Shown here in pieces: positions 1-64,000 of a stretch of DNA of 64,000 nt. This DNA comes from Clostridiales bacterium Firm_04 (lineage in GTDB: Bacteria > Bacillota > Clostridia > Oscillospirales > Ruminococcaceae). The position numbers and the translations under genes are program-made. Location: positions 1 to 64,000 of the forward strand of contig LVAJ01000025.1 in the NCBI GenBank assembly GCA_001603005.1. The letters are read 5' to 3'. The notes beneath the pieces were generated by a model. The model saw only the letters and a program-made list of their open reading frames with translations. It was not told the origin of the DNA and searched no databases. Every line of letters begins with the position of its first letter. Within the stretch, counting starts at the first letter, position 1.

Positions 1-141
1 TCAAAGGCAGGTTGCTCACGTGTTACTCACCCGTCCGCCACTAAGTTATTCAGAGCAAGCTCTAAATAACTCCGTTCGACTTGCATGTGTTAAGCGTGCC
101 GCCAGCGTTCGTCCTGAGCCAGGATCAAACTCTTAAAAAAG
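1..141 (-). rRNA. 16S ribosomal RNA, 5' end (partial)
   Basis: The reverse complement carries the universal bacterial 16S start (AGAGTTTGATCCTGGCTCAG at about 114-133) followed by the GACGAACGCTGGCGGC block and the variable V1 helix ending in GTGGCGGACGGGTGAG. Only about the first 140 nt of the gene are present; it runs off the left edge. The V1 helix sequence (AGTTATT..AATAACT) fits a Ruminococcus-like Clostridia. The exact mature 5' end is estimated. Confidence 0.97.
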
Positions 142-348
142 TTTGTATATAACAGTTCGGTCTCCCGAACCGTTAAATCCCAGTCATTACGATCACTCGC
201 AATTACTTGTTTGTTGCGCTCTTTTCCGTCGCGCCTCGACGTTGTATTTACCTCATTTCTTCAGTAAATACGGAATCTTCAAGGGTTCCTCTTTGGTTGC
301 ATTGTTCAATTTTCAAGGTGCTGTGTCCGTCTTTCCGACAGCTTATTT
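142..348 (-). other. 16S rRNA leader with boxA-like antitermination site
   Basis: Transcribed leader between promoter P2 and the 16S start. At 302-321 the minus strand reads GCACCTTGAAAATTGAACAA, the usual Firmicutes rRNA-leader motif that resembles a Nus boxA. Near 155-175 a short hairpin (GGTTCGGGAGACCGAAC) probably belongs to the processing stem that pairs with the region downstream of 16S. No protein gene is credible here. Confidence 0.7.
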
Positions 349-377
349 ATTATACCACATTTTCTTGATCTTGTCAA
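349..377 (-). promoter_or_regulatory. rRNA promoter P2
   Basis: On the minus strand TTGACA (372-377) and TATAAT (349-354) are separated by 17 bp, a perfect sigma-A consensus, directed at the 16S gene. Confidence 0.92.
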
Positions 378-444
378 GCCTTTTCTCAAAGTTTTTTGAA
401 AAACTTTTTTGAAGTGGTTCGCACTGTCTCGTGACGACTTATAT

Positions 445-473
445 ATAATAGCACATTTCAATCGAAAAGTCAA
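445..473 (-). promoter_or_regulatory. rRNA promoter P1
   Basis: On the minus strand TTGACT (468-473) and TATTAT (445-450) are separated by 17 bp. It lies 96 bp upstream of P2, giving the tandem promoter layout typical of rRNA operons. Confidence 0.85.
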
Positions 474-560
474 CCCTTTTCGACCGTTTTTCCGTTTTCA
501 ACAAAACACATCATAGATCGCCGCGAACGCATATTAAATATGTCTATCTGACGTAAACAA

Positions 561-593
561 ATAATCGTCCGGCTGCCGAAACAACCGGACGAT
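561..593 (-). terminator. Terminator after prmA
   Basis: Inverted repeat ATCGTCCGG / CCGGACGAT (564-572 and 585-593) a few bases after the prmA stop on the minus strand, followed by TATTTGTTT. A rho-independent terminator that also shields the rRNA promoter region. Confidence 0.75.
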
Positions 594-597
594 CCTC

Positions 598-1566
598 TTA
601 TTTTCGCATCAAAACGGCTGCCCAGCCGGCACTTTGCTCGACCTTAACCGTCTGAAGTCCGACCTCTGTCATTGCCGCAAGCACCTCATCCAGACGCTCG
701 TCAATAATGCCGGACAAGAGCAGTGCCGCACCGTCCGCGAGATAATGCACAAACAATTCCCGCATCGCGATCAGAATATCCGCAACGATATTCGCACACA
801 CCACATCATAGCCCGTCCCGAACTGATCCGCAAGTGCCTGATCTTCGAGAATATTGCCGCAGTACGTGTGATATTGCGACAGCAAAATCCCATTTCGCGC
901 CGCATTCTCCGCCGCAGCTTCCGCCGCGTTCTGTTCTATGTCAATTGCCTGCGCCTCGCCTGCTCCAAGCAGCATCGCCCCGATCGACAAAATACCGCTG
1001 CCGCAGCCGATATCCAGCACGCGCGCTCCCTCCGTCACGCAGCCTTCCAGCAGCGCCAGACACAGCTTCGTCGTATCATGCTGACCGGTTCCGAAGCTGG
1101 AACCCGGATCAATCCGCAGTGCCGTCCGTCCCGCAGGAATCGGCTCGTCCACCCATGTCGGCGTGATCCAAAGGCGCTCACCGACAGGAAGCGGCTTGAA
1201 ATACCGCTTCCAGTTGTTCGCCCAGTCCTCCTCGCGGATACCCTTGCAGGAAAGCTCAAGCGAGCCGTACAGTCCGCTGTCTGTGCCGTTGCGCAGCTGC
1301 GCGATCAGGCTGCGGATCGCCGTCATCTGCTCCGCACCCTGCGCATTCTCCGGCACATACACCGTCACGCGTGGGGAACCCGCAGTCAGCGATTCCGCCA
1401 AGCCCTCCTCCAGATAATCCCAATGACCGACCTTACCAGCCATAAGTTCATCGAAATCATCCGGATCAAAAATCGTAAAGCCCTTGAAGCCGAGATCTGT
1501 CAGCATCGCACAGAGCAGATCCAGCCCGTCCTTTGCGGTTTCGATGGTCACCTCTGTCCAGTTCAC
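598..1566 (-). CDS. prmA: Ribosomal protein L11 methyltransferase
   Basis: 322 aa, the normal length of PrmA, which trimethylates ribosomal protein L11 using S-adenosylmethionine. The C-terminal half has the Rossmann SAM-binding loop VLDIGCGSGILSIGA (about residues 180-195) and the NPPY-equivalent ANIVADIL; the N-terminal half is the L11-recognition domain. The start is GTG at 1564-1566, which overlaps the TGA of the upstream mrp gene (GTGA), so the two genes are translationally coupled. A terminator follows directly. Confidence 0.93.
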   Translation of the reverse strand: MNWTEVTIETAKDGLDLLCAMLTDLGFKGFTIFDPDDFDELMAGKVGHWDYLEEGLAESLTAGSPRVTVYVPENAQGAEQMTAIRSLIAQLRNGTDSGLYGSLELSCKGIREEDWANNWKRYFKPLPVGERLWITPTWVDEPIPAGRTALRIDPGSSFGTGQHDTTKLCLALLEGCVTEGARVLDIGCGSGILSIGAMLLGAGEAQAIDIEQNAAEAAAENAARNGILLSQYHTYCGNILEDQALADQFGTGYDVVCANIVADILIAMRELFVHYLADGAALLLSGIIDERLDEVLAAMTEVGLQTVKVEQSAGWAAVLMRK

Positions 1567-2399
1567 TGCTGATCTCCTCCCAGCGCGAGGATCGCATCGA
1601 CCGCCGGTTCGAGCCAGTCGCCCTCGAACAGCTCGACCATGCCCGCGTCACATGCTGCCGCAAGCTTCGGGTTCATCGGGATCTTTCCGAGCACCGGCAG
1701 ATGATGCGCCAGCGCGATCTCGTCGATGCGGCTCTCGCCGAACACCGGAATATGCTTGCCGCAGTCCGGACATACTGCGTAGCTCATGTTCTCGACCAGT
1801 CCGAGGATCGGCACATGCATGGTCTCTGCCATTTTGACTGCTTTTTCAACGATCATCGAGACAAGCTCCTGCGGCGTTGTCACGATCAGGATGCCGTCAA
1901 CCGGAATGCTCTGGAACACCGTCAGCGGCACATCGCCTGTTCCGGGCGGCATATCGACGAACAGATAATCATCATCGCCCCAGACCACATCCGTCCAGAA
2001 CTGCTTGACCGCGCCGGCGATCACCGGACCGCGCCAGATAACCGGATCCGACGGGTTTTCGAGCAGCAGGTTCACGCTCATGAGGTCGGTGCCGAGCTTC
2101 GACCGCACCGGATAAATGCCGTGGTCATCAGCTTCCGCGCGTGCCGTCACGCCGAACATTTTCGGCACAGACGGTCCTGTGATATCCGCATCAAGGATAC
2201 CGACCGTATGACCGGTTCGCTTGACCGACACCGCCGTCAGAGCAGTGACAAGGGACTTGCCGACGCCGCCCTTTCCGCTGACAACAGCGATCACCTTGCC
2301 GATCTTGCTCAGCTCATGCGGTTTTTCATGCAGATCCTGCGGTTCACGGCTTGCACATGCCTCGCCGCAGCTTGAACAATCATGCGTACATTCGCTCAT
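1563..2399 (-). CDS. mrp: Mrp/NBP35-family iron-sulfur carrier P-loop ATPase
   Basis: 278 aa. Cytosolic ATPase thought to carry and transfer iron-sulfur clusters. A Cys-rich N-terminal stretch (CTHDCSSCGEAC, residues 4-15) precedes a deviant Walker A, GKGGVGKS, and the switch region DADITGPSVP. A C-terminal CxxC (YAVCPDCGKH) is the expected cluster-binding motif. The ATG at 2397-2399 is preferred over an upstream in-frame start because AAAGGAAG sits just before it. First gene of an mrp-prmA operon with a clear promoter at 2440-2468. Confidence 0.93.
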   Translation of the reverse strand: MSECTHDCSSCGEACASREPQDLHEKPHELSKIGKVIAVVSGKGGVGKSLVTALTAVSVKRTGHTVGILDADITGPSVPKMFGVTARAEADDHGIYPVRSKLGTDLMSVNLLLENPSDPVIWRGPVIAGAVKQFWTDVVWGDDDYLFVDMPPGTGDVPLTVFQSIPVDGILIVTTPQELVSMIVEKAVKMAETMHVPILGLVENMSYAVCPDCGKHIPVFGESRIDEIALAHHLPVLGKIPMNPKLAAACDAGMVELFEGDWLEPAVDAILALGGDQQ

Positions 2400-2439
2400 T
2401 CTAATCTTCCTTTCTCCAGCTGTTTGCTGATACCAGTCT

Positions 2440-2468
2440 AGTATACCACAATTGCGCCGCTTTGTCAA
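2440..2468 (-). promoter_or_regulatory. mrp-prmA promoter
   Basis: Minus strand TTGACA (2463-2468), 17-bp spacer, TATACT (2440-2445), about 40 bp upstream of the mrp start codon. Confidence 0.85.
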
Positions 2469-2496
2469 CAAATCGCGCGCCTGACAATTTTATGCA

Positions 2497-2530
2497 GCAA
2501 AAAACAGGACGGTCAGTTGACCGTCCTGTT
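2497..2530 (-). terminator. Terminator after the cohesin-like protein gene
   Basis: Perfect inverted repeat AACAGGACGGTCA / TGACCGTCCTGTT (2503-2530) followed on the minus strand by a T run. Confidence 0.88.
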
Positions 2531-2568
2531 GATTGTTTGATTCAGCTATGCGCTTTCAGAATCCGGAA

Positions 2569-3525
2569 TTAGTCTTCCTTCTTCTTTGCAGCTGCAACAG
2601 CAGTACCAGCTGCGAGCAGGAGAGCTGCAACTGCAACGCCGGTGCCAGCATCGCCGGTCTTCACGCCATTGCCGCCCTTGGTGGTAGCCTTGGTGGTGCC
2701 GCCCTTAGCAGTGGTGGAAGTGGTGGAAGAAGCCTTCGTGGTAGAAGTGGTGGTGGAAGCAGAACCGTTGTTATCAGAAGCGGTGGTGGTGGTGATCACA
2801 GTAGTCGTTGCCGGATTAGACGCAGTGGTAACCGGAGCCTTCGTGGTGATAACCGTGGTAGTGGTAGCCTTCGTGGTGGAAGTAGTTGCCTGCGTGGTGG
2901 TGGTGGTCACAGGAGCAGTAGTCGTTGTGCCCGGCTCAGCCACGATCTTGATGTAACCCTCGAGAGCATTGTACGGAACTTCCTTGTTGTCCTTGTTCAG
3001 GAACTCGTCGATGTACAGCTTCATCGGGATGACGTCGCCTTCCTTAACGGTCTTCGGCAGCTCGAACTTCGTGGTGAAATGAGTACCGTCGATCGTAACA
3101 TTCTTCATAGCGGTGGAGCCGCATGCGATGTTCGGAGTCTTGCCGTCGCCCTTATCGGTGGAGTTGTCGGTGATGTAAGCATTGATCTTGTCGCCGACCG
3201 GACCGGTAATAGCCTTTTCGCCGTCCTGCTCGACAACCTTCAGACCTGCATCTGCCGGATAGACCAGAGCGATACCGGACGGACCGAAGCCGAAGCTTGC
3301 GTTGTTGTTGATGTCAACGTCAACATCGACCTGATAATTTGCAGCTGCGAGCTCTTTCAGAGTCAGCTCGACCTTTGCAGCGACGATATTGACCTTATCG
3401 TCAACCAGATTGAAGTTGTCCTTGTTGACTTCCAGCTTCTCAGCACTTGCGCTCAGGCTCAGAGCTGCGATAGAAGCCACGCTGCATGCGAATGCAGCAA
3501 CCTTGGAGAGAATAGATTTGCTCAT
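2569..3525 (-). CDS. Secreted surface protein: cohesin-like domain, Thr-rich linker, C-terminal anchor
   Basis: 318 aa. Residues 1-28 are a signal peptide (MSKSILSKVAAFACSV, then ASA). Residues about 30-200 form a beta-rich domain whose pattern (VDVDVDINNNASFGFGPSG near the start; a final strand ALEGYIKIV) resembles cohesins, the dockerin-binding modules of cellulosomes; this assignment is by pattern only. A long Thr/Ala/Ser linker of TTTT-type repeats follows, then GVKTGD, a hydrophobic segment and the tail KKKED, a degenerate LPxTG-type sorting signal. The start is chosen at the signal-peptide ATG with AGAAAGGA upstream. It has its own promoter and terminator. Confidence 0.75.
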   Translation of the reverse strand: MSKSILSKVAAFACSVASIAALSLSASAEKLEVNKDNFNLVDDKVNIVAAKVELTLKELAAANYQVDVDVDINNNASFGFGPSGIALVYPADAGLKVVEQDGEKAITGPVGDKINAYITDNSTDKGDGKTPNIACGSTAMKNVTIDGTHFTTKFELPKTVKEGDVIPMKLYIDEFLNKDNKEVPYNALEGYIKIVAEPGTTTTAPVTTTTTQATTSTTKATTTTVITTKAPVTTASNPATTTVITTTTASDNNGSASTTTSTTKASSTTSTTAKGGTTKATTKGGNGVKTGDAGTGVAVAALLLAAGTAVAAAKKKED

Positions 3526-3726
3526 GTGTTTCAATCCTTTCTGTTTTGTGTTGGAGGCTGTAGATTGAAAATTCAGTCTCCGAAACTGTTCGGCTCTTCG
3601 TGCACTGCCCTGACAAGCAATACCCGTCAAGCCAATTGGCATTCAGAACTCTGCCTGAATCACCACTTGCAGCCAAGCATCTCCGCCTGACACAGAGTGC
3701 TGCTACAATATCAGTGATACAACTGT
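3526..3726 (-). other. About 200-nt 5' leader of the cohesin-like gene
   Basis: The promoter at 3727-3755 lies about 200 nt from the start codon, leaving a long untranslated leader with short inverted repeats (for example CCGAAC..GTTTCGG near 3575-3597 on the minus strand). I recognise no known riboswitch in it. Confidence 0.5.
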
Positions 3727-3755
3727 ATTTTATCACAAAAAACATTTTTAGTCAA
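3727..3755 (-). promoter_or_regulatory. Promoter of the cohesin-like gene
   Basis: Minus strand TTGACT (3750-3755), 17-bp spacer, TAAAAT (3727-3732). The stretch from 3756 to 4107 beyond it holds no gene I can support. Confidence 0.85.
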
Positions 3756-4107
3756 GCGGTATCCGGCTTTTTGCACGCCAATTTCAATGTCACAAAACGG
3801 CAGATTTTTATATAACATGTACAATTAAAAAACGCCGTGCAGATCCGTTTTATCGTCCGATATTGCGGTCGATTTTGCGCGAAACAATAGCAGATTCAAT
3901 GTTTTTGCATTGCACTGGTCTGCATTTTGTTCTGCAAAGTCCGACCGGATCGGTTTCCATACAAAAGCCGTTCTGTCGCCTGATGAAAATGCTGTCATTT
4001 GTGAATATTGCCGAAAATCGGGTTTCAGCATCCCTGCACATTCCTTTCCGAAGCAGATTCGCGGTGCGCCCGCATCGGAGTATATGCGCGATTTTCCCGT
4101 GAAATGT

Positions 4108-5928
4108 TCAGCTCTTGCGGAATTTCTGCTTCATGCGCAGGCTGTTGTCCAGAATGCGCTTGCGGATCCGCAGGTTCTCCGGCGTGACCTCAAGCAGTTC
4201 ATCTTCCGCAAGATATTCCAGACAGTCCTCAAGGCTCATGTCCTTCGGCGGGATCAGGCGCAGTGCGTCATCGCTGCCGCTTGCGCGCGTATTGGTCAGA
4301 TGCTTCTTCTTGCAGACATTGACCACAATATCCTCCGCTTTCGGGGAACATCCGACAACCATGCCCTCATAGACCTGCGTGCCTGCCGGAATGAACAGGC
4401 TGCCGCGCTCCTGCGCGTTGTAGAGACCGTAGGTCACCGCCTCGCCGGTCTCATAGGAGATCAGCGATCCCACGGCACGGCGGTCGATGTCGCCTTTATA
4501 AAGGTCATATTTCTCGAAGACAGAGGACATGATGCCCTCGCCCTTGGTATCGGTCAGGAACTCGCTCTTGTAGCCGAACAGACCGCGCGACGGGATCAGA
4601 AATTCCAGACGCATTCTGCTGCCCTGCGGATGCATCTCCTGCATCTCGCCCTTGCGGGAGCCGAGCTTTTCCATGACAGCGCCGACGCAGCCTTCCGGCA
4701 CGTCGATCGCCAGGCGCTCGATCGGCTCATAGCGCTTGCCGTCGATCTCCTTGAACAGAACACGCGGCGGCGAAACTGCCAGCTCATAGCCTTCTCTGCG
4801 CATATTTTCAATGAGGATCGACAGATGCATTTCACCTCTGCCCGCGACAAGGAACGAATCCGTGCTGTCGGTATCGCTCACGCGGAGCGACACATCGCGC
4901 AGCAGCTCCTTATACAGACGCTCGCGCAGCTGACGGGATGTGACAAACTTGCCCTCTCTGCCGGCAAGCGGGCTGTCATTGACGGAGAATGTCATTTCGA
5001 CAGTCGGCTCGCTGATTTTCGTGAAGCTGATCGGCTCATAGCTGCCCGAAGCGCAGATCGTATCACCGATGTTGATGCCCTCGATACCCGACAGCCAGAC
5101 GATATCGCCGACGGTCGCGCTCTGTGCGGAGACACGCTGCAGCTGTTCGATCTGAAGCAGCGTCACCAGCTTTGCATTGACCGGCTTTTCATCGCTGTGG
5201 AAGTTGCCGACCTGCACCTGCATGCCGACCTTTGCGGTACCGCGGATGATTCTGCCGATGCCGATTCTGCCGACATATTCATTGTAGTCGATCGAGGAAA
5301 TGAGCATCTGCAGCGGCTCATCCGGCTCACCCTGCGGCGGCTCGATATAATCGAGGATCGTATCGAACAGCGGCTTGAGATCGGTGCCCGGCTCATACTG
5401 CGACAGCGAAGCCGTGCCGCTTCTGCCTGAGCAGAACAGCACCGGACTTTCGAGCTGCTCATCATTTGCATCGAGATCAAGCAGCAGCTCCAGCACCTCG
5501 TCGCCGATCTGATCCAGTCTTGCATCCGGACGGTCGATCTTGTTGACAACAATGATGATCTTCTGTCCCATTTCGAGTGCCTTGGAGAGCACGAATCTGG
5601 TCTGCGGCATCGGACCTTCCGCCGCATCGACCAGCAGCAGCACGCCGTCCACCATATTCAGCACGCGCTCGACCTCGCCCGAAAAATCGGCATGTCCGGG
5701 GGTGTCAATAATGTTGATCTTGACGCCGTTGTACATGACCGAGGTATTCTTTGCCAGGATCGTGATGCCGCGCTCGCGCTCAAGGTCATTCGAGTCCATG
5801 ACGCGCTCAGCAACAGCCTGATTTTCGCGGAACGCGCCGCTCTGCTTGAGCATTTCATCGACCAGCGTGGTCTTACCGTGGTCAACGTGCGCGATGATCG
5901 CGATATTTCTCAAATCATTTCTTACCAC
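4108..5928 (-). CDS. typA: Ribosome-associated translational GTPase TypA/BipA
   Basis: 606 aa, full family length. N-terminal GTPase domain with G1 AHVDHGKTT, switch region ERERGITI, G3 DTPGHADF and G4 NKID, followed by the EF-G-like domain II, domains III and V and the TypA-specific C-terminal domain ([14 protein letters not shown]). It binds the 70S ribosome and helps 50S assembly and stress adaptation. The GTG start at 5926-5928 has GAGGG six bases upstream. It sits 9 nt after the Sel1-repeat gene and probably shares its promoter. Confidence 0.96.
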
Positions 5929-5937
5929 TTTATACCC

Positions 5938-6726
5938 TCACTTCTTTTTCTTCTTCGCCTTGGCAGCGCGCTCGGCATTGCGCCGGCGGCGTTCATCATT
6001 CTGCTTCCGCTGCACAAGCTGCGACCGGCGGTTCTGGAACATGTCCACCTTTGCCAGACCGGTCACGCTGCATACAAACGCCTCTCCGCGGTTGATGCAG
6101 GTAATTGCCGCGTCCAGATCACGCTTTGTGCCGATGCCGTCCGCAAAGCAGTCCGCAAGGAAGAATGCCGCGCGCGTATGTGCCGCAAGCAGCTCGCGCA
6201 GCTTCTCATTGAAGTCCACAAAGCCCTTCTGCGTGTAATACGACCAGTACATGCGCACCATGCGTTCCATTTGCAGTGCCCATTCATATGCCTGCTCATG
6301 ATCCGCCGTAAAGCCCGCCACGCCGGTGCGGTAGAATGTCGCCAGCTTTTCCATTGCATTCCACGAGCCGTGATTTGCCGCCGAAAGCAGCCATTCCCGG
6401 CATTTTTCCGGATCCGGCTCCATGAGAATGCCGTTGATATAGTATGCCGCGATAAGCGCTTCCGCATCCTGAACGCCGAGCTCCGCCGCTTTCAGCAGAT
6501 ACTGATAGCCTTTTTCGTCATCCTGTTCCGTGCCGAGCTTTCCGAAGCAGTATCGCTCACCGATTTGCAGCAGCGCACCGCGCTCGTTTTCCGCGGCATG
6601 CTTTTCCAGTTCGTCAAACGGCATCGCCTCGTAGGGGCGGTAGACCGTCACCGGCTCCCCGCCGTCCTTCGGCGTAAATGTGAATGCAGCAGCCGGCAGA
6701 TAATTCGGTACGATCGGTTCCTTCAT
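5938..6726 (-). CDS. Sel1-like (TPR-type) repeat protein with Lys-rich tail
   Basis: 262 aa, no signal peptide or membrane segment. Several Sel1-like repeats are visible between about residues 45 and 200, for example GYQYLLKAAELGVQDAEALIA and CREWLLSAANHGSWNAMEKLA-type units with the alternating small/large residues of the family. These alpha-solenoid repeats usually mediate protein contacts. The last 45 residues are strongly basic and end in AKAKKKKK, suggesting RNA or ribosome binding, which would suit its position directly upstream of typA. The function itself is unknown. Confidence 0.8.
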   Translation of the reverse strand: MKEPIVPNYLPAAAFTFTPKDGGEPVTVYRPYEAMPFDELEKHAAENERGALLQIGERYCFGKLGTEQDDEKGYQYLLKAAELGVQDAEALIAAYYINGILMEPDPEKCREWLLSAANHGSWNAMEKLATFYRTGVAGFTADHEQAYEWALQMERMVRMYWSYYTQKGFVDFNEKLRELLAAHTRAAFFLADCFADGIGTKRDLDAAITCINRGEAFVCSVTGLAKVDMFQNRRSQLVQRKQNDERRRRNAERAAKAKKKKK

Positions 6727-6764
6727 CCTGAAATCCCCCCTTTTCCGGTCATTCGCAACAACTG

Positions 6765-6794
6765 ATTATAGCACCAACAGCGGCGCTCTGTCAA
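6765..6794 (-). promoter_or_regulatory. Promoter of the Sel1-repeat/typA operon
   Basis: Minus strand TTGACA (6789-6794), 18-bp spacer, TATAAT (6765-6770), about 40 bp before the Sel1-repeat gene. Confidence 0.85.
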
Positions 6795-6906
6795 GTATTC
6801 GGGCAGATTTCGCCGGATTCGGAGCATTTTTCTCTGATTCGCGCAGATTTTTGTCAAATATAGCAGAGGGTTTGCAGGGTAATTTTGCCGCGGGCGCCGG
6901 CTTTTC

Positions 6907-7635
6907 TCATTTCCGGATCCCGCCGCGCAGTCTGCACGCGATCACCTTCTGTGCCGCCAGATTACGGGTTTTCCGTTTCAGCAGTTCGAGCTGTCGTCTG
7001 CCGAAGCGTCTGTCCGCCGCTTTCAGGATATTGGCAATCCCCCAGCAGTCGTTTGCAAACTGCTTTGCGAACAGTTCCTCTTTCGGCGTATCGAGATATT
7101 CCCGCAGCAGCGCGGAGATATCGGAAATATCGTTCTCATAGGGATAGTGTGCCCGCTCCCCTTTCAGATTTTTCACGAAGCTGCCGGTCTCATCCTGATG
7201 AACAAACTGCTTCGGATCATCAAAAATGATCTCATCTCCGAGCGTGATCCGGTACCGCGGCAGATCCGTCGAGCCATACTGACTGCACATTCTGTATCGC
7301 GTCAGGTGGATCTGAAAATCAATCGTATCGTCTATGATGGGAGTGGCTGTTCAGGGATTTATTATTACGCATCCGGCGCGCACAGGATTAAAGTTTTTGA
7401 TCGAGCTTTTTTCAAAAAGCTCGCGGAGTCCAGAGGCAGAGCCTCTGGTCGCGATCCGCAGATCGCGAAACTCCCCAGCGTTCAAGAGCTTGGCGGGTTT
7501 GGGGACTTGCGATAGAAGTCCCCATTCTATAATAGCATCCGCGAAGCGGATTCCTCTTTTTTTATGACTCCCTGTTTCGACCACTCCCTCTATGATCCGG
7601 CAGATCTCTCTTTGCAGTGCGCTCCACCGCTTCAT
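6907..7635 (-). pseudogene. Small conserved gene (SF0329-like) split by a structured repeat element
   Basis: The 5' fragment starts at the ATG 7633-7635 with AAGGAG upstream, 17 nt after the SGNH hydrolase gene, and reads MKRWSALQREICRIIEGVVE. The 3' fragment (down to 6907) begins without its own start or ribosome site and reads IDFQIHLTRYRM...YRITLGDEIIFDDPKQF. Removing 7339-7572 (234 bp, divisible by three) joins them in one frame as ...VVET-IIDDTIDFQIH..., about 160 aa. The joined N-terminus resembles the SF0329 family of unknown function from memory only. As it stands the gene is broken. Confidence 0.7.
7339..7572 (-). repeat. Structured dispersed repeat, copy 1 (inserted in a gene)
   Basis: Read on the minus strand it contains five consecutive hairpins: 7537-7551, 7501-7523, 7451-7466, 7430-7448 and 7403-7422. 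The same succession occurs in copy 2 at 30841-31020. The first two hairpins and the linkers (CCCGCCAAGCTCTTGAACGC, TGTGCGCGCCGGATGCG) are nearly identical; the last three have different stems but matching loops. The edges 7339 and 7572 are inferred from the interrupted gene; short inverted ends GGGAGT/ACTCCC are visible. Confidence 0.8.
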
Positions 7636-7652
7636 ATTCCGCTCCTTTTCTT

Positions 7653-8357
7653 TCATTCTTTTCGCGCATCGGCAAATTCCGTCAGCAGCCGGTACCACCG
7701 TGCGCCGATTTTCGCAAAGCCTGCCGCATCCGGATGCACTCCGTCGGAAAGCTCCTGTTTTGTGAGCACATCCTGCATTTCCGCAAGCGTGATCCGTTCG
7801 CCCTGCGCCTGCAAATTTGCAGCCAGCGAACGGATCTGCCGGTTGCAGCCGTCCACGGCAGCGTCCATTGTTTCCGGTGTGAAATCGGCGCTGCTGATGT
7901 AGACCGGCACGCGCGCGTCCATTGCAGGCAGCGTCGCCAGAAACAGCATCCCGTCGTCCGGCAGCGCACCGAGCACAGTCCTGACCAGAACTTCCAGCCG
8001 CTCTCCGAACTGCGAAAGCGCGTATTTGCTCAGAATATCGTTTGTACCGATCATCAGGCAGACCACATCGGCAGGATCATCCCGCAGCAGTCTTCCGGCG
8101 ATGTCCGCGATGCCGCCGCGCGCGCCCGTCACCGAATCCGCCGCAGGGATATTGCAGATGCTGCACCCGACAAAGCCCGCATGCCGCTGCGCGCAGCCGG
8201 ATCCGCTGCTGTTCGGGCCGACAAATACAAAGGAATCCTGCCGCCCGTCCGCCGCGAGCATTGCACCGAGCGCATTGCGGTAGCCGCCCGCATACGTGAA
8301 GCCGTCCGTGATCGAATCGCCGAGACACATCACCCGAATCCGCTGTTTTCCGCTCAT
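7653..8357 (-). CDS. SGNH/GDSL-family hydrolase (esterase-like)
   Basis: 234 aa, without a signal peptide. Block I GDSITDG (residues 13-19) carries the nucleophilic Ser, GTND is block III, and DGVHPDAAG near the C-terminus is block V with the catalytic Asp and His. These enzymes hydrolyse esters such as acetylated sugars or lysophospholipids; the substrate here is unknown. The start follows GGAGCG. The leader contains a long hairpin (8388-8422) and a promoter lies at 8501-8529. The split SF0329-like gene is immediately downstream in the same operon. Confidence 0.88.
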   Translation of the reverse strand: MSGKQRIRVMCLGDSITDGFTYAGGYRNALGAMLAADGRQDSFVFVGPNSSGSGCAQRHAGFVGCSICNIPAADSVTGARGGIADIAGRLLRDDPADVVCLMIGTNDILSKYALSQFGERLEVLVRTVLGALPDDGMLFLATLPAMDARVPVYISSADFTPETMDAAVDGCNRQIRSLAANLQAQGERITLAEMQDVLTKQELSDGVHPDAAGFAKIGARWYRLLTEFADARKE

Positions 8358-8387
8358 GTCAAACCGCTCCGTTCTATATAAAGTACA

Positions 8388-8422
8388 AACCGGACGAAGC
8401 AGGATGAGCTGCTTTGTCCGGT
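8388..8422 (-). promoter_or_regulatory. Leader hairpin upstream of the SGNH hydrolase gene
   Basis: Long inverted repeat AACCGGAC..GTCCGGTT with an inner GAAGCAG/CTGCTTT stem, located between the promoter and the start codon. On the minus strand it is followed only by a weak TGTACTTT tract, so it could be an attenuator or an mRNA-stabilising stem. Confidence 0.55.
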
Positions 8423-8500
8423 TCCCCCTAAATGGCAGATGCGCAAATGTGCAGCAACGGTCGGATTTCCGCCGATACTGCGATTTTCTTATCTGATATG

Positions 8501-8529
8501 ATTATACCACATCCTGCGCGATTCGGCAA
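8501..8529 (-). promoter_or_regulatory. Promoter of the SGNH hydrolase operon
   Basis: Minus strand TTGCCG (8524-8529), 17-bp spacer with TGTGG before TATAAT (8501-8506). Confidence 0.75.
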
Positions 8530-8662
8530 TGATTTTTTATCGCATCATTTTGTCGGATTGCATACTTTGTACTGATCGCGCTTCCTGATTCGCTTTTCAC
8601 TCCCCACTCTCCACTGTCCGCCGTTCCCCTTTCACTTTTCCATCGGGAGAGGGAACAAATGC

Positions 8663-8691
8663 TTGACTTCCGCAAACAAATATGATATAAT
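8663..8691 (+). promoter_or_regulatory. scfA (SCIFF) promoter
   Basis: TTGACT (8663-8668), 17-bp spacer, TATAAT (8686-8691), about 87 bp upstream of the scfA start codon. Confidence 0.9.
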
Positions 8692-8777
8692 AGTACCGAG
8701 ATTCTGTACCCGTGTCTTTTCGGGTATGCTCATGCTGCGGAAACCCGCAGACAATCCGTTTGAAGGAGGTAAGATCC

Positions 8778-8927
8778 ATGCGTCACATTCAGACCATCGA
8801 AACCCGCAATCTCTGCGAGAGCGCAAAGAAGGGCGGCTGCGGCGAGTGCCAGACTTCCTGCCAGTCCGCATGCAAGACCAGCTGCGGCATTGCAAATCAG
8901 CAGTGCGAGAGCAAGAAGCAGAAGTAA
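8778..8927 (+). CDS. scfA: SCIFF ranthipeptide precursor ScfA
   Basis: 49 aa. It is the precursor of the 'six cysteines in forty-five residues' peptide that a radical SAM maturase crosslinks through thioethers. The family core CGECQTSCQSACKTSC is exact; the six canonical cysteines are residues 21, 24, 28, 32, 36 and 43, and there is an extra Cys13 in the leader part. The leader keeps the conserved HI.TI.TRNL pattern recognised by the maturase. A strong AAGGAGGT lies 8 bases before the ATG, and its own promoter and a downstream stem-loop suggest high-level expression relative to the rest of the operon. Confidence 0.96.
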   Translation: MRHIQTIETRNLCESAKKGGCGECQTSCQSACKTSCGIANQQCESKKQK

Positions 8928-8949
8928 TGCTTCCAGACCGTCAAGCAGA

Positions 8950-8974
8950 AATGCCGCCCGCTTGTGGCGGCATT
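8950..8974 (+). terminator. Stem-loop after scfA (attenuating terminator or mRNA stabiliser)
   Basis: AATGCCGCC / GGCGGCATT stem between scfA and the next gene, followed by CTCATTGT rather than a strong T run. Probably allows partial read-through so that the peptide gene is expressed above its enzymes. Confidence 0.6.
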
Positions 8975-9005
8975 CTCATTGTAGACTGAAAATTCAGGAG
9001 TATTT

Positions 9006-9953
9006 ATGAAAAAAATCTGCAAACGCATCGGGATTGCCCTGCTCATTTTCCTGCTGATCGACATACTCGCGATCGCCGGACTGTTCGTATGGCACCGCAG
9101 CAAATGCAAAGCCGAGCAGCCGCTTCTCGAACAGAAAATCGGCACGCCGGTCACGGTGGACGGCAAAACGATGTATGTTTACAGCGAGGGTGAGGGCGCG
9201 CATACTTTTGTGTTCCTGTCCGGCTTCGGCACGGCATCCCCGATCTACGATTTCAAGCCGCTGTATACCAAGCTCAGCACCGATAACCGCATCGCAGTTG
9301 TCGAAAAATTCGGCTACGGTTTCAGCGACGACAGTGATTCTCCTCGCGATCTCGCGACCATGCTCTCGCAGAAGCGCGCCGCACTGACCGGCGCCGGCAT
9401 CGAAGCGCCGTATGTTCTGGTGCCGCATTCGGCATCCGGCATGGAAGCGCTCTACTGGGCGCAGCAGTACCCCGATGAGGTCGAAGCGATCGCGGCATCG
9501 GATATCGTGGTGCCGGGTTCCTTTGCGCTGCAGAACATGTCGCTGTCTGCGGATAAGATCATGGCAGCAATTTCGCGCTGCGGGATCACCCGCCTGCTGG
9601 ATATCCGCAGCATCGAGCCGTGCACAAAGAGCGATGCACTGACCGATGACGAGAAGAAAACCGTCGCCGCGATCAGCTATGCGCGCAAAAACAACCCGAC
9701 CGTCATGAACGAAGCATACATGTGCCAGCAGAACATGCAGACCGTCACGGACGGCGGCGTACCGGATGTGCCGATGCTGTTCTTCATCTCGGACGGCTAC
9801 ATGCCGGAAAATAATGCGGCGTGGCACAAGGTTCCGCGCGACTATACGAATCACGAAGCCGAATACATTGATCTGCCCTGCGGTCACTACTGTCATGTTG
9901 AGGAAGCAGACCGCATGAACACGGAGATCCGCCGCTTCCTCGACACGCTCTGA
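9006..9953 (+). CDS. Membrane-anchored alpha/beta hydrolase within the SCIFF operon
   Basis: 315 aa. An N-terminal membrane segment (about residues 9-30, LLIFLLIDILAIAGLFVW) precedes an alpha/beta-hydrolase fold: FLSGFG as the oxyanion strand, FGYGFSDD, and VPHSASGM as the nucleophile elbow, with Ser in H-S-A-S-G instead of the classical G-x-S-x-G. CGHYCH near the C-terminus supplies a plausible catalytic His. It lies between scfA and scfB, 11 nt before scfB, so it may act on the mature peptide or its export, but this is inference. A related hydrolase sits in the inverted-repeat cassette at 33,095. Confidence 0.82.
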   Translation: MKKICKRIGIALLIFLLIDILAIAGLFVWHRSKCKAEQPLLEQKIGTPVTVDGKTMYVYSEGEGAHTFVFLSGFGTASPIYDFKPLYTKLSTDNRIAVVEKFGYGFSDDSDSPRDLATMLSQKRAALTGAGIEAPYVLVPHSASGMEALYWAQQYPDEVEAIAASDIVVPGSFALQNMSLSADKIMAAISRCGITRLLDIRSIEPCTKSDALTDDEKKTVAAISYARKNNPTVMNEAYMCQQNMQTVTDGGVPDVPMLFFISDGYMPENNAAWHKVPRDYTNHEAEYIDLPCGHYCHVEEADRMNTEIRRFLDTL

Positions 9954-9964
9954 AAGGAGAAAAG

Positions 9965-11344
9965 ATGATTCATCAGTATCAGCTCGGCGGCTACAACATT
10001 GTGCTGGACGTCTGTTCCGGCGCCGTGCATGTCGTCGATGAACTCGCCTATGACATGATCGCGCTCTATGAGGAGAACAGCCGCGAGGACGTTCTCCGCA
10101 TGATCGCAGAAAAATACAGCAGCAGCGACGAAATCACATCGCAGGATATCGCAGAATGCTATGACGATATCACCGCGCTGAAAGATGCGGGCAAACTGTT
10201 TTCGCCGGACACCTTCGAGCCGATGGCAGGCGCGCTGAAGGAGAAGACCGCCGGCGTGGTCAAGGCGCTCTGCCTGCACATCGCGCACACCTGCAACCTG
10301 AACTGCTCCTACTGCTTTGCGAGTCAGGGCAAATATCACGGCGACCGCGCGGTGATGAGCTTTGAGGTCGGCAAGCGCGCGCTTGATTTTCTGGTCGAAA
10401 ATTCCGGTACGCGCCGGAATCTCGAAGTCGATTTCTTCGGCGGTGAGCCGCTGATGAATTTTCAGGTCGTCAAGGATCTGGTCGCCTATGCGCGCAGCAT
10501 CGAGCAGGCAGCCGGCAAAAATTTCCGCTTTACGCTGACGACAAACGGTCTGCTGATCGACGACGATGTGATCGACTTTGCAAACCGCGAGTGCAGCAAT
10601 GTGGTGCTCTCGCTGGACGGCAGAAAAGAGATCCACGACCGTTTCCGTGTGGACTATGCCGGCAACGGCAGCTGGGACAAGATCGTACCAAAATTCCAGA
10701 AGCTTGTCAAGGCGCGCGGCGGAAAAAATTACTACATGCGCGGCACATTCACGCATGCAAATCCCGATTTTCTCGAAGATCTCAAGGTCATGCTGGATCT
10801 CGGGTTCAATGAACTCAGCATGGAGCCGGTCGTCGCAGCAGAGGGCGATCCCTCGGCGCTGACAGAGGACGACCTGCCGATCGTGCTGGATCAATACGAA
10901 AAGCTCGCAGAATTGATGATTTCGCGACGCAAAGAGGGCAAGCCGTTCACGTTCTATCACTACATGATCGACCTGACCGGCGGCCCCTGCATCTACAAGC
11001 GCATCTCCGGCTGCGGCTCCGGCACCGAATACATGGCAGTAACGCCGTGGGGCGACCTGTACCCATGTCATCAGTTCGTCGGCGAGGAGAAATTCAAGCT
11101 CGGCGACATCTGGAAGGGCGTCGAAAACAAACGTATTCAGGACGATTTCATGGCATGTAATGTCTACGCGCGCGAGGAGTGCCGCACCTGCTGGGCGCGC
11201 CTGTACTGCTCCGGCGGATGTGCCGCGAACGCCTATCACGCGACCGGTTCGGTGCGCGGCGTGTACGAATACGGCTGCAAACTGTTCCGCAAGCGCATGG
11301 AGTGCGCGATCATGGCGGAGATCGACCGCCAGTTCTCGGAATGA
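9965..11344 (+). CDS. scfB: SCIFF thioether maturase, radical SAM/SPASM enzyme ScfB
   Basis: 459 aa. The N-terminal 95 residues are the peptide-binding RRE-like domain; the radical SAM cluster motif CNLNCSYC gives Cys110, 114 and 117; the C-terminal SPASM domain has the cysteine series around YPCHQF, EECRTCW and YCSGGC for auxiliary clusters. It forms Cys-to-Thr thioether links in ScfA. Start 11 nt after the hydrolase with GAAAGGAG upstream. The stop overlaps the ATG of the next gene (ATGA), so the decarboxylase-family gene is coupled. Confidence 0.95.
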   Translation: MIHQYQLGGYNIVLDVCSGAVHVVDELAYDMIALYEENSREDVLRMIAEKYSSSDEITSQDIAECYDDITALKDAGKLFSPDTFEPMAGALKEKTAGVVKALCLHIAHTCNLNCSYCFASQGKYHGDRAVMSFEVGKRALDFLVENSGTRRNLEVDFFGGEPLMNFQVVKDLVAYARSIEQAAGKNFRFTLTTNGLLIDDDVIDFANRECSNVVLSLDGRKEIHDRFRVDYAGNGSWDKIVPKFQKLVKARGGKNYYMRGTFTHANPDFLEDLKVMLDLGFNELSMEPVVAAEGDPSALTEDDLPIVLDQYEKLAELMISRRKEGKPFTFYHYMIDLTGGPCIYKRISGCGSGTEYMAVTPWGDLYPCHQFVGEEKFKLGDIWKGVENKRIQDDFMACNVYAREECRTCWARLYCSGGCAANAYHATGSVRGVYEYGCKLFRKRMECAIMAEIDRQFSE

Positions 11345-12708
11345 CAGCGCCGATATACGATTTTGCACGCAATTACGCGGATTCCGATGCAGTCCGTGCG
11401 CACATGCCCGGACACAAGGGAAAGCCGCTGCTCGGCTGCGAACCGCTCGACCTGACAGAAATTGCAGGCGCGGACGAGCTGTTCGCGCCGGAAGGCATCA
11501 TCGCGGAAAGTGAAGCAAATGCGAGCAAAATCTTCGGCTGCCAGACACTTTATTCGACGGAAGGTTCCTCGCTCTGCATCCGCGCCATGCTGTTTCTTGC
11601 AATGAAATCCGCGCAGCAGCGAGGAAAAAAGCCGGTCATCGCAGCCGCACGCAACGCACACAAGACCTTTCTGACGGCGGCTGCCCTGCTGGATTTTGAC
11701 ATTCTATGGCTGCCGCAAGATCATACCAATTCCTATCTCGGCTGCGGCGAAGCACCTGCATGGGAATCCTGTCTGTCCGCACCGGAAAAGCCGGCTGCGC
11801 TCTATCTCACCAGTCCGGATTATCTCGGCGGCATCGCGGATATCCGCGCAGCTGCTGCATTTTGCCATGCAAATGACATGCTCCTGCTGGTGGACAATGC
11901 GCACGGTGCCTATCTGAAATTTCTGCCGGAGCCGCTGCATCCGATCGACCTCGGCGCCGATCTCTGCTGCGATTCCGCGCACAAAACGCTGCCCGTTCTG
12001 ACCGGCGGCGCCTACCTGCACATCGCACCGCATGCGCCGGAAATTTGCAGCAGATACGCAAAAATCGCATTGTCATTATTTGCATCGACCAGTCCGAGCT
12101 ATCTGATTCTGGAATCGCTGGATCTCTGCAACTGCATCTTAAACGATACATTCCGCGATGATTTAAGTGGCGCAATCGCGCGCGTAAAGCACTTAAAGGA
12201 TATCCTCTCTGCGGACGGCTGGACACTGACCGGCAGCGAACCGCTGAAACTGACAGTTCTGCCAAAGCCCTGCGGGTACACCGGAACCGCGCTCGCAGCG
12301 CAATTGCAAAAGCATCACATCTACGTTGAATTTGCAGATCCTGATGCCGTTGTGCTGATGCTGTCCCCGCAAAATACCGAACGCGATTTCCGCGCAATTG
12401 CAGAAGCATTCCGCAGCATCCCGCGAAAATCGCCGATCACCGCAAAACCGCCGCATCTTCCCGCTGCATCTGCTGCAAATCGAATCTTCACGCCGCGGCA
12501 GGTGCTCCTGTTCCACGAAACGGAAACGCTGCCGGCATCGCAATGCAAAGGACGCATCTGCGCGGAATTTGCGATTTCCTGTCCGCCTGCCGTTCCGATC
12601 GTGATCTGCGGCGAACGCATCTCCGATGAAGCGATCGCCTGCATGGAATACTACGGGATCGAAACCTGCACCGTCATCCGATCAACAGAAAAGCCGTGTG
12701 ATCTGTAA
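11341..12708 (+). CDS. Orn/Lys/Arg decarboxylase-family PLP enzyme
   Basis: 455 aa. Short-form fold-type I decarboxylase related to YaaO/SpeA: N-terminal AHMPGHKG, FLTSPDYLG-type substrate region (YLTSPDYLGG), PLP aspartate region LLVDNAHGA and the PLP lysine in CDSAHKTLPVLTGGA. Such enzymes decarboxylate basic amino acids and can feed polyamine synthesis. Coupled to scfB by an ATGA overlap; a decarboxylase-family gene next to scfB is common in Clostridia. The C-terminal part is shorter than in the large inducible decarboxylases. A terminator overlaps the stop codon. Confidence 0.88.
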   Translation: MTAPIYDFARNYADSDAVRAHMPGHKGKPLLGCEPLDLTEIAGADELFAPEGIIAESEANASKIFGCQTLYSTEGSSLCIRAMLFLAMKSAQQRGKKPVIAAARNAHKTFLTAAALLDFDILWLPQDHTNSYLGCGEAPAWESCLSAPEKPAALYLTSPDYLGGIADIRAAAAFCHANDMLLLVDNAHGAYLKFLPEPLHPIDLGADLCCDSAHKTLPVLTGGAYLHIAPHAPEICSRYAKIALSLFASTSPSYLILESLDLCNCILNDTFRDDLSGAIARVKHLKDILSADGWTLTGSEPLKLTVLPKPCGYTGTALAAQLQKHHIYVEFADPDAVVLMLSPQNTERDFRAIAEAFRSIPRKSPITAKPPHLPAASAANRIFTPRQVLLFHETETLPASQCKGRICAEFAISCPPAVPIVICGERISDEAIACMEYYGIETCTVIRSTEKPCDL

Positions 12709-12731
12709 AGGACCACACGGCTTCTTTTTAC
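12690..12731 (+). terminator. Terminator of the SCIFF operon (bidirectional)
   Basis: Stem AAGCCGTGTG / CACACGGCTT followed by CTTTTTAC; the first arm overlaps the end of the decarboxylase gene. It can also serve the convergent cyclophilin gene. Confidence 0.85.
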
Positions 12732-12740
12732 TTTACGGAA

Positions 12741-13217
12741 TCAGTCGGGAATGATCTCGACCGTCTTCATGATCTGCGGCTGGAGCGGCTTGTCCGCATA
12801 GTTCGTCTGGACGCCTGCGATCTCATCGACCACATCGAGTCCCTCAACGATCTCGCCGAATGCCGCGTAATTGCCGTCGAGATACGGCGCATCTGCGTGC
12901 ATAATGAAGAACTGGGAGCCGGCGCTGTCGGGGTTCTGCGCGCGCGCCATAGAGAGCACGCCGCGGGTGTGCTTCAGCGGGTTGTTGACGCCGTTCACAA
13001 GGAACTCGCCCTTGATCTGCCAGCCCGGACCGCCCATGCCGGTTCCATCAGGGCAGCCGCCCTGAATCATGAATCCGGAGATGACTCTGTGGAAGCAAAG
13101 TCCGTTGTAAAAGCCCTGTTTTACGAGCTTTTCAAAGTTCTCGCAGGAGATCGGTGCGCAGTCCGGACGCAGCCGGAACTTCATCTGTTTGCCGTTTTCC
13201 ATTGTAATCAAAATCAT
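12741..13217 (-). CDS. Peptidyl-prolyl cis-trans isomerase, cyclophilin type
   Basis: 158 aa cytosolic cyclophilin with no signal peptide. The active-site signature FHRVISGFMIQGG, the substrate loop GSQFFIMHADAPYLDG and the closing AFGEIVEGLDVVD are all present. It accelerates folding at X-Pro bonds. AAAGGAA precedes the ATG. A single gene between a convergent terminator and the AAA ATPase gene 44 bp upstream. Confidence 0.94.
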   Translation of the reverse strand: MILITMENGKQMKFRLRPDCAPISCENFEKLVKQGFYNGLCFHRVISGFMIQGGCPDGTGMGGPGWQIKGEFLVNGVNNPLKHTRGVLSMARAQNPDSAGSQFFIMHADAPYLDGNYAAFGEIVEGLDVVDEIAGVQTNYADKPLQPQIMKTVEIIPD

Positions 13218-13261
13218 GGTTTTGTTCCTTTCTATCGCAGACTTTTCGTCTGATCTTGCAC

Positions 13262-14839
13262 TCAGTTCAGTTCAATGCCGGTCACATCGTCGATCGTCAG
13301 CGTTTCGAGCTGACCGTTTGTCGGCGATTCGATCGAAGCAAGACGGTTTGCCTGATTCGTGATCGCACGCTCATAGAAATTGCGGATATCACGCGCATTT
13401 GCGAATGTTTTGAGATTCAGTCCGCAGCGCTCGATGAAGAAATCGAGCACAGCCTTTTCGGCTTCCTCAGTGACCTTCATACCGGATTTTGTGCAGATGC
13501 TCTTGAAAATATCAAGCAGCTCGTCCGGCATATAGTCCTCAAATGTGATGATCTTGTTGAAGCGCGAACGCAGACCGGGGTTGCTGTCGAGGAACTCCAT
13601 CATCAGGTCGGAGTAGCCCGCAACAATGACGATCAGGTCGTCGCGGTTGTCTTCCATCGCCTTCAGCAGCGTGTTGACGGCTTCCTGACCGAAATCGCCC
13701 TTGCCGGTGTTCGCGGTCAACGCATAGGCTTCGTCGATGAACAGCACGCCGCCCATTGCGGAGTCGATGACCTCTTTCGTCTTGATCGCGGTCTGACCGA
13801 CATAACCCGAAACCAGTCCGGAGCGATCGACTTCGACGAGCTGTCCCTTGCTCAGCACGCCGAGGCTCTTGTAGATGCCCGCGAGGATACGCGCGACCGT
13901 CGTTTTACCGGTACCCGGATTGCCGAGGAACGCCATATGCAGCGTCATCGCGCCCTGCGGCATACCTCTGTCCTCGCGCATTTTGCGGACGCGGATCAGG
14001 TTGATGAGGCTGTTGAGATCCTGCTTCACCGCCTGCAAACCGGTCAGATCCTCAAGCTTCTGGAGCTGCTCATCGAGCGTGAGCTCCTTCTCCTCATGCT
14101 TTTCCTGCTGCTGATTCTGCTGATTTTGCTGATTCTGCTGCTGGAACGGGTTGATCGGCTGACCGTTCTGATTGGTCGGGGTATTCGGCATATTCGGAAC
14201 GCCGGGCGTGCCGTTGTTGATGAAGTTCGGGTTCTGCGGCTGATTGACCGGCGGGACAGGATTGCCCCACGGCGAATTGCCGCCGTTCACGGGATAGATC
14301 GGGCGCTTCGCCATTTCCTCGCGGCGCTTCTGCTCGCGCACCATATTTTCCCAGTTGGTGATGTACTCGATGCGGAAATTGCGCAGTGCCAGCACGAGTG
14401 CGCCGAGATCGCGCATGATAAAGGGATCGGCTCTGCCGTTATCGACGGTCATGAAATCGAGTCCTGCCTGATTGACAAACTCAATGAATGCAAGGCTCGT
14501 CGGGCCGATCGGCGATGTTTCGAGGTCCATTTTGAGGAACGGCATCATCATCGTAATCATGCTGTCCTTCAGGCTGTATTTTGTGATCTTGCTGCTGACA
14601 TTGAACCGGTCGATCTGATCCGCCGACATGGTATAGCCGAGCGCGTCATTGAGATAGGCAATTTCCGCCATAGAAATATTGCCGTTGCTGCTGCTCAGAT
14701 AAACATAGAATTTCAGCATGGTAAAGCGCAGATAATCCTGCATGGATTTGCCCTGCACACCGACATGATAGCCTTTTTCGTCGCAGCGGGCGCAGTTGTC
14801 ATAGACCTGCGCAAGCTGTTTTGCGACTGTGTCCTGCAT
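13262..14839 (-). CDS. AAA+ ATPase, SpoVK/CbbX type, with Gln/Asn/Pro-rich linker
   Basis: 525 aa. The C-terminal AAA module (about residues 270-520) has Walker A GNPGTGKTT, Walker B GVLFIDEAYAL, and the arginine-finger region NPGLRSRFNK, closest to SpoVK/CbbX-type remodelling ATPases. The N-terminal 170 residues form an alpha-helical domain (SLKDSMITMM..). Between them lies a low-complexity stretch rich in Pro, Asn and Gln ending in a QQNQQNQQ run. The ATG at 14837-14839 is chosen because AGGAGG lies 9 nt upstream. Client protein unknown. Confidence 0.87.
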   Translation of the reverse strand: MQDTVAKQLAQVYDNCARCDEKGYHVGVQGKSMQDYLRFTMLKFYVYLSSSNGNISMAEIAYLNDALGYTMSADQIDRFNVSSKITKYSLKDSMITMMMPFLKMDLETSPIGPTSLAFIEFVNQAGLDFMTVDNGRADPFIMRDLGALVLALRNFRIEYITNWENMVREQKRREEMAKRPIYPVNGGNSPWGNPVPPVNQPQNPNFINNGTPGVPNMPNTPTNQNGQPINPFQQQNQQNQQNQQQEKHEEKELTLDEQLQKLEDLTGLQAVKQDLNSLINLIRVRKMREDRGMPQGAMTLHMAFLGNPGTGKTTVARILAGIYKSLGVLSKGQLVEVDRSGLVSGYVGQTAIKTKEVIDSAMGGVLFIDEAYALTANTGKGDFGQEAVNTLLKAMEDNRDDLIVIVAGYSDLMMEFLDSNPGLRSRFNKIITFEDYMPDELLDIFKSICTKSGMKVTEEAEKAVLDFFIERCGLNLKTFANARDIRNFYERAITNQANRLASIESPTNGQLETLTIDDVTGIELN

Positions 14840-14930
14840 GATCCGTTCCTCCTGTATCAATCCCGACCGCCGGCAGCAGATGCCGGCAGCCGGATTTTTT
14901 ATGATAAACTTGCAATGCCGATCGCAGCGA

Positions 14931-16151
14931 TCAGCCCTTTGTCACCTTATGGAAAACCTTCTTGCCCTTCTTGACGATCAGATCATTTTCGAGCGTGAAC
15001 TGTGCCTTCGGATCGGTGACCTTCTCGTCATTGACGGTCACGCCGCCCTGCTGAACGAGTCTGCGCGCCTCGGAAATGGACGGGCAGAGCTTGGTCTTGA
15101 CGAGCAGCGGCAGAATGCCGATCGCGCCGTCGGTGAGGTCATCGGCGGTGAGTGCAGTGGTCGGCATATTCTCGGAAACGCCGCCGCCTGCGAAGATCGC
15201 GCGTGCAGCATCTCTCTGCTTTGCAGCTTCCGCCTCGCCGTGGACAAGCGCGGTCAGCTCATAGGCAAGGATCTCCTTTGCATTGTTGTATGCAGCGCCG
15301 GAATCGAGATGCTTCTCCATTTCCTCGATCTCCTCGATCGGCAGGAATGTGAGCATTTTCAGGCATTTGATGACATCGGCATCACCGACGTTTCTCCAGT
15401 ACTGGAAGAAGTCATACGGCGAGGTCTTTTCGGCATCGAGCCAGACAGCGCCCTTTTCGGTCTTGCCCATTTTCTTGCCCTCGGAGTTGAGCAGCAGCGT
15501 AATGGTCATCGCGTAGGCGTCCTTGCCGAGCTTCTTGCGGATCAGCTCCGTACCGCCGAGCATGTTCGCCCACTGGTCGTCGCCGCCGAACTGCATGTTG
15601 CAGCCGTAATCCTGATAGAGCTTGTAGAAGTCATAGCTCTGCATAATCATGTAGTTGAATTCCAGGAAGGTCAGACCGCGCTCCCAGCGCTGCTTGTAGC
15701 ACTCGAACGAGAGCATCTTGTTGACCGAGAAGCATGCGCCGACTTCGCGCAGCACATCGACATAGTTGAGGTTCAGCAGCCAGTCGCCGTTGTTGACCAT
15801 GAGCGCCTTGCCCTCAGAGAAGTCGATGAAGCGGCTCATCTGCTTTTTGAAGCATTCGCAGTTATGCTGAATCGTTTCGGGTGTGAGCATCTTGCGCATG
15901 TCGGATTTGCCGGACGGATCGCCGATCATGCCGGTGCCGCCGCCGACCAGCGCGATCGGCTTGTTGCCTGCCATCTGCATGCGCTTCATCAGGCAGAGCG
16001 CCATGAAGTGCCCGACGTGCAGCGAATCCGCAGTCGGATCAAAACCGATGTAGAATGTGGCTTTTCCGTTGTTGATGAGTTCGGCGATCTCCGCCTCGTC
16101 GGTGGTCTGCGCAATGAGTCCTCTGCGCTGAAGTTCCTCGTATAAGGTCAT
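14931..16151 (-). CDS. tyrS: Tyrosyl-tRNA synthetase
   Basis: 406 aa. Class I synthetase charging tRNA-Tyr. HIGH-type motif HVGHFM, the tyrosine/tRNA region [12 protein letters not shown], the KMSKS-type loop KKMGKTEKG and a C-terminal S4 RNA-binding domain ([14 protein letters not shown]) identify it. The second of two close ATGs (16149-16151) is preferred because it lies 7 nt from AAAGGAG. No T-box leader is visible upstream. Confidence 0.95.
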
Positions 16152-16285
16152 ATTCATTCTCCTTTATTCTTCCGCATTGCGGGTGATTTTCGTTCAGAAA
16201 GCGGGTATGCCCCGCGCAATATATCGCACATCCTCCAGCGGAAGATGCAGCCAGTGCCAGAATGCGGCATGATGCATGTTCATGT

Positions 16286-17250
16286 TCAGGATCCCTTTTC
16301 CGTAACAGTAATTGTCTGATAAAACCCAAGTTTATTTTCCGGATTGCTGTCCGGTTTGTTTTCATTGACGATCTGACAGGTCAAAACACCTGCCCGTCTT
16401 TGTCATACAGCGTAAATTCCGAGCTGCATGCCTCTTTCATCGCATCAATTTGCAGAAGGCGGTCCGCCTCATCCCCGTAGTTCTGATCGGTCACCGCCGT
16501 AACGCGGAACAGCGACGGATCCGCCACTTTGATTTCCGCGATATCCGCCTTGCGGATCTCATCCGGCAGCCGGTAAATCGTGGAGCACGCCGGCTGTCGC
16601 GCATAAACCCACGCTGTACCGAGCATCAGCACCGCCGCACAGAGCACAGCAGCAATCCGCTGCTTCCGCTCTGAAAGCACAAATGCAAGCAGCAGCGCGC
16701 ATTCCGCAATACAGAAGATACCGGATGCCAGCGAGAGAATATCCCGCGGAAACACCCTGCATCCGAACCGCAGATATTCCCAGCCGCACATTGCACACAT
16801 ATAGATCATCGGCGACAGGATCACGCCGGAGAGGATACCCTTTTTCCGGACATGCCAGCCGAGCCATGCGCCCGGAAATGTCAGCAGCGTCAGGAAAAAC
16901 CACGGCGGATAGTATTGCAGCAGCCCAAGTCCCAGCTCCGAAAACGGCGCCTGAAAAATGTAGATCAGCGGCTGACTGATGAGAAAGAACACAAAGGTCT
17001 TGCAGGCAGCTTCGAGCGGTTTTTCGCAGTTTGAAATGATGATGATCGCAAACAGGATCCACCACGGAAAGGTCGAGCCCATGCCCGCAACATCCAGATC
17101 GACCGGCAGCAGCAGAAGCAGCGCCGACCAGACCGCAGAACCGACCGCAAACAGGATGACGCGCAGCCAGCTCATGCGGATGCCGCCGAACAGCTTTTTC
17201 AGATATTTCATAAGGCGCGTAACTCCGGTGTTCGATTCCGTTTTGTGCAT
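16286..17250 (-). pseudogene. Polytopic membrane protein with a C-terminal frameshift
   Basis: An unrecognised protein with about six hydrophobic segments in its first 215 residues (for example VILFAVGSAVWSALLLLL and a C-terminal LLLAFVLSE) and a soluble C-terminal domain. The frame stops at 16381 after YDKDGQVF, inside a run of four T. In the -1 frame the reading continues as LTCQIVNENKPDSNPENKL... to a TGA at 16286, a sensible C-terminal strand (GFYQTITVTEKGS). One missing T at about 16,384 explains this. Start uncertain: ATG at 17248-17250 or 17209-17211. It is either a genuine frameshift mutation or a sequencing error. Confidence 0.6.
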
Positions 17251-17303
17251 GTTATTTCCAATGGATCGGTCGTGCAGCGATTGCGGCAAATCCGCATCTC
17301 AGA

Positions 17304-18059
17304 TCACCGCATCGCGATCCCCTTGCTGCGGCAGTCCGCCTTGACCTGCGGGATCGTCAGCTCGCCGAAATGGAACAGCGAAGCCGCGAGTGCAGCAGTC
17401 GCATCGGTCTCCTGAAAGACCGTGGCAAAATCGCTCAGCTTGCCCGCGCCGCCGGACGCGATGACGGGAATGCGCACGCGCGCACAGACCGCCTTGAGCA
17501 TTTCGAGGTCGAAGCCGCCGCGCACGCCGTCTGTGTCGATCGAGTTGAGGCAGATCTCGCCCGCCCCGCGCTGTTCGATCTCGGTCACCCATTTGAGCAG
17601 ATCGACATGCATATCAATTCTGCCGCCGTTCGCATAGACGGTATAGCCGCCCCTGCCGTCGCGCTTGGCGTCGATGCCGACGACGATGCACTGCGAGCCG
17701 AAGATTTCGGCGCCGTCCGAGATCAGCTGCGGATTTTTGACCGCCGAGGAATTGATGCTGATTTTATCGGCACCGGCGCGCAGCGTATTGCGCATGTCCT
17801 CGACCGAGGAAATGCCGCCGCCGACCGTCAGCGGGACGAACACCTGCTTTGCGGTCTCGCGCACAACATCGAGGAACGCGCCGCGCCCCTCATGCGAAGC
17901 AACAATATCATAGAAAACGATCTCATCCGCGCCCTGCCGGTTGTATTCGGCAGCGCATGCAACGGGATCGCCGACGTCCTTCACGCCCTCAAAGTTCACG
18001 CCCTTGACGACCTTTCCGTGCCGGACATCCAGACACGGAACAATTCTTTTTGCAAGCAT
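17304..18059 (-). CDS. hisF: Imidazole glycerol phosphate synthase, cyclase subunit
   Basis: 251 aa TIM barrel. PCLDVRHGKVVKG holds the catalytic Asp11, and VGIDAKRDGRGGY, SIDTDG and VIASGGAGK are the phosphate-binding and second catalytic loops. HisF uses ammonia from HisH to make IGP and AICAR in histidine synthesis. It lies 11 nt after the hisA fusion gene, preceded by AAAGGAGAGC, as the last gene of the hisB-hisH-hisA-hisF cluster. Confidence 0.96.
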   Translation of the reverse strand: MLAKRIVPCLDVRHGKVVKGVNFEGVKDVGDPVACAAEYNRQGADEIVFYDIVASHEGRGAFLDVVRETAKQVFVPLTVGGGISSVEDMRNTLRAGADKISINSSAVKNPQLISDGAEIFGSQCIVVGIDAKRDGRGGYTVYANGGRIDMHVDLLKWVTEIEQRGAGEICLNSIDTDGVRGGFDLEMLKAVCARVRIPVIASGGAGKLSDFATVFQETDATAALAASLFHFGELTIPQVKADCRSKGIAMR

Positions 18060-18070
18060 ATTGCTCTCCT

Positions 18071-19240
18071 TTATCTGTAATCCGGATCCAGCCGGATCAT
18101 ATCGGCAAGCGCAAGATTCCGGTAGTTGAGATCCTCACGCAGCGTAAAGCCCTGCTGTTCCCAGAAGGCATTGCCGCCCGCATTGTTCTTGAATGCAACG
18201 AGCGCAGCCTTGTGGATGCCCTCTGCTTTCAGCGCATCGAGCGCGCGGTTCAGGAGCCTTGTCGCAATGCCCCGTCTGCGGTATTCCGGCGCGACGGACA
18301 TATGCTGAATGTACCCTCTCCGCCCGTCGTGTCCGCAGAGGATTACACCAGCAAGTACGCCGTTTTCCTCTGCCACAAAGGATGTATCGGGATTGCGTTT
18401 CAGATATTTTTCGATGCCCTCGCGCGAGTCATCGAGATTGTTGAGCCCGTTCTGACAGGCAACCCAGATCGCATACGCGCCCTCATAATCCGCGATCTCC
18501 ATTTTGCGGATCTTCACGGTATCCGCCGCTTCGATCGCTTCCGCGAGATCGAGCGTCCCCTGATAGAGTGACTTGCCGGCGATCGTGCCGTACAGCCCGA
18601 GATCTCTGCATTTTATAATGTCATCGAGCGTATGCACGCCGCCGCTTGCGACGATATTGCACTGTCCCTTTGTCGCATCGGCGAGCTTTTTCAGCTGGTC
18701 AATGCTGACACCGGAGAGCGTGCCGTCCTTCGATATATCGGTAAAGATAAAGGTCTTGACGCCGACCTTTATCATCTCTTTTGCAAGGTCAATATAGTGC
18801 ACATTACTGGTTTCGAGCCAGCCCTCAGTCGCGACCATTTCGTTCATCGCGTCGATCCCGACCACGATTTTCTCCGCGCCGAAGCGTTCCACGGCATCGG
18901 CAACGAGCTGCGGATTTTTGAGCGCCGCAGAGCCGAGGATCACGCGGGAAATGCCGAGATCGAGGTATGCCTGAACGGTCTCCAGCGTGCGGATGCCGCC
19001 GCCGACCTCGACCTTGAGGTTTGTGTTCTGTGCAATATTCTTATATATTTCCGTGTTGACCGGATAGCCCGCCTTTGCGCCGTCGAGATCGACCATGTGG
19101 ATCCACTCCGCGCCGGCAGCTTCAAATTTCTTCGCAGTTTCGAGCGGATCCTCTGCGACCTTGGAAGCAGTCGCATAGTCCCCGCGCACCAGTCGGACGC
19201 ACTGTCCGCCGATAATGTCGATCGCCGGAAATATAATCAT
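18071..19240 (-). CDS. hisA: HisA isomerase fused to a C-terminal GNAT acetyltransferase
   Basis: 389 aa. Residues 1-243 are a complete HisA (ProFAR isomerase): PAIDIIGGQCVRL with the catalytic Asp, EVGGGIRT, TDISKDGTLSG with the second Asp, and IVASGGVHT. Residues about 245-389 are a GNAT N-acetyltransferase: SFVAEENGVLAGVILC, SVAPEYRRRGIATRL (acetyl-CoA loop RRRGIA) and FWEQQGFTLRED. HisA alone normally has about 240 aa, so this is an in-frame fusion. It overlaps the hisH stop by 4 nt. The acetylated substrate is unknown. Confidence 0.93.
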   Translation of the reverse strand: MIIFPAIDIIGGQCVRLVRGDYATASKVAEDPLETAKKFEAAGAEWIHMVDLDGAKAGYPVNTEIYKNIAQNTNLKVEVGGGIRTLETVQAYLDLGISRVILGSAALKNPQLVADAVERFGAEKIVVGIDAMNEMVATEGWLETSNVHYIDLAKEMIKVGVKTFIFTDISKDGTLSGVSIDQLKKLADATKGQCNIVASGGVHTLDDIIKCRDLGLYGTIAGKSLYQGTLDLAEAIEAADTVKIRKMEIADYEGAYAIWVACQNGLNNLDDSREGIEKYLKRNPDTSFVAEENGVLAGVILCGHDGRRGYIQHMSVAPEYRRRGIATRLLNRALDALKAEGIHKAALVAFKNNAGGNAFWEQQGFTLREDLNYRNLALADMIRLDPDYR

Positions 19241-19842
19241 TTTGCCATCCTCTCAAAATTACGGAGCATCTGCAGCCCCTTGTCTCCCGATTTTTCGGGG
19301 TGATACTGCGCGCCGAAGACAAATTTTCCGTCCGTAACAAGCGCCGGAATTTTGCCGTCATATTCGCAGTAGGCGATGATATTCTTCTCATCGCAGAACG
19401 CCTGATACGAATGCACAAAGTACGTATATACGGGCGTTTCGATCTGTTCGAGCAGCGGGCTCTGCTGTGTGATGACAAGCTCATTCCAGCCCATGTGCGG
19501 GATGATGACCTTGTCAGACGGGATGCGGTGCACCTCGCCGGCGATGAGTCCGAGCCCGTCGCAGTCGCCGTTTTCGTCAGAGCGGTCGAACAGCATCTGC
19601 ATGCCGAGGCAGATGCCGAGCAGCGGCTTTTTCTGCGCATTTTCGCGGATTGTGTCCACCAGACCGGTCGCGCGCAGCGATTCCATTGCAGCAGGAAACG
19701 CGCCGACGCCGGGCAGGATCACGGCATCCGCACGGCAAATCTCATCCGCATCCTTCGTAACAGAATGCGGAATATCCAGATATTTGAGCGCATTGCAAAC
19801 CGAAAACAGGTTGCCCGCGCCGTAGTCGATCACAGCGATCAT
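19237..19842 (-). CDS. hisH: Imidazole glycerol phosphate synthase, glutamine amidotransferase subunit
   Basis: 201 aa. Starts MIAVIDYGAGNL; the nucleophile Cys is in LGICLGMQMLF and the His-Glu pair in QYHPEKSG. It releases ammonia from glutamine for HisF. The ATG at 19840-19842 follows AAAGGAG and overlaps the hisB stop (ATGA); an upstream in-frame start lies within hisB and is rejected. Confidence 0.96.
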   Translation of the reverse strand: MIAVIDYGAGNLFSVCNALKYLDIPHSVTKDADEICRADAVILPGVGAFPAAMESLRATGLVDTIRENAQKKPLLGICLGMQMLFDRSDENGDCDGLGLIAGEVHRIPSDKVIIPHMGWNELVITQQSPLLEQIETPVYTYFVHSYQAFCDEKNIIAYCEYDGKIPALVTDGKFVFGAQYHPEKSGDKGLQMLRNFERMAK

Positions 19843-20423
19843 GCCAGCACTCCTTTCGTCGAAAGCACCGTACCGTCTGCATTTTCCTGCACCGCGATTT
19901 TGAGCGCATGTGCAAACGCCTTGAACAGTGCCTCGCATTTATGATGATCGTTTTTGCCGTAGCACATATCGAGATGCAGTGTCATGCCGGCATTGACCGC
20001 GAGTGCGCGGAAAAATTCCTCGGTCAGGCAGGCATCGTAGCTGCCGATCATCTGGTTTGTAAATTCCCCGCGAAAGACGAGGAACGGGCGGTTCGAGAGG
20101 TCGAGCGAGCAGAACGAGAGCGCCTCGTCCATGGGGATGTACGCGCTGCCGTAGCGCGCGATGCCGGATTTGTCGCCGAGCGCCTGCATGAGCGCCTGCC
20201 CGATCACAATGCCGGTATCCTCGACGGTATGGTGCCCGTCCACATACAGGTCGCCGTTTGCATGCACGGTCATGCTGATGCCGCTGTGCCGCGACATTGC
20301 CGTGAGCATGTGGTCAAAGAAGCCGATGCCGGTCGAGATGTCGCTCTCGCCTTTGCCGTCGAGCTTCACGCTGACCGTGATCTGCGTTTCCTTTGTATTG
20401 CGGGTAACAGTCGCCTCTCGCAT
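19839..20423 (-). CDS. hisB: Imidazoleglycerol-phosphate dehydratase
   Basis: 194 aa, the monofunctional HisB. The metal-binding motifs DGHHTVEDTG and KNDHHKCEALFKAFA are intact, as is the opening TKETQI.V.V.LDG pattern. It dehydrates IGP to imidazole-acetol phosphate. GGAGG lies 6 nt before the ATG. It is the first gene of this cluster; hisG, hisD, hisC and hisIE are not in the window. Repeats of the hairpin family lie directly upstream. Confidence 0.96.
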   Translation of the reverse strand: MREATVTRNTKETQITVSVKLDGKGESDISTGIGFFDHMLTAMSRHSGISMTVHANGDLYVDGHHTVEDTGIVIGQALMQALGDKSGIARYGSAYIPMDEALSFCSLDLSNRPFLVFRGEFTNQMIGSYDACLTEEFFRALAVNAGMTLHLDMCYGKNDHHKCEALFKAFAHALKIAVQENADGTVLSTKGVLA

Positions 20424-20449
20424 AATTCGCCTCCGAGTGTGATTAAGGT

Positions 20450-20600
20450 ATCGCTTCGCGATGATTGATAATGGGCTGCGCGCCCAAACTGCGCCAAAGG
20501 GACTTGTCCCTTTGGAATCCCATTATGGATCGTAATATTGCTTTGCGGGATTTGAATAGATTTCAAGCCCAAACCCTGCCAAAGCAGCTTGTCCCTTTGG
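20450..20600 (+). repeat. Structured dispersed repeat, divergent copy 3 with internal duplication
   Basis: Contains hairpins ATCGC-TTC-GCGAT (20450-20462), GGGC..GCCC (20473-20485) and CCAAAGGGAC-TT-GTCCCTTTGG (20494-20515), in the same order and with the same linker types as the first part of copies 1 and 2 (AATGGG before and CCCAAAC..GCCAA after the second stem). The block CCCAAAC..TGCCAAAG..GTCCCTTTGGAATCCC recurs about 85 bp later (20567-20605). It fills the gap between hisB and the CPBP protease gene. Confidence 0.65.
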
Positions 20601-20617
20601 AATCCCGTTTCAATAGC

Positions 20618-21319
20618 TTATGCCGCGAAAAATTCCAGCATAAAGTCATAGAGCATATGCAGGAAAATGGGCAGCAGAATATTTTTTCGCTTCAAAAAGC
20701 AAATGCTGACCAGCACGCTGAACAGCAGAATGGTCGTAAAACCGAAGCTTGTGAACGCCGTTGCGAGCATGCCCTTTTCGTACCAGCCGGGAAAATGGAT
20801 CGCAAGGAACATGACCGCATTAAGCGCGATCATTTTCCAGTCCTTTTCCGATTTTGCAGTCACATTGAGCAGCCAGCCGCGGAACACGGCTTCTTCCGTA
20901 ATGCCGACAAAAATCAGCCATTGGTTATTGCGCAGCGTGAACTCCGGATTGACATGCAGCGTCCCGTGCAGGATGCCGGAAAACAGCGTCCTGCTGCTCA
21001 TGAGAAAGAACAGCGCCGTCCAGAACAGAATGCTTTTCAGCGGAACTTTTTCGGTAAACATCTGTTTCAGCCGGACTGCGCATTCCGGTTCAAAGCGCTT
21101 GACCAGCAGCAGCGCCGGAACCGTCCAGACCAGAACCTTAAAGCAGGACGCAAGCAGTTCAAAGGTCAGGGTATCATGCGTCATGGTCTTGAGCGCCGGA
21201 CGGATCCAGATCGACCAGCATGCCCATACCGCATAGAAGATGATCGAGTAAATGATGAGCGCCGGTATCTTGCCCGACGACCGGCGCGTCATCGTATTTT
21301 CATTTGCCGTTCCGCTCAC
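20618..21319 (-). CDS. CPBP-family intramembrane metalloprotease
   Basis: 233 aa, about six membrane segments. The family motifs are present: EEAVFRGWLL (EExxxR), AIHFPGW, and a C-terminal HMLYDF. CPBP proteases (CAAX/bacteriocin-processing family) cleave or protect against peptides in the membrane; the substrate is unknown. The GTG start at 21317-21319 overlaps the xylB stop (GTGA); an ATG at 21290-21292 is an alternative. Confidence 0.85.
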   Translation of the reverse strand: MSGTANENTMTRRSSGKIPALIIYSIIFYAVWACWSIWIRPALKTMTHDTLTFELLASCFKVLVWTVPALLLVKRFEPECAVRLKQMFTEKVPLKSILFWTALFFLMSSRTLFSGILHGTLHVNPEFTLRNNQWLIFVGITEEAVFRGWLLNVTAKSEKDWKMIALNAVMFLAIHFPGWYEKGMLATAFTSFGFTTILLFSVLVSICFLKRKNILLPIFLHMLYDFMLEFFAA

Positions 21320-22839
21320 AGTGCCGCAAGCTCCTTGAACGAATCCTTCAGTGCCGGATAGATCTTCCGGTAGAGCTGATAGTAGTTTTCATAGACCGGA
21401 ACCGCATCCTGCTGCGGTGCGCAGGTCTTATCGGTACCGATGATCGCAGCGCAGGCTTCCGGAACAGAAGCATACTCGCCGGTGCCGACCATTGCGAGGA
21501 TCGCGACGCCGAGTGCCGGACCTTCCTTGGATTTCGTGGTCTGGATCGGGCAGTTGAACAGGTCAGCGAGCATCTGACGCCACAGCGGGGACGATCCGCC
21601 GCCGCCGCAAGCCATCATGTCGTCAACGGTAATGTTCATCTCGCGGAAGACTTCGAGGCAGTCGCGGAGCGAATAGGTCACGCCTTCCATGACCGCGCGG
21701 AGCATATCGCGCTTCTGGTGCATTGCGGAGAGACCGAAGAACACGCCGCGTGCATTCGCATCGAGATGCGGAGTGCGCTCGCCCATGAGATACGGCAGAT
21801 AGAGCAGGCGGTTCGCGCCGATCGGCGACTGCTCTGCTTCCTTGTCCATGAGGTAGTATTCATCGACGCCCATGCCCTTTGCGGTCTGCTTTTCGGCGTC
21901 GCAGAAGTTATCGCGGAACCATTTCAGCGAGAGTCCCGCACCCTGCGTCACGCCCATGACATGCCAGCAGCCCGGCACCGCGCAGCAGAAGGTATGCACT
22001 CTGCCCTTGGGATCAATCGAGATCTTGGAGCTGTGCGCAAAGACGACGCCGCTCGTACCGATCGTGGTGAACGCCTTGCCGTCGGAAGCAACGCCCGTGC
22101 CGATCGCAGCCGCAGCATTGTCGCCTGCGCCGCCGACGACCGGCGTGCCCTCTGCAAGACCGGTCAGCTTTGCAGCTTCCGCAGTCAGCTTGCCGGTGAT
22201 CTCCGGCGATTCGTAGACCTTTGCGAGCAGCTTCTTGTCGATACCGAGCTTTTCAAGCACCTCATCGGACCAGCAGCGGTTCGGGATATCGAGCAGCTGC
22301 ATGCCGGATGCATCGGAGACTTCGGTCGCAAACTCGCCGGTCAGGATAAAGCGGATATAGTCCTTCGGCAGCAGGATATGCGCACATTTCGCATAATTTT
22401 CCGGTTCATTGTTGCGCACCCAGAGGATCTTGGATGCGGTAAAGCCGGTCAGCGCCGGATTCGCGGTGATCTCGATCAGACGCTCCGCGCCGACCTTTTC
22501 GGTGATCTCCGCGCATTCCTTTTCGGTTCTCTGGTCGCACCAGATGATCGACTTCCGGATGACCTGATTGTTCGCATCGAGCATGACCAGACCGTGCATC
22601 TGACCGGACAGACCGATGCCCTTGACGTCGTTCTTATCCACGCCGCTCTTTTTCAGCACGGCAGCCATGGTATGCAGCACAGCATTTGCCCAGTCCTGCG
22701 GATCCTGCTCTGCATAGCCGTTCTGCGGCTGATAGAGCGGATATTCCTCGGAAGCCGAAGCAATGACATTGCCCTTGCAGTCAAACAGTACGGTTTTGGT
22801 ACCGCTTGTGCCGATGTCCGCACCAAGATAGTAATTCAT
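21316..22839 (-). CDS. xylB: Xylulokinase
   Basis: 507 aa FGGY-family kinase phosphorylating D-xylulose to xylulose 5-phosphate. ATP-binding GADIGTSGTKT at the N-terminus, the sugar-binding LSGQMHGLVML typical of xylulokinases, GAGDNAAAAIGTG and the C-terminal signature GGGGSSPLWRQMLAD are all seen. No xylose isomerase or transporter is adjacent; the downstream partner is a CPBP protease gene, translationally coupled by a GTGA overlap. Confidence 0.95.
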   Translation of the reverse strand: MNYYLGADIGTSGTKTVLFDCKGNVIASASEEYPLYQPQNGYAEQDPQDWANAVLHTMAAVLKKSGVDKNDVKGIGLSGQMHGLVMLDANNQVIRKSIIWCDQRTEKECAEITEKVGAERLIEITANPALTGFTASKILWVRNNEPENYAKCAHILLPKDYIRFILTGEFATEVSDASGMQLLDIPNRCWSDEVLEKLGIDKKLLAKVYESPEITGKLTAEAAKLTGLAEGTPVVGGAGDNAAAAIGTGVASDGKAFTTIGTSGVVFAHSSKISIDPKGRVHTFCCAVPGCWHVMGVTQGAGLSLKWFRDNFCDAEKQTAKGMGVDEYYLMDKEAEQSPIGANRLLYLPYLMGERTPHLDANARGVFFGLSAMHQKRDMLRAVMEGVTYSLRDCLEVFREMNITVDDMMACGGGGSSPLWRQMLADLFNCPIQTTKSKEGPALGVAILAMVGTGEYASVPEACAAIIGTDKTCAPQQDAVPVYENYYQLYRKIYPALKDSFKELAAL

Positions 22840-22960
22840 AGCGCAAATCCCCTTTTTTTATGTTATAGTTTATTCGGATATACGGGCAGACCGGATCGCC
22901 GGCGCCCGCTGTTTTCACCGCAGGAGCCTGCGGAAAAACGCATGATCAGCGGCGGGACGG

Positions 22961-24331
22961 TCAGAAGTCGAAGTCATCCCCCTGCGCATCCTCATCCACC
23001 GTCGTCGTGGTCGTGGTGACCGTCGTGGTGGTCTTGGCGGATGTCTGTGCGGCGCGCTCTGCACGGATCGCATCGAGGTCAAGTCCCTCCGGATTGACCG
23101 GCGGCACGATGTTCGATTCAAGGAACGCCATCATATCGCGGTTCGCGGGATCAAATTCCCGCTGCAGCACGGCGACATACTCGCGGAACACGACCTTGCC
23201 GTTGACGGTCAGCACCTCATTTTCTTCCGGTACGCCGAGTGCGGCGAGGTTCTCATCGCTCATGCGGGAGAGCCGCAGCGAGTAGGTCGGTTCCAGTCCA
23301 ATCTCAACCATTTTGTCGAAATCGAGCGAAACGGTATAATCCGGTTCCACAAGGGACACGCGGAAGAATTTTGCGAATCTGGAGTCGATCGGATCCTTCT
23401 CGGAGCCGAATCCGAGCTTATGCCGCTGCTTTCTGGTCAGCTTGCCGATCGTGAAATCCTCTGCATAGCCGACATTGAGACCGAGCAGCTTCATCTGCTC
23501 CGCGTCGAGCACAAAGGTCGTGTTCGGGTTATGGGTAATGAGCTCTCTGGTGATCTCCGCGCGGCTCTGCACGGTCCATTCCGTCTTAAAGGTATCGAGC
23601 GGGCGCTCATGATAGACCTCATGCGCATAGCCCTTTGCGAACCATGTGCAGTGCTTGTAGTCCACATCGGCGGTATTCGGCTCCACGCTCACATAGGTAT
23701 TACCCTCGCCCTGATCCTCGACCTGCACGACGGAATAGCGGTAATTGCCCTTCGGTGTCACATCGCGCTCAACGACCGTTTCCTGCACCGCCGGCTGAAT
23801 GATGCCCTGCACAGTCAGGAAGACGAACGCGCCGAGAATATAGAGCATGATGAAGATCGCGCCGAAGATCGTTTTCGGTCCCTCGCTCGTTCCGCTCGCG
23901 AGATACGTGATCGTGACCATGAGCATCAGCGGTACCAGCAGCACAAGATGCCGGTAATTGAACAGAATGATCGGCAGATAGAACGGCATCGAGCACATGA
24001 TGACGAGCCGCGTCACGATCTGCTTTCTGGTAAAGAGCATGACCGCACCGAAGAAGATGCAGACCATCGTCACGAGGAAGCAGTAGAGCCCGCGGTGATC
24101 CTGCGGGATCTCCAGCCGGTAGAACATGCTGTAGTACGCCATGCGGATGACGCCCTTGAAATAGAGCAGCGAAAGCAGCGACACAAGGAACTTGGCAGCG
24201 CCGAGGAAGAACTGACCGTTTCCGGTTCTGACAGCCTCCTTTGCATTGCTCCATGCCTCCCGCAGCTGCTCCGCGGGATCAGCTTGTTGTTTTCTGCGCA
24301 CGGCAGCGGATTTTCTAACATTTGTACTCAT
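22961..24331 (-). CDS. Membrane protein of unknown function with Thr-rich C-terminus
   Basis: 456 aa. After a basic N-terminus there are about five hydrophobic segments between residues 45 and 190 (for example FLVTMVCIFFGAVML, LVLLVPLMLMVTITYLA, FIMLYILGAFVFLTV). The remaining 265 residues are soluble and probably extracellular, with no motif I recognise, and end in a TTTTVTTTTTT run and an acidic tail. The ATG overlaps the pcrA stop (ATGA). The Thr run resembles the linker of the cohesin-like protein. Confidence 0.8.
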   Translation of the reverse strand: MSTNVRKSAAVRRKQQADPAEQLREAWSNAKEAVRTGNGQFFLGAAKFLVSLLSLLYFKGVIRMAYYSMFYRLEIPQDHRGLYCFLVTMVCIFFGAVMLFTRKQIVTRLVIMCSMPFYLPIILFNYRHLVLLVPLMLMVTITYLASGTSEGPKTIFGAIFIMLYILGAFVFLTVQGIIQPAVQETVVERDVTPKGNYRYSVVQVEDQGEGNTYVSVEPNTADVDYKHCTWFAKGYAHEVYHERPLDTFKTEWTVQSRAEITRELITHNPNTTFVLDAEQMKLLGLNVGYAEDFTIGKLTRKQRHKLGFGSEKDPIDSRFAKFFRVSLVEPDYTVSLDFDKMVEIGLEPTYSLRLSRMSDENLAALGVPEENEVLTVNGKVVFREYVAVLQREFDPANRDMMAFLESNIVPPVNPEGLDLDAIRAERAAQTSAKTTTTVTTTTTTVDEDAQGDDFDF

Positions 24332-26715
24332 GATGACACCTTTCGGATTCGGGCATATTTTGCCATGATTTTTTTGGTACCGACGCGGTCAAATGCGATC
24401 TCCAGCAGAGAATCGCCGCCCATCGGCGTAACATTGAGCACGGTTCCCTCGCCGTGCACAAAGCTTTTGACGCGGTCGCCGGGTGAAAAGCTCAGTGCCG
24501 GCTCAGGCTGTTTGCTGCGGGATTTCTGCCACGGATCCTCCGGCAGCGGCTTTGCCGCGCGGGAAAAACCGGCGCCGGCAGCGGGACTGCTGTGTGCAGG
24601 CTCCTGTTTTTCGAGCACATCGGGATCCATCTCCCGCAAAAATCTGGACGTACTGTTCGATGCCGTCTGCCCGTAGAGCATGCGGTAGCCGGTCGTGGTG
24701 ATACAGAGCTGCTGCTTTGCGCGCGTGATCGCGACATAGGCAAGCCGGCGCTCCTCCTCGATCTCCTCGGGGCTGTCCATGCTTCTTCTGCCGGGGAAGA
24801 CGCCCTCCTCCAGCCCGACCAGAAAGACCTTTTCAAATTCAAGTCCCTTTGCGGCATGGATCGTCATGAGCGTCATTGCGTCCTGCGATTCATCGGCTCT
24901 GTCCTGATCGGTATAGAGCGAGATTTCTTCGAGGAAGCCGTTCAGCGTCGGTTCCTCGCCCTCATTTTCCGCCGAATTGATGTACGTGAGGATGCTGGTT
25001 TTGAGTTCGCGGATATTTTCGATCCTGCCCTCGCCTTCCTCGCCCATTGCCTTGAGCATGTCGAGATAGCCGGTCACATCGAGCAGCGTGTCATAGAAAT
25101 CATCGAGCGTCTGTTCGGACGCAGCATCCGTCAGCTCCTCAAAGACGGCACTCGCCTGCCGCAGCGCCGATGCACTGCGTGACAGCACCGGATAGGAATC
25201 CGCCGTGCGGAGCACCTCAAGGGGTGTCAGGTTCAGATCCAGCGCGATTTTCTGAATATTGGCGAGCGTCTGTGTCCCGATGCCGCGCTTGGGCTCATTG
25301 ATGATGCGGGAGAACCGCAGCATATCGAACGGATTGTTGACAACGCACATATACGCGACGACATCCTTGATCTCCTTGCGGTCAAAGAAGCGCAGACCGC
25401 CGTAGATGCGGTACGGGATGCCCGCCTGTGCGAGATAGCGTTCAAGGGTATTGGACAGCGCATGCGTGCGGTAGAGCACGGCGTAATCGCTGTACGAAGC
25501 GCCGTTTCTGACGCCCTCTGCAACTGTTTCGGCGACATAGCGCGCCTCGTCGTTCTGGTCAGCCGCACGGTACCATTTCACCTGACTGCCGTCGGCAAGA
25601 TCAGTCCAGAGCGTCTTGTCCTTGCGCCCCTGATTGTGCCGGATGACGGAATTTGCCGCGCGCAGGATCTGCTTGGTCGAGCGGTAATTCTGTTCCAGCC
25701 GGATGACCTTGCAGTCGGGGAACTGCTCCTCAAACGAGAGGATATTTTCAATGGTCGCGCCGCGGAATTTATAGATACTCTGGTCATCGTCGCCGACGAC
25801 GCAGAGATTGCGGTGCTTTTCGGCGAGCAGCCGGATGAGCTCATACTGTGCCGGATTCGTGTCCTGATACTCGTCCACGAGCAGATATCTGCACCGGTTC
25901 TGGTATTTTTCGAGCACATCGGGATTTTCGCGGAAAAGCTGCACCGTCAGTGCGATGATATCGTCAAAATCGACTGCATTGGATTCGCGGAGCCTGCGCT
26001 GATAGGCAGCGTAGATCTGTGCGATCTTGCTGCGCCGGAAATCGCCGTCGGCTTCTGCGAGCATTTCCTCCGGGGAAACGAGGCGGTCTTTTGCGCGGCT
26101 GATCTCATGCGCGACGGATTTTGCGGGGAATGCCTTTTCCATGGAATATCCCCTGCCGCGCTCCTGCAATGCGGGATCCTTCAGGCAGTCCGCGACGACG
26201 CGCTGACTGTCATCGGCATCATAGATCGTAAAGTCACCCGAATAGCCGAGCCGGTCGATATGCTGCCGCAGGATGCGGACGCATGCGCTGTGGAAGGTCG
26301 CCGCCCAGACGTCGCCGGCAGATTCGCCGAGCATGGTTTCGAGGCGGGCTTTCAGCTCCGCAGCCGCTTTATTGGTAAAGGTGATCGCGAGGATGCGCCA
26401 GCCGGGGACCGGCGCAAAGCCGAGCAGCTCCGTGAGGCGCTGTTCATCGGGTGCAGCGCTGCCGTCCGCGACCTGTTCGAGGTAGTGCAGGTCATCGGGT
26501 GCGCAGGGCGGCACCTCGCCGTAATAGGCATCGCCGAACCGCATCATGAACGCGATCCGGTTGACAATTGCAGTGGTTTTGCCGCTGCCGGCGCCCGCAA
26601 GGACGCTGACAGGTCCCAGCACGGTGCGGACGGCATCCTGCTGCGGCGGATTCAGCCCTTTCGCAGTCAGATACCGCGTGAGTGCTGCCTGTTTGATCTG
26701 TGTCATGCTCTGCAT
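24328..26715 (-). CDS. pcrA: ATP-dependent DNA helicase UvrD/PcrA
   Basis: 795 aa superfamily 1A helicase. Motifs in order: Walker A AGAGSGKTT, TFTNKAAAELK, DEYQDTN, VGDDDQSIYKFRGA, EQNYRST, TIHAAKGLEF and VAITRAKQQL. The C-terminal part has the GDRVKSFVHGEGTV Tudor-like domain that binds RNA polymerase in PcrA. It acts in repair, conflict resolution and plasmid replication. The start at 26713-26715 has GGAG 6 nt upstream; a longer N-terminus is possible but lacks a ribosome site. Confidence 0.94.
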   Translation of the reverse strand: MQSMTQIKQAALTRYLTAKGLNPPQQDAVRTVLGPVSVLAGAGSGKTTAIVNRIAFMMRFGDAYYGEVPPCAPDDLHYLEQVADGSAAPDEQRLTELLGFAPVPGWRILAITFTNKAAAELKARLETMLGESAGDVWAATFHSACVRILRQHIDRLGYSGDFTIYDADDSQRVVADCLKDPALQERGRGYSMEKAFPAKSVAHEISRAKDRLVSPEEMLAEADGDFRRSKIAQIYAAYQRRLRESNAVDFDDIIALTVQLFRENPDVLEKYQNRCRYLLVDEYQDTNPAQYELIRLLAEKHRNLCVVGDDDQSIYKFRGATIENILSFEEQFPDCKVIRLEQNYRSTKQILRAANSVIRHNQGRKDKTLWTDLADGSQVKWYRAADQNDEARYVAETVAEGVRNGASYSDYAVLYRTHALSNTLERYLAQAGIPYRIYGGLRFFDRKEIKDVVAYMCVVNNPFDMLRFSRIINEPKRGIGTQTLANIQKIALDLNLTPLEVLRTADSYPVLSRSASALRQASAVFEELTDAASEQTLDDFYDTLLDVTGYLDMLKAMGEEGEGRIENIRELKTSILTYINSAENEGEEPTLNGFLEEISLYTDQDRADESQDAMTLMTIHAAKGLEFEKVFLVGLEEGVFPGRRSMDSPEEIEEERRLAYVAITRAKQQLCITTTGYRMLYGQTASNSTSRFLREMDPDVLEKQEPAHSSPAAGAGFSRAAKPLPEDPWQKSRSKQPEPALSFSPGDRVKSFVHGEGTVLNVTPMGGDSLLEIAFDRVGTKKIMAKYARIRKVSS

Positions 26716-26820
26716 GTGAAACTCCGGCACCGTTCCTTTCTGACAGGATGAATCCGGAAAGCCGGCAGCTGCTGAAAAAATCAGATCCGCCGCCGGACAT
26801 ACTTCCGACAATACGACTTT

Positions 26821-26849
26821 ATTATATCACAAATCTCCGGAATTGAAAA
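26821..26849 (-). promoter_or_regulatory. pcrA promoter (extended -10)
   Basis: Minus strand TGATATAAT extended -10 (TATAAT at 26821-26826) with a weak TTTTCA -35 (26844-26849) at 17 bp. Confidence 0.65.
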
Positions 26850-26962
26850 GTCCTAAAAGAAAAATTTTCGATATTTTTCATATTTTCCGATACGCTGCAC
26901 GGGATATTCCCGCAATTTGACCGTATTTTCATGAGAGTTTTCTTAAAATTCAAAAATAGGGC

Positions 26963-26991
26963 TTTCTTTTTTTGTGATTTTCCTGTATAAT
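26963..26991 (+). promoter_or_regulatory. Candidate promoter of the AI-2E-type permease operon
   Basis: TATAAT at 26986-26991 with GT two bases upstream, and only a weak TTTCTT at the -35 distance; AT-rich DNA surrounds it. The 26,716-27,048 gap contains this and the divergent pcrA promoter, nothing else that I see. Confidence 0.5.
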
Positions 26992-27048
26992 AAAGTGGAA
27001 TACCTGTCATCCCGAAGCATGGTAACAGAAAGGGAGCATGCATCTATT

Positions 27049-28452
27049 ATGAAAGTACGTTTAGACGAACGGCAGCGCGGCATCGCAAAAATCGCGATCT
27101 GGACGTTTTCGGTCTGCCTGCTGATCGGCATTCTGGCATGGCGCTGGAGCGCGCTGGTCGGCATTTTCCGCAAGGTGATCGGCGTACTGGCACCGGTGCT
27201 GATCGGACTGGTCACCGCCTATCTGCTCAGCCCGATCCAGAAATGGGCAGAACAGAAGCTTTCGCCGCTCATCGAGCGCAAAAAGCCGCATCCGCATCTG
27301 AAGCGCGGTTTTTCGGTAGCCGCCGCGATCCTCGTACTGCTGATCGCGATTGTGGGCTTGGTCGCCGCGATCGTGCCGGAGCTGATTTCGAGCATCAAGA
27401 ATCTGCTCGTGAACCTACCGGAATACCTCACCAGCATGACCGACTGGATCAACGCGCACATCGCGAACCTCAAGGGCGATCAGCCGCAGCTTTACTCGAT
27501 ACTGGTCTCCGTCTGGGACAACGCGCAGAAGTCACTGAACAATTTCGCAGACCAGTTCGAGCCGAAGCTCGACAGCATCGCGAGCGGCGGCGCGGATCTC
27601 CTCAGCGTCATCACGTCAAGCGCAGTCTCCGTGTTCAAATGGGTGACGAATTTCCTGCTCGGCATCATCATTTCCATTTACCTGCTCTACAACAAGGAGC
27701 GCTATCTCGCACAGGCACGCATGGTGCTCTATGCGACACTGCCGCAGGAGCGCGTGCACGGATTCCTGCGCATCGGCTCGCATGTCAGCTACACCTTCAT
27801 GCACTTCTTCTCCGGCAAGACGCTGGATTCCATTCTGATCGCCCTGCTCTGCTTCATCGGCATGACGATCCTGAAAATGCCGTACATCACGCTGATCTCG
27901 ATTACAGTCGGCGTCACGAACATCATCCCGTTCTTCGGCCCGATCATCGGCGCGGTGCCGAGTGCGCTGCTGATCCTGCTTTCGGAGCCGCGCAAGGTGA
28001 TCCCGTTTGTCATCTTCATTCTGGTGCTCCAGCAGTTTGACGGCAACTTCCTCGGCCCGAAGATCCTCGGCGATTCGCTCGGACTGCCGATGTTCTGGAT
28101 CCTGTTTGCGATCACGATCGGCGGCGGCTTGTTCGGCTTCATCGGCATGGTCGCATTCGTCCCGCTGTTCGCGGCGGTCTATGCGCTGTTCTCGGATTTT
28201 TTGAGCGACCGCCTGCATAAGAAAGGTCTGCCGAAGGATACCGAATGCTATATGACGAATGATATTCATTATGCAGAGGCAAAGCAGCCGGCGCCGGCAG
28301 AAGCAGAAGAAACGGACAGTGCCGAAGCAGGCGCAGATCCGGCAGATGCAGCAGAAGAAACAGAATCACCGGACGATCCGCCCGCAGAGATCACGGACAG
28401 CGTGAACATTGAGGAGACCGCCCATGGCAACGACACGGAAGAAACTGATTGA
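27049..28452 (+). CDS. AI-2E-family (PerM-type) transporter with acidic cytoplasmic tail
   Basis: 467 aa. About eight membrane segments in the PF01594 pattern, including the central soluble region (PEYLTSMTDWINAHI), the signature GVTNIIPFFGPIIGAVP and LQQFDGNFLGPKILG. Members export small molecules or ions; the substrate cannot be told. The last 70 residues are a Glu/Ala/Asp-rich tail. The start is the ATG at 27049 with AGGGAG about 12 nt upstream. The next gene begins 28 nt before its stop. Confidence 0.88.
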   Translation: MKVRLDERQRGIAKIAIWTFSVCLLIGILAWRWSALVGIFRKVIGVLAPVLIGLVTAYLLSPIQKWAEQKLSPLIERKKPHPHLKRGFSVAAAILVLLIAIVGLVAAIVPELISSIKNLLVNLPEYLTSMTDWINAHIANLKGDQPQLYSILVSVWDNAQKSLNNFADQFEPKLDSIASGGADLLSVITSSAVSVFKWVTNFLLGIIISIYLLYNKERYLAQARMVLYATLPQERVHGFLRIGSHVSYTFMHFFSGKTLDSILIALLCFIGMTILKMPYITLISITVGVTNIIPFFGPIIGAVPSALLILLSEPRKVIPFVIFILVLQQFDGNFLGPKILGDSLGLPMFWILFAITIGGGLFGFIGMVAFVPLFAAVYALFSDFLSDRLHKKGLPKDTECYMTNDIHYAEAKQPAPAEAEETDSAEAGADPADAAEETESPDDPPAEITDSVNIEETAHGNDTEETD

Positions 28453-29371
28453 AGCACTGCCGGAAGCCGACCGCAATGCGTTTGCAGAGGCAGTCCCGCA
28501 GATCCGCAGGCTGTTTCTGCGCAGAACCGGCATCTGGGCAGGCGTCACGGCAGTCTGCACCGTATCTGCCGCACGGATCAGCCGGCAGCAGAATACGCCG
28601 CTGCTCCTGCCCTGCTTTGTGCTCTGCATCAGCATTTTTGTGCTGCTGTTTCTGCTGCGCAATGCGGAAGAAAAGGTGAAACAGAATCCGCCGCCCTGCC
28701 CGCAGCCGAACGGCGAGCAGCTCACAGCGGATCAGGCATTCCGTTCCGAGCAGGAAAAGCTGCGCAGCGAACGCAGTACGCTCCTGATCGGCGCGCTCTT
28801 TCTCTTTCCGCTGATTCCGGTCTTTCTGCTGATTGCAGCGCTTCGGGCACATTTTATCAGGCAGCGCCCCGGTACGGCAGCCTGTGCCGCAGCCGCCTTC
28901 GCGTCGTCATACGCGCGGCGTCTCCGCGCATGTGCGTTGTTTTTGCTGTCGGTACTGTGCTTTTCCCTGCTCTGCATTGTCATGTGGGATGCCAGAGCAA
29001 ACGGCGTTGTCTCCAGCCTGAACATGCAGGCAAAACAGATTTACAGCGGCGCTGAAGCCTACCGCGCCGATCTTGACGGTCAGGACAGAACGCCGCAGTG
29101 GGAAACGGTGATCGTCCCGCCGCGCAGCCATGCAGAGGAAGGCAGCATTCAGTACGGCGTGGCGCAGTATGTTCCGGATGTGAACACTTCGTCATCGCTC
29201 TGGTATGCGGTCGTCATCGGCGCAGACGGTTCTGTTTCGGAGGTCTATTGCAGCCGCAGCGAGCTGACCGGATCCGATCTGACGCCGCCGGATCCAAAGG
29301 AGCAGCGCCGGCTTGCATCGTCGCCGTTCCATGTCCGCGAGGTCATCGGTTATTACCGCGAAAAACAATGA
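28424..29371 (+). CDS. Membrane protein of unknown function
   Basis: 315 aa. Basic N-terminus, then two close hydrophobic segments (residues about 40-75), a third and fourth at about 110-130 and 165-185, and a C-terminal soluble domain of about 130 residues that would lie outside the membrane (WYAVVIGADGSVSEVYCS). No family recognised. ATG at 28424 follows GAGGAG and overlaps the end of the permease gene, so the two are coupled. Confidence 0.75.
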   Translation: MATTRKKLIEALPEADRNAFAEAVPQIRRLFLRRTGIWAGVTAVCTVSAARISRQQNTPLLLPCFVLCISIFVLLFLLRNAEEKVKQNPPPCPQPNGEQLTADQAFRSEQEKLRSERSTLLIGALFLFPLIPVFLLIAALRAHFIRQRPGTAACAAAAFASSYARRLRACALFLLSVLCFSLLCIVMWDARANGVVSSLNMQAKQIYSGAEAYRADLDGQDRTPQWETVIVPPRSHAEEGSIQYGVAQYVPDVNTSSSLWYAVVIGADGSVSEVYCSRSELTGSDLTPPDPKEQRRLASSPFHVREVIGYYREKQ

Positions 29372-29413
29372 GCGTTCACACAGCAAAACACCCCGATTGT
29401 TGAGAGGATACAT

Positions 29414-30145
29414 ATGAAACAATTCGATCATGATGAGATCATAGATGTCGCATTTCAGACCGCGACAAACGACGAGCTGTTCGCAGCCCAGCCGCAGGAG
29501 CAGGCAAAAACGCCGGAGCAGGCGCGTCAGGAGAGCGAGGAAGCCCTGCGAGCGCTCTCCGAGGAGGTCATGAAGGATCCGGAGCGCTGCTTCTGCCGGA
29601 ACTGCGGCAAGCCGATTTTCAAGGATGCGAGCGTCTGCGTACACTGCAATTATGTGGTCAATCCGGTTGCCTTGCAGCAGGGACAGCGCCTGATCCGCGC
29701 CCGCCGCGAGAAGTACGAAAAGGGGCACCGCATCCGCAATTTCATCACAAATCTGACCGGCATAGATCTGGAATCGCCGGAGCAGAAAGCGCGCTGGGCA
29801 GTCCGCCGGCAGGAGTACCACTTCCAGACGAGCGGCAGAGTATTCTGCACCTGCTGCGGCACCGAGGTCGATCCGGGTGCGAGCGTCTGCGTCAAGTGCA
29901 ATTACGTGCTGAACCCGATGGCAGTGCGCCGCGCGCAGCTTGCCGTCCGCGACCGCACGGCGAAGCTCTCCCGCGCAGATCTGATCAAAAGCGTGCTGGT
30001 TCCGGGCTACGGGCACCGCATGTACAAGATGTACGCGGAGCGCCGCCCGCAGATCGCGAAGCCCTGCCGCACCGCGGGCTATGTCAACGCAGGACTGATC
30101 GCCGCGCTCGCGATCATCATTCTGACGATTCTCTCGAATCTGTAA
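29414..30145 (+). CDS. Double zinc-ribbon protein with C-terminal membrane anchor
   Basis: 243 aa. Two similar zinc ribbons: CRNCGKPIFKDASVCVHCNY (about residues 62-81) and CTCCGTEVDPGASVCVKCNY (about 141-160), each with two CxxC pairs and each followed by VNP or LNP, which indicates an internal duplication. A final hydrophobic segment (GLIAALAIIILTILSNL) anchors it. Third gene of the permease operon, with GAGAGGA before the ATG and a terminator after the stop. Function unknown. Confidence 0.82.
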   Translation: MKQFDHDEIIDVAFQTATNDELFAAQPQEQAKTPEQARQESEEALRALSEEVMKDPERCFCRNCGKPIFKDASVCVHCNYVVNPVALQQGQRLIRARREKYEKGHRIRNFITNLTGIDLESPEQKARWAVRRQEYHFQTSGRVFCTCCGTEVDPGASVCVKCNYVLNPMAVRRAQLAVRDRTAKLSRADLIKSVLVPGYGHRMYKMYAERRPQIAKPCRTAGYVNAGLIAALAIIILTILSNL

Positions 30146-30153
30146 GCGAAAAG

Positions 30154-30192
30154 ATGCCCTGAAGCGTCAAGCGTTTCAGGGCATTGTTTTTG
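30154..30192 (+). terminator. Terminator of the permease operon
   Basis: Stem ATGCCCTGAA / TTTCAGGGCAT followed by TGTTTTTGC, 8 nt after the zinc-ribbon gene stop. Confidence 0.87.
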
Positions 30193-30197
30193 CAATA

Positions 30198-30629
30198 TTA
30201 TCCGATGATTTCGGAATATTCCATTGGCTGCACGATGCAGCCGATTTCCTCTAATTTTGCGGCAATATTTTCGATGTATCAGGATGCATCTGTAAAATCC
30301 CCGCAAACGGTTTTCCGGTTGATTCCGGTATTCAGCTGGACTTCTTTTGTATTGCGGGCAAGCAGCGAAACACCGGCATCGGAATGCTGATGACAGAGGA
30401 TCACGCCGCACAATTCGCCGCACGCCTGCTTTTCCGCGATCAGCGAAAGCAGTTCTTCGTCGGTAATCGGCAGCGTCTGCCAGTCGTAATGATCGTCGTC
30501 ATGCAGCGGCAGAAACGCTTTCTGGTCGCCGAAGCAGGACCAGCCGATCTGATGAAACGCCTGGATCAGCTTCACAATGCTGTCTGTGTACAAGCTGCAA
30601 TCGAGCACGAAGCAGGATTCTCTTGCCAT
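30198..30629 (-). pseudogene. Unknown small protein interrupted by an in-frame TGA
   Basis: Begins MARESCFVLDCSLY with a good reading frame for 116 codons, then TGA at 30279-30281 (...FTDAS-stop-YIENIAAK...). The same frame continues for 26 further codons as YIENIAAKLEEIGCIVQPM to a TAA at 30198, a natural helical C-terminus. The gap residue would be Trp if TGG were original. No family recognised. Other genes in this window use TGA as stop, so a nonsense mutation is the simplest reading. Confidence 0.55.
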
Positions 30630-30732
30630 ATTTTCACCTCATGATTCCGGATATTTGCATATACGCATATACATATATTATAGCATGCGGCAGCGGAAAT
30701 GTCAACGAAAGCGCGGCTTTCTCGCAGGCTGG

Positions 30733-30831
30733 CATGCCCGTTTTGTGCATGCCGCATTTGTATGTCGTTTTTGCATGTCCGATTTGTATGTCCGTTTGTA
30801 TGTTAGATTTGCATGTCAGAATGCATGTCCT
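30733..30831 (+). repeat. Short imperfect repeats of a TTTGTATGTC unit
   Basis: Units such as TTTGTATGTC, TTTGCATGTC and GTTTGTATGTT recur at 10-15 bp spacing through about 100 bp just before structured repeat copy 2. No gene in this stretch. Confidence 0.55.
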
Positions 30832-30840
30832 CAAAGAAGT

Positions 30841-31020
30841 ATCCGCTTTGCGGATATTATTTAAGAATGGGGACTTCTATCGCAAGTCCCCAAGCCCGCC
30901 AAGCTCTTGAACGCTAGGGGTATTTCGCTCTCTGCGGAGAGCGACGAGGGCGCTGCCCTCGACCTGCAAGCCTTTGAAAAGGCTTGAGCGAAACTTTAAT
31001 GCTGTGCGCGCCGGATGCGC
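30841..31020 (+). repeat. Structured dispersed repeat, copy 2
   Basis: Five hairpins in the same order as copy 1: 30841-30855 (ATCCGC-TTT-GCGGAT), 30869-30891 (GGGGACTT..AAGTCCCC), 30927-30942 (GCTCTC-TGCG-GAGAGC), 30945-30961 (CGAGGGC-GCT-GCCCTCG) and 30967-30986 (CAAGCCTT-TGAA-AAGGCTTG). Linkers are nearly identical to copy 1. It ends with TGTGCGCGCCGGATGCG, followed by the GC-rich hairpin unit at 31065. Confidence 0.8.
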
Positions 31021-31064
31021 TTGCGGGGACAGTCCGCGAAACCGGCTCCCGAAAGAAATTGCCA

Positions 31065-31083
31065 GCGGGGGCTCCCCGCCCGC
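31065..31083 (+). repeat. GC-rich hairpin repeat, copy a
   Basis: GCGGGG-GCT-CCCCGC stem-loop followed by CCGC. The same 19-mer is at 34260-34278, and inverted at 43502-43520. The preceding CCGGCTCCCG..GAAATTGCC is shared with the 43.5-kb copy. Confidence 0.75.
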
Positions 31084-31133
31084 TCCCCGCCCGCCCCCTT
31101 ACATGTTTTTTTGCTTTTAGATGCGAAGATATA

Positions 31134-31162
31134 TTGACTTTTGGACGCTAATGTTGTAAAAT
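31134..31162 (+). promoter_or_regulatory. Promoter of the ATP-grasp pair
   Basis: TTGACT (31134-31139), 17-bp spacer, TAAAAT (31157-31162), about 50 bp before the first ATP-grasp start. Confidence 0.87.
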
Positions 31163-31214
31163 AATAAAGAAGGGTGACTGCCCGAAACGATTTATGAATC
31201 CGGAGGAAACAGAT

Positions 31215-32108
31215 ATGGACATTTACAACGGCTGGCTGATCGTCAACAGCTACTACAACCCCGCAAAATTCAACTCGCTCTACCGTGTGCTCGAGGAATC
31301 CGCCGAAAAAGCAGGCCTGCATTTTTCGCGCTGGACATCCGAAGCACGCCCCACCGTTGTCGGCGCCGCCGCAAGAGAACCGAAGCCGAGCTTTGTCCTG
31401 TTCTGGGATAAGGACATCCAGCTCGCAAAGGCAATGGAGCTCTCCGGACTGCGCCTGTTCAACAGCGCCGGCAGCATCGCGCTCGCAGATGACAAAATGG
31501 AAACTGCCCTGAAGCTCGCCGCCGCCGGCATCCCGATCCCGGATACGATTCCGGCACCGACCTGCTTCCCCGGCTGCCGCCGCAATCCCGCTTCCGCAGA
31601 GAACGCCGCCCGCATCCTCGGCTGGCCGCTCGTCATCAAGGAGAACAAAGGCAGCTTCGGCGCACAGGTCTATCTTGCGCACAATAAGGACGAAGCTGCG
31701 AAGATTCTCGCACACATCGGCGAGCACGACTGCCTGTTCCAGCGCTTTATCCGCGACAGCAGCGGCAAGGATCTGCGCGTGACGGTCGTCGGCGGAAAAG
31801 CGATCTGCGCAATGGAGCGGCATTCCGCATCAAAGCAGGAGTTCCGCTCGAATATTGGCGCAGGCGGCACCGCAGATGCCAGAAGCATCTCCCCGCTGGA
31901 GGAAAAGCTCGCAGTCGATGCGGCAAACGCGCTCGGACTTGATTTTGCCGGCGTGGATATCCTCATCGGCAAGGACGAAACAGAGCGCTATGTCTGCGAG
32001 GTCAATTCCAACCCGCAGCTCCAGAGCACGATCGACACCTGCGGCATCAATCCCGCCACGAACATCATGTGGCATATCCGCAGCCAGATCAAGGTCGGCG
32101 CAGAATGA
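31215..32108 (+). CDS. RimK-like ATP-grasp ligase
   Basis: 297 aa, cytosolic. ATP-grasp fold: LGWPLVIKENKGSFGAQVYL binds ATP, FQRFIRDSSGKDLRVTVVGG is the central region, and DFAGVDIL...YVCEVNSNPQ carries the Mg-binding Glu and Asn. RimK-type members ligate amino acids to peptides, cofactors or proteins; the acceptor is unknown. The ATG at 31215 follows GGAGG. Its stop overlaps the start of a second ATP-grasp gene (ATGA). Confidence 0.88.
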   Translation: MDIYNGWLIVNSYYNPAKFNSLYRVLEESAEKAGLHFSRWTSEARPTVVGAAAREPKPSFVLFWDKDIQLAKAMELSGLRLFNSAGSIALADDKMETALKLAAAGIPIPDTIPAPTCFPGCRRNPASAENAARILGWPLVIKENKGSFGAQVYLAHNKDEAAKILAHIGEHDCLFQRFIRDSSGKDLRVTVVGGKAICAMERHSASKQEFRSNIGAGGTADARSISPLEEKLAVDAANALGLDFAGVDILIGKDETERYVCEVNSNPQLQSTIDTCGINPATNIMWHIRSQIKVGAE

Positions 32109-32941
32109 GCCGTCCGGAGGGACTGCTGCTCTATACGCCGGAGGACGCGGAACGCAACCGCTGGTTTATCTCGGAATTATGCCGTTATGCAGAGTCGGAG
32201 GGGTTATCGCTCCGGCTCTGTCTTGTTCAGGAGGGCGATCCGCGCCCGACCTTCCGGCAGATGCCTGCTTTCATCGTAAATCGCAGCAGATGCAGTCTTT
32301 TCAGCACCTACGCGCGCGATCACGGGATCCCCTGCTTCAACAGCGCAGCCGTCACCGCAGTCACCAATGACAAGTTCCTGACCTACGATTTCTGCTGCCG
32401 GACGCACGGCATCCCCATGGCAAAAACACGGCAGTTCCGTCGGCAGGATTCGGCAAACGGGCTGCATTATCCGCTGGTCGCAAAGCCCGCGGACGGGCAC
32501 GGCGGTGAGGATGTCGCATGGATCGCGGATGATGCAGCATTGCAGCAATATATTTCATATTTCCGCGAAAAACACCCTGCGCCTTCCTATCCGTTTTTAT
32601 TGCAGGAGCCGGTTGTTACGGGCTGGGATGTGCGCATCTACGTGCTTTCCGGTGAGATCTACGCAGCCGTTCTGCGCACCTCGGAGAACGATTTCCGCAG
32701 CAATTTTTCGCTTGGCGGGCATGCCGCGGTCATCGAACCGGATACGGCAATGCGGGCGCTCGTGCAGCGGGTGCAGGACATTCTGCCGCTGGATTTTGCC
32801 GGCGTGGATCTGCTGCGGCATCCGGACGGCGGTTATCTGCTCGGCGAGATCGAGGATGCAGTCGGCTGCCGCATGCTTTATCAGCTGACGGACAAAGATC
32901 CTGCGAAGGATTATATGCGGCACATCGCGCAGCACATCTGA
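32105..32941 (+). CDS. Second ATP-grasp ligase, coupled to the first
   Basis: 278 aa. PLVAKPADGHGGEDV is the ATP-binding strand and glycine-rich loop, LQEPVVTGWDVRIYVL the middle part, and DFAGVDLL...LGEIEDAVGCRMLY the metal region, in which the usual E-x-N is E-x-E-D as in a separate ATP-grasp subgroup. It is clearly related to, but not a simple copy of, the upstream ligase. An ATGA overlap couples the pair, suggesting that the products act together on one substrate. Confidence 0.85.
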   Translation: MSRPEGLLLYTPEDAERNRWFISELCRYAESEGLSLRLCLVQEGDPRPTFRQMPAFIVNRSRCSLFSTYARDHGIPCFNSAAVTAVTNDKFLTYDFCCRTHGIPMAKTRQFRRQDSANGLHYPLVAKPADGHGGEDVAWIADDAALQQYISYFREKHPAPSYPFLLQEPVVTGWDVRIYVLSGEIYAAVLRTSENDFRSNFSLGGHAAVIEPDTAMRALVQRVQDILPLDFAGVDLLRHPDGGYLLGEIEDAVGCRMLYQLTDKDPAKDYMRHIAQHI

Positions 32942-32987
32942 TGTTTCAGCGGGCAGTGCCCCCTGCCGTTAGTCGGCAGTGCCGACA

Positions 32988-33074
32988 GCCGTTATTCTAA
33001 AGCTTTCCGGAAGCGTTATGCGCGTCTTTCAGTATGCTTGTTTCCGGCAGCTTATTGCTGTAAATCGGAATTTA
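32988..33074 (+). repeat. 87-bp inverted repeat, left arm of the hydrolase cassette
   Basis: Matches the reverse complement of 34172-34258 over its full 87 nt with about 7 mismatches by eye. It opens GCCGTTATTCTAAAG and closes GTAAATCGGAATTTA, 20 bp before the hydrolase start codon. Confidence 0.9.
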
Positions 33075-33094
33075 GAAAGGCAAACAGTGTTGAT

Positions 33095-34174
33095 ATGAAA
33101 GCGAAAAAAGCATTAAAGGTAACAGGAATAATTATACTGGTGATTCTTGTACTTGTCATTGTAGTCCTCATTATCACCTCTGTCATGTTCCGTCTCAGAG
33201 TGAACAGGGCGACGGACTATCTGAAAAATAATAGTTACTACAACCTTGTGTCGGCTGGCGATTATGATGTAAATGTTTTTACTTGCGGCAATGAAAACGG
33301 TAAGCACACCATTGTTGCTTTAGCGGGCTATCTTGACGGAGAGATGTACATAGGCTGGCGAAAGATGACGACTCCGCTTGAAGAAGATAACAGACTTGTA
33401 TTTCTCGACCGTGCAGGATACGGTGTGAGCGATGACTATAAGGGAAAAATGACAGTAGAACATGTTGTTGCGCATTATAGGACGGCACTGCAAAACGCAG
33501 GCATTCAGAAGCCGTATGTGCTGATGCCACATTCCATGGGCGGCGTGTACGCTACATACTGGCAAAGCCAATACCCCGATGAGATCGAAGCAGTCATGAT
33601 CATAGACGGCTCCGAAGCACAGCATTTCGATCTTGAAAAAGATGCGTTGGATCTTGACATCGTAAAGTGGATGCGCCGTGCCGGAAACCTCGGACTGCTC
33701 CCGCCGGTGATAAACTCCGACTACGAAAGAGATTTGAAAATGCTTTCTGATGAAGAAAAACCTGTATCCTCAGCACTTCTTGAAAAAGCCATGAGCAGTC
33801 ATGCTTCAACAGATGAAGCGCTGCGCTGGCAGGAAAACTGCAATTATGTTTGGGATACATTGGAAACAAATGATATCCCGAAGATGTACCTGAGCATACT
33901 CTACGCTTTTCACACGAAGGAACAGCTCATAAATGAAGGATTTACCGCAGATGTTCTCAGAAATGTATATGGTATCACAGGAGACAGCGATGACGAGGTA
34001 TATGCAAACTTTCTGGAAAGCCAGTCAGAAAAGCGCAGGATACTGGACGCATACATTGAAAAGATGGGAAATTGTCAGAAGATTGAAATGCAGGGACAGC
34101 ATGAGATCATGTTTGATAAGCCAGAAGAGTGCGGAAAAATCCTGAAGGATTTTCTGGAGGAATTAGACAGTTAA
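33095..34174 (+). CDS. Membrane-anchored alpha/beta hydrolase in an inverted-repeat cassette
   Basis: 359 aa. An N-terminal membrane segment (ILVILVLVIVVLIITSVMF) is followed by an alpha/beta hydrolase: ALAGYL oxyanion strand, FLDRAGYGVSDD, nucleophile elbow MPHSMGGVYA and the late catalytic His in MQGQHEIM. It resembles the SCIFF-operon hydrolase at 9006 (shared pattern YVL.PHS..G....YW..QYPDE.EA). Its codons are visibly richer in A and T than those of all neighbours. It is closely bracketed by 87-bp inverted repeats, the right one overlapping its stop codon, which points to acquisition as a unit. Confidence 0.88.
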   Translation: MKAKKALKVTGIIILVILVLVIVVLIITSVMFRLRVNRATDYLKNNSYYNLVSAGDYDVNVFTCGNENGKHTIVALAGYLDGEMYIGWRKMTTPLEEDNRLVFLDRAGYGVSDDYKGKMTVEHVVAHYRTALQNAGIQKPYVLMPHSMGGVYATYWQSQYPDEIEAVMIIDGSEAQHFDLEKDALDLDIVKWMRRAGNLGLLPPVINSDYERDLKMLSDEEKPVSSALLEKAMSSHASTDEALRWQENCNYVWDTLETNDIPKMYLSILYAFHTKEQLINEGFTADVLRNVYGITGDSDDEVYANFLESQSEKRRILDAYIEKMGNCQKIEMQGQHEIMFDKPEECGKILKDFLEELDS

Positions 34175-34258
34175 ATTCTGATTTACAGCAATCAGCTGCC
34201 GGAAACAAGCATACTGAAAGATAAGCATAACGCATCCGGAAACCTTTAGAATAACGGC
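34172..34258 (+). repeat. 87-bp inverted repeat, right arm of the hydrolase cassette
   Basis: Begins with the TAA stop of the hydrolase gene and mirrors 32988-33074. Immediately followed by a copy of the GC-rich hairpin repeat (34260). Confidence 0.9.
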
Positions 34259-34259
34259 A

Positions 34260-34278
34260 GCGGGGGCTCCCCGCCCGC
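34260..34278 (+). repeat. GC-rich hairpin repeat, copy b
   Basis: Same 19-mer as at 31065 (GCGGGG-GCT-CCCCGCCCGC), one base after the right inverted repeat. Confidence 0.75.
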
Positions 34279-34308
34279 CTGCACGATAAACCGATCATTC
34301 GATTTCAC

Positions 34309-34347
34309 CCCCGAAACGGTCTTCGGATCGTTTCGGGGTATATTTTT
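34309..34347 (+). terminator. Terminator downstream of the hydrolase cassette
   Basis: Stem CCCCGAAACG / CGTTTCGGGG followed by TATATTTTT. It may originally have ended the ATP-grasp operon, with the cassette later inserted before it. Confidence 0.85.
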
Positions 34348-34386
34348 GCGCATATTTTGTCAAATAATAAATATTTCTTCCGGATA

Positions 34387-34415
34387 TTGACAAATCAATA
34401 TGATTGTGATATCAT
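34387..34415 (+). promoter_or_regulatory. Promoter of the SPFH operon
   Basis: TTGACA (34387-34392), 17-bp spacer, TATCAT (34410-34415), about 50 bp upstream of the SPFH gene. Confidence 0.8.
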
Positions 34416-34425
34416 TTTGATATCA
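34407..34425 (+). promoter_or_regulatory. Paired palindromic operator candidate
   Basis: Two identical palindromes TGATATCA at 34407-34414 and 34418-34425, centre to centre 11 bp (one helical turn), overlapping the -10 box. A ribbon-helix-helix protein encoded in the same operon is a natural candidate to bind here. Confidence 0.6.
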
Positions 34426-34463
34426 GGTTGAGGGAAATATTCCCGCACAGAAAGGATATTGCT

Positions 34464-35504
34464 ATGAAAGAGATTATTTTGTCCAAAAAGAAGAATGGTT
34501 TTGCAATGCTGATGCTGTTTCTGCTGCTCTATGCCGCAGGTGTCGCCGCATTCGTCTGGGGCGTCATCGGCTTCAACGATCCGGAGGGCATTTCCGCGCT
34601 GCGCCTGACCGCATTCATCGCCGGTCTGATCTGGATGTGCCTCGGCTGGCTGCCGATGCTCGGTCTGCGCATCCTCAAACCGCAGGAAGCGCTGGTACTG
34701 ACGCTGTTCGGCAAATACATCGGTACGCTCAAGGGCGACGGCTTCTACTACGTCAACCCGTTCTGCACCGGCTTCAATCCGGCGGCTAGCACAAAATTGC
34801 GGCAGAGCGGCGATGTTGCTGCAACCGGTATGCTCACCGCACCGAGCGCCGATCCTGCAAAGGAGCTCGTGTTCGCCGGTGCGATGCCGAGCAAAAAGAT
34901 CTCCCTGAAAATTATGACGCTCAACAACAACCGCCAGAAAATCAACGATTGTCTGGGCAATCCGGTCGAAATCGGCATCGCGGTCATGTGGCGCGTCACC
35001 GATACGGCAAAGGCGGTGTTCCATGTGGACAACTACAAGGAATACCTCTCGCTCCAGTGCGACAGCGCGCTGCGCAATATTGTCCGACTTTATCCGTATG
35101 ACGTTGCGCCGAACGTCGATACGACCGGCGACGGCATTGCGGATGAAGGCAGTCTGCGCGGTTCCAGCGAGATCGTTGCGGCAAGGATCCGCGACGAAAT
35201 CCAGCAGAAGGTCGCCGAAGCCGGACTGGAGATCCTCGAAGCACGCATCACCTATCTTGCGTATGCGCCGGAAATTGCGGCTGTCATGCTCCAGCGTCAG
35301 CAGGCTTCCGCGATCATCGACGCCCGCAAGATGATTGTAGACGGCGCGGTCGGCATGGTGGAAATGGCGCTTGACCGTCTGAGCGAACACAACACCGTTG
35401 AGCTCGACGAGGAGCGCAAGGCGGCAATGGTTTCCAACCTGCTTGTCGTGCTCTGCGGCAATCATGACGCGCAGCCGGTCGTCAATTCCGGCAGCCTGTA
35501 CTGA
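34464..35504 (+). CDS. SPFH (band 7/stomatin-like) domain protein
   Basis: 346 aa. Two N-terminal hydrophobic segments (residues about 10-30 and 42-62) are followed by an SPFH domain: [27 protein letters not shown] opens it, and [21 protein letters not shown] and the helical [19 protein letters not shown] complete it. Such proteins oligomerise on membrane microdomains. The ATG at 34464 has AAAGGA upstream. It is coupled (TGATG) to a ribbon-helix-helix gene, a common pairing in Firmicutes and Actinobacteria. Confidence 0.9.
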
Positions 35505-35821
35505 TGGCGGCGAAGAAGCAGGTTCCGCTGCGGTTATCCGAAAAGCTCTACAATGCCATTGCCGAATGGGCTGAGGATGACTTCCGCTCTGTCAACGGAC
35601 AAATCGAGTATCTGCTGACAGAATGCGTGAAGCAGCGGCGAAAGAACGGCCGATATGTCGGCGAGGAGATCGACGCACCGCTGGATCTGGACACGGATGC
35701 ATTTTCGTCCGCGCTGCCGGATACCCTGACGCCGGAGCAGCGCGCGATGATACAGGATATCCTCACGCCGCCGGAAAATGTGCAGCCGGATCAGCCGCAG
35801 GATTACAACGGCAGCGTCTGA
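35504..35821 (+). CDS. Arc-like ribbon-helix-helix protein
   Basis: 105 aa. VPLRLSEKLYNAIAEWAEDD forms the ribbon and first helix, and RSVNGQIEYLLTECVKQRRK the second helix, the Arc/MetJ-type DNA-binding fold. The C-terminal half is acidic and Pro-rich. It may repress its own operon through the TGATATCA pair at 34407-34425; alternatively the fold may serve as a protein-binding partner of the SPFH protein, as proposed for similar pairs. Confidence 0.82.
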   Translation: MAAKKQVPLRLSEKLYNAIAEWAEDDFRSVNGQIEYLLTECVKQRRKNGRYVGEEIDAPLDLDTDAFSSALPDTLTPEQRAMIQDILTPPENVQPDQPQDYNGSV

Positions 35822-35836
35822 AAGAAGGGACAGCAT

Positions 35837-36076
35837 ATGGAATTTCTGATGGAACTGATCGGGGAGATGCTCGGCGAGACCGCAGGCAGCAAGAAAGTAC
35901 CAAAAGTGCTGCGCTCGCTCTGCGTCTGCATCCTGTGCCTGCCGCTTGCGGTGTTCCTCTTTGCGATGCTCCCCGGAGACATCCCGACCGGAATCCCCGG
36001 CAGACTGCTGATTGGCGCGATCGCGGTTTCGCTGACCGCTGCCTGCGTATACCTCAACATCCGCATCTGGCGATGA
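35837..36076 (+). CDS. Small membrane protein of the SPFH operon
   Basis: 79 aa with two hydrophobic segments (SLCVCILCLPLAVFLFAML and LLIGAIAVSLTAACVYLNI) and a short amphipathic N-terminus. AAGAAGGG lies upstream of the ATG, 15 nt after the ribbon-helix-helix gene. No family recognised; its position suggests a membrane partner of the SPFH protein. Confidence 0.75.
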   Translation: MEFLMELIGEMLGETAGSKKVPKVLRSLCVCILCLPLAVFLFAMLPGDIPTGIPGRLLIGAIAVSLTAACVYLNIRIWR

Positions 36077-36131
36077 ACAATCTGCCGCGATATTTCTGAT
36101 ACATTGCGTATACTATTTTGAGGAATGATAC

Positions 36132-36737
36132 ATGAACCTTATCATATCAAAGCTGATCGGAAGCGTTTTCCAGATCATTCTGTTTACACTCGTCCCGTTG
36201 ATCTGGTGGCTGATCACAGCAAGAAAAGAAAGCAATTTCTTTTCATGGATCGGATTGAAAAAATATGAAAAAGAAAACAAGCCCCTGCTTTGGGTATGCG
36301 GCATTTCCGCAGCATTTTCGCTCATTTCGATCCTCATGCTGTATGCGGTCAGAGATGTGGATACTGCCGCCTCTGATTTCAGCGGACTGGGGATCAAGGC
36401 ACTGCCAGCAATCCTGATCTATGCAATTCTGAACACCGCACTTCCCGAAGAAATCCTGTTCAGAGGATTTCTTCTGAAGCGCTTCTCAAGCCGCTTCGGA
36501 TTTACAGCGGGTAATATCATGCAGGCTTCCGTTTTCGGATTGATGCACGGCATCATGTTTTTTGACGCTGCCGGCGCGCTGAAAGCGATCCTGATTTACC
36601 TGTTCACCGGCTCCGTCGCTTGGTTTATTGGATATACCAATGAGAAAAAAGCCGGCGGTTCGATCCTGCCGGGCTGGTGCATCCATTCCATTGCAAATAT
36701 CCTCTCCGGATTATGCGCTGCATGTTCTGTATTCTGA
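36132..36737 (+). CDS. CPBP-family intramembrane metalloprotease
   Basis: 201 aa with about six membrane segments. Motifs PEEILFRGFLL (EExxxR), GLMHGIMFF and the C-terminal CIHSIANI are the three metal-binding/catalytic signatures. The protein is slightly more AT-rich than its neighbours. It differs in sequence from the CPBP protease next to xylB. The substrate is unknown. Confidence 0.86.
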   Translation: MNLIISKLIGSVFQIILFTLVPLIWWLITARKESNFFSWIGLKKYEKENKPLLWVCGISAAFSLISILMLYAVRDVDTAASDFSGLGIKALPAILIYAILNTALPEEILFRGFLLKRFSSRFGFTAGNIMQASVFGLMHGIMFFDAAGALKAILIYLFTGSVAWFIGYTNEKKAGGSILPGWCIHSIANILSGLCAACSVF

Positions 36738-36769
36738 CTGCCGGTGACATCTGACGAAAGGAGACAGCT

Positions 36770-37933
36770 ATGAAAATCGCATGGTTTTGCATTCCGGCGC
36801 ACGGTCACACCAATCCGACACTCGGTCTGGTACGCGAAATGACCGCCGCCGGACACGAGATCCGCTACTTTTCCTTTGCGGATTTCCGCGAAAAAATCGA
36901 AGCTGCCGGTGCAAAATTCATTCCCTGTGACGGCGTCGATATCGGCATGGACGATCCCGACAGCGGCGAAAAGGTCGGCAAGGACGTTTCCTTTGCGACG
37001 ACGCTTATGGTTCGTGCGACGCTCGCGCTCGACGGCTTGATTTCCGAGGAGATACAGCGTTTTCAGCCTGATCTGATCGTTTCGGATTCGGTCGCGTTCT
37101 GGGGCAAGCTGACCGCATGGAAATTCGGCATCCCCTATGTCTGCTCGACCACGACCTTCGCATTCAACCGCGATTCCGCACGTTACATGAAGCGAGGCGC
37201 CGGCGAAACGCTCCGCATGCTCTTTTCCATGCCGAAGATCAACCGGCAGATCCGTCTGCTGCGCGAAAAGGGCTATCCGGTCAAAGGACTGCTCGACATC
37301 GTGCAGAACGACAACAGCACGAACACGATCGTCTATACGTCGCCGCTGTTTCAGCCCTGCGCTGAGACCTTCTCCGACCGCTATCACTTCATCGGACCGT
37401 CGATCCGTCCGGTCACGCAGCCGATGCAGAAAACCGCCGGACAGACCGTTTTCATCTCCATGGGCACTGTGCTGAAAAATGCGGAACTGTTCCGGAACTG
37501 CATCGAAGCGGTGCGCGGTACCGGCTGGCAGGTCATTGTCTCCGCGGGATGCAGCGAACTGCCGCAGGACGGTCTGCCCGACAATGTGCAGGTCTATGAA
37601 TCGGTCGATCAGATGGCGGTGCTTTCGATCGCAGATGCGTTCATTTCGCACTGCGGCATGAACTCCGTATCCGAATCGCTCTGGTTCGGTGTGCCGCTGG
37701 TGCTGTTCCCGCAGACGCCGGAGCAGGGCGCTGTGGCAATGCGCACCGCAGAGCTCGGCGCAGGCATCCGTCCCGCGTCGCAGTCCCCGGACGAGATCCG
37801 GCAGGCGGTGCAGAATGTGCTCATGCAGCCCGCGTATCAGCAGGCGGCACAGCGCATCTCCGAAAGCTTCCGCAATTGCGGCGGTATTGCCGAGGCAAAG
37901 GCTTTCCTCGAAGCATGTGCAGAAAAACGGTAG
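36770..37933 (+). CDS. UDP-glycosyltransferase-like glycosyltransferase (GT1, macrolide type)
   Basis: 387 aa GT-B enzyme. N-terminal IPAHGHTNPTLGLVREM is the acceptor-side signature with the catalytic His; the C-terminal PSPG-like box HCGMNSVSESLWFGVPLVLFP binds the nucleotide sugar. This subgroup includes macrolide and lipid glycosyltransferases (OleD/YjiC-like). The acceptor is unknown. GAAAGGAGA precedes the ATG. Single gene ending at a bidirectional terminator. Confidence 0.88.
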   Translation: MKIAWFCIPAHGHTNPTLGLVREMTAAGHEIRYFSFADFREKIEAAGAKFIPCDGVDIGMDDPDSGEKVGKDVSFATTLMVRATLALDGLISEEIQRFQPDLIVSDSVAFWGKLTAWKFGIPYVCSTTTFAFNRDSARYMKRGAGETLRMLFSMPKINRQIRLLREKGYPVKGLLDIVQNDNSTNTIVYTSPLFQPCAETFSDRYHFIGPSIRPVTQPMQKTAGQTVFISMGTVLKNAELFRNCIEAVRGTGWQVIVSAGCSELPQDGLPDNVQVYESVDQMAVLSIADAFISHCGMNSVSESLWFGVPLVLFPQTPEQGAVAMRTAELGAGIRPASQSPDEIRQAVQNVLMQPAYQQAAQRISESFRNCGGIAEAKAFLEACAEKR

Positions 37934-37953
37934 CACAAATGCAGAAAAAAACA

Positions 37954-37996
37954 ATCCCGAAGGCAGTCGAAAATGACATACCTTCGGGATTTTTGT
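37954..37996. terminator. Bidirectional terminator
   Basis: Stem ATCCCGAAGG / CCTTCGGGAT with TTTTTG on the plus side and a run of A before it, between the convergent glycosyltransferase and heptad-repeat genes. Confidence 0.88.
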
Positions 37997-38009
37997 TTCT
38001 ATTCAGTAT

Positions 38010-40655
38010 TCAGCCGATGCCGTCCGTGAGGTAGATGAACCGGACGCTGCCGCTCATCTTGTCGGAGATGCCGGAAAAGCTGTTGTATGCCTTCGCCGCT
38101 GCCTGCACATCGCGGAATCTGCCGAGCAGCTCCGGCAGCGTTTTTTCTGCTGCCTGCGAGATCTTCGAGATGCCCTCTGCATCGAACTGCTGCATGCCGC
38201 TGTTCAGATCCTTCGCGCCGGTTTTCAACTGCGCAATGCCGTCCGTCAGCGCCGTGCCGCCCGATTGCAGCGCTCTGACGCCGTCCGAGAGCGCCGACGC
38301 GCCGCCGGAAAGTTTGTCCGCACCCGTGCAGAGCTGCCCAAGCGACTGATACAGCGTGCCGGCACCGCCCGAAAGCTGCCGGCTGCCCGTCAGGATCGTC
38401 TGCAAGCCGCCGTCGAGCGTCAGCGTGCCCGTTTGCAGCTGCCCGATGCCGCCGCCAAGCGCCTGTGCGCCGTCATAGAGCGCCGAGATGCCGCCGCCGA
38501 GATCGCCCGCGCCCGCTTCCAGTGCGGTCAGACCGCCGTTCAGCTGCGATGCGCCGCCCGAAAGCTGACGGATGCCGCCGAGCAGCTGATCCAGTCCGCC
38601 GAACAGACTGCCGCTGCCTTCCGCAAAGCTGCCGATGCCGCTGTCAAGCTCCGCTGCGCCGCCGGAGAGCGTCTTTGCGCCCGCCGCAAGCTGCTGCGAT
38701 GCGCCCGAAAGCTGCGCCGCGCCCTCTGCCATTGCCTTGCCGCCGGCATCCAGTGCGGTCATGCCCTGCTGTAAGCTTTCTGCGCCGGACGCCGCATTCT
38801 GCATGCCGTCCGCGAGCGATGCCAAGCCGCCCGAAAGCTGCGCGGCACCTGCCTGTAAACCCGCTGCGCCCGCGCCGAGTGCGCCCTCTGCTTTCATGCT
38901 GTCCGCGATCTGCTGCTGCGCCGAGACGGTCTGTTCCAGTGCGCCGATCGCCGCTGCCAGTTCCTCGGACGGCGCCTGCGCGTAAACTGCCTGCAACGCC
39001 GCGAGCGCCTGCGAATTGGCTGCGACTGTTGCTTCGAGCGATGCGCCTGCCTGTGCGATGCCGCCGGAGAGCTGCTCCGCGCCCGCCTGCATGGTATCCG
39101 CGCCGGTTTTCAGCGTATCTGCGCCGGTTTTCGCATCTGCAAGTCCTGCGGTCAATGCGTCCGCACCCTGCTTTGCATCGCCGATGCCACCGGAAAGCTT
39201 AGCTGCCGAGTCGCTGAGCGAACCCGCGCCCGCCTGCATCTGCTCCATGTTCTCCGCAAGCGCGCCGGCTCCCGCATGCAGCTTCGCGCTGCCCTCTGCA
39301 AGCGCCTGCACGCCCGATTTCACCTGCGCGCTTCCCTGCTCCAGAGCGTCCGCGCCGGCATTGACCGCTGCAAATCCGCTCTCAAGCTGACCGGCGCCGT
39401 TTTTCGCATCGGTAAGCCCTGCATGCAGCTGTGCCGCGCCGTCCTTCGCGGATTTCAGACCGCCTGTCAGCTGCGCCGCACCGTCTGTCAACGCGTCATA
39501 CCCCGCCGTCAGCGCATCGGCTCCGTCCTTCGCCTGTCCGATGCCGTCTGTCAGCTGATTGCTCGCATCTGCGAGCGTTTTTGCGCCGTCTGTGATCTGC
39601 CCCGCGCCGCTTTGCAGCTCGGATGCGCCGTTTTGCAGCGAAACACTGCCGTCCAGCAGACGGTCAATGCCGCCCGTCAGATCGCCGGAGCCGTCCGAAA
39701 GCTTCGCGATGCCGTCATAGAGCTTTGCCGTGCCGTCGCAGAGCGATGCCGCACCGTCGCGCAATGCCTTCACCTGCGATTCCAGATCGCTGTCATCGAA
39801 CATCTCATCGGCAGAAAGCTTCGTGAACACCTCGTTCGACACAACCGTAACAGACGTATTCATGTGGAAATCGGTCACATCCGCTTCGAGCGTAAAGGAT
39901 TCCGGCAGCGTGATGTCCGTCAGCTTTGCATCCTGCAAACGGAGCGTATCATTCATCCCCGGAAACGCTGCGCCGACTGCGATCAGGCGGTCGCCGTCCG
40001 AGATCAGTCTGCCGTTCGTGACCTTTGCATTCACGCATTCTGTGCTGTCCAGAACCGCGGCACTCGCTGCCAGAAACGGCACGGTCACGGTCTTCTTTTT
40101 TCCGTCAGAATTGATCTGCACCGCGGCTGTATTCTTGTAATCCCAGCGGATGCAGAGATGCCCGCTTTTGCCCGCAAGCTGCTCCGGCTTGACTGTTTTG
40201 CCGTCCAGCGTATAGGTCATCGTGACCTCGACAGGCGGCTTCTTGTCCGTTTTGCCCTGATAGTAGATATCCTCGCCGTCTGCGTCCCAGTCGAGCGCGT
40301 CGCCGTGCTGCGAAAATGCTGCATCGCTCTTGACATTGACAATGTCCTGCAAGCCGGATACATCTGCGAGTGCCTGCATCGCCTTCGTATTTTTCAGCCA
40401 GTCGCTCACGATCACATTCTTCACACTCGAATCCGCATTGCAGAGCACATACACCGTTTCGTCCTTGCCGGCTTTGCCCTCTGCGGGCTTGCGCGCCGCC
40501 TTTTCCGATGTCTTTGCAGTACTTTCTGCCGATGCGGTCACCGCGCTTTCCGCGGCGCTCCTGTCATTGCTCTTTGCATATGCAAGCGAACCGGTCGCGC
40601 CTGCCGAAATGATGACCGCCAGCAGTCCGGCGATGAATTTGCGATATTGTTTCAT
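38010..40655 (-). CDS. Giant secreted/membrane-linked protein of Leu-x-x-Gly heptad repeats
   Basis: 881 aa. A signal peptide (FIAGLLAVIISAGATGSLAYA) precedes a beta-rich N-terminal region to about residue 280. From there almost to the end run some 70 units of the type xxxLxDGxxxLxxG, with Ala, Gln and Gly dominating, matching the X-X-X-Leu-X-X-Gly heptad model (TIGR03057) seen in YhgE/Pip-like proteins. No C-terminal membrane segment is evident. It lies 13 nt after an MMPL transporter gene and starts at an ATG 8 nt from GAGGAGG. It probably works as the extracytoplasmic partner of that transporter. Confidence 0.85.
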   Translation of the reverse strand: MKQYRKFIAGLLAVIISAGATGSLAYAKSNDRSAAESAVTASAESTAKTSEKAARKPAEGKAGKDETVYVLCNADSSVKNVIVSDWLKNTKAMQALADVSGLQDIVNVKSDAAFSQHGDALDWDADGEDIYYQGKTDKKPPVEVTMTYTLDGKTVKPEQLAGKSGHLCIRWDYKNTAAVQINSDGKKKTVTVPFLAASAAVLDSTECVNAKVTNGRLISDGDRLIAVGAAFPGMNDTLRLQDAKLTDITLPESFTLEADVTDFHMNTSVTVVSNEVFTKLSADEMFDDSDLESQVKALRDGAASLCDGTAKLYDGIAKLSDGSGDLTGGIDRLLDGSVSLQNGASELQSGAGQITDGAKTLADASNQLTDGIGQAKDGADALTAGYDALTDGAAQLTGGLKSAKDGAAQLHAGLTDAKNGAGQLESGFAAVNAGADALEQGSAQVKSGVQALAEGSAKLHAGAGALAENMEQMQAGAGSLSDSAAKLSGGIGDAKQGADALTAGLADAKTGADTLKTGADTMQAGAEQLSGGIAQAGASLEATVAANSQALAALQAVYAQAPSEELAAAIGALEQTVSAQQQIADSMKAEGALGAGAAGLQAGAAQLSGGLASLADGMQNAASGAESLQQGMTALDAGGKAMAEGAAQLSGASQQLAAGAKTLSGGAAELDSGIGSFAEGSGSLFGGLDQLLGGIRQLSGGASQLNGGLTALEAGAGDLGGGISALYDGAQALGGGIGQLQTGTLTLDGGLQTILTGSRQLSGGAGTLYQSLGQLCTGADKLSGGASALSDGVRALQSGGTALTDGIAQLKTGAKDLNSGMQQFDAEGISKISQAAEKTLPELLGRFRDVQAAAKAYNSFSGISDKMSGSVRFIYLTDGIG

Positions 40656-40668
40656 GATAAATGCCTCC

Positions 40669-42777
40669 TCAATGCGAAAAAACACGGATCAGACGGTGCC
40701 GCTTTTCCCCGTCCTGCGGGAGAAAGCCTGCACTCGTTTTGCAAATCAGCTTATCAAAAATCAGGAACATCGACGGCAGAACCGTGATGACAACGACCAT
40801 CGAGATCAGTGCGCCGCGCGCCAGCAGCATGCACAGCGACGAGATCATGCCGATCTCGGAGTACACCCCGACGCCGATCGTCGCCGCGAAGAATCCGAGC
40901 GCAGAGGTCACGACCGACTGCACAGAGGTTTTCAGCGCGATCCCGATCGCATCCTTTTTCTCTTTGCCGCCGCTCCGCTCCGTGCGGTAGCGCGTGGTCA
41001 TCAGGATCGCGTAATCGACTGTCGCGCCGAGCTGGATCGTACCGATGACGACCGATGCGATGAACGGCAGCGTCGTGTTCGTGTAATACGCGATGCCGAG
41101 ATTGATCATGATCGCAAGCTCGATCACCGCGACCAGAATCACCGGCAGCGTCACCGAGCGGAAATTCACCGCGATAATCAGGAAAATCACCGCGATCGAC
41201 AGGATGCTCACCACGCGGAAATCATGGTCGGTGATCTCGATCAGATCCTTTGTCGCTGGCGCCTCGCCGATCAGCAGGCTCTTGCTGTCATAGCGGTGCA
41301 CAATGTCGTTCAGCGCTTCGATCTGCGCATTCACCTCGTCCGTTGCGACCTTGTATTCCGAGCCGATCAGCATGAGCTGCCATTTGTCGCTTTTCAGCAC
41401 ATCCTTCACATCCTGCGGGATCACTTCCGCCGGAATCGCCGGTCCGACCAGCGACTCGAAGCCGAGCGCGAACTGTACGCCGTCTGTCGCTTCGATCTCC
41501 GCGAGCATCTGCGATGCCTGCTTTGCATCGAGATCCGCGTCCGCCAGAAGCAGATGCGTGCTGTTCATCTGGTATTGCTCGGAAAGCTTGCTGTTTGCGA
41601 TCACGCTGTCCAGCTCCGCCGGAAGCGTGCTGTCCAGATTGTAGTACACGCCGTAATTGCGGTAGCCGAACACTGCCGGTATCAGCAGCACCAGCGCCGC
41701 GATCAGAAAGACATGCGCATGCTGCATGATGCCGGACGATACCCGTTCAAACGTCGGCAGAAGCGTCCGGTGCGCGGTTTTGCGGATCGCGCCGTCGAAA
41801 ATCAGAATCATTGCCGGCAGCACCGTCACGCACGAAATCACGCCGCAGACAACGCCCTTTGCCATGACAATGCCGAGATCCAGTCCCAGCGTGAAGCTCA
41901 TGAAGCACATCGCCAGAAAGCCTGCAACCGTCGTCAGCGAGCTGCTCACAACAGAACTGACCGTCATCGCGATCGCGTGCGCCATTGCCTCGTTCCGGTC
42001 ATCGGGATACAGCTTCTGCTGCTCCTTGTAGCTGTGCCACAGGAAGATCGAATAATCCATTGTCACGCCGAGCTGCAAGACCATTGCGAGCGCCTGCGTG
42101 ATGAACGAGATCTCGCCGAACATGAAATTGCTGCCCAGATTCCATACGACCGCCATGCCGATGCTCAGCATGAAAAACAGCGGGATCAGGAATGAATCCA
42201 TCGTCAGCACGAGCACCGCGCTCGTCAGCAGCACCGCGATCACCGCGTAGATCAGCGATTCGCGCTCCGTCAGATGCTTCATGTCCGCTGTGACCGCCGA
42301 CATGCCGCTGATAAAGCACTGCTTGGACGTCACGGCGCGCATTTCGTCAATCGCGGCAAGCGTCGAATCGGCGGAAGTCGTGTCGTCAAAGAACACCGCC
42401 ATGATCTCCGTATCGCCCTTGTTGAACGCGTCATAGACCTTCTGCGGCAGGATCTCCTTCGGGATCCGCAGATCGGTCAGCGATTCGTAGCAGACCACAT
42501 CCGCAATGTGGTCGATCGCCTTGATCTGCTCTGCGGTCTCCGCAACCTCGCGCGGCTGCATCCCCTCTGTGATCACAAAGGAAAAGCCGCCCTTGCCGAA
42601 CTCCTCTTTCAGAATATCCTGCCCGACCATCGTGTTGATGTCCTTCGGCAGATACGACAGGATATCGTAATTGACGCGCGTGTGCAGGAATCCCAGCGCT
42701 GACGGTATCAGCAGCAGGATCCCCGCAAGCAGCACCGGAATCCGATGCTTCGCGATCCATTCTCCGAACCGAATCAT
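40669..42777 (-). CDS. MMPL/RND-family transporter
   Basis: 702 aa. Two symmetrical halves, each with one N-terminal membrane segment, a large extracytoplasmic domain and five more segments (12 in all), the RND/MMPL plan. The segment FLIPLFFMLSIGMAVVWNLG and the pattern VTMDYSIFLWHSYKEQ / ATVDYAILMTTRYR give the conserved Asp-Tyr pairs of the proton pathway in both halves. It probably exports a lipid or peptide. It overlaps the DUF308 gene by ATGA, and the heptad-repeat gene follows: a three-gene export operon. Confidence 0.9.
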   Translation of the reverse strand: MIRFGEWIAKHRIPVLLAGILLLIPSALGFLHTRVNYDILSYLPKDINTMVGQDILKEEFGKGGFSFVITEGMQPREVAETAEQIKAIDHIADVVCYESLTDLRIPKEILPQKVYDAFNKGDTEIMAVFFDDTTSADSTLAAIDEMRAVTSKQCFISGMSAVTADMKHLTERESLIYAVIAVLLTSAVLVLTMDSFLIPLFFMLSIGMAVVWNLGSNFMFGEISFITQALAMVLQLGVTMDYSIFLWHSYKEQQKLYPDDRNEAMAHAIAMTVSSVVSSSLTTVAGFLAMCFMSFTLGLDLGIVMAKGVVCGVISCVTVLPAMILIFDGAIRKTAHRTLLPTFERVSSGIMQHAHVFLIAALVLLIPAVFGYRNYGVYYNLDSTLPAELDSVIANSKLSEQYQMNSTHLLLADADLDAKQASQMLAEIEATDGVQFALGFESLVGPAIPAEVIPQDVKDVLKSDKWQLMLIGSEYKVATDEVNAQIEALNDIVHRYDSKSLLIGEAPATKDLIEITDHDFRVVSILSIAVIFLIIAVNFRSVTLPVILVAVIELAIMINLGIAYYTNTTLPFIASVVIGTIQLGATVDYAILMTTRYRTERSGGKEKKDAIGIALKTSVQSVVTSALGFFAATIGVGVYSEIGMISSLCMLLARGALISMVVVITVLPSMFLIFDKLICKTSAGFLPQDGEKRHRLIRVFSH

Positions 42778-43379
42778 TCCTGCATTTCCTCCTCATAACC
42801 GACTTCAATGATATCCGGCTTCTGGTTCCGGACGATCTTCACCGTCATCAGAACCGTCAGCAGGTTGAGCAAGCCCTCTGCGGCAAGCACGATGCCGAAG
42901 ATCTGCGTCAGGATCCGCACGCTCTGCGCCGGACGCACCAGCAGCAGGATCCCTGCGCCGGCTGTCAGCAGCGCCGCCGCGAGGATCACCCACCAGCTCC
43001 CGATGCCGAAACGATGCGCATCATGCGCCGTCTGCAGCTTCATCAGACCGTCCGCGGTGACGTAAAGCCCTGTGACCACGCACAGAAAATGCAGCAGATT
43101 CTGCGGTTTCGTGAGGATCACAATGCCCAGTATCAGCAGCAGACATCCGAACGCGAGATCAAACTGAAACGCCAGACGGTAAAGGTCTTTGGAAAAATAG
43201 CCGATCAGCTTGAAAATGCCGAACATCACCAGAAGTGCGCCTGCCAGATCGCCGACCGCTGCGGTGCTCACATCCGGCTGACAGAACAGAAAGACACCGA
43301 ACAGCCCCATCAGCAGCGAGATCACAATATATCCCGCCTTCGCGGTCTGCATCGGCAATACCGAACGTACTGTACGCAT
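42774..43379 (-). CDS. HdeD/DUF308-family membrane protein
   Basis: 201 aa with six hydrophobic segments in three similar pairs (GYIVISLLMGLFGVFLF; LLVMFGIFKLIGYF; WWVILAAALLTAGAGILLLV), the DUF308 arrangement. HdeD-like proteins are linked to acid or membrane stress, without known activity. The ATG at 43377-43379 is chosen over one 9 nt upstream because AAAGGG would abut the latter. First gene of the MMPL operon. Confidence 0.85.
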   Translation of the reverse strand: MRTVRSVLPMQTAKAGYIVISLLMGLFGVFLFCQPDVSTAAVGDLAGALLVMFGIFKLIGYFSKDLYRLAFQFDLAFGCLLLILGIVILTKPQNLLHFLCVVTGLYVTADGLMKLQTAHDAHRFGIGSWWVILAAALLTAGAGILLLVRPAQSVRILTQIFGIVLAAEGLLNLLTVLMTVKIVRNQKPDIIEVGYEEEMQE

Positions 43380-43501
43380 GTCGCTCATCCCTTTCTCTTT
43401 TCGGTATCTTTATCATACACCCGATTCGCGGCGTGCGCAACGGACAATCCGCCGGCTGTTGTCTGATTTTTGGGCACGGGGGCAAAAATGTCTAAAAGCG
43501 G

Positions 43502-43520
43502 GCGGGCGGGGAGCCCCCGC
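43502..43520 (-). repeat. GC-rich hairpin repeat, copy c (inverted)
   Basis: Reverse complement of the 19-mer at 31065 and 34260. The adjoining CCGGCTCCCGG..GGGAAATGCC on the minus strand matches the flank of the 31.0-kb copy. Confidence 0.75.
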
Positions 43521-43620
43521 GGGCATTTCCCTCCGGGAGCCGGCAGCGTGGCTCTCCCAGCATTTGCATTACACGCCGCTGATCGCGGCTTCTCAAAGAT
43601 TATTGCTCCCAGCGGATAAA

Positions 43621-43657
43621 GTGAACAGTGAATGGTGAAGAATGAATAGTGAATAGT
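43621..43657 (+). repeat. 7-bp tandem repeat (GTGAATA type)
   Basis: Five consecutive heptamers GTGAACA, GTGAATG, GTGAAGA, ATGAATA, GTGAATA. Confidence 0.75.
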
Positions 43658-43780
43658 TGCGCGCATCGGGAGCATACGCCTGTGTATGATGCAGGGACGC
43701 AAGCCAAAGTGCAGGACTTAGCCCGAAGAACACGAAACGCCAGCGGTGCGCACATAGAGAGGAGAAAGTGAGGAAAGAGA

Positions 43781-43908
43781 GAGCGCACGTTTGCCTTTGG
43801 CAAACTGCGCAGTTTCGCTTGCGAAACGTGCGCGAGAGGGAAAACCTAAGAGAGAGGGGAGACCGGAGCGCAGCGACGACTTCCCTCTTTCTTGGGTTGT
43901 CCCTCTCG
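43781..43908 (+). ncRNA. Candidate structured RNA or palindromic element
   Basis: Two adjacent structured domains without coding potential. Domain 1: outer stem GCGCAC (43783-43788) with GTGCGC (43828-43833) enclosing hairpins GTTTGCC-TTT-GGCAAAC (43789-43805) and GTTTCGC-TT-GCGAAAC (43812-43827), a three-way junction. Domain 2: long imperfect stem GAGAGGGA (43834-43841) with TCCCTCTC (43900-43907), continued by AACC/GGTT and AGAGGG/CCCTCT. I recognise no known RNA family. The rest of the 43,380-44,050 gap holds only repeats. Confidence 0.5.
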
Positions 43909-44052
43909 CATTCGCGCCCCGCGCCCAGTCAAATCAAACATCGGACATAAGGTCAAGAACAAGCGGCGAAGCCACACTGCATACACTTGCTTCATGAACA
44001 AAAAAAGGAAACAGTGAATCGTGAAAACAAATGAAAATATGCGGTTTTATGC

Positions 44053-44080
44053 AAAAAAAGACAGCCCCGAAGGACTGTCT
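44053..44080 (-). terminator. cotJC terminator
   Basis: Stem AGACAG / CTGTCT followed on the minus strand by seven T, shortly after the cotJC stop. Confidence 0.87.
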
Positions 44081-44096
44081 CTGCATCATTCTGCGG

Positions 44097-44660
44097 TCAT
44101 TTTCTTCCACGCGGCTGCGGACGCACCGGCATCATCGGATCAAACGACGTATTGAACGCATACGGATTTTCCGGATCCGGCGCATAGCGCGCAAGCTGCT
44201 CCTGAATCAGCCGCAAGCCCTCTCCGAAACGCTGATAATGCACGATCTCGCGCTCGCGCAGAAACTTGATGACGTCCCGCACATCCGGATCGTCCGCAAG
44301 CCGGAGAATGTTGTCGTAGGTCGTGCGGGCTTTCTGCTCTGCGGCAAGATCCTCGTTCAGATCGGTGATCGCATCGCCGGTGGACTGGAACGTCGCCGCC
44401 GTGAACGGTACGCCCGATGCCGACACCGGATAAATGCCCGCGGTGTGATCGACAAAATAATCCGCAAAGCCCTGCGCTTCCAGCTGCTCCGGCGTCAGCC
44501 CCTTTGTCAGCTGACAGATCAGCGCGGAGACCATTTCCATGTGCGAGAGCTCCTCTGTGCCGATGTCCGTCAGCAATCCCTGCAATTCGCGCAGCGGCAT
44601 CGTGTAGCGCTGGTTCAGATAGCGCATGGATGCGCCGAGTTCGCCGTCCGGTCCGCCAAA
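44097..44660 (-). pseudogene. cotJC: CotJC-type manganese catalase, 5' end cut off by the prophage
   Basis: The remaining 187 codons start at FGGPDGELGASMRYLNQRYTM, normally preceded in CotJC by about 28 residues. The di-manganese ligand pattern is intact: TDIGTEELSHMEM and DLAAEQKARTTYDNI with the later EREIVHYQRF. CotJC is an inner spore-coat protein with catalase fold. Upstream of about 44,660 the frame is unrelated and runs into the prophage terminator and endolysin. The missing start should be at the other prophage end, beyond the window. Confidence 0.85.
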
Positions 44661-44672
44661 TTCCAAAAAGAT
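44658..44672. other. Prophage-host junction (attachment-site region)
   Basis: Recognisable cotJC homology ends at about 44660, and the phage endolysin terminator begins at 44672. The crossover point must lie in these few bases; the core cannot be defined without the other end. Confidence 0.7.
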
Positions 44673-44707
44673 ACAAAAAGCCGGCAGAGGAACAACTCCC
44701 CTGCCGG
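44672..44707 (-). terminator. Terminator of the prophage late operon
   Basis: Stem CCGGCAGGGGAG / CTCTGCCGG followed by CTTTTTG on the minus strand, just after the endolysin stop. Confidence 0.88.
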
Positions 44708-44715
44708 ATCTATTT

Positions 44716-45903
44716 TTATACCTTGTCGAGCCTGCCGACATACGTCTGATTGCCAATCTCCAGACGGACGGGGATGCCGTCATCCGGAGTCGGTGCCGGA
44801 ACGGGATCCGGCTGGATCTCAACCGGATCCGCTTTGCCGTAGCCGTTGAGCCCCTTAGCCTTGATCTGCGTCGGGTAGTCGGTATAGCAGTAATCAAGAT
44901 CTACGTCACCGGTGACGCCAGCGACCTTGCCGGTGTGGCTGTACTGCCACATGCCATAGCTGGTGATATATGTCGGCTGCTGCCCGCGTGTATCGGCTAC
45001 CCACAGGGCGTACCGCCGCAAAACGTCTGCGCTGATCTTGTCATGCATCGGAGATCCGGACATGTACAGCCCCACCCAGTAGCCGGCTTTTTCAACGCGG
45101 CTCAAAAACGCATCAACGACAGCGGAGAGCGCCTTGCTGTCGAGATCCAGCATGTCTCCCTCGACATCGTAGTATACCGGATATGCAAACTTTTTGCCGC
45201 GGAGCCGCTCGATAAAGCAATCAGCCTCTTTGCGTGCCTCTGCGACCGTCTTTGCCTCACCGTACCAGTACGCGCCGACCGGAATGCCGGCATCAGTAGC
45301 CGCCTTGTAGTGCTGCTCATACAGCGGATCCGTGTAGTCGCGCTGCCCCGCCTTGATAATGACAAAATCAGAAGTCAACTTCCCCCAGTCGATTTTGTTC
45401 TGATAGAGCGAGATGTCGATGCCGATTTTCAGCGGTTTTGCCGTCTTCTGGACGTCGTAATACTCATAAAAACTGCTGCACGGGATGCAGTAGCTGTTGC
45501 CTTTTGTCTCGTCACCAAACCAGTGACCAGATCTGACGTCCACATGTGTATAGCTGTCGTTGATGCGAGCGATGCCGGAAAGTCCAACATCCTCCGCGGC
45601 ACAGCAGACCAGATAACTGACAATAGGCTTGCCGTCCTGCCCGTAGCAACAAATGTCAGCCGCTTTGCCGAGTGTGTGCTGTCCGGTGCCAGATCCGCCG
45701 ACAGACTTGTCATGTGCTGCACAACGATAGCCGCTCGACACGATGATCTTGGAGCAGCCAAGCGCGGTGTAGAGCTGTTCCAGCTTGTCGATCAGCTCGT
45801 CCGCGATCAGAGTGCTGTGCTCTTTGCCACATTTGCAGCGGAACTCGCTGACATTAAAATGCGGAGAGAGCTGCTTGCTTTTGATGTCATACGTCTTTAC
45901 CAT
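44716..45903 (-). CDS. Prophage endolysin: M15 peptidase plus GH25 muramidase
   Basis: 395 aa. Residues about 10-125 form a VanY-type M15 metallopeptidase (FRCKCGKEH, SSGYRCAAHDKSVGG, HTLGKAADI and the zinc ligand in THVDVRSG). Residues about 155-345 form a GH25 lysozyme (IGIDISLYQNKIDW, IKAGQRDYTD, VYYDVEGDML with catalytic acids, MWQYSHTGKV). It thus cuts both the stem peptide and the glycan. The ATG at 45901-45903 lies 9 nt from AAGGAGG and overlaps the holin gene end. No signal peptide, so release depends on the holin. Confidence 0.92.
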   Translation of the reverse strand: MVKTYDIKSKQLSPHFNVSEFRCKCGKEHSTLIADELIDKLEQLYTALGCSKIIVSSGYRCAAHDKSVGGSGTGQHTLGKAADICCYGQDGKPIVSYLVCCAAEDVGLSGIARINDSYTHVDVRSGHWFGDETKGNSYCIPCSSFYEYYDVQKTAKPLKIGIDISLYQNKIDWGKLTSDFVIIKAGQRDYTDPLYEQHYKAATDAGIPVGAYWYGEAKTVAEARKEADCFIERLRGKKFAYPVYYDVEGDMLDLDSKALSAVVDAFLSRVEKAGYWVGLYMSGSPMHDKISADVLRRYALWVADTRGQQPTYITSYGMWQYSHTGKVAGVTGDVDLDYCYTDYPTQIKAKGLNGYGKADPVEIQPDPVPAPTPDDGIPVRLEIGNQTYVGRLDKV

Positions 45904-46285
45904 TCTCATCGCCCTCCTTGCTCTGAAAAACTCGCAGCTTTTTGATGATGCCAGCTGCCCACTTTGCTTCCGGATTCGCTTCGGCGTAGTTTTCAAGGAT
46001 GCTGATGATCTCCATAGCCACAATGTATGCAAACACGGCACCAGCTGCAAACGCTCCGGCTATCTCCGCCAGCTGCGGCGCCTGATAATACTTGCCGAGC
46101 TCGGCAATGCCGATTTCCAGCCCGCACGCCGTCGCCATGACGAGGATCTCCATGATCTTATGCAGCCCGCCGACGCGCATCTTTTGCGAGCTGATGTCGC
46201 GCTTGATCGCCGCCTTGATCAGCCCTGTGATAAAATCCGCGAGCGCAAGCCCGACCACGATTGCAAGCATGATAATGTATTTCAT
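45887..46285 (-). CDS. Phage holin (toxin secretion/phage lysis holin family)
   Basis: 132 aa. Three hydrophobic segments (IIMLAIVVGLALADFITGL; IMEILVMATACGLEIGIAEL; LAEIAGAFAAGAVFAYIVAMEIISILEN) and the central KRDISSQKMRVGGLHK loop match the PF05105/TIGR01593 holin family. Forms the lesion through which the endolysin passes. Ribosome site AGGAGGATAC upstream. Its end overlaps the endolysin start by 17 nt. Confidence 0.92.
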   Translation of the reverse strand: MKYIIMLAIVVGLALADFITGLIKAAIKRDISSQKMRVGGLHKIMEILVMATACGLEIGIAELGKYYQAPQLAEIAGAFAAGAVFAYIVAMEIISILENYAEANPEAKWAAGIIKKLRVFQSKEGDENGKDV

Positions 46286-46309
46286 ATAAAAGTATCCTCC
46301 TGTTTTGAA

Positions 46310-46972
46310 TCAAAGCGATCTAATCATCGCATAAAGCTCGGCTGGTGTCGGGCAGTACGGAACGAACTTTTCCGAAATATTCCATGCATTTTGCAGGCAG
46401 ATCATCGGCTGGAATACTACGTTATCAAAGCTGACCGTCTGCCCTGTCGGTTTACGTACTCTGATGATCGGTGCCATGCGCCCGTCACTCGTGATCGTAA
46501 AGTCCTGCCCGCTGCCAGTATCCAGTTTGTAGGCAGGTGATCCACCAACATTTTGCACAATCAGGCAGTATGTGTCCGTGCTGCCGCCTGCCGGACAGCC
46601 CGACAGGTGGTAGCTGCCCGCCGGAATCACTTTTTGATCCGCAGCATTGCCGGTGTAGAGGTAAAACTGTGCATCGCCCGTGCCGTCGTGCTCGCCGTTC
46701 AGCGTGATCGTCCCAGCATCAAAGTCATATGTTGCCGTGATACCGCGCTTGGTCTCCGTCGTGAGCGGATTCGACAGCGGCATGATGTTCTTCGCACCGC
46801 CGTCGATCAGATCAGCGAGCAGCGTGTCATGTGTCGCGTCCGCAGCTTCGCGGGCTGCTGTTTCCGCTGCAAGTGCAGTTTGGTCTGCTTTGCTTACTTC
46901 CAGCGCATCAATCCGCGCCGGACACGCATCAATCTGCAAATAATCGCTTTGTGTCATCTGTCCTTCAGGCAT
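46310..46972 (-). CDS. Phage tail appendage / receptor-binding-type protein
   Basis: 220 aa. N-terminal 70 residues are helical and coiled-coil-like (ARIDALEVSKADQTALAAE), followed by a beta-rich domain (KNIMPLSNPLTTETKRGIT, NGEHDGTGDAQFYLYTG) resembling carbohydrate-binding jelly-roll appendages. The ATG at 46970-46972 has GGAGGTG upstream and overlaps the stop of the preceding tail gene. Position between tail-tip genes and holin supports a host-binding role; no exact family recognised. Confidence 0.7.
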   Translation of the reverse strand: MPEGQMTQSDYLQIDACPARIDALEVSKADQTALAAETAAREAADATHDTLLADLIDGGAKNIMPLSNPLTTETKRGITATYDFDAGTITLNGEHDGTGDAQFYLYTGNAADQKVIPAGSYHLSGCPAGGSTDTYCLIVQNVGGSPAYKLDTGSGQDFTITSDGRMAPIIRVRKPTGQTVSFDNVVFQPMICLQNAWNISEKFVPYCPTPAELYAMIRSL

Positions 46973-48365
46973 GATAATCCACCTCCGTATACAGTACATA
47001 GCCGTCCTTGTCGCGGATGACTACGCCGTTTTTATCGCGCCATACATAAGATGACGCGTCGTCTTGGATTTGCGCGACATGCACCGTCGCCGGAATGCTT
47101 GCCGGTCTGGTAAAGCTGCGGCGGTTTCCGACCGAGAAATTGAGCGTTTTGCCTGTGATGCCGTCTTTTTCCGTTTCGGTTATTTCCAGATAGACAGCAC
47201 CGCCGAGCCGCTCGTCGTACACCGTGCCTTTGTCGCCGACCTTATAACGATACATCTTACTGATATCGTCATAAATCGGATTTCCGATGCTGTCGGCAAT
47301 CTGGAACTTGTACGAAATCACCGGTTGACAGTATCGCCAAAAGTAACTGTGCATGTACTGCGCAATTGCCGCCATGTCGTGACCTTCCGGCAGCGATACC
47401 GTCACGCTCCTGACAATGTTGTGCGGAATCTGACGGATCGGGAAGCTCTCCGGCGACCAGCTTGATGCCGTCCACGATCCCTCGCCGTCGTATACGCGAA
47501 TATACGAGCACATTGTAGATACATCGACCGTGCGCGTGATGCCGTGCAGATTGTTTCCGACGCGGAGATCAAACGCATGATCGTCGGAGTCTTCCATCTC
47601 GGAATTTACACTGAAATAAAAGTTGTCGCGGAACAGCTTGCCACCGACCACCTCGCAGAAGCCGTTACCGCCAAGAATCGCGGCGACTGGTGTCATGCCG
47701 TCGCCCACATCGTTGAGGTAGTTGATGCCCTCGATATCGCTGTAATACTGGTACAAAAAGCGGTGTACATCCGATCCAGCATAAAAAGTGGACATCATGA
47801 GGATGTTCCGGAGCACCTCGTCGCCGGTCGTGCCCGCGATCTTCGGCGGGCTGTCGCAGAAAGCACTCGGAAAAATCCAGCCGTCGTTAAGCTGGTAAAA
47901 CACATGCTCCGCTGTGCACTCGACCATGTGAGCATTAAAGTCCTGCGTCACCGACATGATCGTAAAGATTTGCCCTAACACTTTCAGATAATTACGCTCG
48001 ACAATCAGTTTCCATTTGCCGTCCTCGTCCATAGGATGACGCATCCGGACGCTGTACTCGCCGTTAAGCACCTCTTTGACGCGGCACTCTGTCGGGCAGA
48101 GGATTGCCAAGCCGTTTGTATTAAAGTCCTCACGCTCGGCAGAGATGTCAAACACGCTGACATACGGGTTTTGATCGACGATGTTGACGCGCAGCTTCGG
48201 AATGCCGATCATGAGATCGCAGAACGGATAGCCTGCGTTCCGCAGTCCCTCGATATGCCAGACACCAGCACCGCAAGGATTTACAAGCGGTTTTGCAGGG
48301 TAGCTGATAAAGTCTGTGTTTGTCGGATATGCGTCCTCGACATCCGTGGGAATGTACCATGCCAC
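46965..48365 (-). CDS. Phage tail tip protein (Tal/minor structural, endopeptidase-type)
   Basis: 466 aa. The middle (RVKEVLNGEYSVRMRHPMDEDGKWKLI, VGQIFTIMSV-type and ECTAEHVFYQLNDG) is the conserved beginning of siphovirus tail-associated 'phage minor structural protein' (prophage endopeptidase tail family). The start is assigned to GTG at 48363-48365 because GGGGGGTG lies just upstream and it follows the previous stop; that gives MAWYIPTDVEDAYPTNTDF. It forms the tail tip below Dit. Confidence 0.82.
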   Translation of the reverse strand: MAWYIPTDVEDAYPTNTDFISYPAKPLVNPCGAGVWHIEGLRNAGYPFCDLMIGIPKLRVNIVDQNPYVSVFDISAEREDFNTNGLAILCPTECRVKEVLNGEYSVRMRHPMDEDGKWKLIVERNYLKVLGQIFTIMSVTQDFNAHMVECTAEHVFYQLNDGWIFPSAFCDSPPKIAGTTGDEVLRNILMMSTFYAGSDVHRFLYQYYSDIEGINYLNDVGDGMTPVAAILGGNGFCEVVGGKLFRDNFYFSVNSEMEDSDDHAFDLRVGNNLHGITRTVDVSTMCSYIRVYDGEGSWTASSWSPESFPIRQIPHNIVRSVTVSLPEGHDMAAIAQYMHSYFWRYCQPVISYKFQIADSIGNPIYDDISKMYRYKVGDKGTVYDERLGGAVYLEITETEKDGITGKTLNFSVGNRRSFTRPASIPATVHVAQIQDDASSYVWRDKNGVVIRDKDGYVLYTEVDYHA

Positions 48366-48378
48366 GCCATCACCCCCC

Positions 48379-49272
48379 TTATGGATCGACTGCAATCGGA
48401 AATCCCGCATCGTGCAGCCAGTTTGCATCACGGCATTGCGCGTCTGTACACACGATCAGGTTGCTGTCCTCCGGCAGTACGACCGTCAGCGGATCGGGCA
48501 CGGATACAATAGACGGATAACCGGCAGCGGCTTTTACTACTGTTGTAATCGGTGCAGAGCACCGGAAAATGCATGCATGTGCCAACCGTGTGATTGAAAT
48601 GTCAGTCAGGTCATCGCCGTAGAAGTCGAACCAGCTATACTGAGCGTCCCGCGTTTGACCGCCCGGATTGTCAACCTTTGAAAACCCGCGCAATGCAATT
48701 TTAAAATTGCAGTATTCCTGTGCGTATCCAAGTGTCAATGTTTTGTTGCCCCCGCTTCCGAGTATAGCCTCAAAATTGCACGAGCTTTGGCTCATACGCA
48801 TGCCACCAAACACCTGAAATGGTGATCCGCTCGAATTTGAATATGATATCAGCCCCGAAAACATACTACCTTGACAAACAACATGTCGGTCGGCAGTTGG
48901 AATTGTTTGCCCATCAATGCTAGACACGCGAGAACCGCCCATAAACACGTAGTACTTCGGGTACGTGTTTTCGATGACCATGTTTGTCAGATGGAGTGAG
49001 TCCCAGAACTCAAGACGAGCGTTAGAAGTGCTTCCTTCCGAGAGCAGTTTGAAATAGCTTTCTGTCAATTTCAGATTTTTGATCTCCGTCCCGTTTCCGA
49101 AAATCCTGTCGCACATGATGTTGATTACAGTGTTAGAAATGCCCTCCGGCACAAAGTCATTCATGTCCCACACGGCATTTTCAGGGAGATGCACCGCGGT
49201 TTCCGGAGTTGCGATAGCTTCGACAAATTCCGCCCACGTTGTCGGATATGCGTCATATTGGCAAAAAGACAT
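48379..49272 (-). CDS. Phage tail-tip associated protein of unknown function
   Basis: 297 aa, beta-rich with many Ser, Asn and Gly, compatible with a beta-helix or jelly-roll. N-terminal MSFCQYDAYPTTWAEFVEAI is distinct from the rest. The ATG at 49270-49272 follows GGAGGTG and overlaps the Dit stop. It sits between Dit and the Tal-like protein, an uncommon insertion, so it may be an additional receptor-binding component. More AT-rich than the host genes. Confidence 0.65.
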   Translation of the reverse strand: MSFCQYDAYPTTWAEFVEAIATPETAVHLPENAVWDMNDFVPEGISNTVINIMCDRIFGNGTEIKNLKLTESYFKLLSEGSTSNARLEFWDSLHLTNMVIENTYPKYYVFMGGSRVSSIDGQTIPTADRHVVCQGSMFSGLISYSNSSGSPFQVFGGMRMSQSSCNFEAILGSGGNKTLTLGYAQEYCNFKIALRGFSKVDNPGGQTRDAQYSWFDFYGDDLTDISITRLAHACIFRCSAPITTVVKAAAGYPSIVSVPDPLTVVLPEDSNLIVCTDAQCRDANWLHDAGFPIAVDP

Positions 49273-50009
49273 CAGTAACACCTCCAATTGCCCGTAATTG
49301 TGACACTCGACACGTTCGACGACACCTGCAATACATTTGTGCCGACTGAAAACATCGGTAGTTTGCCCTGTGTGTGTTCCATGATCGAGATGTTTTCTCC
49401 GTTCACTGTTTTGTAAACGAGCATTCTGTCGGAATCAATCGTCACAGACACGTTATTGCTACTCTGATTTACGTAAAACGGTATGCCGTTACATGTAATA
49501 ATTGCGTCTGCCGGATTCATTGTAAAACGGATAATCGGCTTGCTGTATCGTGTGCCCTCGTTCTCAATCACGCCGTCCTGCGGCAGTTCAAATTCCGGAT
49601 TTGACACGAAATATTTGAAAGGGGAGCAAGTGAACGTGATTTTATACGCGATTTTTGCGCCGTCATAGCTTTGCACCGGAGTAATACCGTCGATCATGCG
49701 GATTTTGAAGTAATACTCCGGATATCTGCTGATTTGCAGTCGCTTTGCGCTTTGTAACCACGCATATAGGTCTGTATCAGAGTAGTTACTCCTCATTTGC
49801 GGGAACTTATAACACGTTAACGGGATTTTGATGTTTTCATACGAATCATCTGAAAAAATTCCGTCTTCATCACTGCCGAACTTGAATGCTGTGTACCGTT
49901 TTTTCGCCATAGGCGGAACGGGAGGTGTATCACAATACAAACCGACATCCACGCACGAAACGCCGTCAACACGAAATTCGTCATAAGAATATGTCTCAAT
50001 CCAGCTCAT
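49272..50009 (-). CDS. Phage distal tail protein (Dit)
   Basis: 245 aa. The N-terminal DGVSCVDVGLYCDTPPVPPMAKKRY and the later YPEYYFKIRMIDGITPVQSY.. AYKITFTCSPFKY pattern are the siphovirus Dit/phage tail component fold; the hub joining tail tube and tip. The second of two close ATGs (50007-50009) has the better spacing from AGGAGGTG. It overlaps the tape-measure stop by 4 nt. Confidence 0.85.
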   Translation of the reverse strand: MSWIETYSYDEFRVDGVSCVDVGLYCDTPPVPPMAKKRYTAFKFGSDEDGIFSDDSYENIKIPLTCYKFPQMRSNYSDTDLYAWLQSAKRLQISRYPEYYFKIRMIDGITPVQSYDGAKIAYKITFTCSPFKYFVSNPEFELPQDGVIENEGTRYSKPIIRFTMNPADAIITCNGIPFYVNQSSNNVSVTIDSDRMLVYKTVNGENISIMEHTQGKLPMFSVGTNVLQVSSNVSSVTITGNWRCY

Positions 50010-52147
50010 GTCCATGCACCTCCTGCAAATCCAAGCCCGTAGCCTCTGGATTCTCTGCCTTGCAAGTCGGAAAGCTGCAAGGAAATCTCATCAATCATAA
50101 TGGAAACTGCCTGCTTCACGCTTGATTCATCCATTGCACCAGCGACATTCACCGTTACGTTGAGATTTTCAACCCTTGCGCCGCCACTGATGCGGCTTGC
50201 AAGCTTGTCCATCCATTCCGTGTGAGTGTCAAGCGGCAAAAGAACTTCATCGCCGTTTTCGCCGACAACAGTATTATTCAGAACTGCCGGGCGGTCAGCG
50301 AAAAAGCCTGTTGCGTATCCTCTGTATTTCTGTTCGTAATATTCAGCAAGATTCGACGGGACACCCGTAATTGCTTTGTATGCTTCGGAATTTCCGGAAT
50401 TACGGCGCGTATTCTGAAAATCTTCAAGGGAAAGCGTCGAACCGGAGTCAAGCCAATCATGGATATCTGAATTTACATCGCCCTCAATGCTCTCTGCAAT
50501 CCAATTTCCGAGCCGTGTTGTCCAGAGGTTATTATATACTCCCTGAATCAGCTGCTTTGCGATTTCGCCGCCCTTTGCATCCCAATCAATGCCGCCGATA
50601 AACATATCTGCAATAAACTTTGCAGCTTCAACGACCAGACCGCCTACAGCGTCGCGGGCTTCTGTTGAGGTCAAGCCCTTTCCGATTTTGACAAGAATCT
50701 CTTTTGCAGTTGCAAAAAGCTGCTGCCGGTTTTCCTCGTTATTGAGGTAATCACCGAGATTCTTGATAATCTGTGTTGCGGATGATATAAGTTCAACAGA
50801 GAAATGTGTCAAGCCCGCTCCGATATTCTCGATAATCTTAATCACGCCGGTTTCCGGATCCATTAGCACTTCAAGCGTTTCCGGGCTTGTCAGCCCGTCC
50901 ATAAGCGCATTGATAATTTCAAAGCCCTTATCTGTGATCGCTTTCAAGTTTTTAGGGTCTGTGATCTTTGCGGCAAAAGTCGTAACAGTTGACGCCGCGC
51001 TTGTAATAATTTCCGGAATCTTGCTCAAATCAGACGGGAAAATACTTGAAATAAGGTCTTTTCCAGCTTGCAGCAGTTCGTCTTTTTTACTCATGATCGT
51101 TTGCGCGATAGCCGGCACCGTCTGTGCAAGCGAAGAAACGACCGCCGGGATATTGCTTGCAAGCCCTGCAACAAGCGAAGTCGCGCCGGATACAACGGAC
51201 GGCAAAAGTTTATTCATGATTTCTGGCACTTCCGGCGAAAGTTCACTGACTAGTTCTGAAAGTCCCTCTGTCAATGCCGGAACAATATCAGTGAGTTTCC
51301 CGGAAATGTTTTTCACCGCTGTTTTTGCAGCATCAGAAAAAGCGGATGCCGACCCAGTGCCAGTGAGAAAGTTTTGCCATGCTGCTTTCATTGCAGCGAT
51401 TGAACCGCTGACCGTTCGGCTTGCCTCTGCGGATGTCGTACCAGCAATCTTCATGTGCTTCTGCATAACGCTGATTGCATTGACAATGTTTCCGAAGCTC
51501 ATGGAATCGGCATCGACTGTAACGCCGAGCTCAGCCATTTCCTCGTTCATCTGCGCAGCGTCCTGGACCAGGCGAGCCATCTCTTCCTTTGTACCGCCAT
51601 AACCAAGCTTCAGGTTGTCGAGCATTGTATAGTTTGCTTTCGCAAAACCCTGATAGGCGTTCTGAATACTCTCCATACTGGAGCCGTATGTATTCATGTT
51701 GTCGGCCATGTCTATAATGGCGCGGTTCGCAGCATCGGCTGCGGCCTCTGTGTCTCCGTCAAGCGATTGCAGCAGAGATGCAGAAAAGCCCGTGACCGTT
51801 TCCATGTACTGATTCGCGGAAAGGCCTGCTGTTTTGAACGCCTGATTCGCGTATTCCTGAACCTTTTTTGACGATTCGCCGAAAATCTTATCAACGCCGC
51901 CGACAAGCTGTTCAAAATCAGCAACCGCGTCAAGGCTTTTCTTGGACAATGCCGTGATAGCGGTACTCGCCGCACCGATTCCGGCCGCAGCAGCCTTCCC
52001 GACACCCGCCAGGACATCTCCTACCTTTCCAGCTGCGCTTTTCAGGCCGTCTGCGAAGCTGTGAAATTTTCCTTTTGATTCGGTCAGACCTTTTTCATAT
52101 TCCTTTGTATCGAGCCCAATTTTGGCAAATAAACTGAATACATTCAT
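50006..52147 (-). CDS. Phage tail tape measure protein
   Basis: 713 aa. Starts NVFSLFAKIGLDTKEYEKGL, typical of the family, then long Ala/Ser-rich helices and hydrophobic stretches (AAAAGIGAASTAITALSKKSL; PSVVSGATSLVAGLASNIP). Sets tail length and is ejected with the DNA. The C-terminal 80 residues (VVGENGDEVLLPL) are the usual globular end. Directly downstream of the frameshifted chaperone genes, as in most siphoviruses. Confidence 0.92.
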   Translation of the reverse strand: MNVFSLFAKIGLDTKEYEKGLTESKGKFHSFADGLKSAAGKVGDVLAGVGKAAAAGIGAASTAITALSKKSLDAVADFEQLVGGVDKIFGESSKKVQEYANQAFKTAGLSANQYMETVTGFSASLLQSLDGDTEAAADAANRAIIDMADNMNTYGSSMESIQNAYQGFAKANYTMLDNLKLGYGGTKEEMARLVQDAAQMNEEMAELGVTVDADSMSFGNIVNAISVMQKHMKIAGTTSAEASRTVSGSIAAMKAAWQNFLTGTGSASAFSDAAKTAVKNISGKLTDIVPALTEGLSELVSELSPEVPEIMNKLLPSVVSGATSLVAGLASNIPAVVSSLAQTVPAIAQTIMSKKDELLQAGKDLISSIFPSDLSKIPEIITSAASTVTTFAAKITDPKNLKAITDKGFEIINALMDGLTSPETLEVLMDPETGVIKIIENIGAGLTHFSVELISSATQIIKNLGDYLNNEENRQQLFATAKEILVKIGKGLTSTEARDAVGGLVVEAAKFIADMFIGGIDWDAKGGEIAKQLIQGVYNNLWTTRLGNWIAESIEGDVNSDIHDWLDSGSTLSLEDFQNTRRNSGNSEAYKAITGVPSNLAEYYEQKYRGYATGFFADRPAVLNNTVVGENGDEVLLPLDTHTEWMDKLASRISGGARVENLNVTVNVAGAMDESSVKQAVSIMIDEISLQLSDLQGRESRGYGLGFAGGAWT

Positions 52148-52506
52148 TCGTCGTCACCTCTTTCCAGAATTGCTCCTAGGCCGTCGATGATAGAAGCCGC
52201 AATTTCGGATGCTGAACGTTGTTCAGCTGGATTCAGTTGTTCAGCTGGATTCTCAGGCTGCTCCTGTTCTTCATCCGAAATAAACGGTGGATTGTACGCC
52301 TGCTCAACCCAGCGTGTCGGAATTCCTGTAATATGGCCGAGCGCATCGGTGACATAAGAACGAAAACAGACCTCGCGCAGCCGGGATTCATACAGCATGA
52401 ACAAATAGTCCGTGCCGAAAATGTCCAGCTTTGCGAGGTCTGCCGCGATCACAGTCTCTTGATAAAGCCCTGCGCCCGAAGCAGCGCATCGAAAAAATGC
52501 AGGCAC
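52144..52506 (-). CDS. Tail assembly chaperone, -1 frameshift extension (gpT-like)
   Basis: This frame has no ribosome site of its own; it is entered by -1 frameshifting at the slippery T-TTT-TTC (minus strand 52497-52491) from the upstream gene. After slippage the protein continues RCAASGAGLYQETVIAADLAKLDIFGTDYLF to a Glu/Pro-rich end, giving a fusion of about 231 aa. A GTG at 52504-52506 could only give the isolated part. Equivalent to lambda gpGT. Confidence 0.78.
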   Translation of the reverse strand: MPAFFRCAASGAGLYQETVIAADLAKLDIFGTDYLFMLYESRLREVCFRSYVTDALGHITGIPTRWVEQAYNPPFISDEEQEQPENPAEQLNPAEQRSASEIAASIIDGLGAILERGDDE

Positions 52507-52838
52507 CTCTCAGAGCTCAACACATCCAGGACAGCAGCAATGCAGTCCTCGCCGTCGGCAGGATCCTCCTGACCGGCAAAGTCCTCGCCACTCATGAAAC
52601 ACACTGCGCCGCACAGCTCCATTGTGCCGTCCACATTCGTTTCCATGCACCATTGCAGGATGTTAAAGAAGTTTTCGGTTCCTGCCTTTCGGATATCTTC
52701 AGCGGAAGCTCCTTCCGGGAGCTTTGGCAGCTTTGCACGGATAGCTCGAACACCGTCGGCGTACCGACGGACGATTTCTGCAATCTTTACAGTCTGCACG
52801 GCAAATTCCTTCGGCGTGCAGTTCGCAAGTGTTTTCAT
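52449..52838 (-). CDS. Tail assembly chaperone (gpG-like)
   Basis: 129 aa, mostly helical. It lies between the major tail protein and the tape measure, the fixed place of the tail assembly chaperone. The zero-frame product ends after FIKRL; the slippery heptamer near its end (codons TTT TTC) allows a fraction of ribosomes to shift to the downstream frame. The chaperone coats the tape measure during tail-tube polymerisation. Confidence 0.8.
   Translation of the reverse strand: MKTLANCTPKEFAVQTVKIAEIVRRYADGVRAIRAKLPKLPEGASAEDIRKAGTENFFNILQWCMETNVDGTMELCGAVCFMSGEDFAGQEDPADGEDCIAAVLDVLSSERCLHFFDALLRAQGFIKRL
52491..52497 (-). promoter_or_regulatory. Programmed -1 frameshift slippery site
   Basis: T TTT TTC in the correct zero-frame phase (CAT TTT TTC), about 40 nt before the zero-frame stop, and the -1 frame then stays open to the tape-measure start. 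Confidence 0.75.
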
Positions 52839-52850
52839 GCCGATGCCTCC

Positions 52851-53708
52851 TTATGCCTTAGCTGTTACAGTCGCATTACCGGATGCAAGAGCACCGTTCT
52901 GGCCAACAGCTGCGACGGTGATCTTCTTGCCGGTTTCCGCAGTGATGTCGGATGTTCCGTCCCAGACCGTCCATGTGTAATCAGGCATAGAGCCGTATGC
53001 CACAGTCGGAGCGGTCGTGCCGGTCTTGTAGACATAGGACGCACCGGCAGGCTTCGTGTAGTTGGTGATCGTCAGCTTGGTCGTACCGGATGCTGTGCCT
53101 GCTGCGGATGCAACAGTGATCGTTCCGAGAGTTGCGTCAGGATTCGCGATGCGGTAGAGCTCGATCGGCTCGATCGTGTTGTCAGCAAGCGACTTGTAGC
53201 CGGTAATCGTGCAGGACAGTCCACCGACAGCTGCCTTGCTTGTGGAGATGCTCAGGCCGCCGGTGCTGTATCCCTTCGGGATCAGTGCAATCACATAGCC
53301 ACCGTCTGCAAGCGGCAAAATCAGCGCGAGGTTCTGGAAATCCTCCGACACGATTTCATACTTGATAGTGATCTTGTCGCCGTCGATCGTCGCGGAGCCA
53401 AGTGCCATTGCAAGATCAGTGATACTCATGCTGGCAAGTGTGAACGTGATCTGCGTTGTGACCTTCGTCGTAACAAGACCCTCCAGATAGTCGAAATGGA
53501 CATTGTTCAGGTCGCTCAGGATGTTGATGGTTTCCCGGTTGACATTTACGCCGAAGCTGTCCTTCGTGACAACACCGACCTGACCGTCAAGCAGAGACTG
53601 ACGGAATTCCGTGATGTCAAAGTTTTTCACAAGCAGACCGCTGTCGAACTGAACGCTGCCAGCCTGCTCGGGGGTAATCTTTTCCAGCCTTGAGAGATCA
53701 ATTCCCAT
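52851..53708 (-). CDS. Phage major tail protein with C-terminal Ig-like domain
   Basis: 285 aa. Residues 1-190 form the tail-tube fold (GIDLSRLEKITPEQAGSVQFDSG.., LEGLVTTKVTTQITFTLASM). Residues about 195-285 are a separate bacterial Ig-like domain (TLGTITVASAAGTASGTTKLT, ASYVYKTGTTAPTV, ITVAAVGQNG). Such decorations project from the tail and may bind cell-surface sugars or mucus. A similar add-on is on the capsid protein. Confidence 0.88.
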   Translation of the reverse strand: MGIDLSRLEKITPEQAGSVQFDSGLLVKNFDITEFRQSLLDGQVGVVTKDSFGVNVNRETINILSDLNNVHFDYLEGLVTTKVTTQITFTLASMSITDLAMALGSATIDGDKITIKYEIVSEDFQNLALILPLADGGYVIALIPKGYSTGGLSISTSKAAVGGLSCTITGYKSLADNTIEPIELYRIANPDATLGTITVASAAGTASGTTKLTITNYTKPAGASYVYKTGTTAPTVAYGSMPDYTWTVWDGTSDITAETGKKITVAAVGQNGALASGNATVTAKA

Positions 53709-53721
53709 TGCTTTTTCCTCC

Positions 53722-54108
53722 TTAATTCGTGATAAATGTCAGATCAATATGAAGCAGCTTCCGTCTGTCGTTATCAGCTTCAGCGGGAGCATTCTGCGCA
53801 AACGGGCTGCCTTTTGTCACGCAGATGATGCCGTCATCGCAGACCAGCCGCTTGCATCTTCCGATTTCAGCGGAAATAGTGTCTGTGAGCTCGTTCAGCA
53901 TCTGCCAGGAACCGGAACGGTCCCAGAGGTTTACGGCGATCTGAACCGGTTCGCCTCTGAACTCATCAGTCGCCAGCTCATAAGTGAGATACGGCGGCGC
54001 ATTCTCCACAGTTTGAGAAGCATCAAGCCATGCAGGCACGCTGTTTTCTTCATACGCCCGCAGCCCGAAACCAGCAAAGAAGGCGTGCAGGCACTCAGCT
54101 TTCGTCAT
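53722..54108 (-). CDS. Phage tail terminator-type protein
   Basis: 128 aa. Position just upstream of the major tail gene and pattern (APPYLTYELATDEFRGEPVQIAVNLW-type strand pair, then LTDTISAEIG) fit the small siphovirus tail terminator/minor capsid family. ATG at 54106-54108 follows GGAGG and overlaps the previous gene by 14 nt. Confidence 0.72.
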   Translation of the reverse strand: MTKAECLHAFFAGFGLRAYEENSVPAWLDASQTVENAPPYLTYELATDEFRGEPVQIAVNLWDRSGSWQMLNELTDTISAEIGRCKRLVCDDGIICVTKGSPFAQNAPAEADNDRRKLLHIDLTFITN

Positions 54109-54508
54109 TATGTGCCTCCGTTTCTGCCCAGCTGTCACCGTCAGGCAGCCGCCATTTCACAGCTGCGTGCATCCGCAGGTCGAGGCGGGAGCCTTTCGGA
54201 GTCTTGGCGTCTTTGGCATCACTTGTGATCTGGAAAATCATGCCGTCACCGACGCGCCGAGCAACAGCATGAAACGGAAGAAGCACGGCGCGCTTTGTCA
54301 GGATCGTGTACGCCGGGTCTGCGGTTGCTGCTGCCGCATGTTTGGCCGTCTGTTCTTTCGGATTTGCGTGAGTTGAGATAGCAGACACAGCAACACCGTC
54401 AAAGTTTCCGCTGACAGTCCATGTGTTATGGCCGCCGCCCTGACCGTCATCCGTCCGCGTTGCGGTCAGCAGCTCAAACGGTTCAAAATTCAGATCAAGC
54501 AGGTTCAT
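54095..54508 (-). CDS. Phage head closure / head-tail joining protein
   Basis: 137 aa. Beta-rich (ELLTATRTDDGQGGGHNTW; RAVLLPFHAVARRVGDGMIFQIT), in the slot of the head-closure (stopper) protein between the gp10-like and tail-terminator genes. Its ATG overlaps the previous stop (ATGA). Identification rests on position and general pattern. Confidence 0.65.
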   Translation of the reverse strand: MNLLDLNFEPFELLTATRTDDGQGGGHNTWTVSGNFDGVAVSAISTHANPKEQTAKHAAAATADPAYTILTKRAVLLPFHAVARRVGDGMIFQITSDAKDAKTPKGSRLDLRMHAAVKWRLPDGDSWAETEAHNDES

Positions 54509-54870
54509 CTTCCGCCTCCTTCCATTGCTTTTTTCATAATGGCTGTATACTTTTTCTGGTGTCCTCTTGCAGCATTCCGGATGAAGTGCAGAGGTTTCAC
54601 GCCGTACTTTTCACTTGCGTGCGGGACGGTGTAGTGACCGGTTCCGAGCTCATGAAAAGTCGCATGATCGTTATCGGTTCCGACGTATACGCCATCATGG
54701 CCAATCGCATACCGGATAGAATTCAGAAGATCCCCTGTGTCAACACGTTGCTGTGAACGGATTGTTTTCTGCGCCTGCTTCACGGCTTCAGCTCCGATTT
54801 CACGGAGACCGTCCTCACACTGCGCAAGTAATGCGCGCATTACTTCATCGGAGTGATCTTCGATTTTCAT
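54505..54870 (-). CDS. HK97 gp10-like head-tail protein
   Basis: 121 aa. The family pattern VDTGDLLNSIRYAIG, VGTDNDHATFHELGTGHY and KPLHFIRNA is clear. ATG at 54868-54870 lies in the ATGGAATGA overlap with the upstream gene. Confidence 0.87.
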   Translation of the reverse strand: MKIEDHSDEVMRALLAQCEDGLREIGAEAVKQAQKTIRSQQRVDTGDLLNSIRYAIGHDGVYVGTDNDHATFHELGTGHYTVPHASEKYGVKPLHFIRNAARGHQKKYTAIMKKAMEGGGR

Positions 54871-55280
54871 TCCATCACCCCATAAAGGTCTGCCCATCCG
54901 ACAGACTGCCGTGCAATGCCGAGCTGCTGCATTTCGGACTTCTTGTAATACAGCATCTGACCGGCGTTCAGATATGTGTAATTATACTGATACGGGCCGA
55001 GTGATTCACTTGCGGACTGAACGGCAACGCCCTCTTCGGAAGCGTCCAACGCACGACAGACAGCCTGCACAACGACCATTTTGACCGCGAGTGCGAAGTC
55101 TTCTCCGGTCTCCGGGTCTGCGATCATGCGGTCAATGTTTTTGCCATAGCTGTTTGCTTCGAGCCGGAGCATGGCGGAAGCCTGCGTGAGCAGAACTCCC
55201 GCCGCCTGTTCCTGCTCTGCCGAGAGCGTGCGTCCGATTGCCGTGATATCACTCGCCTGTGCGTACACGGCGCCGCTCAT
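54867..55280 (-). CDS. Phage head-tail connector (adaptor, gp6-like)
   Basis: 137 aa, helical. SDITAIGRTLSAEQEQAAGVLL, an ASAMLRLEANSYG helix and the AVCRALDASEEGVAVQSASES..PYQYNYTY segment are typical of the connector that follows the capsid gene in siphoviruses. It starts 2 nt after the capsid gene stop. Confidence 0.82.
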   Translation of the reverse strand: MSGAVYAQASDITAIGRTLSAEQEQAAGVLLTQASAMLRLEANSYGKNIDRMIADPETGEDFALAVKMVVVQAVCRALDASEEGVAVQSASESLGPYQYNYTYLNAGQMLYYKKSEMQQLGIARQSVGWADLYGVME

Positions 55281-55282
55281 GA

Positions 55283-56377
55283 TCAGGCACCGATGTCTGC
55301 GGCTGTAACGGTCACATAAGCAACAGCCTTGACCTTGCTGCTGCTGAGGTTGACGATCTCAATGACATCGCCCTCAGAAACTGCGATCTTGGTCGTGCCG
55401 GAAGTCAGCGAAGTACCGTCGTATGCGGTAGATGTTTCGTCATAGGTCGCACGGCTTGCCGGATTGAGCTTATATGCGTATGTCGTGCCGGTGTTGCCTG
55501 CGGTGACCGTTGCAATGGTCTTACCGGAGTCGGATGCTGCGAGCGTGACAGTCAGGGTACCCGGTGCAAACACGGAGCGGATCGCAGTGGAGCGGAGAAC
55601 CTTGTGACCGTAAACGCGACGACCCTGTACAGCGCATGCGCCGATGTAGTCGCCAGACTGCGCGAGATCCTGCACCTTGACCGGGACACTCCACTCATGC
55701 ACGCGGGTCGCATAGCGCGGGTGGCCTGCGATCATTGCGAGGTTCGCGGTGGAGTCGTTCCACTCCTTGACCAGGAAGCCACCGATCTTGCCGAGAATGC
55801 CGTTCTGCTTGACGCTGTCGCCAAGGTCGGATGCGGAGATGAACTCCGGCGACTTCAGGATCAGTGCAAAGGTGTCCGGCGTGACCAGCAGATAGCGCTT
55901 GCCGTCGTCCGGGACATCTGCCTTACTCATCGCGGTACGAATGTCCACAATGTTGCTGTAGATGTTGTCCTTTGTCAGGCTTGCGACACTCATCGCAGTT
56001 GCACCCGCGAGCAGCGTGGTCGCACCGTCGGTATCGAGCTGACGCGCGAGGGAGTAGCCTGCGGAATCCAGTCTGTCTGCAACGAGGTTGTCCGGAACAG
56101 ATGCGGCATCATAGCCGTCGATCACTTCATTGACCGCCTTGTCCTTGTCGATCACCAGCGTGGTGTAGGTCGTGCTGCCGGTCGTCGGTGCGAGACCGTT
56201 TGCCTTGTCGTAGTCGGACACAGCCACCTCGGTATCACGGACCGGGATCTTGACAGCGCCGGCCTTCGGGTCGCCCTCATAGTCGTTGTTGAAGACAAAG
56301 CCGTCAGCGAGTACCAGCTCAGCGCGCAGCTTTGCGAGGACGAGATCGGAATATCTTACCTGTGCTTCATGTGCCAT
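55283..56377 (-). CDS. Phage major capsid protein with C-terminal Ig-like domain
   Basis: 364 aa. Residues 1-270 are a coat protein related to the P22/N4-gp56 type (AELVLADGFVFNNDYEGDPK.., VNEVIDGYDAASVPDNLVADRLDSA, GGFLVKEWN). Residues about 275-364 are an Ig-like add-on (TLTVTLAASDSGKTIATVTAG, YAYKLNPASRATYDE). Ribosome site GAAAGGAGCATTAC upstream. It forms the icosahedral shell. Confidence 0.9.
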   Translation of the reverse strand: MAHEAQVRYSDLVLAKLRAELVLADGFVFNNDYEGDPKAGAVKIPVRDTEVAVSDYDKANGLAPTTGSTTYTTLVIDKDKAVNEVIDGYDAASVPDNLVADRLDSAGYSLARQLDTDGATTLLAGATAMSVASLTKDNIYSNIVDIRTAMSKADVPDDGKRYLLVTPDTFALILKSPEFISASDLGDSVKQNGILGKIGGFLVKEWNDSTANLAMIAGHPRYATRVHEWSVPVKVQDLAQSGDYIGACAVQGRRVYGHKVLRSTAIRSVFAPGTLTVTLAASDSGKTIATVTAGNTGTTYAYKLNPASRATYDETSTAYDGTSLTSGTTKIAVSEGDVIEIVNLSSSKVKAVAYVTVTAADIGA

Positions 56378-56390
56378 AGTAATGCTCCTT

Positions 56391-56861
56391 TCACTTTTTC
56401 AGTTCGGGGTTTTTCGCGTAGAACGCCTGCTCTACGCCGGAAAGGCCTTCCGTGCGCTCAGAAGAGAAACGGTGCTGCTGATGCTGCGGCACTGCGAATT
56501 TCGCGAGCAATTCCGCATCCTTGCGCAGTTCTTCCTCTGTGCTGCCGGTAAGGCGTTCAGCCAAAGCGGAAGGGAGACCGGTTTCCAGTGCGATTTTCAG
56601 TTTTGCCGAGCTGATCTCGTTCGCACTGATCTTCGCGGTCAGGTCAGCGACCTGTGTTTCACTTACCTTCAGCTTTTCGGTGAGTGCTGCGATCTGATCA
56701 GCGGACTTCTTTGCGTCATCCGGAGAGACCCAGCCCTCATATTTCTTTGCGACCTCAGCGGTCACGCTGTCGGTCACGCTCTTGGTGTTGCGCTCCAGAC
56801 GGTTTTTGATGATCGCGTCGAGTGCTTCCTGTGTTTCGATAGCCTTGAATTCTTCAGACAT
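56391..56861 (-). CDS. Phage capsid scaffolding protein (DUF4355-like)
   Basis: 156 aa. Highly charged coiled coil (KKSADQIAALTEKLKVSETQ, VADLTAKISANEI) ending in GVEQAFYAKNPELKK, the typical C-terminus of the DUF4355 scaffold family, directly upstream of the capsid gene. Confidence 0.87.
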   Translation of the reverse strand: MSEEFKAIETQEALDAIIKNRLERNTKSVTDSVTAEVAKKYEGWVSPDDAKKSADQIAALTEKLKVSETQVADLTAKISANEISSAKLKIALETGLPSALAERLTGSTEEELRKDAELLAKFAVPQHQQHRFSSERTEGLSGVEQAFYAKNPELKK

Positions 56862-56891
56862 AATAAACTCCTATCTTTCCGTGTAGTTACG

Positions 56892-58313
56892 TTAGTATTC
56901 GACAGTGTACTCAGGTTCTTCCCTGTCGTTTGCACACTGCCACACTGCTAGCGCAGCAGCTTCGAGCAGTGAGATGTCCGCACCTTTCAGAACGGACGTA
57001 TACCCGAAGCCGCCGTTTGAACCGATGGCTCTGTGCTCACAGTTCACCGCAGCTTGCCGCAGTGCCGGCTGATCCATGTGACACAGCTTCCCGGCAAAAA
57101 GCTGCTTCTCAAAAAGTGCGTTTGCTTCCGGGATCTGCTGCACACGCGGCAGCAGTGCTGTGCATTCCGTTTCCGCATCATTCATGTCAGATTCAAGAAT
57201 GCTCTGATTGCCCGCACCGTCAATGACAGCGGTCACCGCATGCGGATTTCGCAGGTATGCAATGATCCATTCATTGCCGTCACGGACAGGGCGGCAGTCG
57301 ATCGCTTCCAGGAAAATCTGATCGTCGTCTGTTTTGACTGCGACTGCGAGAGATACATTACCGGATTGCTTTGCATACTTCACGCCAAAGAAAAGGCGCG
57401 GTGTATCTCCGAGTTCCGGCGGCGTGTGCAGTGCGCAGTGTTCCCAGTCTTTCTGCGTGATCGCTGATTTCTGTGAGTATTTGAGCCAAAGGCCCAGACG
57501 CTGGATATTGTCATCGACCTGGTCATCACCGAGCTCGTCGCGGATCTTGCGCTCCGTCAGGATCGTGCCAAGCGAGGGATTTGTCTCGTACCAGAGCTCC
57601 GGATCGTGCGCATCAGTCAGATCAGGCACGGACCATTCTGCCCAGAATGAGCTTTCACGTCCTGCCGTCAGCACGGATTTCCGGAATCTCAGGAACACAT
57701 CGCCGGAGCTGACTGCTGTCGGCGGTGTGCCGCACATGAGCGTCTGCGGGTTTGGGGAGTCAGTGACGACATATTTCAGCGCAGATTCCTGATCGGAAGT
57801 GTATTCCTGCGCTTCGTCGATGATCAGCGTGTCATAGCCTTCGCCAAGACCGCCTTTTCCGCTTCTGGTGCGGAAGTTGGCAACAGCTTCCGAACCGTCT
57901 TTCAGCCATTCAATGCTAAGGCGGCCGGCTGACTTGTATGATTTGAAATCCTCATCCTCTTTGTAACCGATCTTCTTGAGCAGCTTCGAGACTTTTTCCC
58001 ACGTACTTGCAGAGGTCGATTCGCGGTGCGCGGTGTAAAGGCATCGCCGTTCATGGAGCAAATCCCACAACACGCGCATGATGAGTATTTCAGATTTGCC
58101 ATTCCGTCGCGGAATGGACCAGCCGCATTTCATGTGGATCCACAGCCCATCGTCATCAACGGCCATGATATCTTCAACCATGAGCGCCTGCCAGTCCTGT
58201 GCGGTGCGGTCTGAGCGATTGTATAGGTCAACGGCTTCCGTCCCGATAGATTCGGAATACGGCTGCCGGATGCAGATGGTAGGAGTTTGTTTGCCCAGAC
58301 GAACTTCGTCCAT
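56892..58313 (-). CDS. terL: Phage terminase large subunit
   Basis: 473 aa. ATPase part: Walker-A-like GWSIPRRNGKSEI, Walker B DTLIIDEAQEYT, and coupling motif MCGTPPT. Nuclease part: LFFGVKYAKQSGNVSLA in place of the first Asp cluster, AVIDGAGNQSI and a C-terminal acidic region. The first nuclease motif has Lys where an Asp is usual, worth noting. ATG at 58311-58313 follows AAAGGAG; a longer in-frame start overlaps the HNH gene and is rejected. Confidence 0.9.
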   Translation of the reverse strand: MDEVRLGKQTPTICIRQPYSESIGTEAVDLYNRSDRTAQDWQALMVEDIMAVDDDGLWIHMKCGWSIPRRNGKSEILIMRVLWDLLHERRCLYTAHRESTSASTWEKVSKLLKKIGYKEDEDFKSYKSAGRLSIEWLKDGSEAVANFRTRSGKGGLGEGYDTLIIDEAQEYTSDQESALKYVVTDSPNPQTLMCGTPPTAVSSGDVFLRFRKSVLTAGRESSFWAEWSVPDLTDAHDPELWYETNPSLGTILTERKIRDELGDDQVDDNIQRLGLWLKYSQKSAITQKDWEHCALHTPPELGDTPRLFFGVKYAKQSGNVSLAVAVKTDDDQIFLEAIDCRPVRDGNEWIIAYLRNPHAVTAVIDGAGNQSILESDMNDAETECTALLPRVQQIPEANALFEKQLFAGKLCHMDQPALRQAAVNCEHRAIGSNGGFGYTSVLKGADISLLEAAALAVWQCANDREEPEYTVEY

Positions 58314-58329
58314 GCAAAAAGCTCCTTTC

Positions 58330-58695
58330 TTATACCGACTTCCAGTCGTATGTGAGTGGCAGCGCACGGTTTGAAACCAGTTCAACTCCGGTTGAAACTT
58401 CCCGTGTCGCTGTCAGTTTATCGGATTTCAGCCGGTTGCAAGTCATGTGTGCGAGCTGCATATTGCCGAGATCGGAAGGGTGCCCGCCTTTGGCAACCGG
58501 AATGATATGGTCGATGCAGGGGGAGAGCGGATGCGGGAATTTCAGCCGGAAGTCAACCGGCTTGCCGCAGATTCCGCAGACCTTCTGCGTCGCGTAGATT
58601 TTCTTCTTGTTCGACTCGAACTGTGCCCGCTGCGGGCCGTTGTGGTCAGGCCGCAGGTTCGCTTTGCTCGGTCTGGCTCTTGCTCCGTTCGGCAT
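58330..58695 (-). CDS. Phage HNH endonuclease
   Basis: 121 aa. CGICGKPVDF and HMTCNRLKSDK give the zinc CxxC pairs; PCIDHIIPVAKGGHPSDLGNMQ holds the DH..N..H catalytic core. HNH proteins next to TerL are needed for cos-end cleavage in HK97-like phages. It overlies the sequence immediately before terL. Confidence 0.9.
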   Translation of the reverse strand: MPNGARARPSKANLRPDHNGPQRAQFESNKKKIYATQKVCGICGKPVDFRLKFPHPLSPCIDHIIPVAKGGHPSDLGNMQLAHMTCNRLKSDKLTATREVSTGVELVSNRALPLTYDWKSV

Positions 58696-58715
58696 GATGT
58701 TCTCCTTTCGGACAT

Positions 58716-58742
58716 GAAAAAAGCACCCGTTTCCGAGTGCTT
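58716..58742 (-). terminator. Terminator after the DUF6275 gene
   Basis: Stem AAGCAC / GTGCTT followed by TTTTTTC on the minus strand, 5 nt after the DUF6275 stop, inside the structural operon. Confidence 0.85.
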
Positions 58743-58747
58743 GTGGT

Positions 58748-58990
58748 TTATTCGGCTATCACAACATTCTCAAACTTCTTGTAAGCATCGAGATACCATT
58801 CGTTCTTGTCGCCGTTGTATGTCAGCTCGTAGTACATACCGTCAGGCAGTGTGCTTGACAGCAGATACTTCCAGTTCTGGAGCGCTTTGCACTTCCAGAC
58901 GGTATACACCTCAAACGACGGTTTCAGGTCTGATTTGTCAAGGTGGCTCTCGATATACTCCCTGACGATCTGTAATGCTTTTTCATCCAT
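58748..58990 (-). CDS. DUF6275-family small protein (moron)
   Basis: 80 aa. The pattern HLDKSDLKPSFEVYTVWKCK, NWKYLLSSTLPDGMYYE and ELTYNGDKNEWYLDAYKKFEN is the DUF6275 family as I remember it, found in many Firmicutes prophages, function unknown. It is bounded by a terminator on each side (59021-59051 and 58716-58742), so it is expressed separately from the head genes. AAAGGAG precedes the ATG. Confidence 0.75.
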   Translation of the reverse strand: MDEKALQIVREYIESHLDKSDLKPSFEVYTVWKCKALQNWKYLLSSTLPDGMYYELTYNGDKNEWYLDAYKKFENVVIAE

Positions 58991-59020
58991 GTGATAAACT
59001 CCTTTCGGTTTTTGGGTATG

Positions 59021-59051
59021 AGAAAACCGCCTTGATTACTCAGGGCGGTTT
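59021..59051 (-). terminator. Terminator after the MuF/small-partner genes
   Basis: Stem AAACCGCC / GGCGGTTT overlapping the stop codon of the 60-aa gene, followed by TTCTC with a short T run on the minus strand. Confidence 0.7.
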
Positions 59052-59232
59052 ATAATTTGAATCTTGCAATTTCTTCCTCTGTCAGATCCTTGTACTCCTT
59101 GTTGTTAGCCTTCATGTATTTTGCAATTCCGTTAAAGTCAATGTCGTTTTTCGGAGAAGTAGGCCGCTCTTTGTCCCCGATATATACCCCATTAAAACCA
59201 GTAAAGTCAGGGTCTTCAATTATCCCAGCCAT
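59050..59232 (-). CDS. Small protein coupled to the MuF gene (immunity candidate)
   Basis: 60 aa: MAGIIEDPDFTGFNGVYIG, a Pro/Asp-rich middle, and a helical end KDLTEEEIARFKL. AAAGGAGATG overlaps the end of the MuF gene, 4 nt apart, so the two are co-translated, and a terminator follows at once. It shares the AT-rich composition of the MuF C-terminal domain. Its place matches immunity genes of MuF polymorphic toxins, but it has no motif to prove it. Confidence 0.6.
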   Translation of the reverse strand: MAGIIEDPDFTGFNGVYIGDKERPTSPKNDIDFNGIAKYMKANNKEYKDLTEEEIARFKL

Positions 59233-59236
59233 AAAT

Positions 59237-60544
59237 TCATCTCCTTTTGAAGTCGTAAATGTCTATTAGCCTTTGCGCGGCTTCGTCTTCAATAATGATT
59301 TGTAACGGATGTTGTTTTGGAAAGTGAACCGCGCCAAATTCCTTTATGTAATAATGCAACAGTTCCTCATTCGCTGCAAATCCATATACGCAGCCATATC
59401 CGCCAGTATGAACAGATTCAATAACCGCTGCGGCGAATAAATGCCCTCCTACTCCGGAGTATTGTTTTTGCCCGCCTGTAAGTTCCGGATTATTATGCGG
59501 AGCTGTTGATGCAAAGCTCATATATAATCCGCCTTTTCCAGGTTTTACTGCAATCAGCCCCTGCGGTTCAGTTTCGCCTTCAACAAATACGCCCAGAACA
59601 TACTCGTCACTTGGACGTTTATCCCAATCGACTCCCCATCCGTCTGCCTCTTTGTACTTTCGTAGACTTCTACGCGGAATCCTTGCTACTTCTGTTTGAA
59701 CAAGCTGCCCAGTTTTCATATCCCGCAAGCACGGTGTGAATTCATCCGCCTTTATTGTAAGTATAGCACTCTTGTCATCTATTGTCAAGTTCTTTTGGCT
59801 AAGAACCTCTAATCGGTGTCTGCCTTGTAATTCGGTAACCTGCTCTTTCGTCAGCACAACCGGATCACCGGCACCCGCGCCCGGTTCAGGCGTTTCCCAT
59901 TCCCGCTTGCTCCACACATCCTGCCGCTTGCGCCCGTTCTCAAAGGTCACGGAACAGCCGCAGTTATCATGCCGGCGGTAAACGTCCTTCGGCTCGCTGT
60001 GGTATTCGTAGCGGCCGGCGATCGCGGAGCACCACTCGCAGCACTTGCCGTCGGTCTTGCGCGTAATGTAGCACTGCAAGCCGGCGCCGCTTCGGAACTT
60101 CGCCTCGGCCTTCATGCGGTCGTCATGCATGGAGCGTGTCATCGTTGCCGTTGCCGAGCGTCCGCGGCGCTGCTGTGTTTCCACAGAAACGGTCTGGTCA
60201 GCAGTCGAATGCCCGATCAGATGCGCACGCGCTTCCTCGAACGGAGCACGCTGCGGCTTCAGGTGCAGGCCGTTCGCCTCGTCAAGCGCGCGCTGCACGG
60301 CATCGCACAGCGCATTGATGTCCGTGTACCGGTCACGCAGCAGCTCCACGCAAAGCGCTTCACGCTCTGCGATAGGGATGTCGGGCAGCCGCTGTGCGAA
60401 GATCTCACCGAGCATCTTGCCGGCACGGTCGCTGTAAAGGAACGTATCGTTGAAATCCGCCTTGCCGCTGTCGATCTTCTTCCGGAGCTTCGCAAGCAGG
60501 ACATCGCGCTCGATGCGCTGCCTGACTTCTTCCTGCACCGTCAT
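59237..60544 (-). CDS. MuF-type head morphogenesis protein with a GNAT-like C-terminal domain
   Basis: 435 aa. Residues 1-215 form the phage minor head protein with the MuF signature (YITRKTDGKCCEWCSAIAG.., YRRHDNCGCSV). After a linker, residues about 250-435 are a different domain: FVEGETEPQGLIAV, QYSGVGGHLFAAAV (acetyl-CoA loop type Q-x-x-G-x-G) and NEELLHYYIKEFGAVHF, all consistent with a GNAT fold. The coding DNA changes visibly to AT-rich for this domain. Such C-terminal swaps define MuF polymorphic toxins of temperate phages. Overlaps the portal stop by ATGA. Confidence 0.82.
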   Translation of the reverse strand: MTVQEEVRQRIERDVLLAKLRKKIDSGKADFNDTFLYSDRAGKMLGEIFAQRLPDIPIAEREALCVELLRDRYTDINALCDAVQRALDEANGLHLKPQRAPFEEARAHLIGHSTADQTVSVETQQRRGRSATATMTRSMHDDRMKAEAKFRSGAGLQCYITRKTDGKCCEWCSAIAGRYEYHSEPKDVYRRHDNCGCSVTFENGRKRQDVWSKREWETPEPGAGAGDPVVLTKEQVTELQGRHRLEVLSQKNLTIDDKSAILTIKADEFTPCLRDMKTGQLVQTEVARIPRRSLRKYKEADGWGVDWDKRPSDEYVLGVFVEGETEPQGLIAVKPGKGGLYMSFASTAPHNNPELTGGQKQYSGVGGHLFAAAVIESVHTGGYGCVYGFAANEELLHYYIKEFGAVHFPKQHPLQIIIEDEAAQRLIDIYDFKRR

Positions 60545-61767
60545 TCGGCATCACTCTCCAGGCCGGTCATGTTCTTGATATTCCGTGCGCCGAGGAAGCC
60601 CTCAGACGCCTGGTTGATCTTCAGGATCGCGTCACCGATCGCACCGAGCGCGGAAGCATCCGGCTCAAAGATTGGCATCCATTCCGGTTTGACATCCCGG
60701 AAAGCACTCCGGTTATATGTCTCACCGTCACGGATGCACGCCGCGAGATAGCCGGCATTGAGAAAACCGGTGCCGAAGCTGCGCTGTGCCTTGCGTGCAG
60801 TCAGCCGCAGGTTCTCATGTGATGCGCGGATCGCGTCATAGCTCGGCGGATTACCGGTCGAGAATCCGAGGTCTTCCAGCGTCAGGCCGGTCTCACCGGC
60901 GAACATGGACGCAAGCATTTTCATGTGCTCCATGTGCGGCGCCATGCTCTGCTGTTCAAATTGTCCGAGCGTCGGCTTGTCGGCATTGCCGTCATTCGTG
61001 ATCTTCAGGAAAGACGACATCGAAGCCTTTTTGTTGTCAAACTGCGTTTTCTGCGAAATACCGACAATGTATTTCTGCGGCACACTGTAGAACTCCGCGC
61101 CGACCTCCGAGCGCAGCAGCGTGCGCCTTGCAGTCTGCACAATATCCATACATGCCCGGCTGATGCGGGAATGCCCGAACGGGCGCATTGCGTCAGGCCG
61201 GTAGATTACCGGCACAAGCAGCGGCGCACCAGCAGGATGCACGACAGTGTCATAGAGGTCACCGGACACATAGTATTCAGTACGGTCCGGCAGGAAGTAT
61301 GCTTCACGCAGCGGCATGCCGGTCGTGGGATCGTTCTCCAGGATCGCATAGCCCTCTGTCAGCAGATTGGTCGCGGTGTCGATGATGCCGGTCGCGTTTG
61401 TACCGTCAATGCAATCGATCACCGGGTAATCATTGTCGCCGTAGCTGATGTGGAGAAAGCAGCAAGCAGAGATTGTCGCGGAAAGCACTGCCGAATCAAA
61501 CAGCACATCGGGGTTGTTCATCTTGAAGATTTGGTCAAACAGGAAATCATCATTCTCAAACCCCGAGAAGATCAGACGATCTGCAATGGAATCCACAGCC
61601 TTCGCACACCATCCGAGCGAATAGGTCAGCGTTGCGAACTCCGGAGGTATCAGAGCTTGGATCTTCCGCATCTGATTCTTCATTTCATAGAATTTATACC
61701 GCAGTTCAGCCCGTTCGCGCTTCGAAGCGAGCTTCCCCCGCAGGTATTCCAAACCGTATTCTTTCAC
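60541..61767 (-). CDS. Phage portal protein (SPP1 gp6-like)
   Basis: 408 aa. YSLGWCAKAVDSIADRLIFSGF, PVIDCIDGTNATG, RDRTEYYVSG-type wing and FGHSRISRACMDIVQTARRTL are the conserved portal blocks; the C-terminal PPSYDAIRASHENLRLTARKAQ forms the clip/crown helix. The ring through which DNA enters the head. It is the first gene of the structural operon here, upstream of MuF. Confidence 0.92.
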   Translation of the reverse strand: MKEYGLEYLRGKLASKRERAELRYKFYEMKNQMRKIQALIPPEFATLTYSLGWCAKAVDSIADRLIFSGFENDDFLFDQIFKMNNPDVLFDSAVLSATISACCFLHISYGDNDYPVIDCIDGTNATGIIDTATNLLTEGYAILENDPTTGMPLREAYFLPDRTEYYVSGDLYDTVVHPAGAPLLVPVIYRPDAMRPFGHSRISRACMDIVQTARRTLLRSEVGAEFYSVPQKYIVGISQKTQFDNKKASMSSFLKITNDGNADKPTLGQFEQQSMAPHMEHMKMLASMFAGETGLTLEDLGFSTGNPPSYDAIRASHENLRLTARKAQRSFGTGFLNAGYLAACIRDGETYNRSAFRDVKPEWMPIFEPDASALGAIGDAILKINQASEGFLGARNIKNMTGLESDAE

Positions 61768-62004
61768 CTTTTCACTTCCTTCCAGCCACCAGCAGCATGC
61801 TCAGAGAGAGAAAATGAGCAATGAGCGGTGTAGTCCCGTCCTGCCGTTTCGAGGGGTCACTCCCCCCTGGTACGACGAACGCCCGGCCTGAGCCGAGCGT
61901 CAGCAGTGACGGAGAAGGAAAAGGGCGGCGGGGGCGGTTTTCACCCGCCGCCGGAAAAGCACTTCTTGCTCCGTCGCTTTTCTCAGTTTACATTATATCA
62001 CATG
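61768..62004 (-). other. Non-coding gap with hairpins upstream of the portal gene
   Basis: GC-rich stem-loops, for example GGCGGCGGG..CCCGCCGCC at about 61926-61957 and GGGGTCACTCCCCC near 61853-61867, but no gene. A late promoter, terminator or cos-type packaging site would be expected in this place. Confidence 0.4.
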
Positions 62005-62424
62005 TCAAGTGGGAACTTCAATGCACTCTTTTACCGCCTGCAATGCTCTACCATGCATTTTTGTGACTCCACGATAGCTGTAGTTCATTTCCACAGCGAT
62101 TCGCTCCCAAGTCTTGCCGTTGATGTAACGCTCATAAAGCAGCGTGTGAAGCGTTCCGTCCGTGATCTTGTCGATCGTCCCGATAACTTCGCGCTCGGTC
62201 GCTTCCAGCAGCTCGAGCTCGTCACTGACGCGGTTCTCAGCATCCACAAGTCTTGCAACAGCAGCACCGAGCTTGTCACCGGTCTGATGTGTGCCGCCAC
62301 CGGAGCCGCCGTAATTCGGCGTGATCCGCTCGGCCATAGCCCGCAGCTCGTCCAGGTGATCCTGTGCTGCCGTCGCTCTGCGAACAGCATCACGGTACTG
62401 CAACAGATATTCTTTCGGTGTCAT
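62005..62424 (-). CDS. ArpU/RinA-like phage late transcription regulator
   Basis: 139 aa. The C-terminal half is a sigma-region-4-like helix-turn-helix (LLYERYINGKTWERIAVEM, NYSYRGVTKMHGRALQAV); the N-terminal half is a coiled coil with VDAENRVSDELELLEATERE. DUF1492/ArpU-type proteins switch on phage head and packaging genes and sit just upstream of them, as here. Confidence 0.82.
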   Translation of the reverse strand: MTPKEYLLQYRDAVRRATAAQDHLDELRAMAERITPNYGGSGGGTHQTGDKLGAAVARLVDAENRVSDELELLEATEREVIGTIDKITDGTLHTLLYERYINGKTWERIAVEMNYSYRGVTKMHGRALQAVKECIEVPT

Positions 62425-62723
62425 TTCGTATCCTCCTTCTCTTTCTCCTTCTTGATCCTACCAAGCTGACGGTCGAGCTTTTCAGAGACGACTGTCATCA
62501 CGTCCATTGACGTAATGCCGTTCGCAATGCGAATCTGTTCGATCATCACAAGGCTGTCTGCAATTTCCGTTGTGACGTTATGCTTGTAATCAGCCTTGCG
62601 CTGATCCGGTCGAGCCGCAAGCAGAAGAATCAGCTCAGACAGCTCCTGCACGGCCTGAAGCTCTTGCTTTTGCTGACCGTAGTGGTCGAGTATAATTTTT
62701 GCAGTCGTATCAATTCCAATCAT
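62421..62723 (-). CDS. MazG-like phage protein
   Basis: 100 aa. QAVQELSELILLLAARPD and TEIADSLVMIEQIRIANG show the EExxE..ExxD helical pattern of MazG-type nucleotide pyrophosphohydrolases, in shortened form. ATG at 62721-62723 follows AAAGGAG. Ends overlapping the ArpU-like gene (ATGA). Confidence 0.68.
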   Translation of the reverse strand: MIGIDTTAKIILDHYGQQKQELQAVQELSELILLLAARPDQRKADYKHNVTTEIADSLVMIEQIRIANGITSMDVMTVVSEKLDRQLGRIKKEKEKEDTK

Positions 62724-62727
62724 GGTT

Positions 62728-63009
62728 TTATCTCCTTTGCACCCGGTGTTCGATTTTACCTGATACTTTCGTTTTCGGTCTGCATCCGATGCTGCGGACC
62801 GGATCTCTCGGCGGCTTTGTCCTGGTCTGTTCATTCACGACATCGACAATATCCGGAATCAGATCAACGACGATGCCTGCGGCCTGACGGATTGCATCCG
62901 ACAACTTTCCAAGAGCATCCGCCGCCTGCTCTGCAAACGCCTTGACGATTTCTGTGCATGCATTGAGAAGATTGCGGATCCGCTCTTGCGTTTCGTCGTC
63001 AAGTGTCAT
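62728..63009 (-). CDS. Hypothetical phage protein
   Basis: 93 aa. A helical N-terminal half (TQERIRNLLNACTEIVKAF, AADALGKLSDAIRQAAGIV) and a basic C-terminal end. ATG at 63007-63009 follows GGAGGTG. No family recognised. Confidence 0.65.
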   Translation of the reverse strand: MTLDDETQERIRNLLNACTEIVKAFAEQAADALGKLSDAIRQAAGIVVDLIPDIVDVVNEQTRTKPPRDPVRSIGCRPKTKVSGKIEHRVQRR

Positions 63010-63016
63010 TTCCGCG

Positions 63017-63193
63017 TCACCTCCTGAATTCCTTGTCAACGACAACCCATACCAGCGACTTCAGCACCAAGATCATCAGTGCCGTGTCCGGGTCTCTTGC
63101 GATGCAGGCAAGAATGATCCATGCCCACAGGATCGCGCTGAGGATCTCCTTGCCGATAATTCCGACTGCGTACCAAAACTTTTCATGTCCCAT
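63017..63193 (-). CDS. Small phage membrane protein
   Basis: 58 aa with two hydrophobic segments (IIGKEILSAILWAWIILACIA and MILVLKSLVWVVV). Start chosen at 63191-63193 after GGAGG; overlaps the previous gene by 11 nt. Function unknown. Confidence 0.62.
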   Translation of the reverse strand: MGHEKFWYAVGIIGKEILSAILWAWIILACIARDPDTALMILVLKSLVWVVVDKEFRR

Positions 63194-63392
63194 GATCTTT
63201 GCCTCCATATTCAATTTCTACAAGCGGGCACCATTTCGGTTTACCCTGTCTCACGGCTTCATCAACCGTCTCGGCAACACGTTCGTCGATCTCCGGCGGC
63301 GATGCTCCACACCATCCGCCGAACTGAAGCGGGCATTCAATGCAGTTGTACGGCATCTGGAAGCCCTTGATTGCGATCAGCTTTTCAGGCAT
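63183..63392 (-). CDS. Small Cys-containing phage protein
   Basis: 69 aa. CIECPLQFGGWCGA and a later KWCPL suggest a small zinc-binding knuckle. GAGGAGG precedes the ATG. No family recognised. Confidence 0.65.
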   Translation of the reverse strand: MPEKLIAIKGFQMPYNCIECPLQFGGWCGASPPEIDERVAETVDEAVRQGKPKWCPLVEIEYGGKDHGT

Positions 63393-63603
63393 CGTTGTCT
63401 ACCTCCTCACAAAGTTGCTGTTTCGTTTCCTCGATAGCAGCGTGTCCCTCTTTTGTATCCAGTAAGACTTTTACATACTTCTCGCCTTCGTCCTTCGAGT
63501 CAATCAAACCGCAGCCGAGCAGATTTCCGGCAAGGAACTGCGCTGCCATAACGACAGCCATTTCGTCAATAGACAGTGATTTGATTCTTTCATATCTGGT
63601 CAT
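63385..63603 (-). CDS. Hypothetical phage protein
   Basis: 72 aa, helical: MTRYERIKSLSIDEMAVVMA then a short Gly-rich turn and an acidic C-terminus. ATG at 63601-63603 with GGAGGTG; overlaps both neighbours slightly. Confidence 0.65.
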   Translation of the reverse strand: MTRYERIKSLSIDEMAVVMAAQFLAGNLLGCGLIDSKDEGEKYVKVLLDTKEGHAAIEETKQQLCEEVDNDA

Positions 63604-63605
63604 TC

Positions 63606-63722
63606 TCAGCACCTCCCGTCGTAGGCCATAGCGTAGGCGAGCAGCTCCATGCGGATGCCGGTTTCATCTTTCGGCATCAGGCCGCTGAGAATCATACGCA
63701 TGATATCAACAATCGTTTTCAT
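63606..63722 (-). CDS. Very small phage protein
   Basis: 38 aa: MKTIVDIMRMILSGLMPK, then an ELLAYAMAYDG helix. AAGGAGGATAATC directly before the ATG at 63720-63722, and its end supplies the ribosome site of the next gene (GGGAGGTGC), so it fits the tightly packed row of small genes. Confidence 0.6.
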   Translation of the reverse strand: MKTIVDIMRMILSGLMPKDETGIRMELLAYAMAYDGRC

Positions 63723-63933
63723 GATTATCCTCCTTCAATCCGTGCTCAGCTCTGCACTGTTCTTCCGTGATGCCTCTGTAATATGCAACGCAGCAATCTT
63801 CGCATCCGTTATAACCGGAGCAGCTTTTGCAGCTCGGCCTTTCGTCGAAATACTCCGGATTATCCTCATACAATGCTTTCGGGCAACTGCCATTGACGCA
63901 GGTCGGTCCGCAGTAACTAGGACAATGTTTCAT
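63706..63933 (-). CDS. Cys-rich small phage protein
   Basis: 75 aa with ten cysteines: CPSYCGPTCVNGSCP, then CKSCSGYNGCEDCC and a terminal Cys. Probably binds zinc. ATG at 63931-63933 with AAGGAGG; overlaps the upstream gene end. Similar Cys-rich proteins are frequent in Clostridia phages. Confidence 0.65.
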   Translation of the reverse strand: MKHCPSYCGPTCVNGSCPKALYEDNPEYFDERPSCKSCSGYNGCEDCCVAYYRGITEEQCRAEHGLKEDNHENDC

Positions 63934-64000
63934 TGCTTGCCTCCTTTTCAACTGCCTCGGCGGTTGTATCAGCAGCCTTGCGCTTCCGCTTCTTTGGAGC
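63917..64000 (-). CDS. C-terminal end of a basic phage protein (partial)
   Basis: The last 27 codons of a gene running in from beyond the right edge: APKKRKRKAADTTAEAVEKE and a TAG at 63917-63919. Lys/Arg-rich tail as in recombination or single-strand-binding proteins of phage early regions, but it cannot be identified. Confidence 0.55.
   Translation of the reverse strand, partial: APKKRKRKAADTTAEAVEKEASNETLS

Follow-up and report, generated by a model that had tools for sequence, protein, structure and literature searches.

REP/BIME sequences, REPINs, and mitochondrial double-hairpin elements are dispersed intergenic hairpins that form mosaics. REP sequences have stems of conserved sequence that are associated with TnpA-REP, and the palindromes of REP/BIME are tagged with GTAG or CGTC; we know of no third segment in any of these elements. 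The bcr1 repeats of the Bacillus cereus group are dispersed elements of ca. 155 bp that have been described as folding with compensatory changes and as having mobile features. To our knowledge, they have neither shuffled modules nor a third segment, and we liken them to the repeat described here by description, not by sequence.

The published catalogue of intrastrand triplex motifs covers 5,246 genomes and plasmids, and TMECO is the one motif studied there in depth (Holder et al. 2015, PMC4666352). As portrayed in that paper, TMECO has a consensus of 37 nt and 23 intergenic copies in E. coli MG1655 that show no strand bias. Bacterial sequences of this kind, TMECO among them, can fold in vitro, but footprinting in E. 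coli showed no stable triplex in cells, and instability has been reported around TMECO (PMC4666352). The ITxF limits given in the same paper are a stem of 6-15 nt with at most one mismatch (from 7 nt) and loops of 1-6 nt, and the word beginnings "covaria" and "compensat" are absent from its main text. Guerillot et al. (2014, PMC3942029) describe mobile elements of the p-MULT 3 type (TnGBS/ISLre2) as having inverted repeats of 18-39 bp with a terminal C and 8- or 9-bp duplications, and as inserting in an oriented manner such that the right end lies 15-17 bp before the -35 box.

The repeat reported here is present in two copies in the window, i.e., the whole stretch of 64,000 nucleotides that was analysed, and comprises five hairpins that we call M1 to M5. 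Its modules M2, M4, and M5 resemble the intrastrand triplex motifs of PMC4666352 in their succession of arm, loop, arm, loop, and third arm, the third arm mirroring the middle one, and M2 (alleles b and c) and M4 correspond to class III of that scheme (R-Y-Y, Hoogsteen), M5 to class II (Y-R-R, reverse Hoogsteen). Unlike in TMECO as described there, the modules are chained and their stems vary widely in sequence and length, with a third arm that covaries; moreover, some copies have transposon ends, of which none were seen for TMECO. Copies with such terminal inverted repeats (TIRs) share with p-MULT 3 as described (PMC3942029) the terminal C and the oriented insertion before a -35 box, and some of them also a target duplication, but only some copies have these ends and no PF06782 was found in 30 genomes of the genus.

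The first-pass annotation had known no family of this description, and Rfam gave no match over the repeat, neither across the whole window at the gathering cut-off nor for six repeat loci down to an E value of 5. A literature search, which reached few subscription papers, likewise found no description of it. We lean slightly towards regarding the repeat as dispersed, non-coding, mosaic DNA in which an array of interchangeable hairpin modules is kept for its folded DNA shape.

Repeat copies in the window and across the family

The two window copies consist of the following parts.

7339-7588, minus strand: copy 1, a complete 250-bp element from TIR to TIR that carries the hairpin array
7589-7596, minus strand: target-site duplication, left copy, ATCATAGA
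7331-7338, minus strand: target-site duplication, right copy, ATCATAGA
7564-7588, minus strand: left TIR, GGGAGTGGTCGAAACAGGGAGTCAT, found by pattern match
7339-7362, minus strand: right TIR, which ends CCACTCCC
7537-7551, minus strand: hairpin M1 of copy 1
7501-7523, minus strand: hairpin M2 of copy 1 (allele a)
7490-7497, minus strand: weak mirror segment of M2 of copy 1 (5/8 bases)
7449-7468, minus strand: hairpin M3 of copy 1, TCGC GATC TGCG GATC GCGA
7430-7448, minus strand: hairpin M4 of copy 1, CCAGAGGC TCT GCCTCTGG
7424-7429, minus strand: third segment of M4 of copy 1, ACTCCG, mirroring the 3' arm
7402-7423, minus strand: hairpin M5 of copy 1, T-run n=5
7393-7401, minus strand: third segment of M5 of copy 1, linker of 3 nt, A-run of 5, C
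30840-31019, plus strand: copy 2, the same core without TIRs
30840-30856, plus strand: hairpin M1 of copy 2
30869-30891, plus strand: hairpin M2 of copy 2 (allele a)
30925-30944, plus strand: hairpin M3 of copy 2, TCGC TCTC TGCG GAGA GCGA
30945-30961, plus strand: hairpin M4 of copy 2, CGAGGGC GCT GCCCTCG
30962-30966, plus strand: third segment of M4 of copy 2, ACCTG (the mirror rule predicts ACCCG)
30967-30986, plus strand: hairpin M5 of copy 2, T-run n=3
30987-30994, plus strand: third segment of M5 of copy 2, linker of 4 nt, A-run of 3, C

Two copies with the same five hairpins in order had been recognized by the first-pass annotation, and all stems and loops that it quoted are present. It placed the strand and start of copy 1 correctly but let this copy end at 7572 instead of 7588, too short because most of the left TIR was omitted, and copy 2, given as 30841-31020, lies at about 30840-31019. 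What had escaped it were the TIRs and the target duplication that bound copy 1 and are lacking in copy 2, as well as the mirror-like third segment that follows M4 and M5 (and, in alleles other than that of the window, M2). Folded as DNA, copy 1 reaches a z-score of -6.1, and folded as RNA, copy 2 reaches -5.0, with none of 200 dinucleotide-preserving shuffles being as good in either case. Ahead of copy 2 lies a degenerate array of short ATGTC/GCATGTC-like units (window 30700-30835); such arrays, apparently another intergenic repeat, often precede source-genome copies without TIRs (e.g., L003, L006, and L011). The window edge is occupied by the end of a 16S rRNA gene (1-140).

In the source genome (3.54 Mb in 53 contigs, 88.6% complete), the repeat has 49 BLAST matches that we read as about 40 copies, and a search with covariance model R1, which covers hairpins M3-M5 and was built from 38 source-genome copies, gave at least 68 hits. 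Within the genus, R1 was positive in 27/30 genomes, including 13 of the 13 with a completeness of at least 90% and a contamination of at most 5%; at family level, it was positive in 49/197 genomes and 34/125 genera, and at class level in 17/391 genomes; copy numbers from these three R1 searches are lower bounds, with at most 125, 19, and 9 candidates scored per genome. A pattern scan of named genomes recovered at least 120 stretches with the repeat. Titles among the 80 matches listed include Oscillospiraceae, Ruminococcus, Butyricicoccus, Ruminococcaceae, and Clostridia, the cultured species Butyricicoccus pullicaecorum having several copies, and the M1-M2 style of the window copies occurs also in contigs titled Ruminococcus or Oscillospiraceae. 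The repeat pattern had no match in plasmid and phage collections and two matches in viral contigs.

Covariation of the paired arms in DNA or RNA

Stems 3-5 do differ between the two window copies and yet pair, as the first-pass annotation had pointed out, and the differences are discrete alleles present in many copies. Its step from double change to a selected fold holds in so far as the pairing is conserved across genus and family, and selection for the fold is the best reading, but two copies alone are insufficient to prove selection: since the stem differences are alleles reshuffled among copies, the case for constraint rests on many-copy statistics. In alignment A2, in which 47 hits (representing 42 of the 55 foreign loci) were fitted to R1, 98.9% of 1,059 pair cells are paired and double changes occur at 21 of the 23 pairs, in 208 cells altogether, compared to 79.7% and 12 pairs in shuffles. 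The covariation score is 0.539 versus 0.164 in shuffles and at most 0.132 with the 3' partner slid; in these slid structures, at most 50.3% of the cells are paired. Covariation across many copies, the check that the annotation itself had proposed, is thus strong. Because A2 had been fitted to a model, we checked it with an unfitted pattern scan of the collection in which the inner 4+4 bases of M3 were set to N. Among the 132 distinct copies obtained, 523 of 528 inner M3 cells are Watson-Crick pairs, and the inner arms occur in 34 combinations, of which 29 are perfectly paired. Pairing is looser in M4 than in M3 and M5, with 611 of 680 cells Watson-Crick in a pair-cell count that left out candidates with more than two mismatches (16 M4 and three M5 foreign candidates, one M4 candidate of the source genome, and any such M3 candidates), and a mismatch is tolerated there as judged from the one M4 mismatch in five of the 12 listed G173 copies.

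Near-perfect compensatory covariation need not mean RNA, and G-T pairs can tell the two apart: a fold selected as RNA from the strand read here should tolerate G-U far above A-C. The deviations in 2,114 cells outside the source genome comprise 14 G-T, 19 A-C, and 56 transversion-type mismatches, the latter mostly in outer M4 positions, so G-T makes up 0.7% and is no commoner than A-C. By comparison, 40 of the 578 pairs bracketed in 27 distinct tRNAs from these loci are G-T (6.9%), i.e., G-T is about 10-fold rarer in the repeat stems, and only G-T rates are compared here because tRNA brackets hide A-C. The G-U tolerance that marks structured RNA is thus missing from the repeat stems, and this deficit favours a pairing constraint that would act on DNA, not RNA; of the two options that the first-pass annotation had named, RNA or single-stranded DNA, the former is disfavoured.

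A structured non-coding RNA, or the RNA part of a mobile element, could be transcribed from the repeat and be selected for its RNA fold, possibly with base triples, which occur in RNA too. This would agree with the strong double-compensatory signal, with loops that are nearly constant on one strand, and with the good folding of copy 2 as RNA, but the G-T rate speaks against it, as do the lack of an Rfam match for window and six loci and the poor performance in RNA of purine-motif triples of the kind that M5 would form. There is also no strong orientation bias relative to neighbouring genes, since the four possible arrangements are represented by 16, 17, 26, and 13 of 72 placed foreign copies and by 4, 0, 3, and 8 of 15 placed own copies. 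We regard an RNA fold as quite unlikely.

The loops had been described as fixed, and they nearly are: at loci that were not picked by a loop pattern, M3 has the loop TGCG in 108 of 111 cases, TACG in two, and an inverted CGCA in one, so that it stands upright in 110 of 111. By group, TGCG is found in 80/80 pattern loci, in 42/42 own loci, and in 66 others alongside two TACG and one CGCA. An oriented count gave 150 TGCG and two TACG (n = 152, many of these loci having been picked by a TGCG-containing pattern). M3-like hairpins within 190 nt upstream of M3 carry the loop either way (TGCG in 30, CGCA in 6). Tandem M3-like hairpins with differing stems and the single loop TGCG are seen in L223 and L226, which suggests module amplification.

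A third segment that covaries with the stem

Behind M2, M4, and M5 comes a further stretch, the third segment, which is a mirror of the 3' arm and changes along with it in sequence. This feature is new here, and in M5 the third segment covaries with the stem in length too. M5 starts with a stem S of length s and a T-run of n, which pair across a short loop with the matching arm, and it continues outside the hairpin with a linker, an A-run, and a C. In 154 parsed blocks, the linker equals s-2 in 151 and the A-run of the tail equals the T-run in 152, with n ranging from 2 to 6. This length rule is obeyed by 29 of the 50 distinct (S, n) types and disobeyed by four, the other 17 having no parsable tail, and 11 stems obey it at two values of n each; counted by copy, 168 obey and four disobey, while 31 of 203 tails were not parsed.

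A coding origin of these lengths has to be considered, as in-frame palindromic coding elements are known from Rickettsia and steps of three would keep the frame. Block lengths do move in threes, one class modulo 3 holding 148 of 154 M5 blocks and 132 of 154 M4 blocks, and we therefore tested the reading frames. Stops interrupt 19 to 108 of the 154 blocks depending on the frame, copy 1 is stopped even in the most open one, and open stretches are alike in all six frames (medians of 46 to 66 codons). Furthermore, linker and run of M5 match separately and not merely in sum. With no frame open through all 154 blocks, a coding repeat is largely refuted and strikes us as highly improbable. Mechanically called ORFs that overlie 36 of 123 copies are read as chance ORFs in the repeat.

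For M4, the tail mirrors its own 3' arm and hence is the parallel complement of the 5' arm, e.g., CCAGAGGC with ACTCCG, CGAGGGC with ACCCG, CCAAAAGGGC with ATTTCCCG, and CCAGAGAC with ACTCTG. The match is often imperfect: the commonest tail of stem CGAGGGC is ACCTG, one base off the mirror, and stem CCAAAGGC mostly has AATCCG or AAACCG, one or two bases off. We scored M4 and M5 with one tail per distinct stem against 5,000 shuffles restricted to stems of the same length, which leave the relatedness among copies in place. Mirror identity is 101/133 for M4 (shuffle mean 83.3, maximum 95) and 195/293 for M5 (mean 172.9, maximum 188), and sliding the tail lowers the match in both. The analogous test for M2, anchored on M1, gave 107/168 for 21 distinct pairs (mean 84.9, maximum 106); in all three cases, none of the 5,000 shuffles reached the observed value. 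Perfect 8-base mirrors connect the M2 arms CTTTTCCC and CTTTCTCC with CCCTTTTC and CCTCTTTC, respectively, and seven of eight bases match between CTTTCCTC and CTCCTATC and between CTTCCCTC and CTCCCATC. The five all-pyrimidine M2 pairs taken alone give a weak signal (36/40, reached by 38 of 5,000 shuffles), and allele a, the one in the window, matches at only five of eight positions. M3 was seen on inspection to have no third segment.

Two Watson-Crick arms plus a mirror of the second are therefore found as perfect mirrors in M2b/c and through covariation in M4 and M5. Such tracking of the stem by a third segment, in length and sequence, is the type of comparative evidence by which RNA structures were established, and the repeat family supplies natural compensated triples. 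Many layers are non-canonical: the third base is A in 28 of 53 A:T layers of M4 (first layer omitted) and C in 49 of 94 inner C:G cells of M5, and the first loop of M2b/c is long. R-Y-Y triplexes also require protonated C. M4 offers about five layers in 8-bp stems, below the 6-nt minimum of the published triplex search (PMC4666352), and more in stems of 9-10 bp.

How a constraint on DNA shape could arise may be pictured as follows. Whenever the strand is single, i.e., during lagging-strand replication, in a transcription bubble, or upon transposition, each module would fold into a hairpin with its nearly fixed, strand-specific loop. At M2 (alleles b and c), M4, and M5, the strand would fold back once more so that the next segment could lie along the hairpin as third strand, in R-Y-Y order in M2b/c and M4 and in Y-R-R order in M5. 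The folded node would then probably stall polymerases or be bound by a loop-reading protein, and its shape would be kept for this reason, to the possible benefit of the host or the transposon. That the modules are selected, shape-recognized intrastrand DNA triplex units, the letters of whose layers change together and which mobile elements move and reshuffle as modules, is a tentative proposal that we hold to be possible but would not yet expect to be right. If true, selection would act on an intrastrand DNA triplex as a functional unit, and a three-stranded fold would be preserved across a bacterial family.

Module shuffling, ends, and probable mobility

Among 50 parsed own copies, modules M2 to M5 and the two end types recombine with one another: all four gametes are seen in 18 of the 36 combinations of allele pairs of M2 and M3, and the ends are TIR/TIR in eight copies, array without TIR in 27, and mixed in five, the rest being unread (shuffling tables that required an end or M2 excluded the rows in which it was unread). 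These discrete, freely recombining alleles could also be explained without any selection for shape if template switching or gene conversion kept the arms matched while recombination reshuffled a limited set of stem alleles. Arm copying of this kind predicts perfect arms without G-T, and it fits the existence of hybrid stems with one mismatch (L036 in M3 and the G173 copies in M4). M2 loops are inverted in three cases versus 55 upright ones, so hairpin inversion can occur, and the clearest example is L340 (G154), whose 7-nt M2 loop reads GCAAGAG for the CTCTTGC of the otherwise similar L338, by all appearances a natural hairpin inversion. However, the base-proximal pairs and the loop of M3 hardly vary in A2 while the pairs in between do, and arm copying yields reverse complements, not a mirror segment or a segment whose length is tied to the stem. 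We know of no process that makes a same-strand reversed third segment or ties its length to the stem, and judge arm copying unlikely, if less so than an RNA fold. Under the favoured reading of a kept DNA shape, the folded node would probably be a recombination point as well, which would agree with the reshuffling of modules and with the instability described for the surroundings of TMECO (PMC4666352).

The inverted repeats of copy 1 (GGGAGTGG...CCACTCCC) are imperfect; the element is flanked on either side by the 8-bp duplication ATCATAGA, and a -35-like TTGATT lies at 7317-7322, 16 nt past its right TIR. As far as can be told from the sequence, it is thus also a 250-bp MITE, a TnGBS/ISLre2-like insertion near a promoter. 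The inverted repeats of GGGAGTGG-end copies measure about 25 bp with a terminal C, which fits the p-MULT 3 range of 18-39 bp. Exact 8-bp duplications flank four of ten copies with both ends (L001, L009, L023, and L066); L002 has a 15-bp repeat instead, and the duplication is imperfect or missing in the other five. Of 16 right ends of the TIR type, 11 have TTGAC 14-17 nt downstream, whereas chance would place it 13-18 nt away at a rate of 0.6%. A promoter link of the whole core was rejected since 21 of 176 downstream stretches compare with 21 of 158 control stretches, which confines the link to TIR copies.

This position upstream of -35 boxes, the presence of copies in both orientations to genes, and the strand-symmetric pairing would suit hairpins that act in both directions as transcription terminators or insulators and travel on a MITE that goes into sites before promoters. 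Yet no T-tract was seen on inspection directly after a hairpin, loops and third segment would be left unexplained, and an earlier study cited in PMC4666352 saw no promoter or terminator activity for TMECO, all of which makes such a function very unlikely in our eyes. As for the movement of a DNA array kept for its shape, GGGAGTGG-end copies have most likely been moved in trans by a TnGBS/ISLre2 (p-MULT) DDE transposase that targets sites just upstream of sigma-A promoters, and copies without GGGAGTGG ends would have spread perhaps by recombination into existing copies. The PF06782 transposase was found in none of the 30 genus genomes, with no control genome matching either, and in five of the 197 family genomes (three above cut-off); PF00872 was not found in the source genome. 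One family member, L343, has an ISLre2-like gene flanked by a different inverted repeat, and facing GGGAGTGG ends lie at most about 320 bp apart.

Type-c ends (CAGNNTGTCGA) bound five of 268 copies on both sides in a loose search. In each of L218 and L168, which have the end type CAGNNTGTCGAWAAA, the two flanks share a terminator-like hairpin, as though a whole terminator had been part of a long target duplication. Extra hairpins are found within the M4 and M2 loops of several own copies (L012, L023, and L020; L005, L009, and L022).
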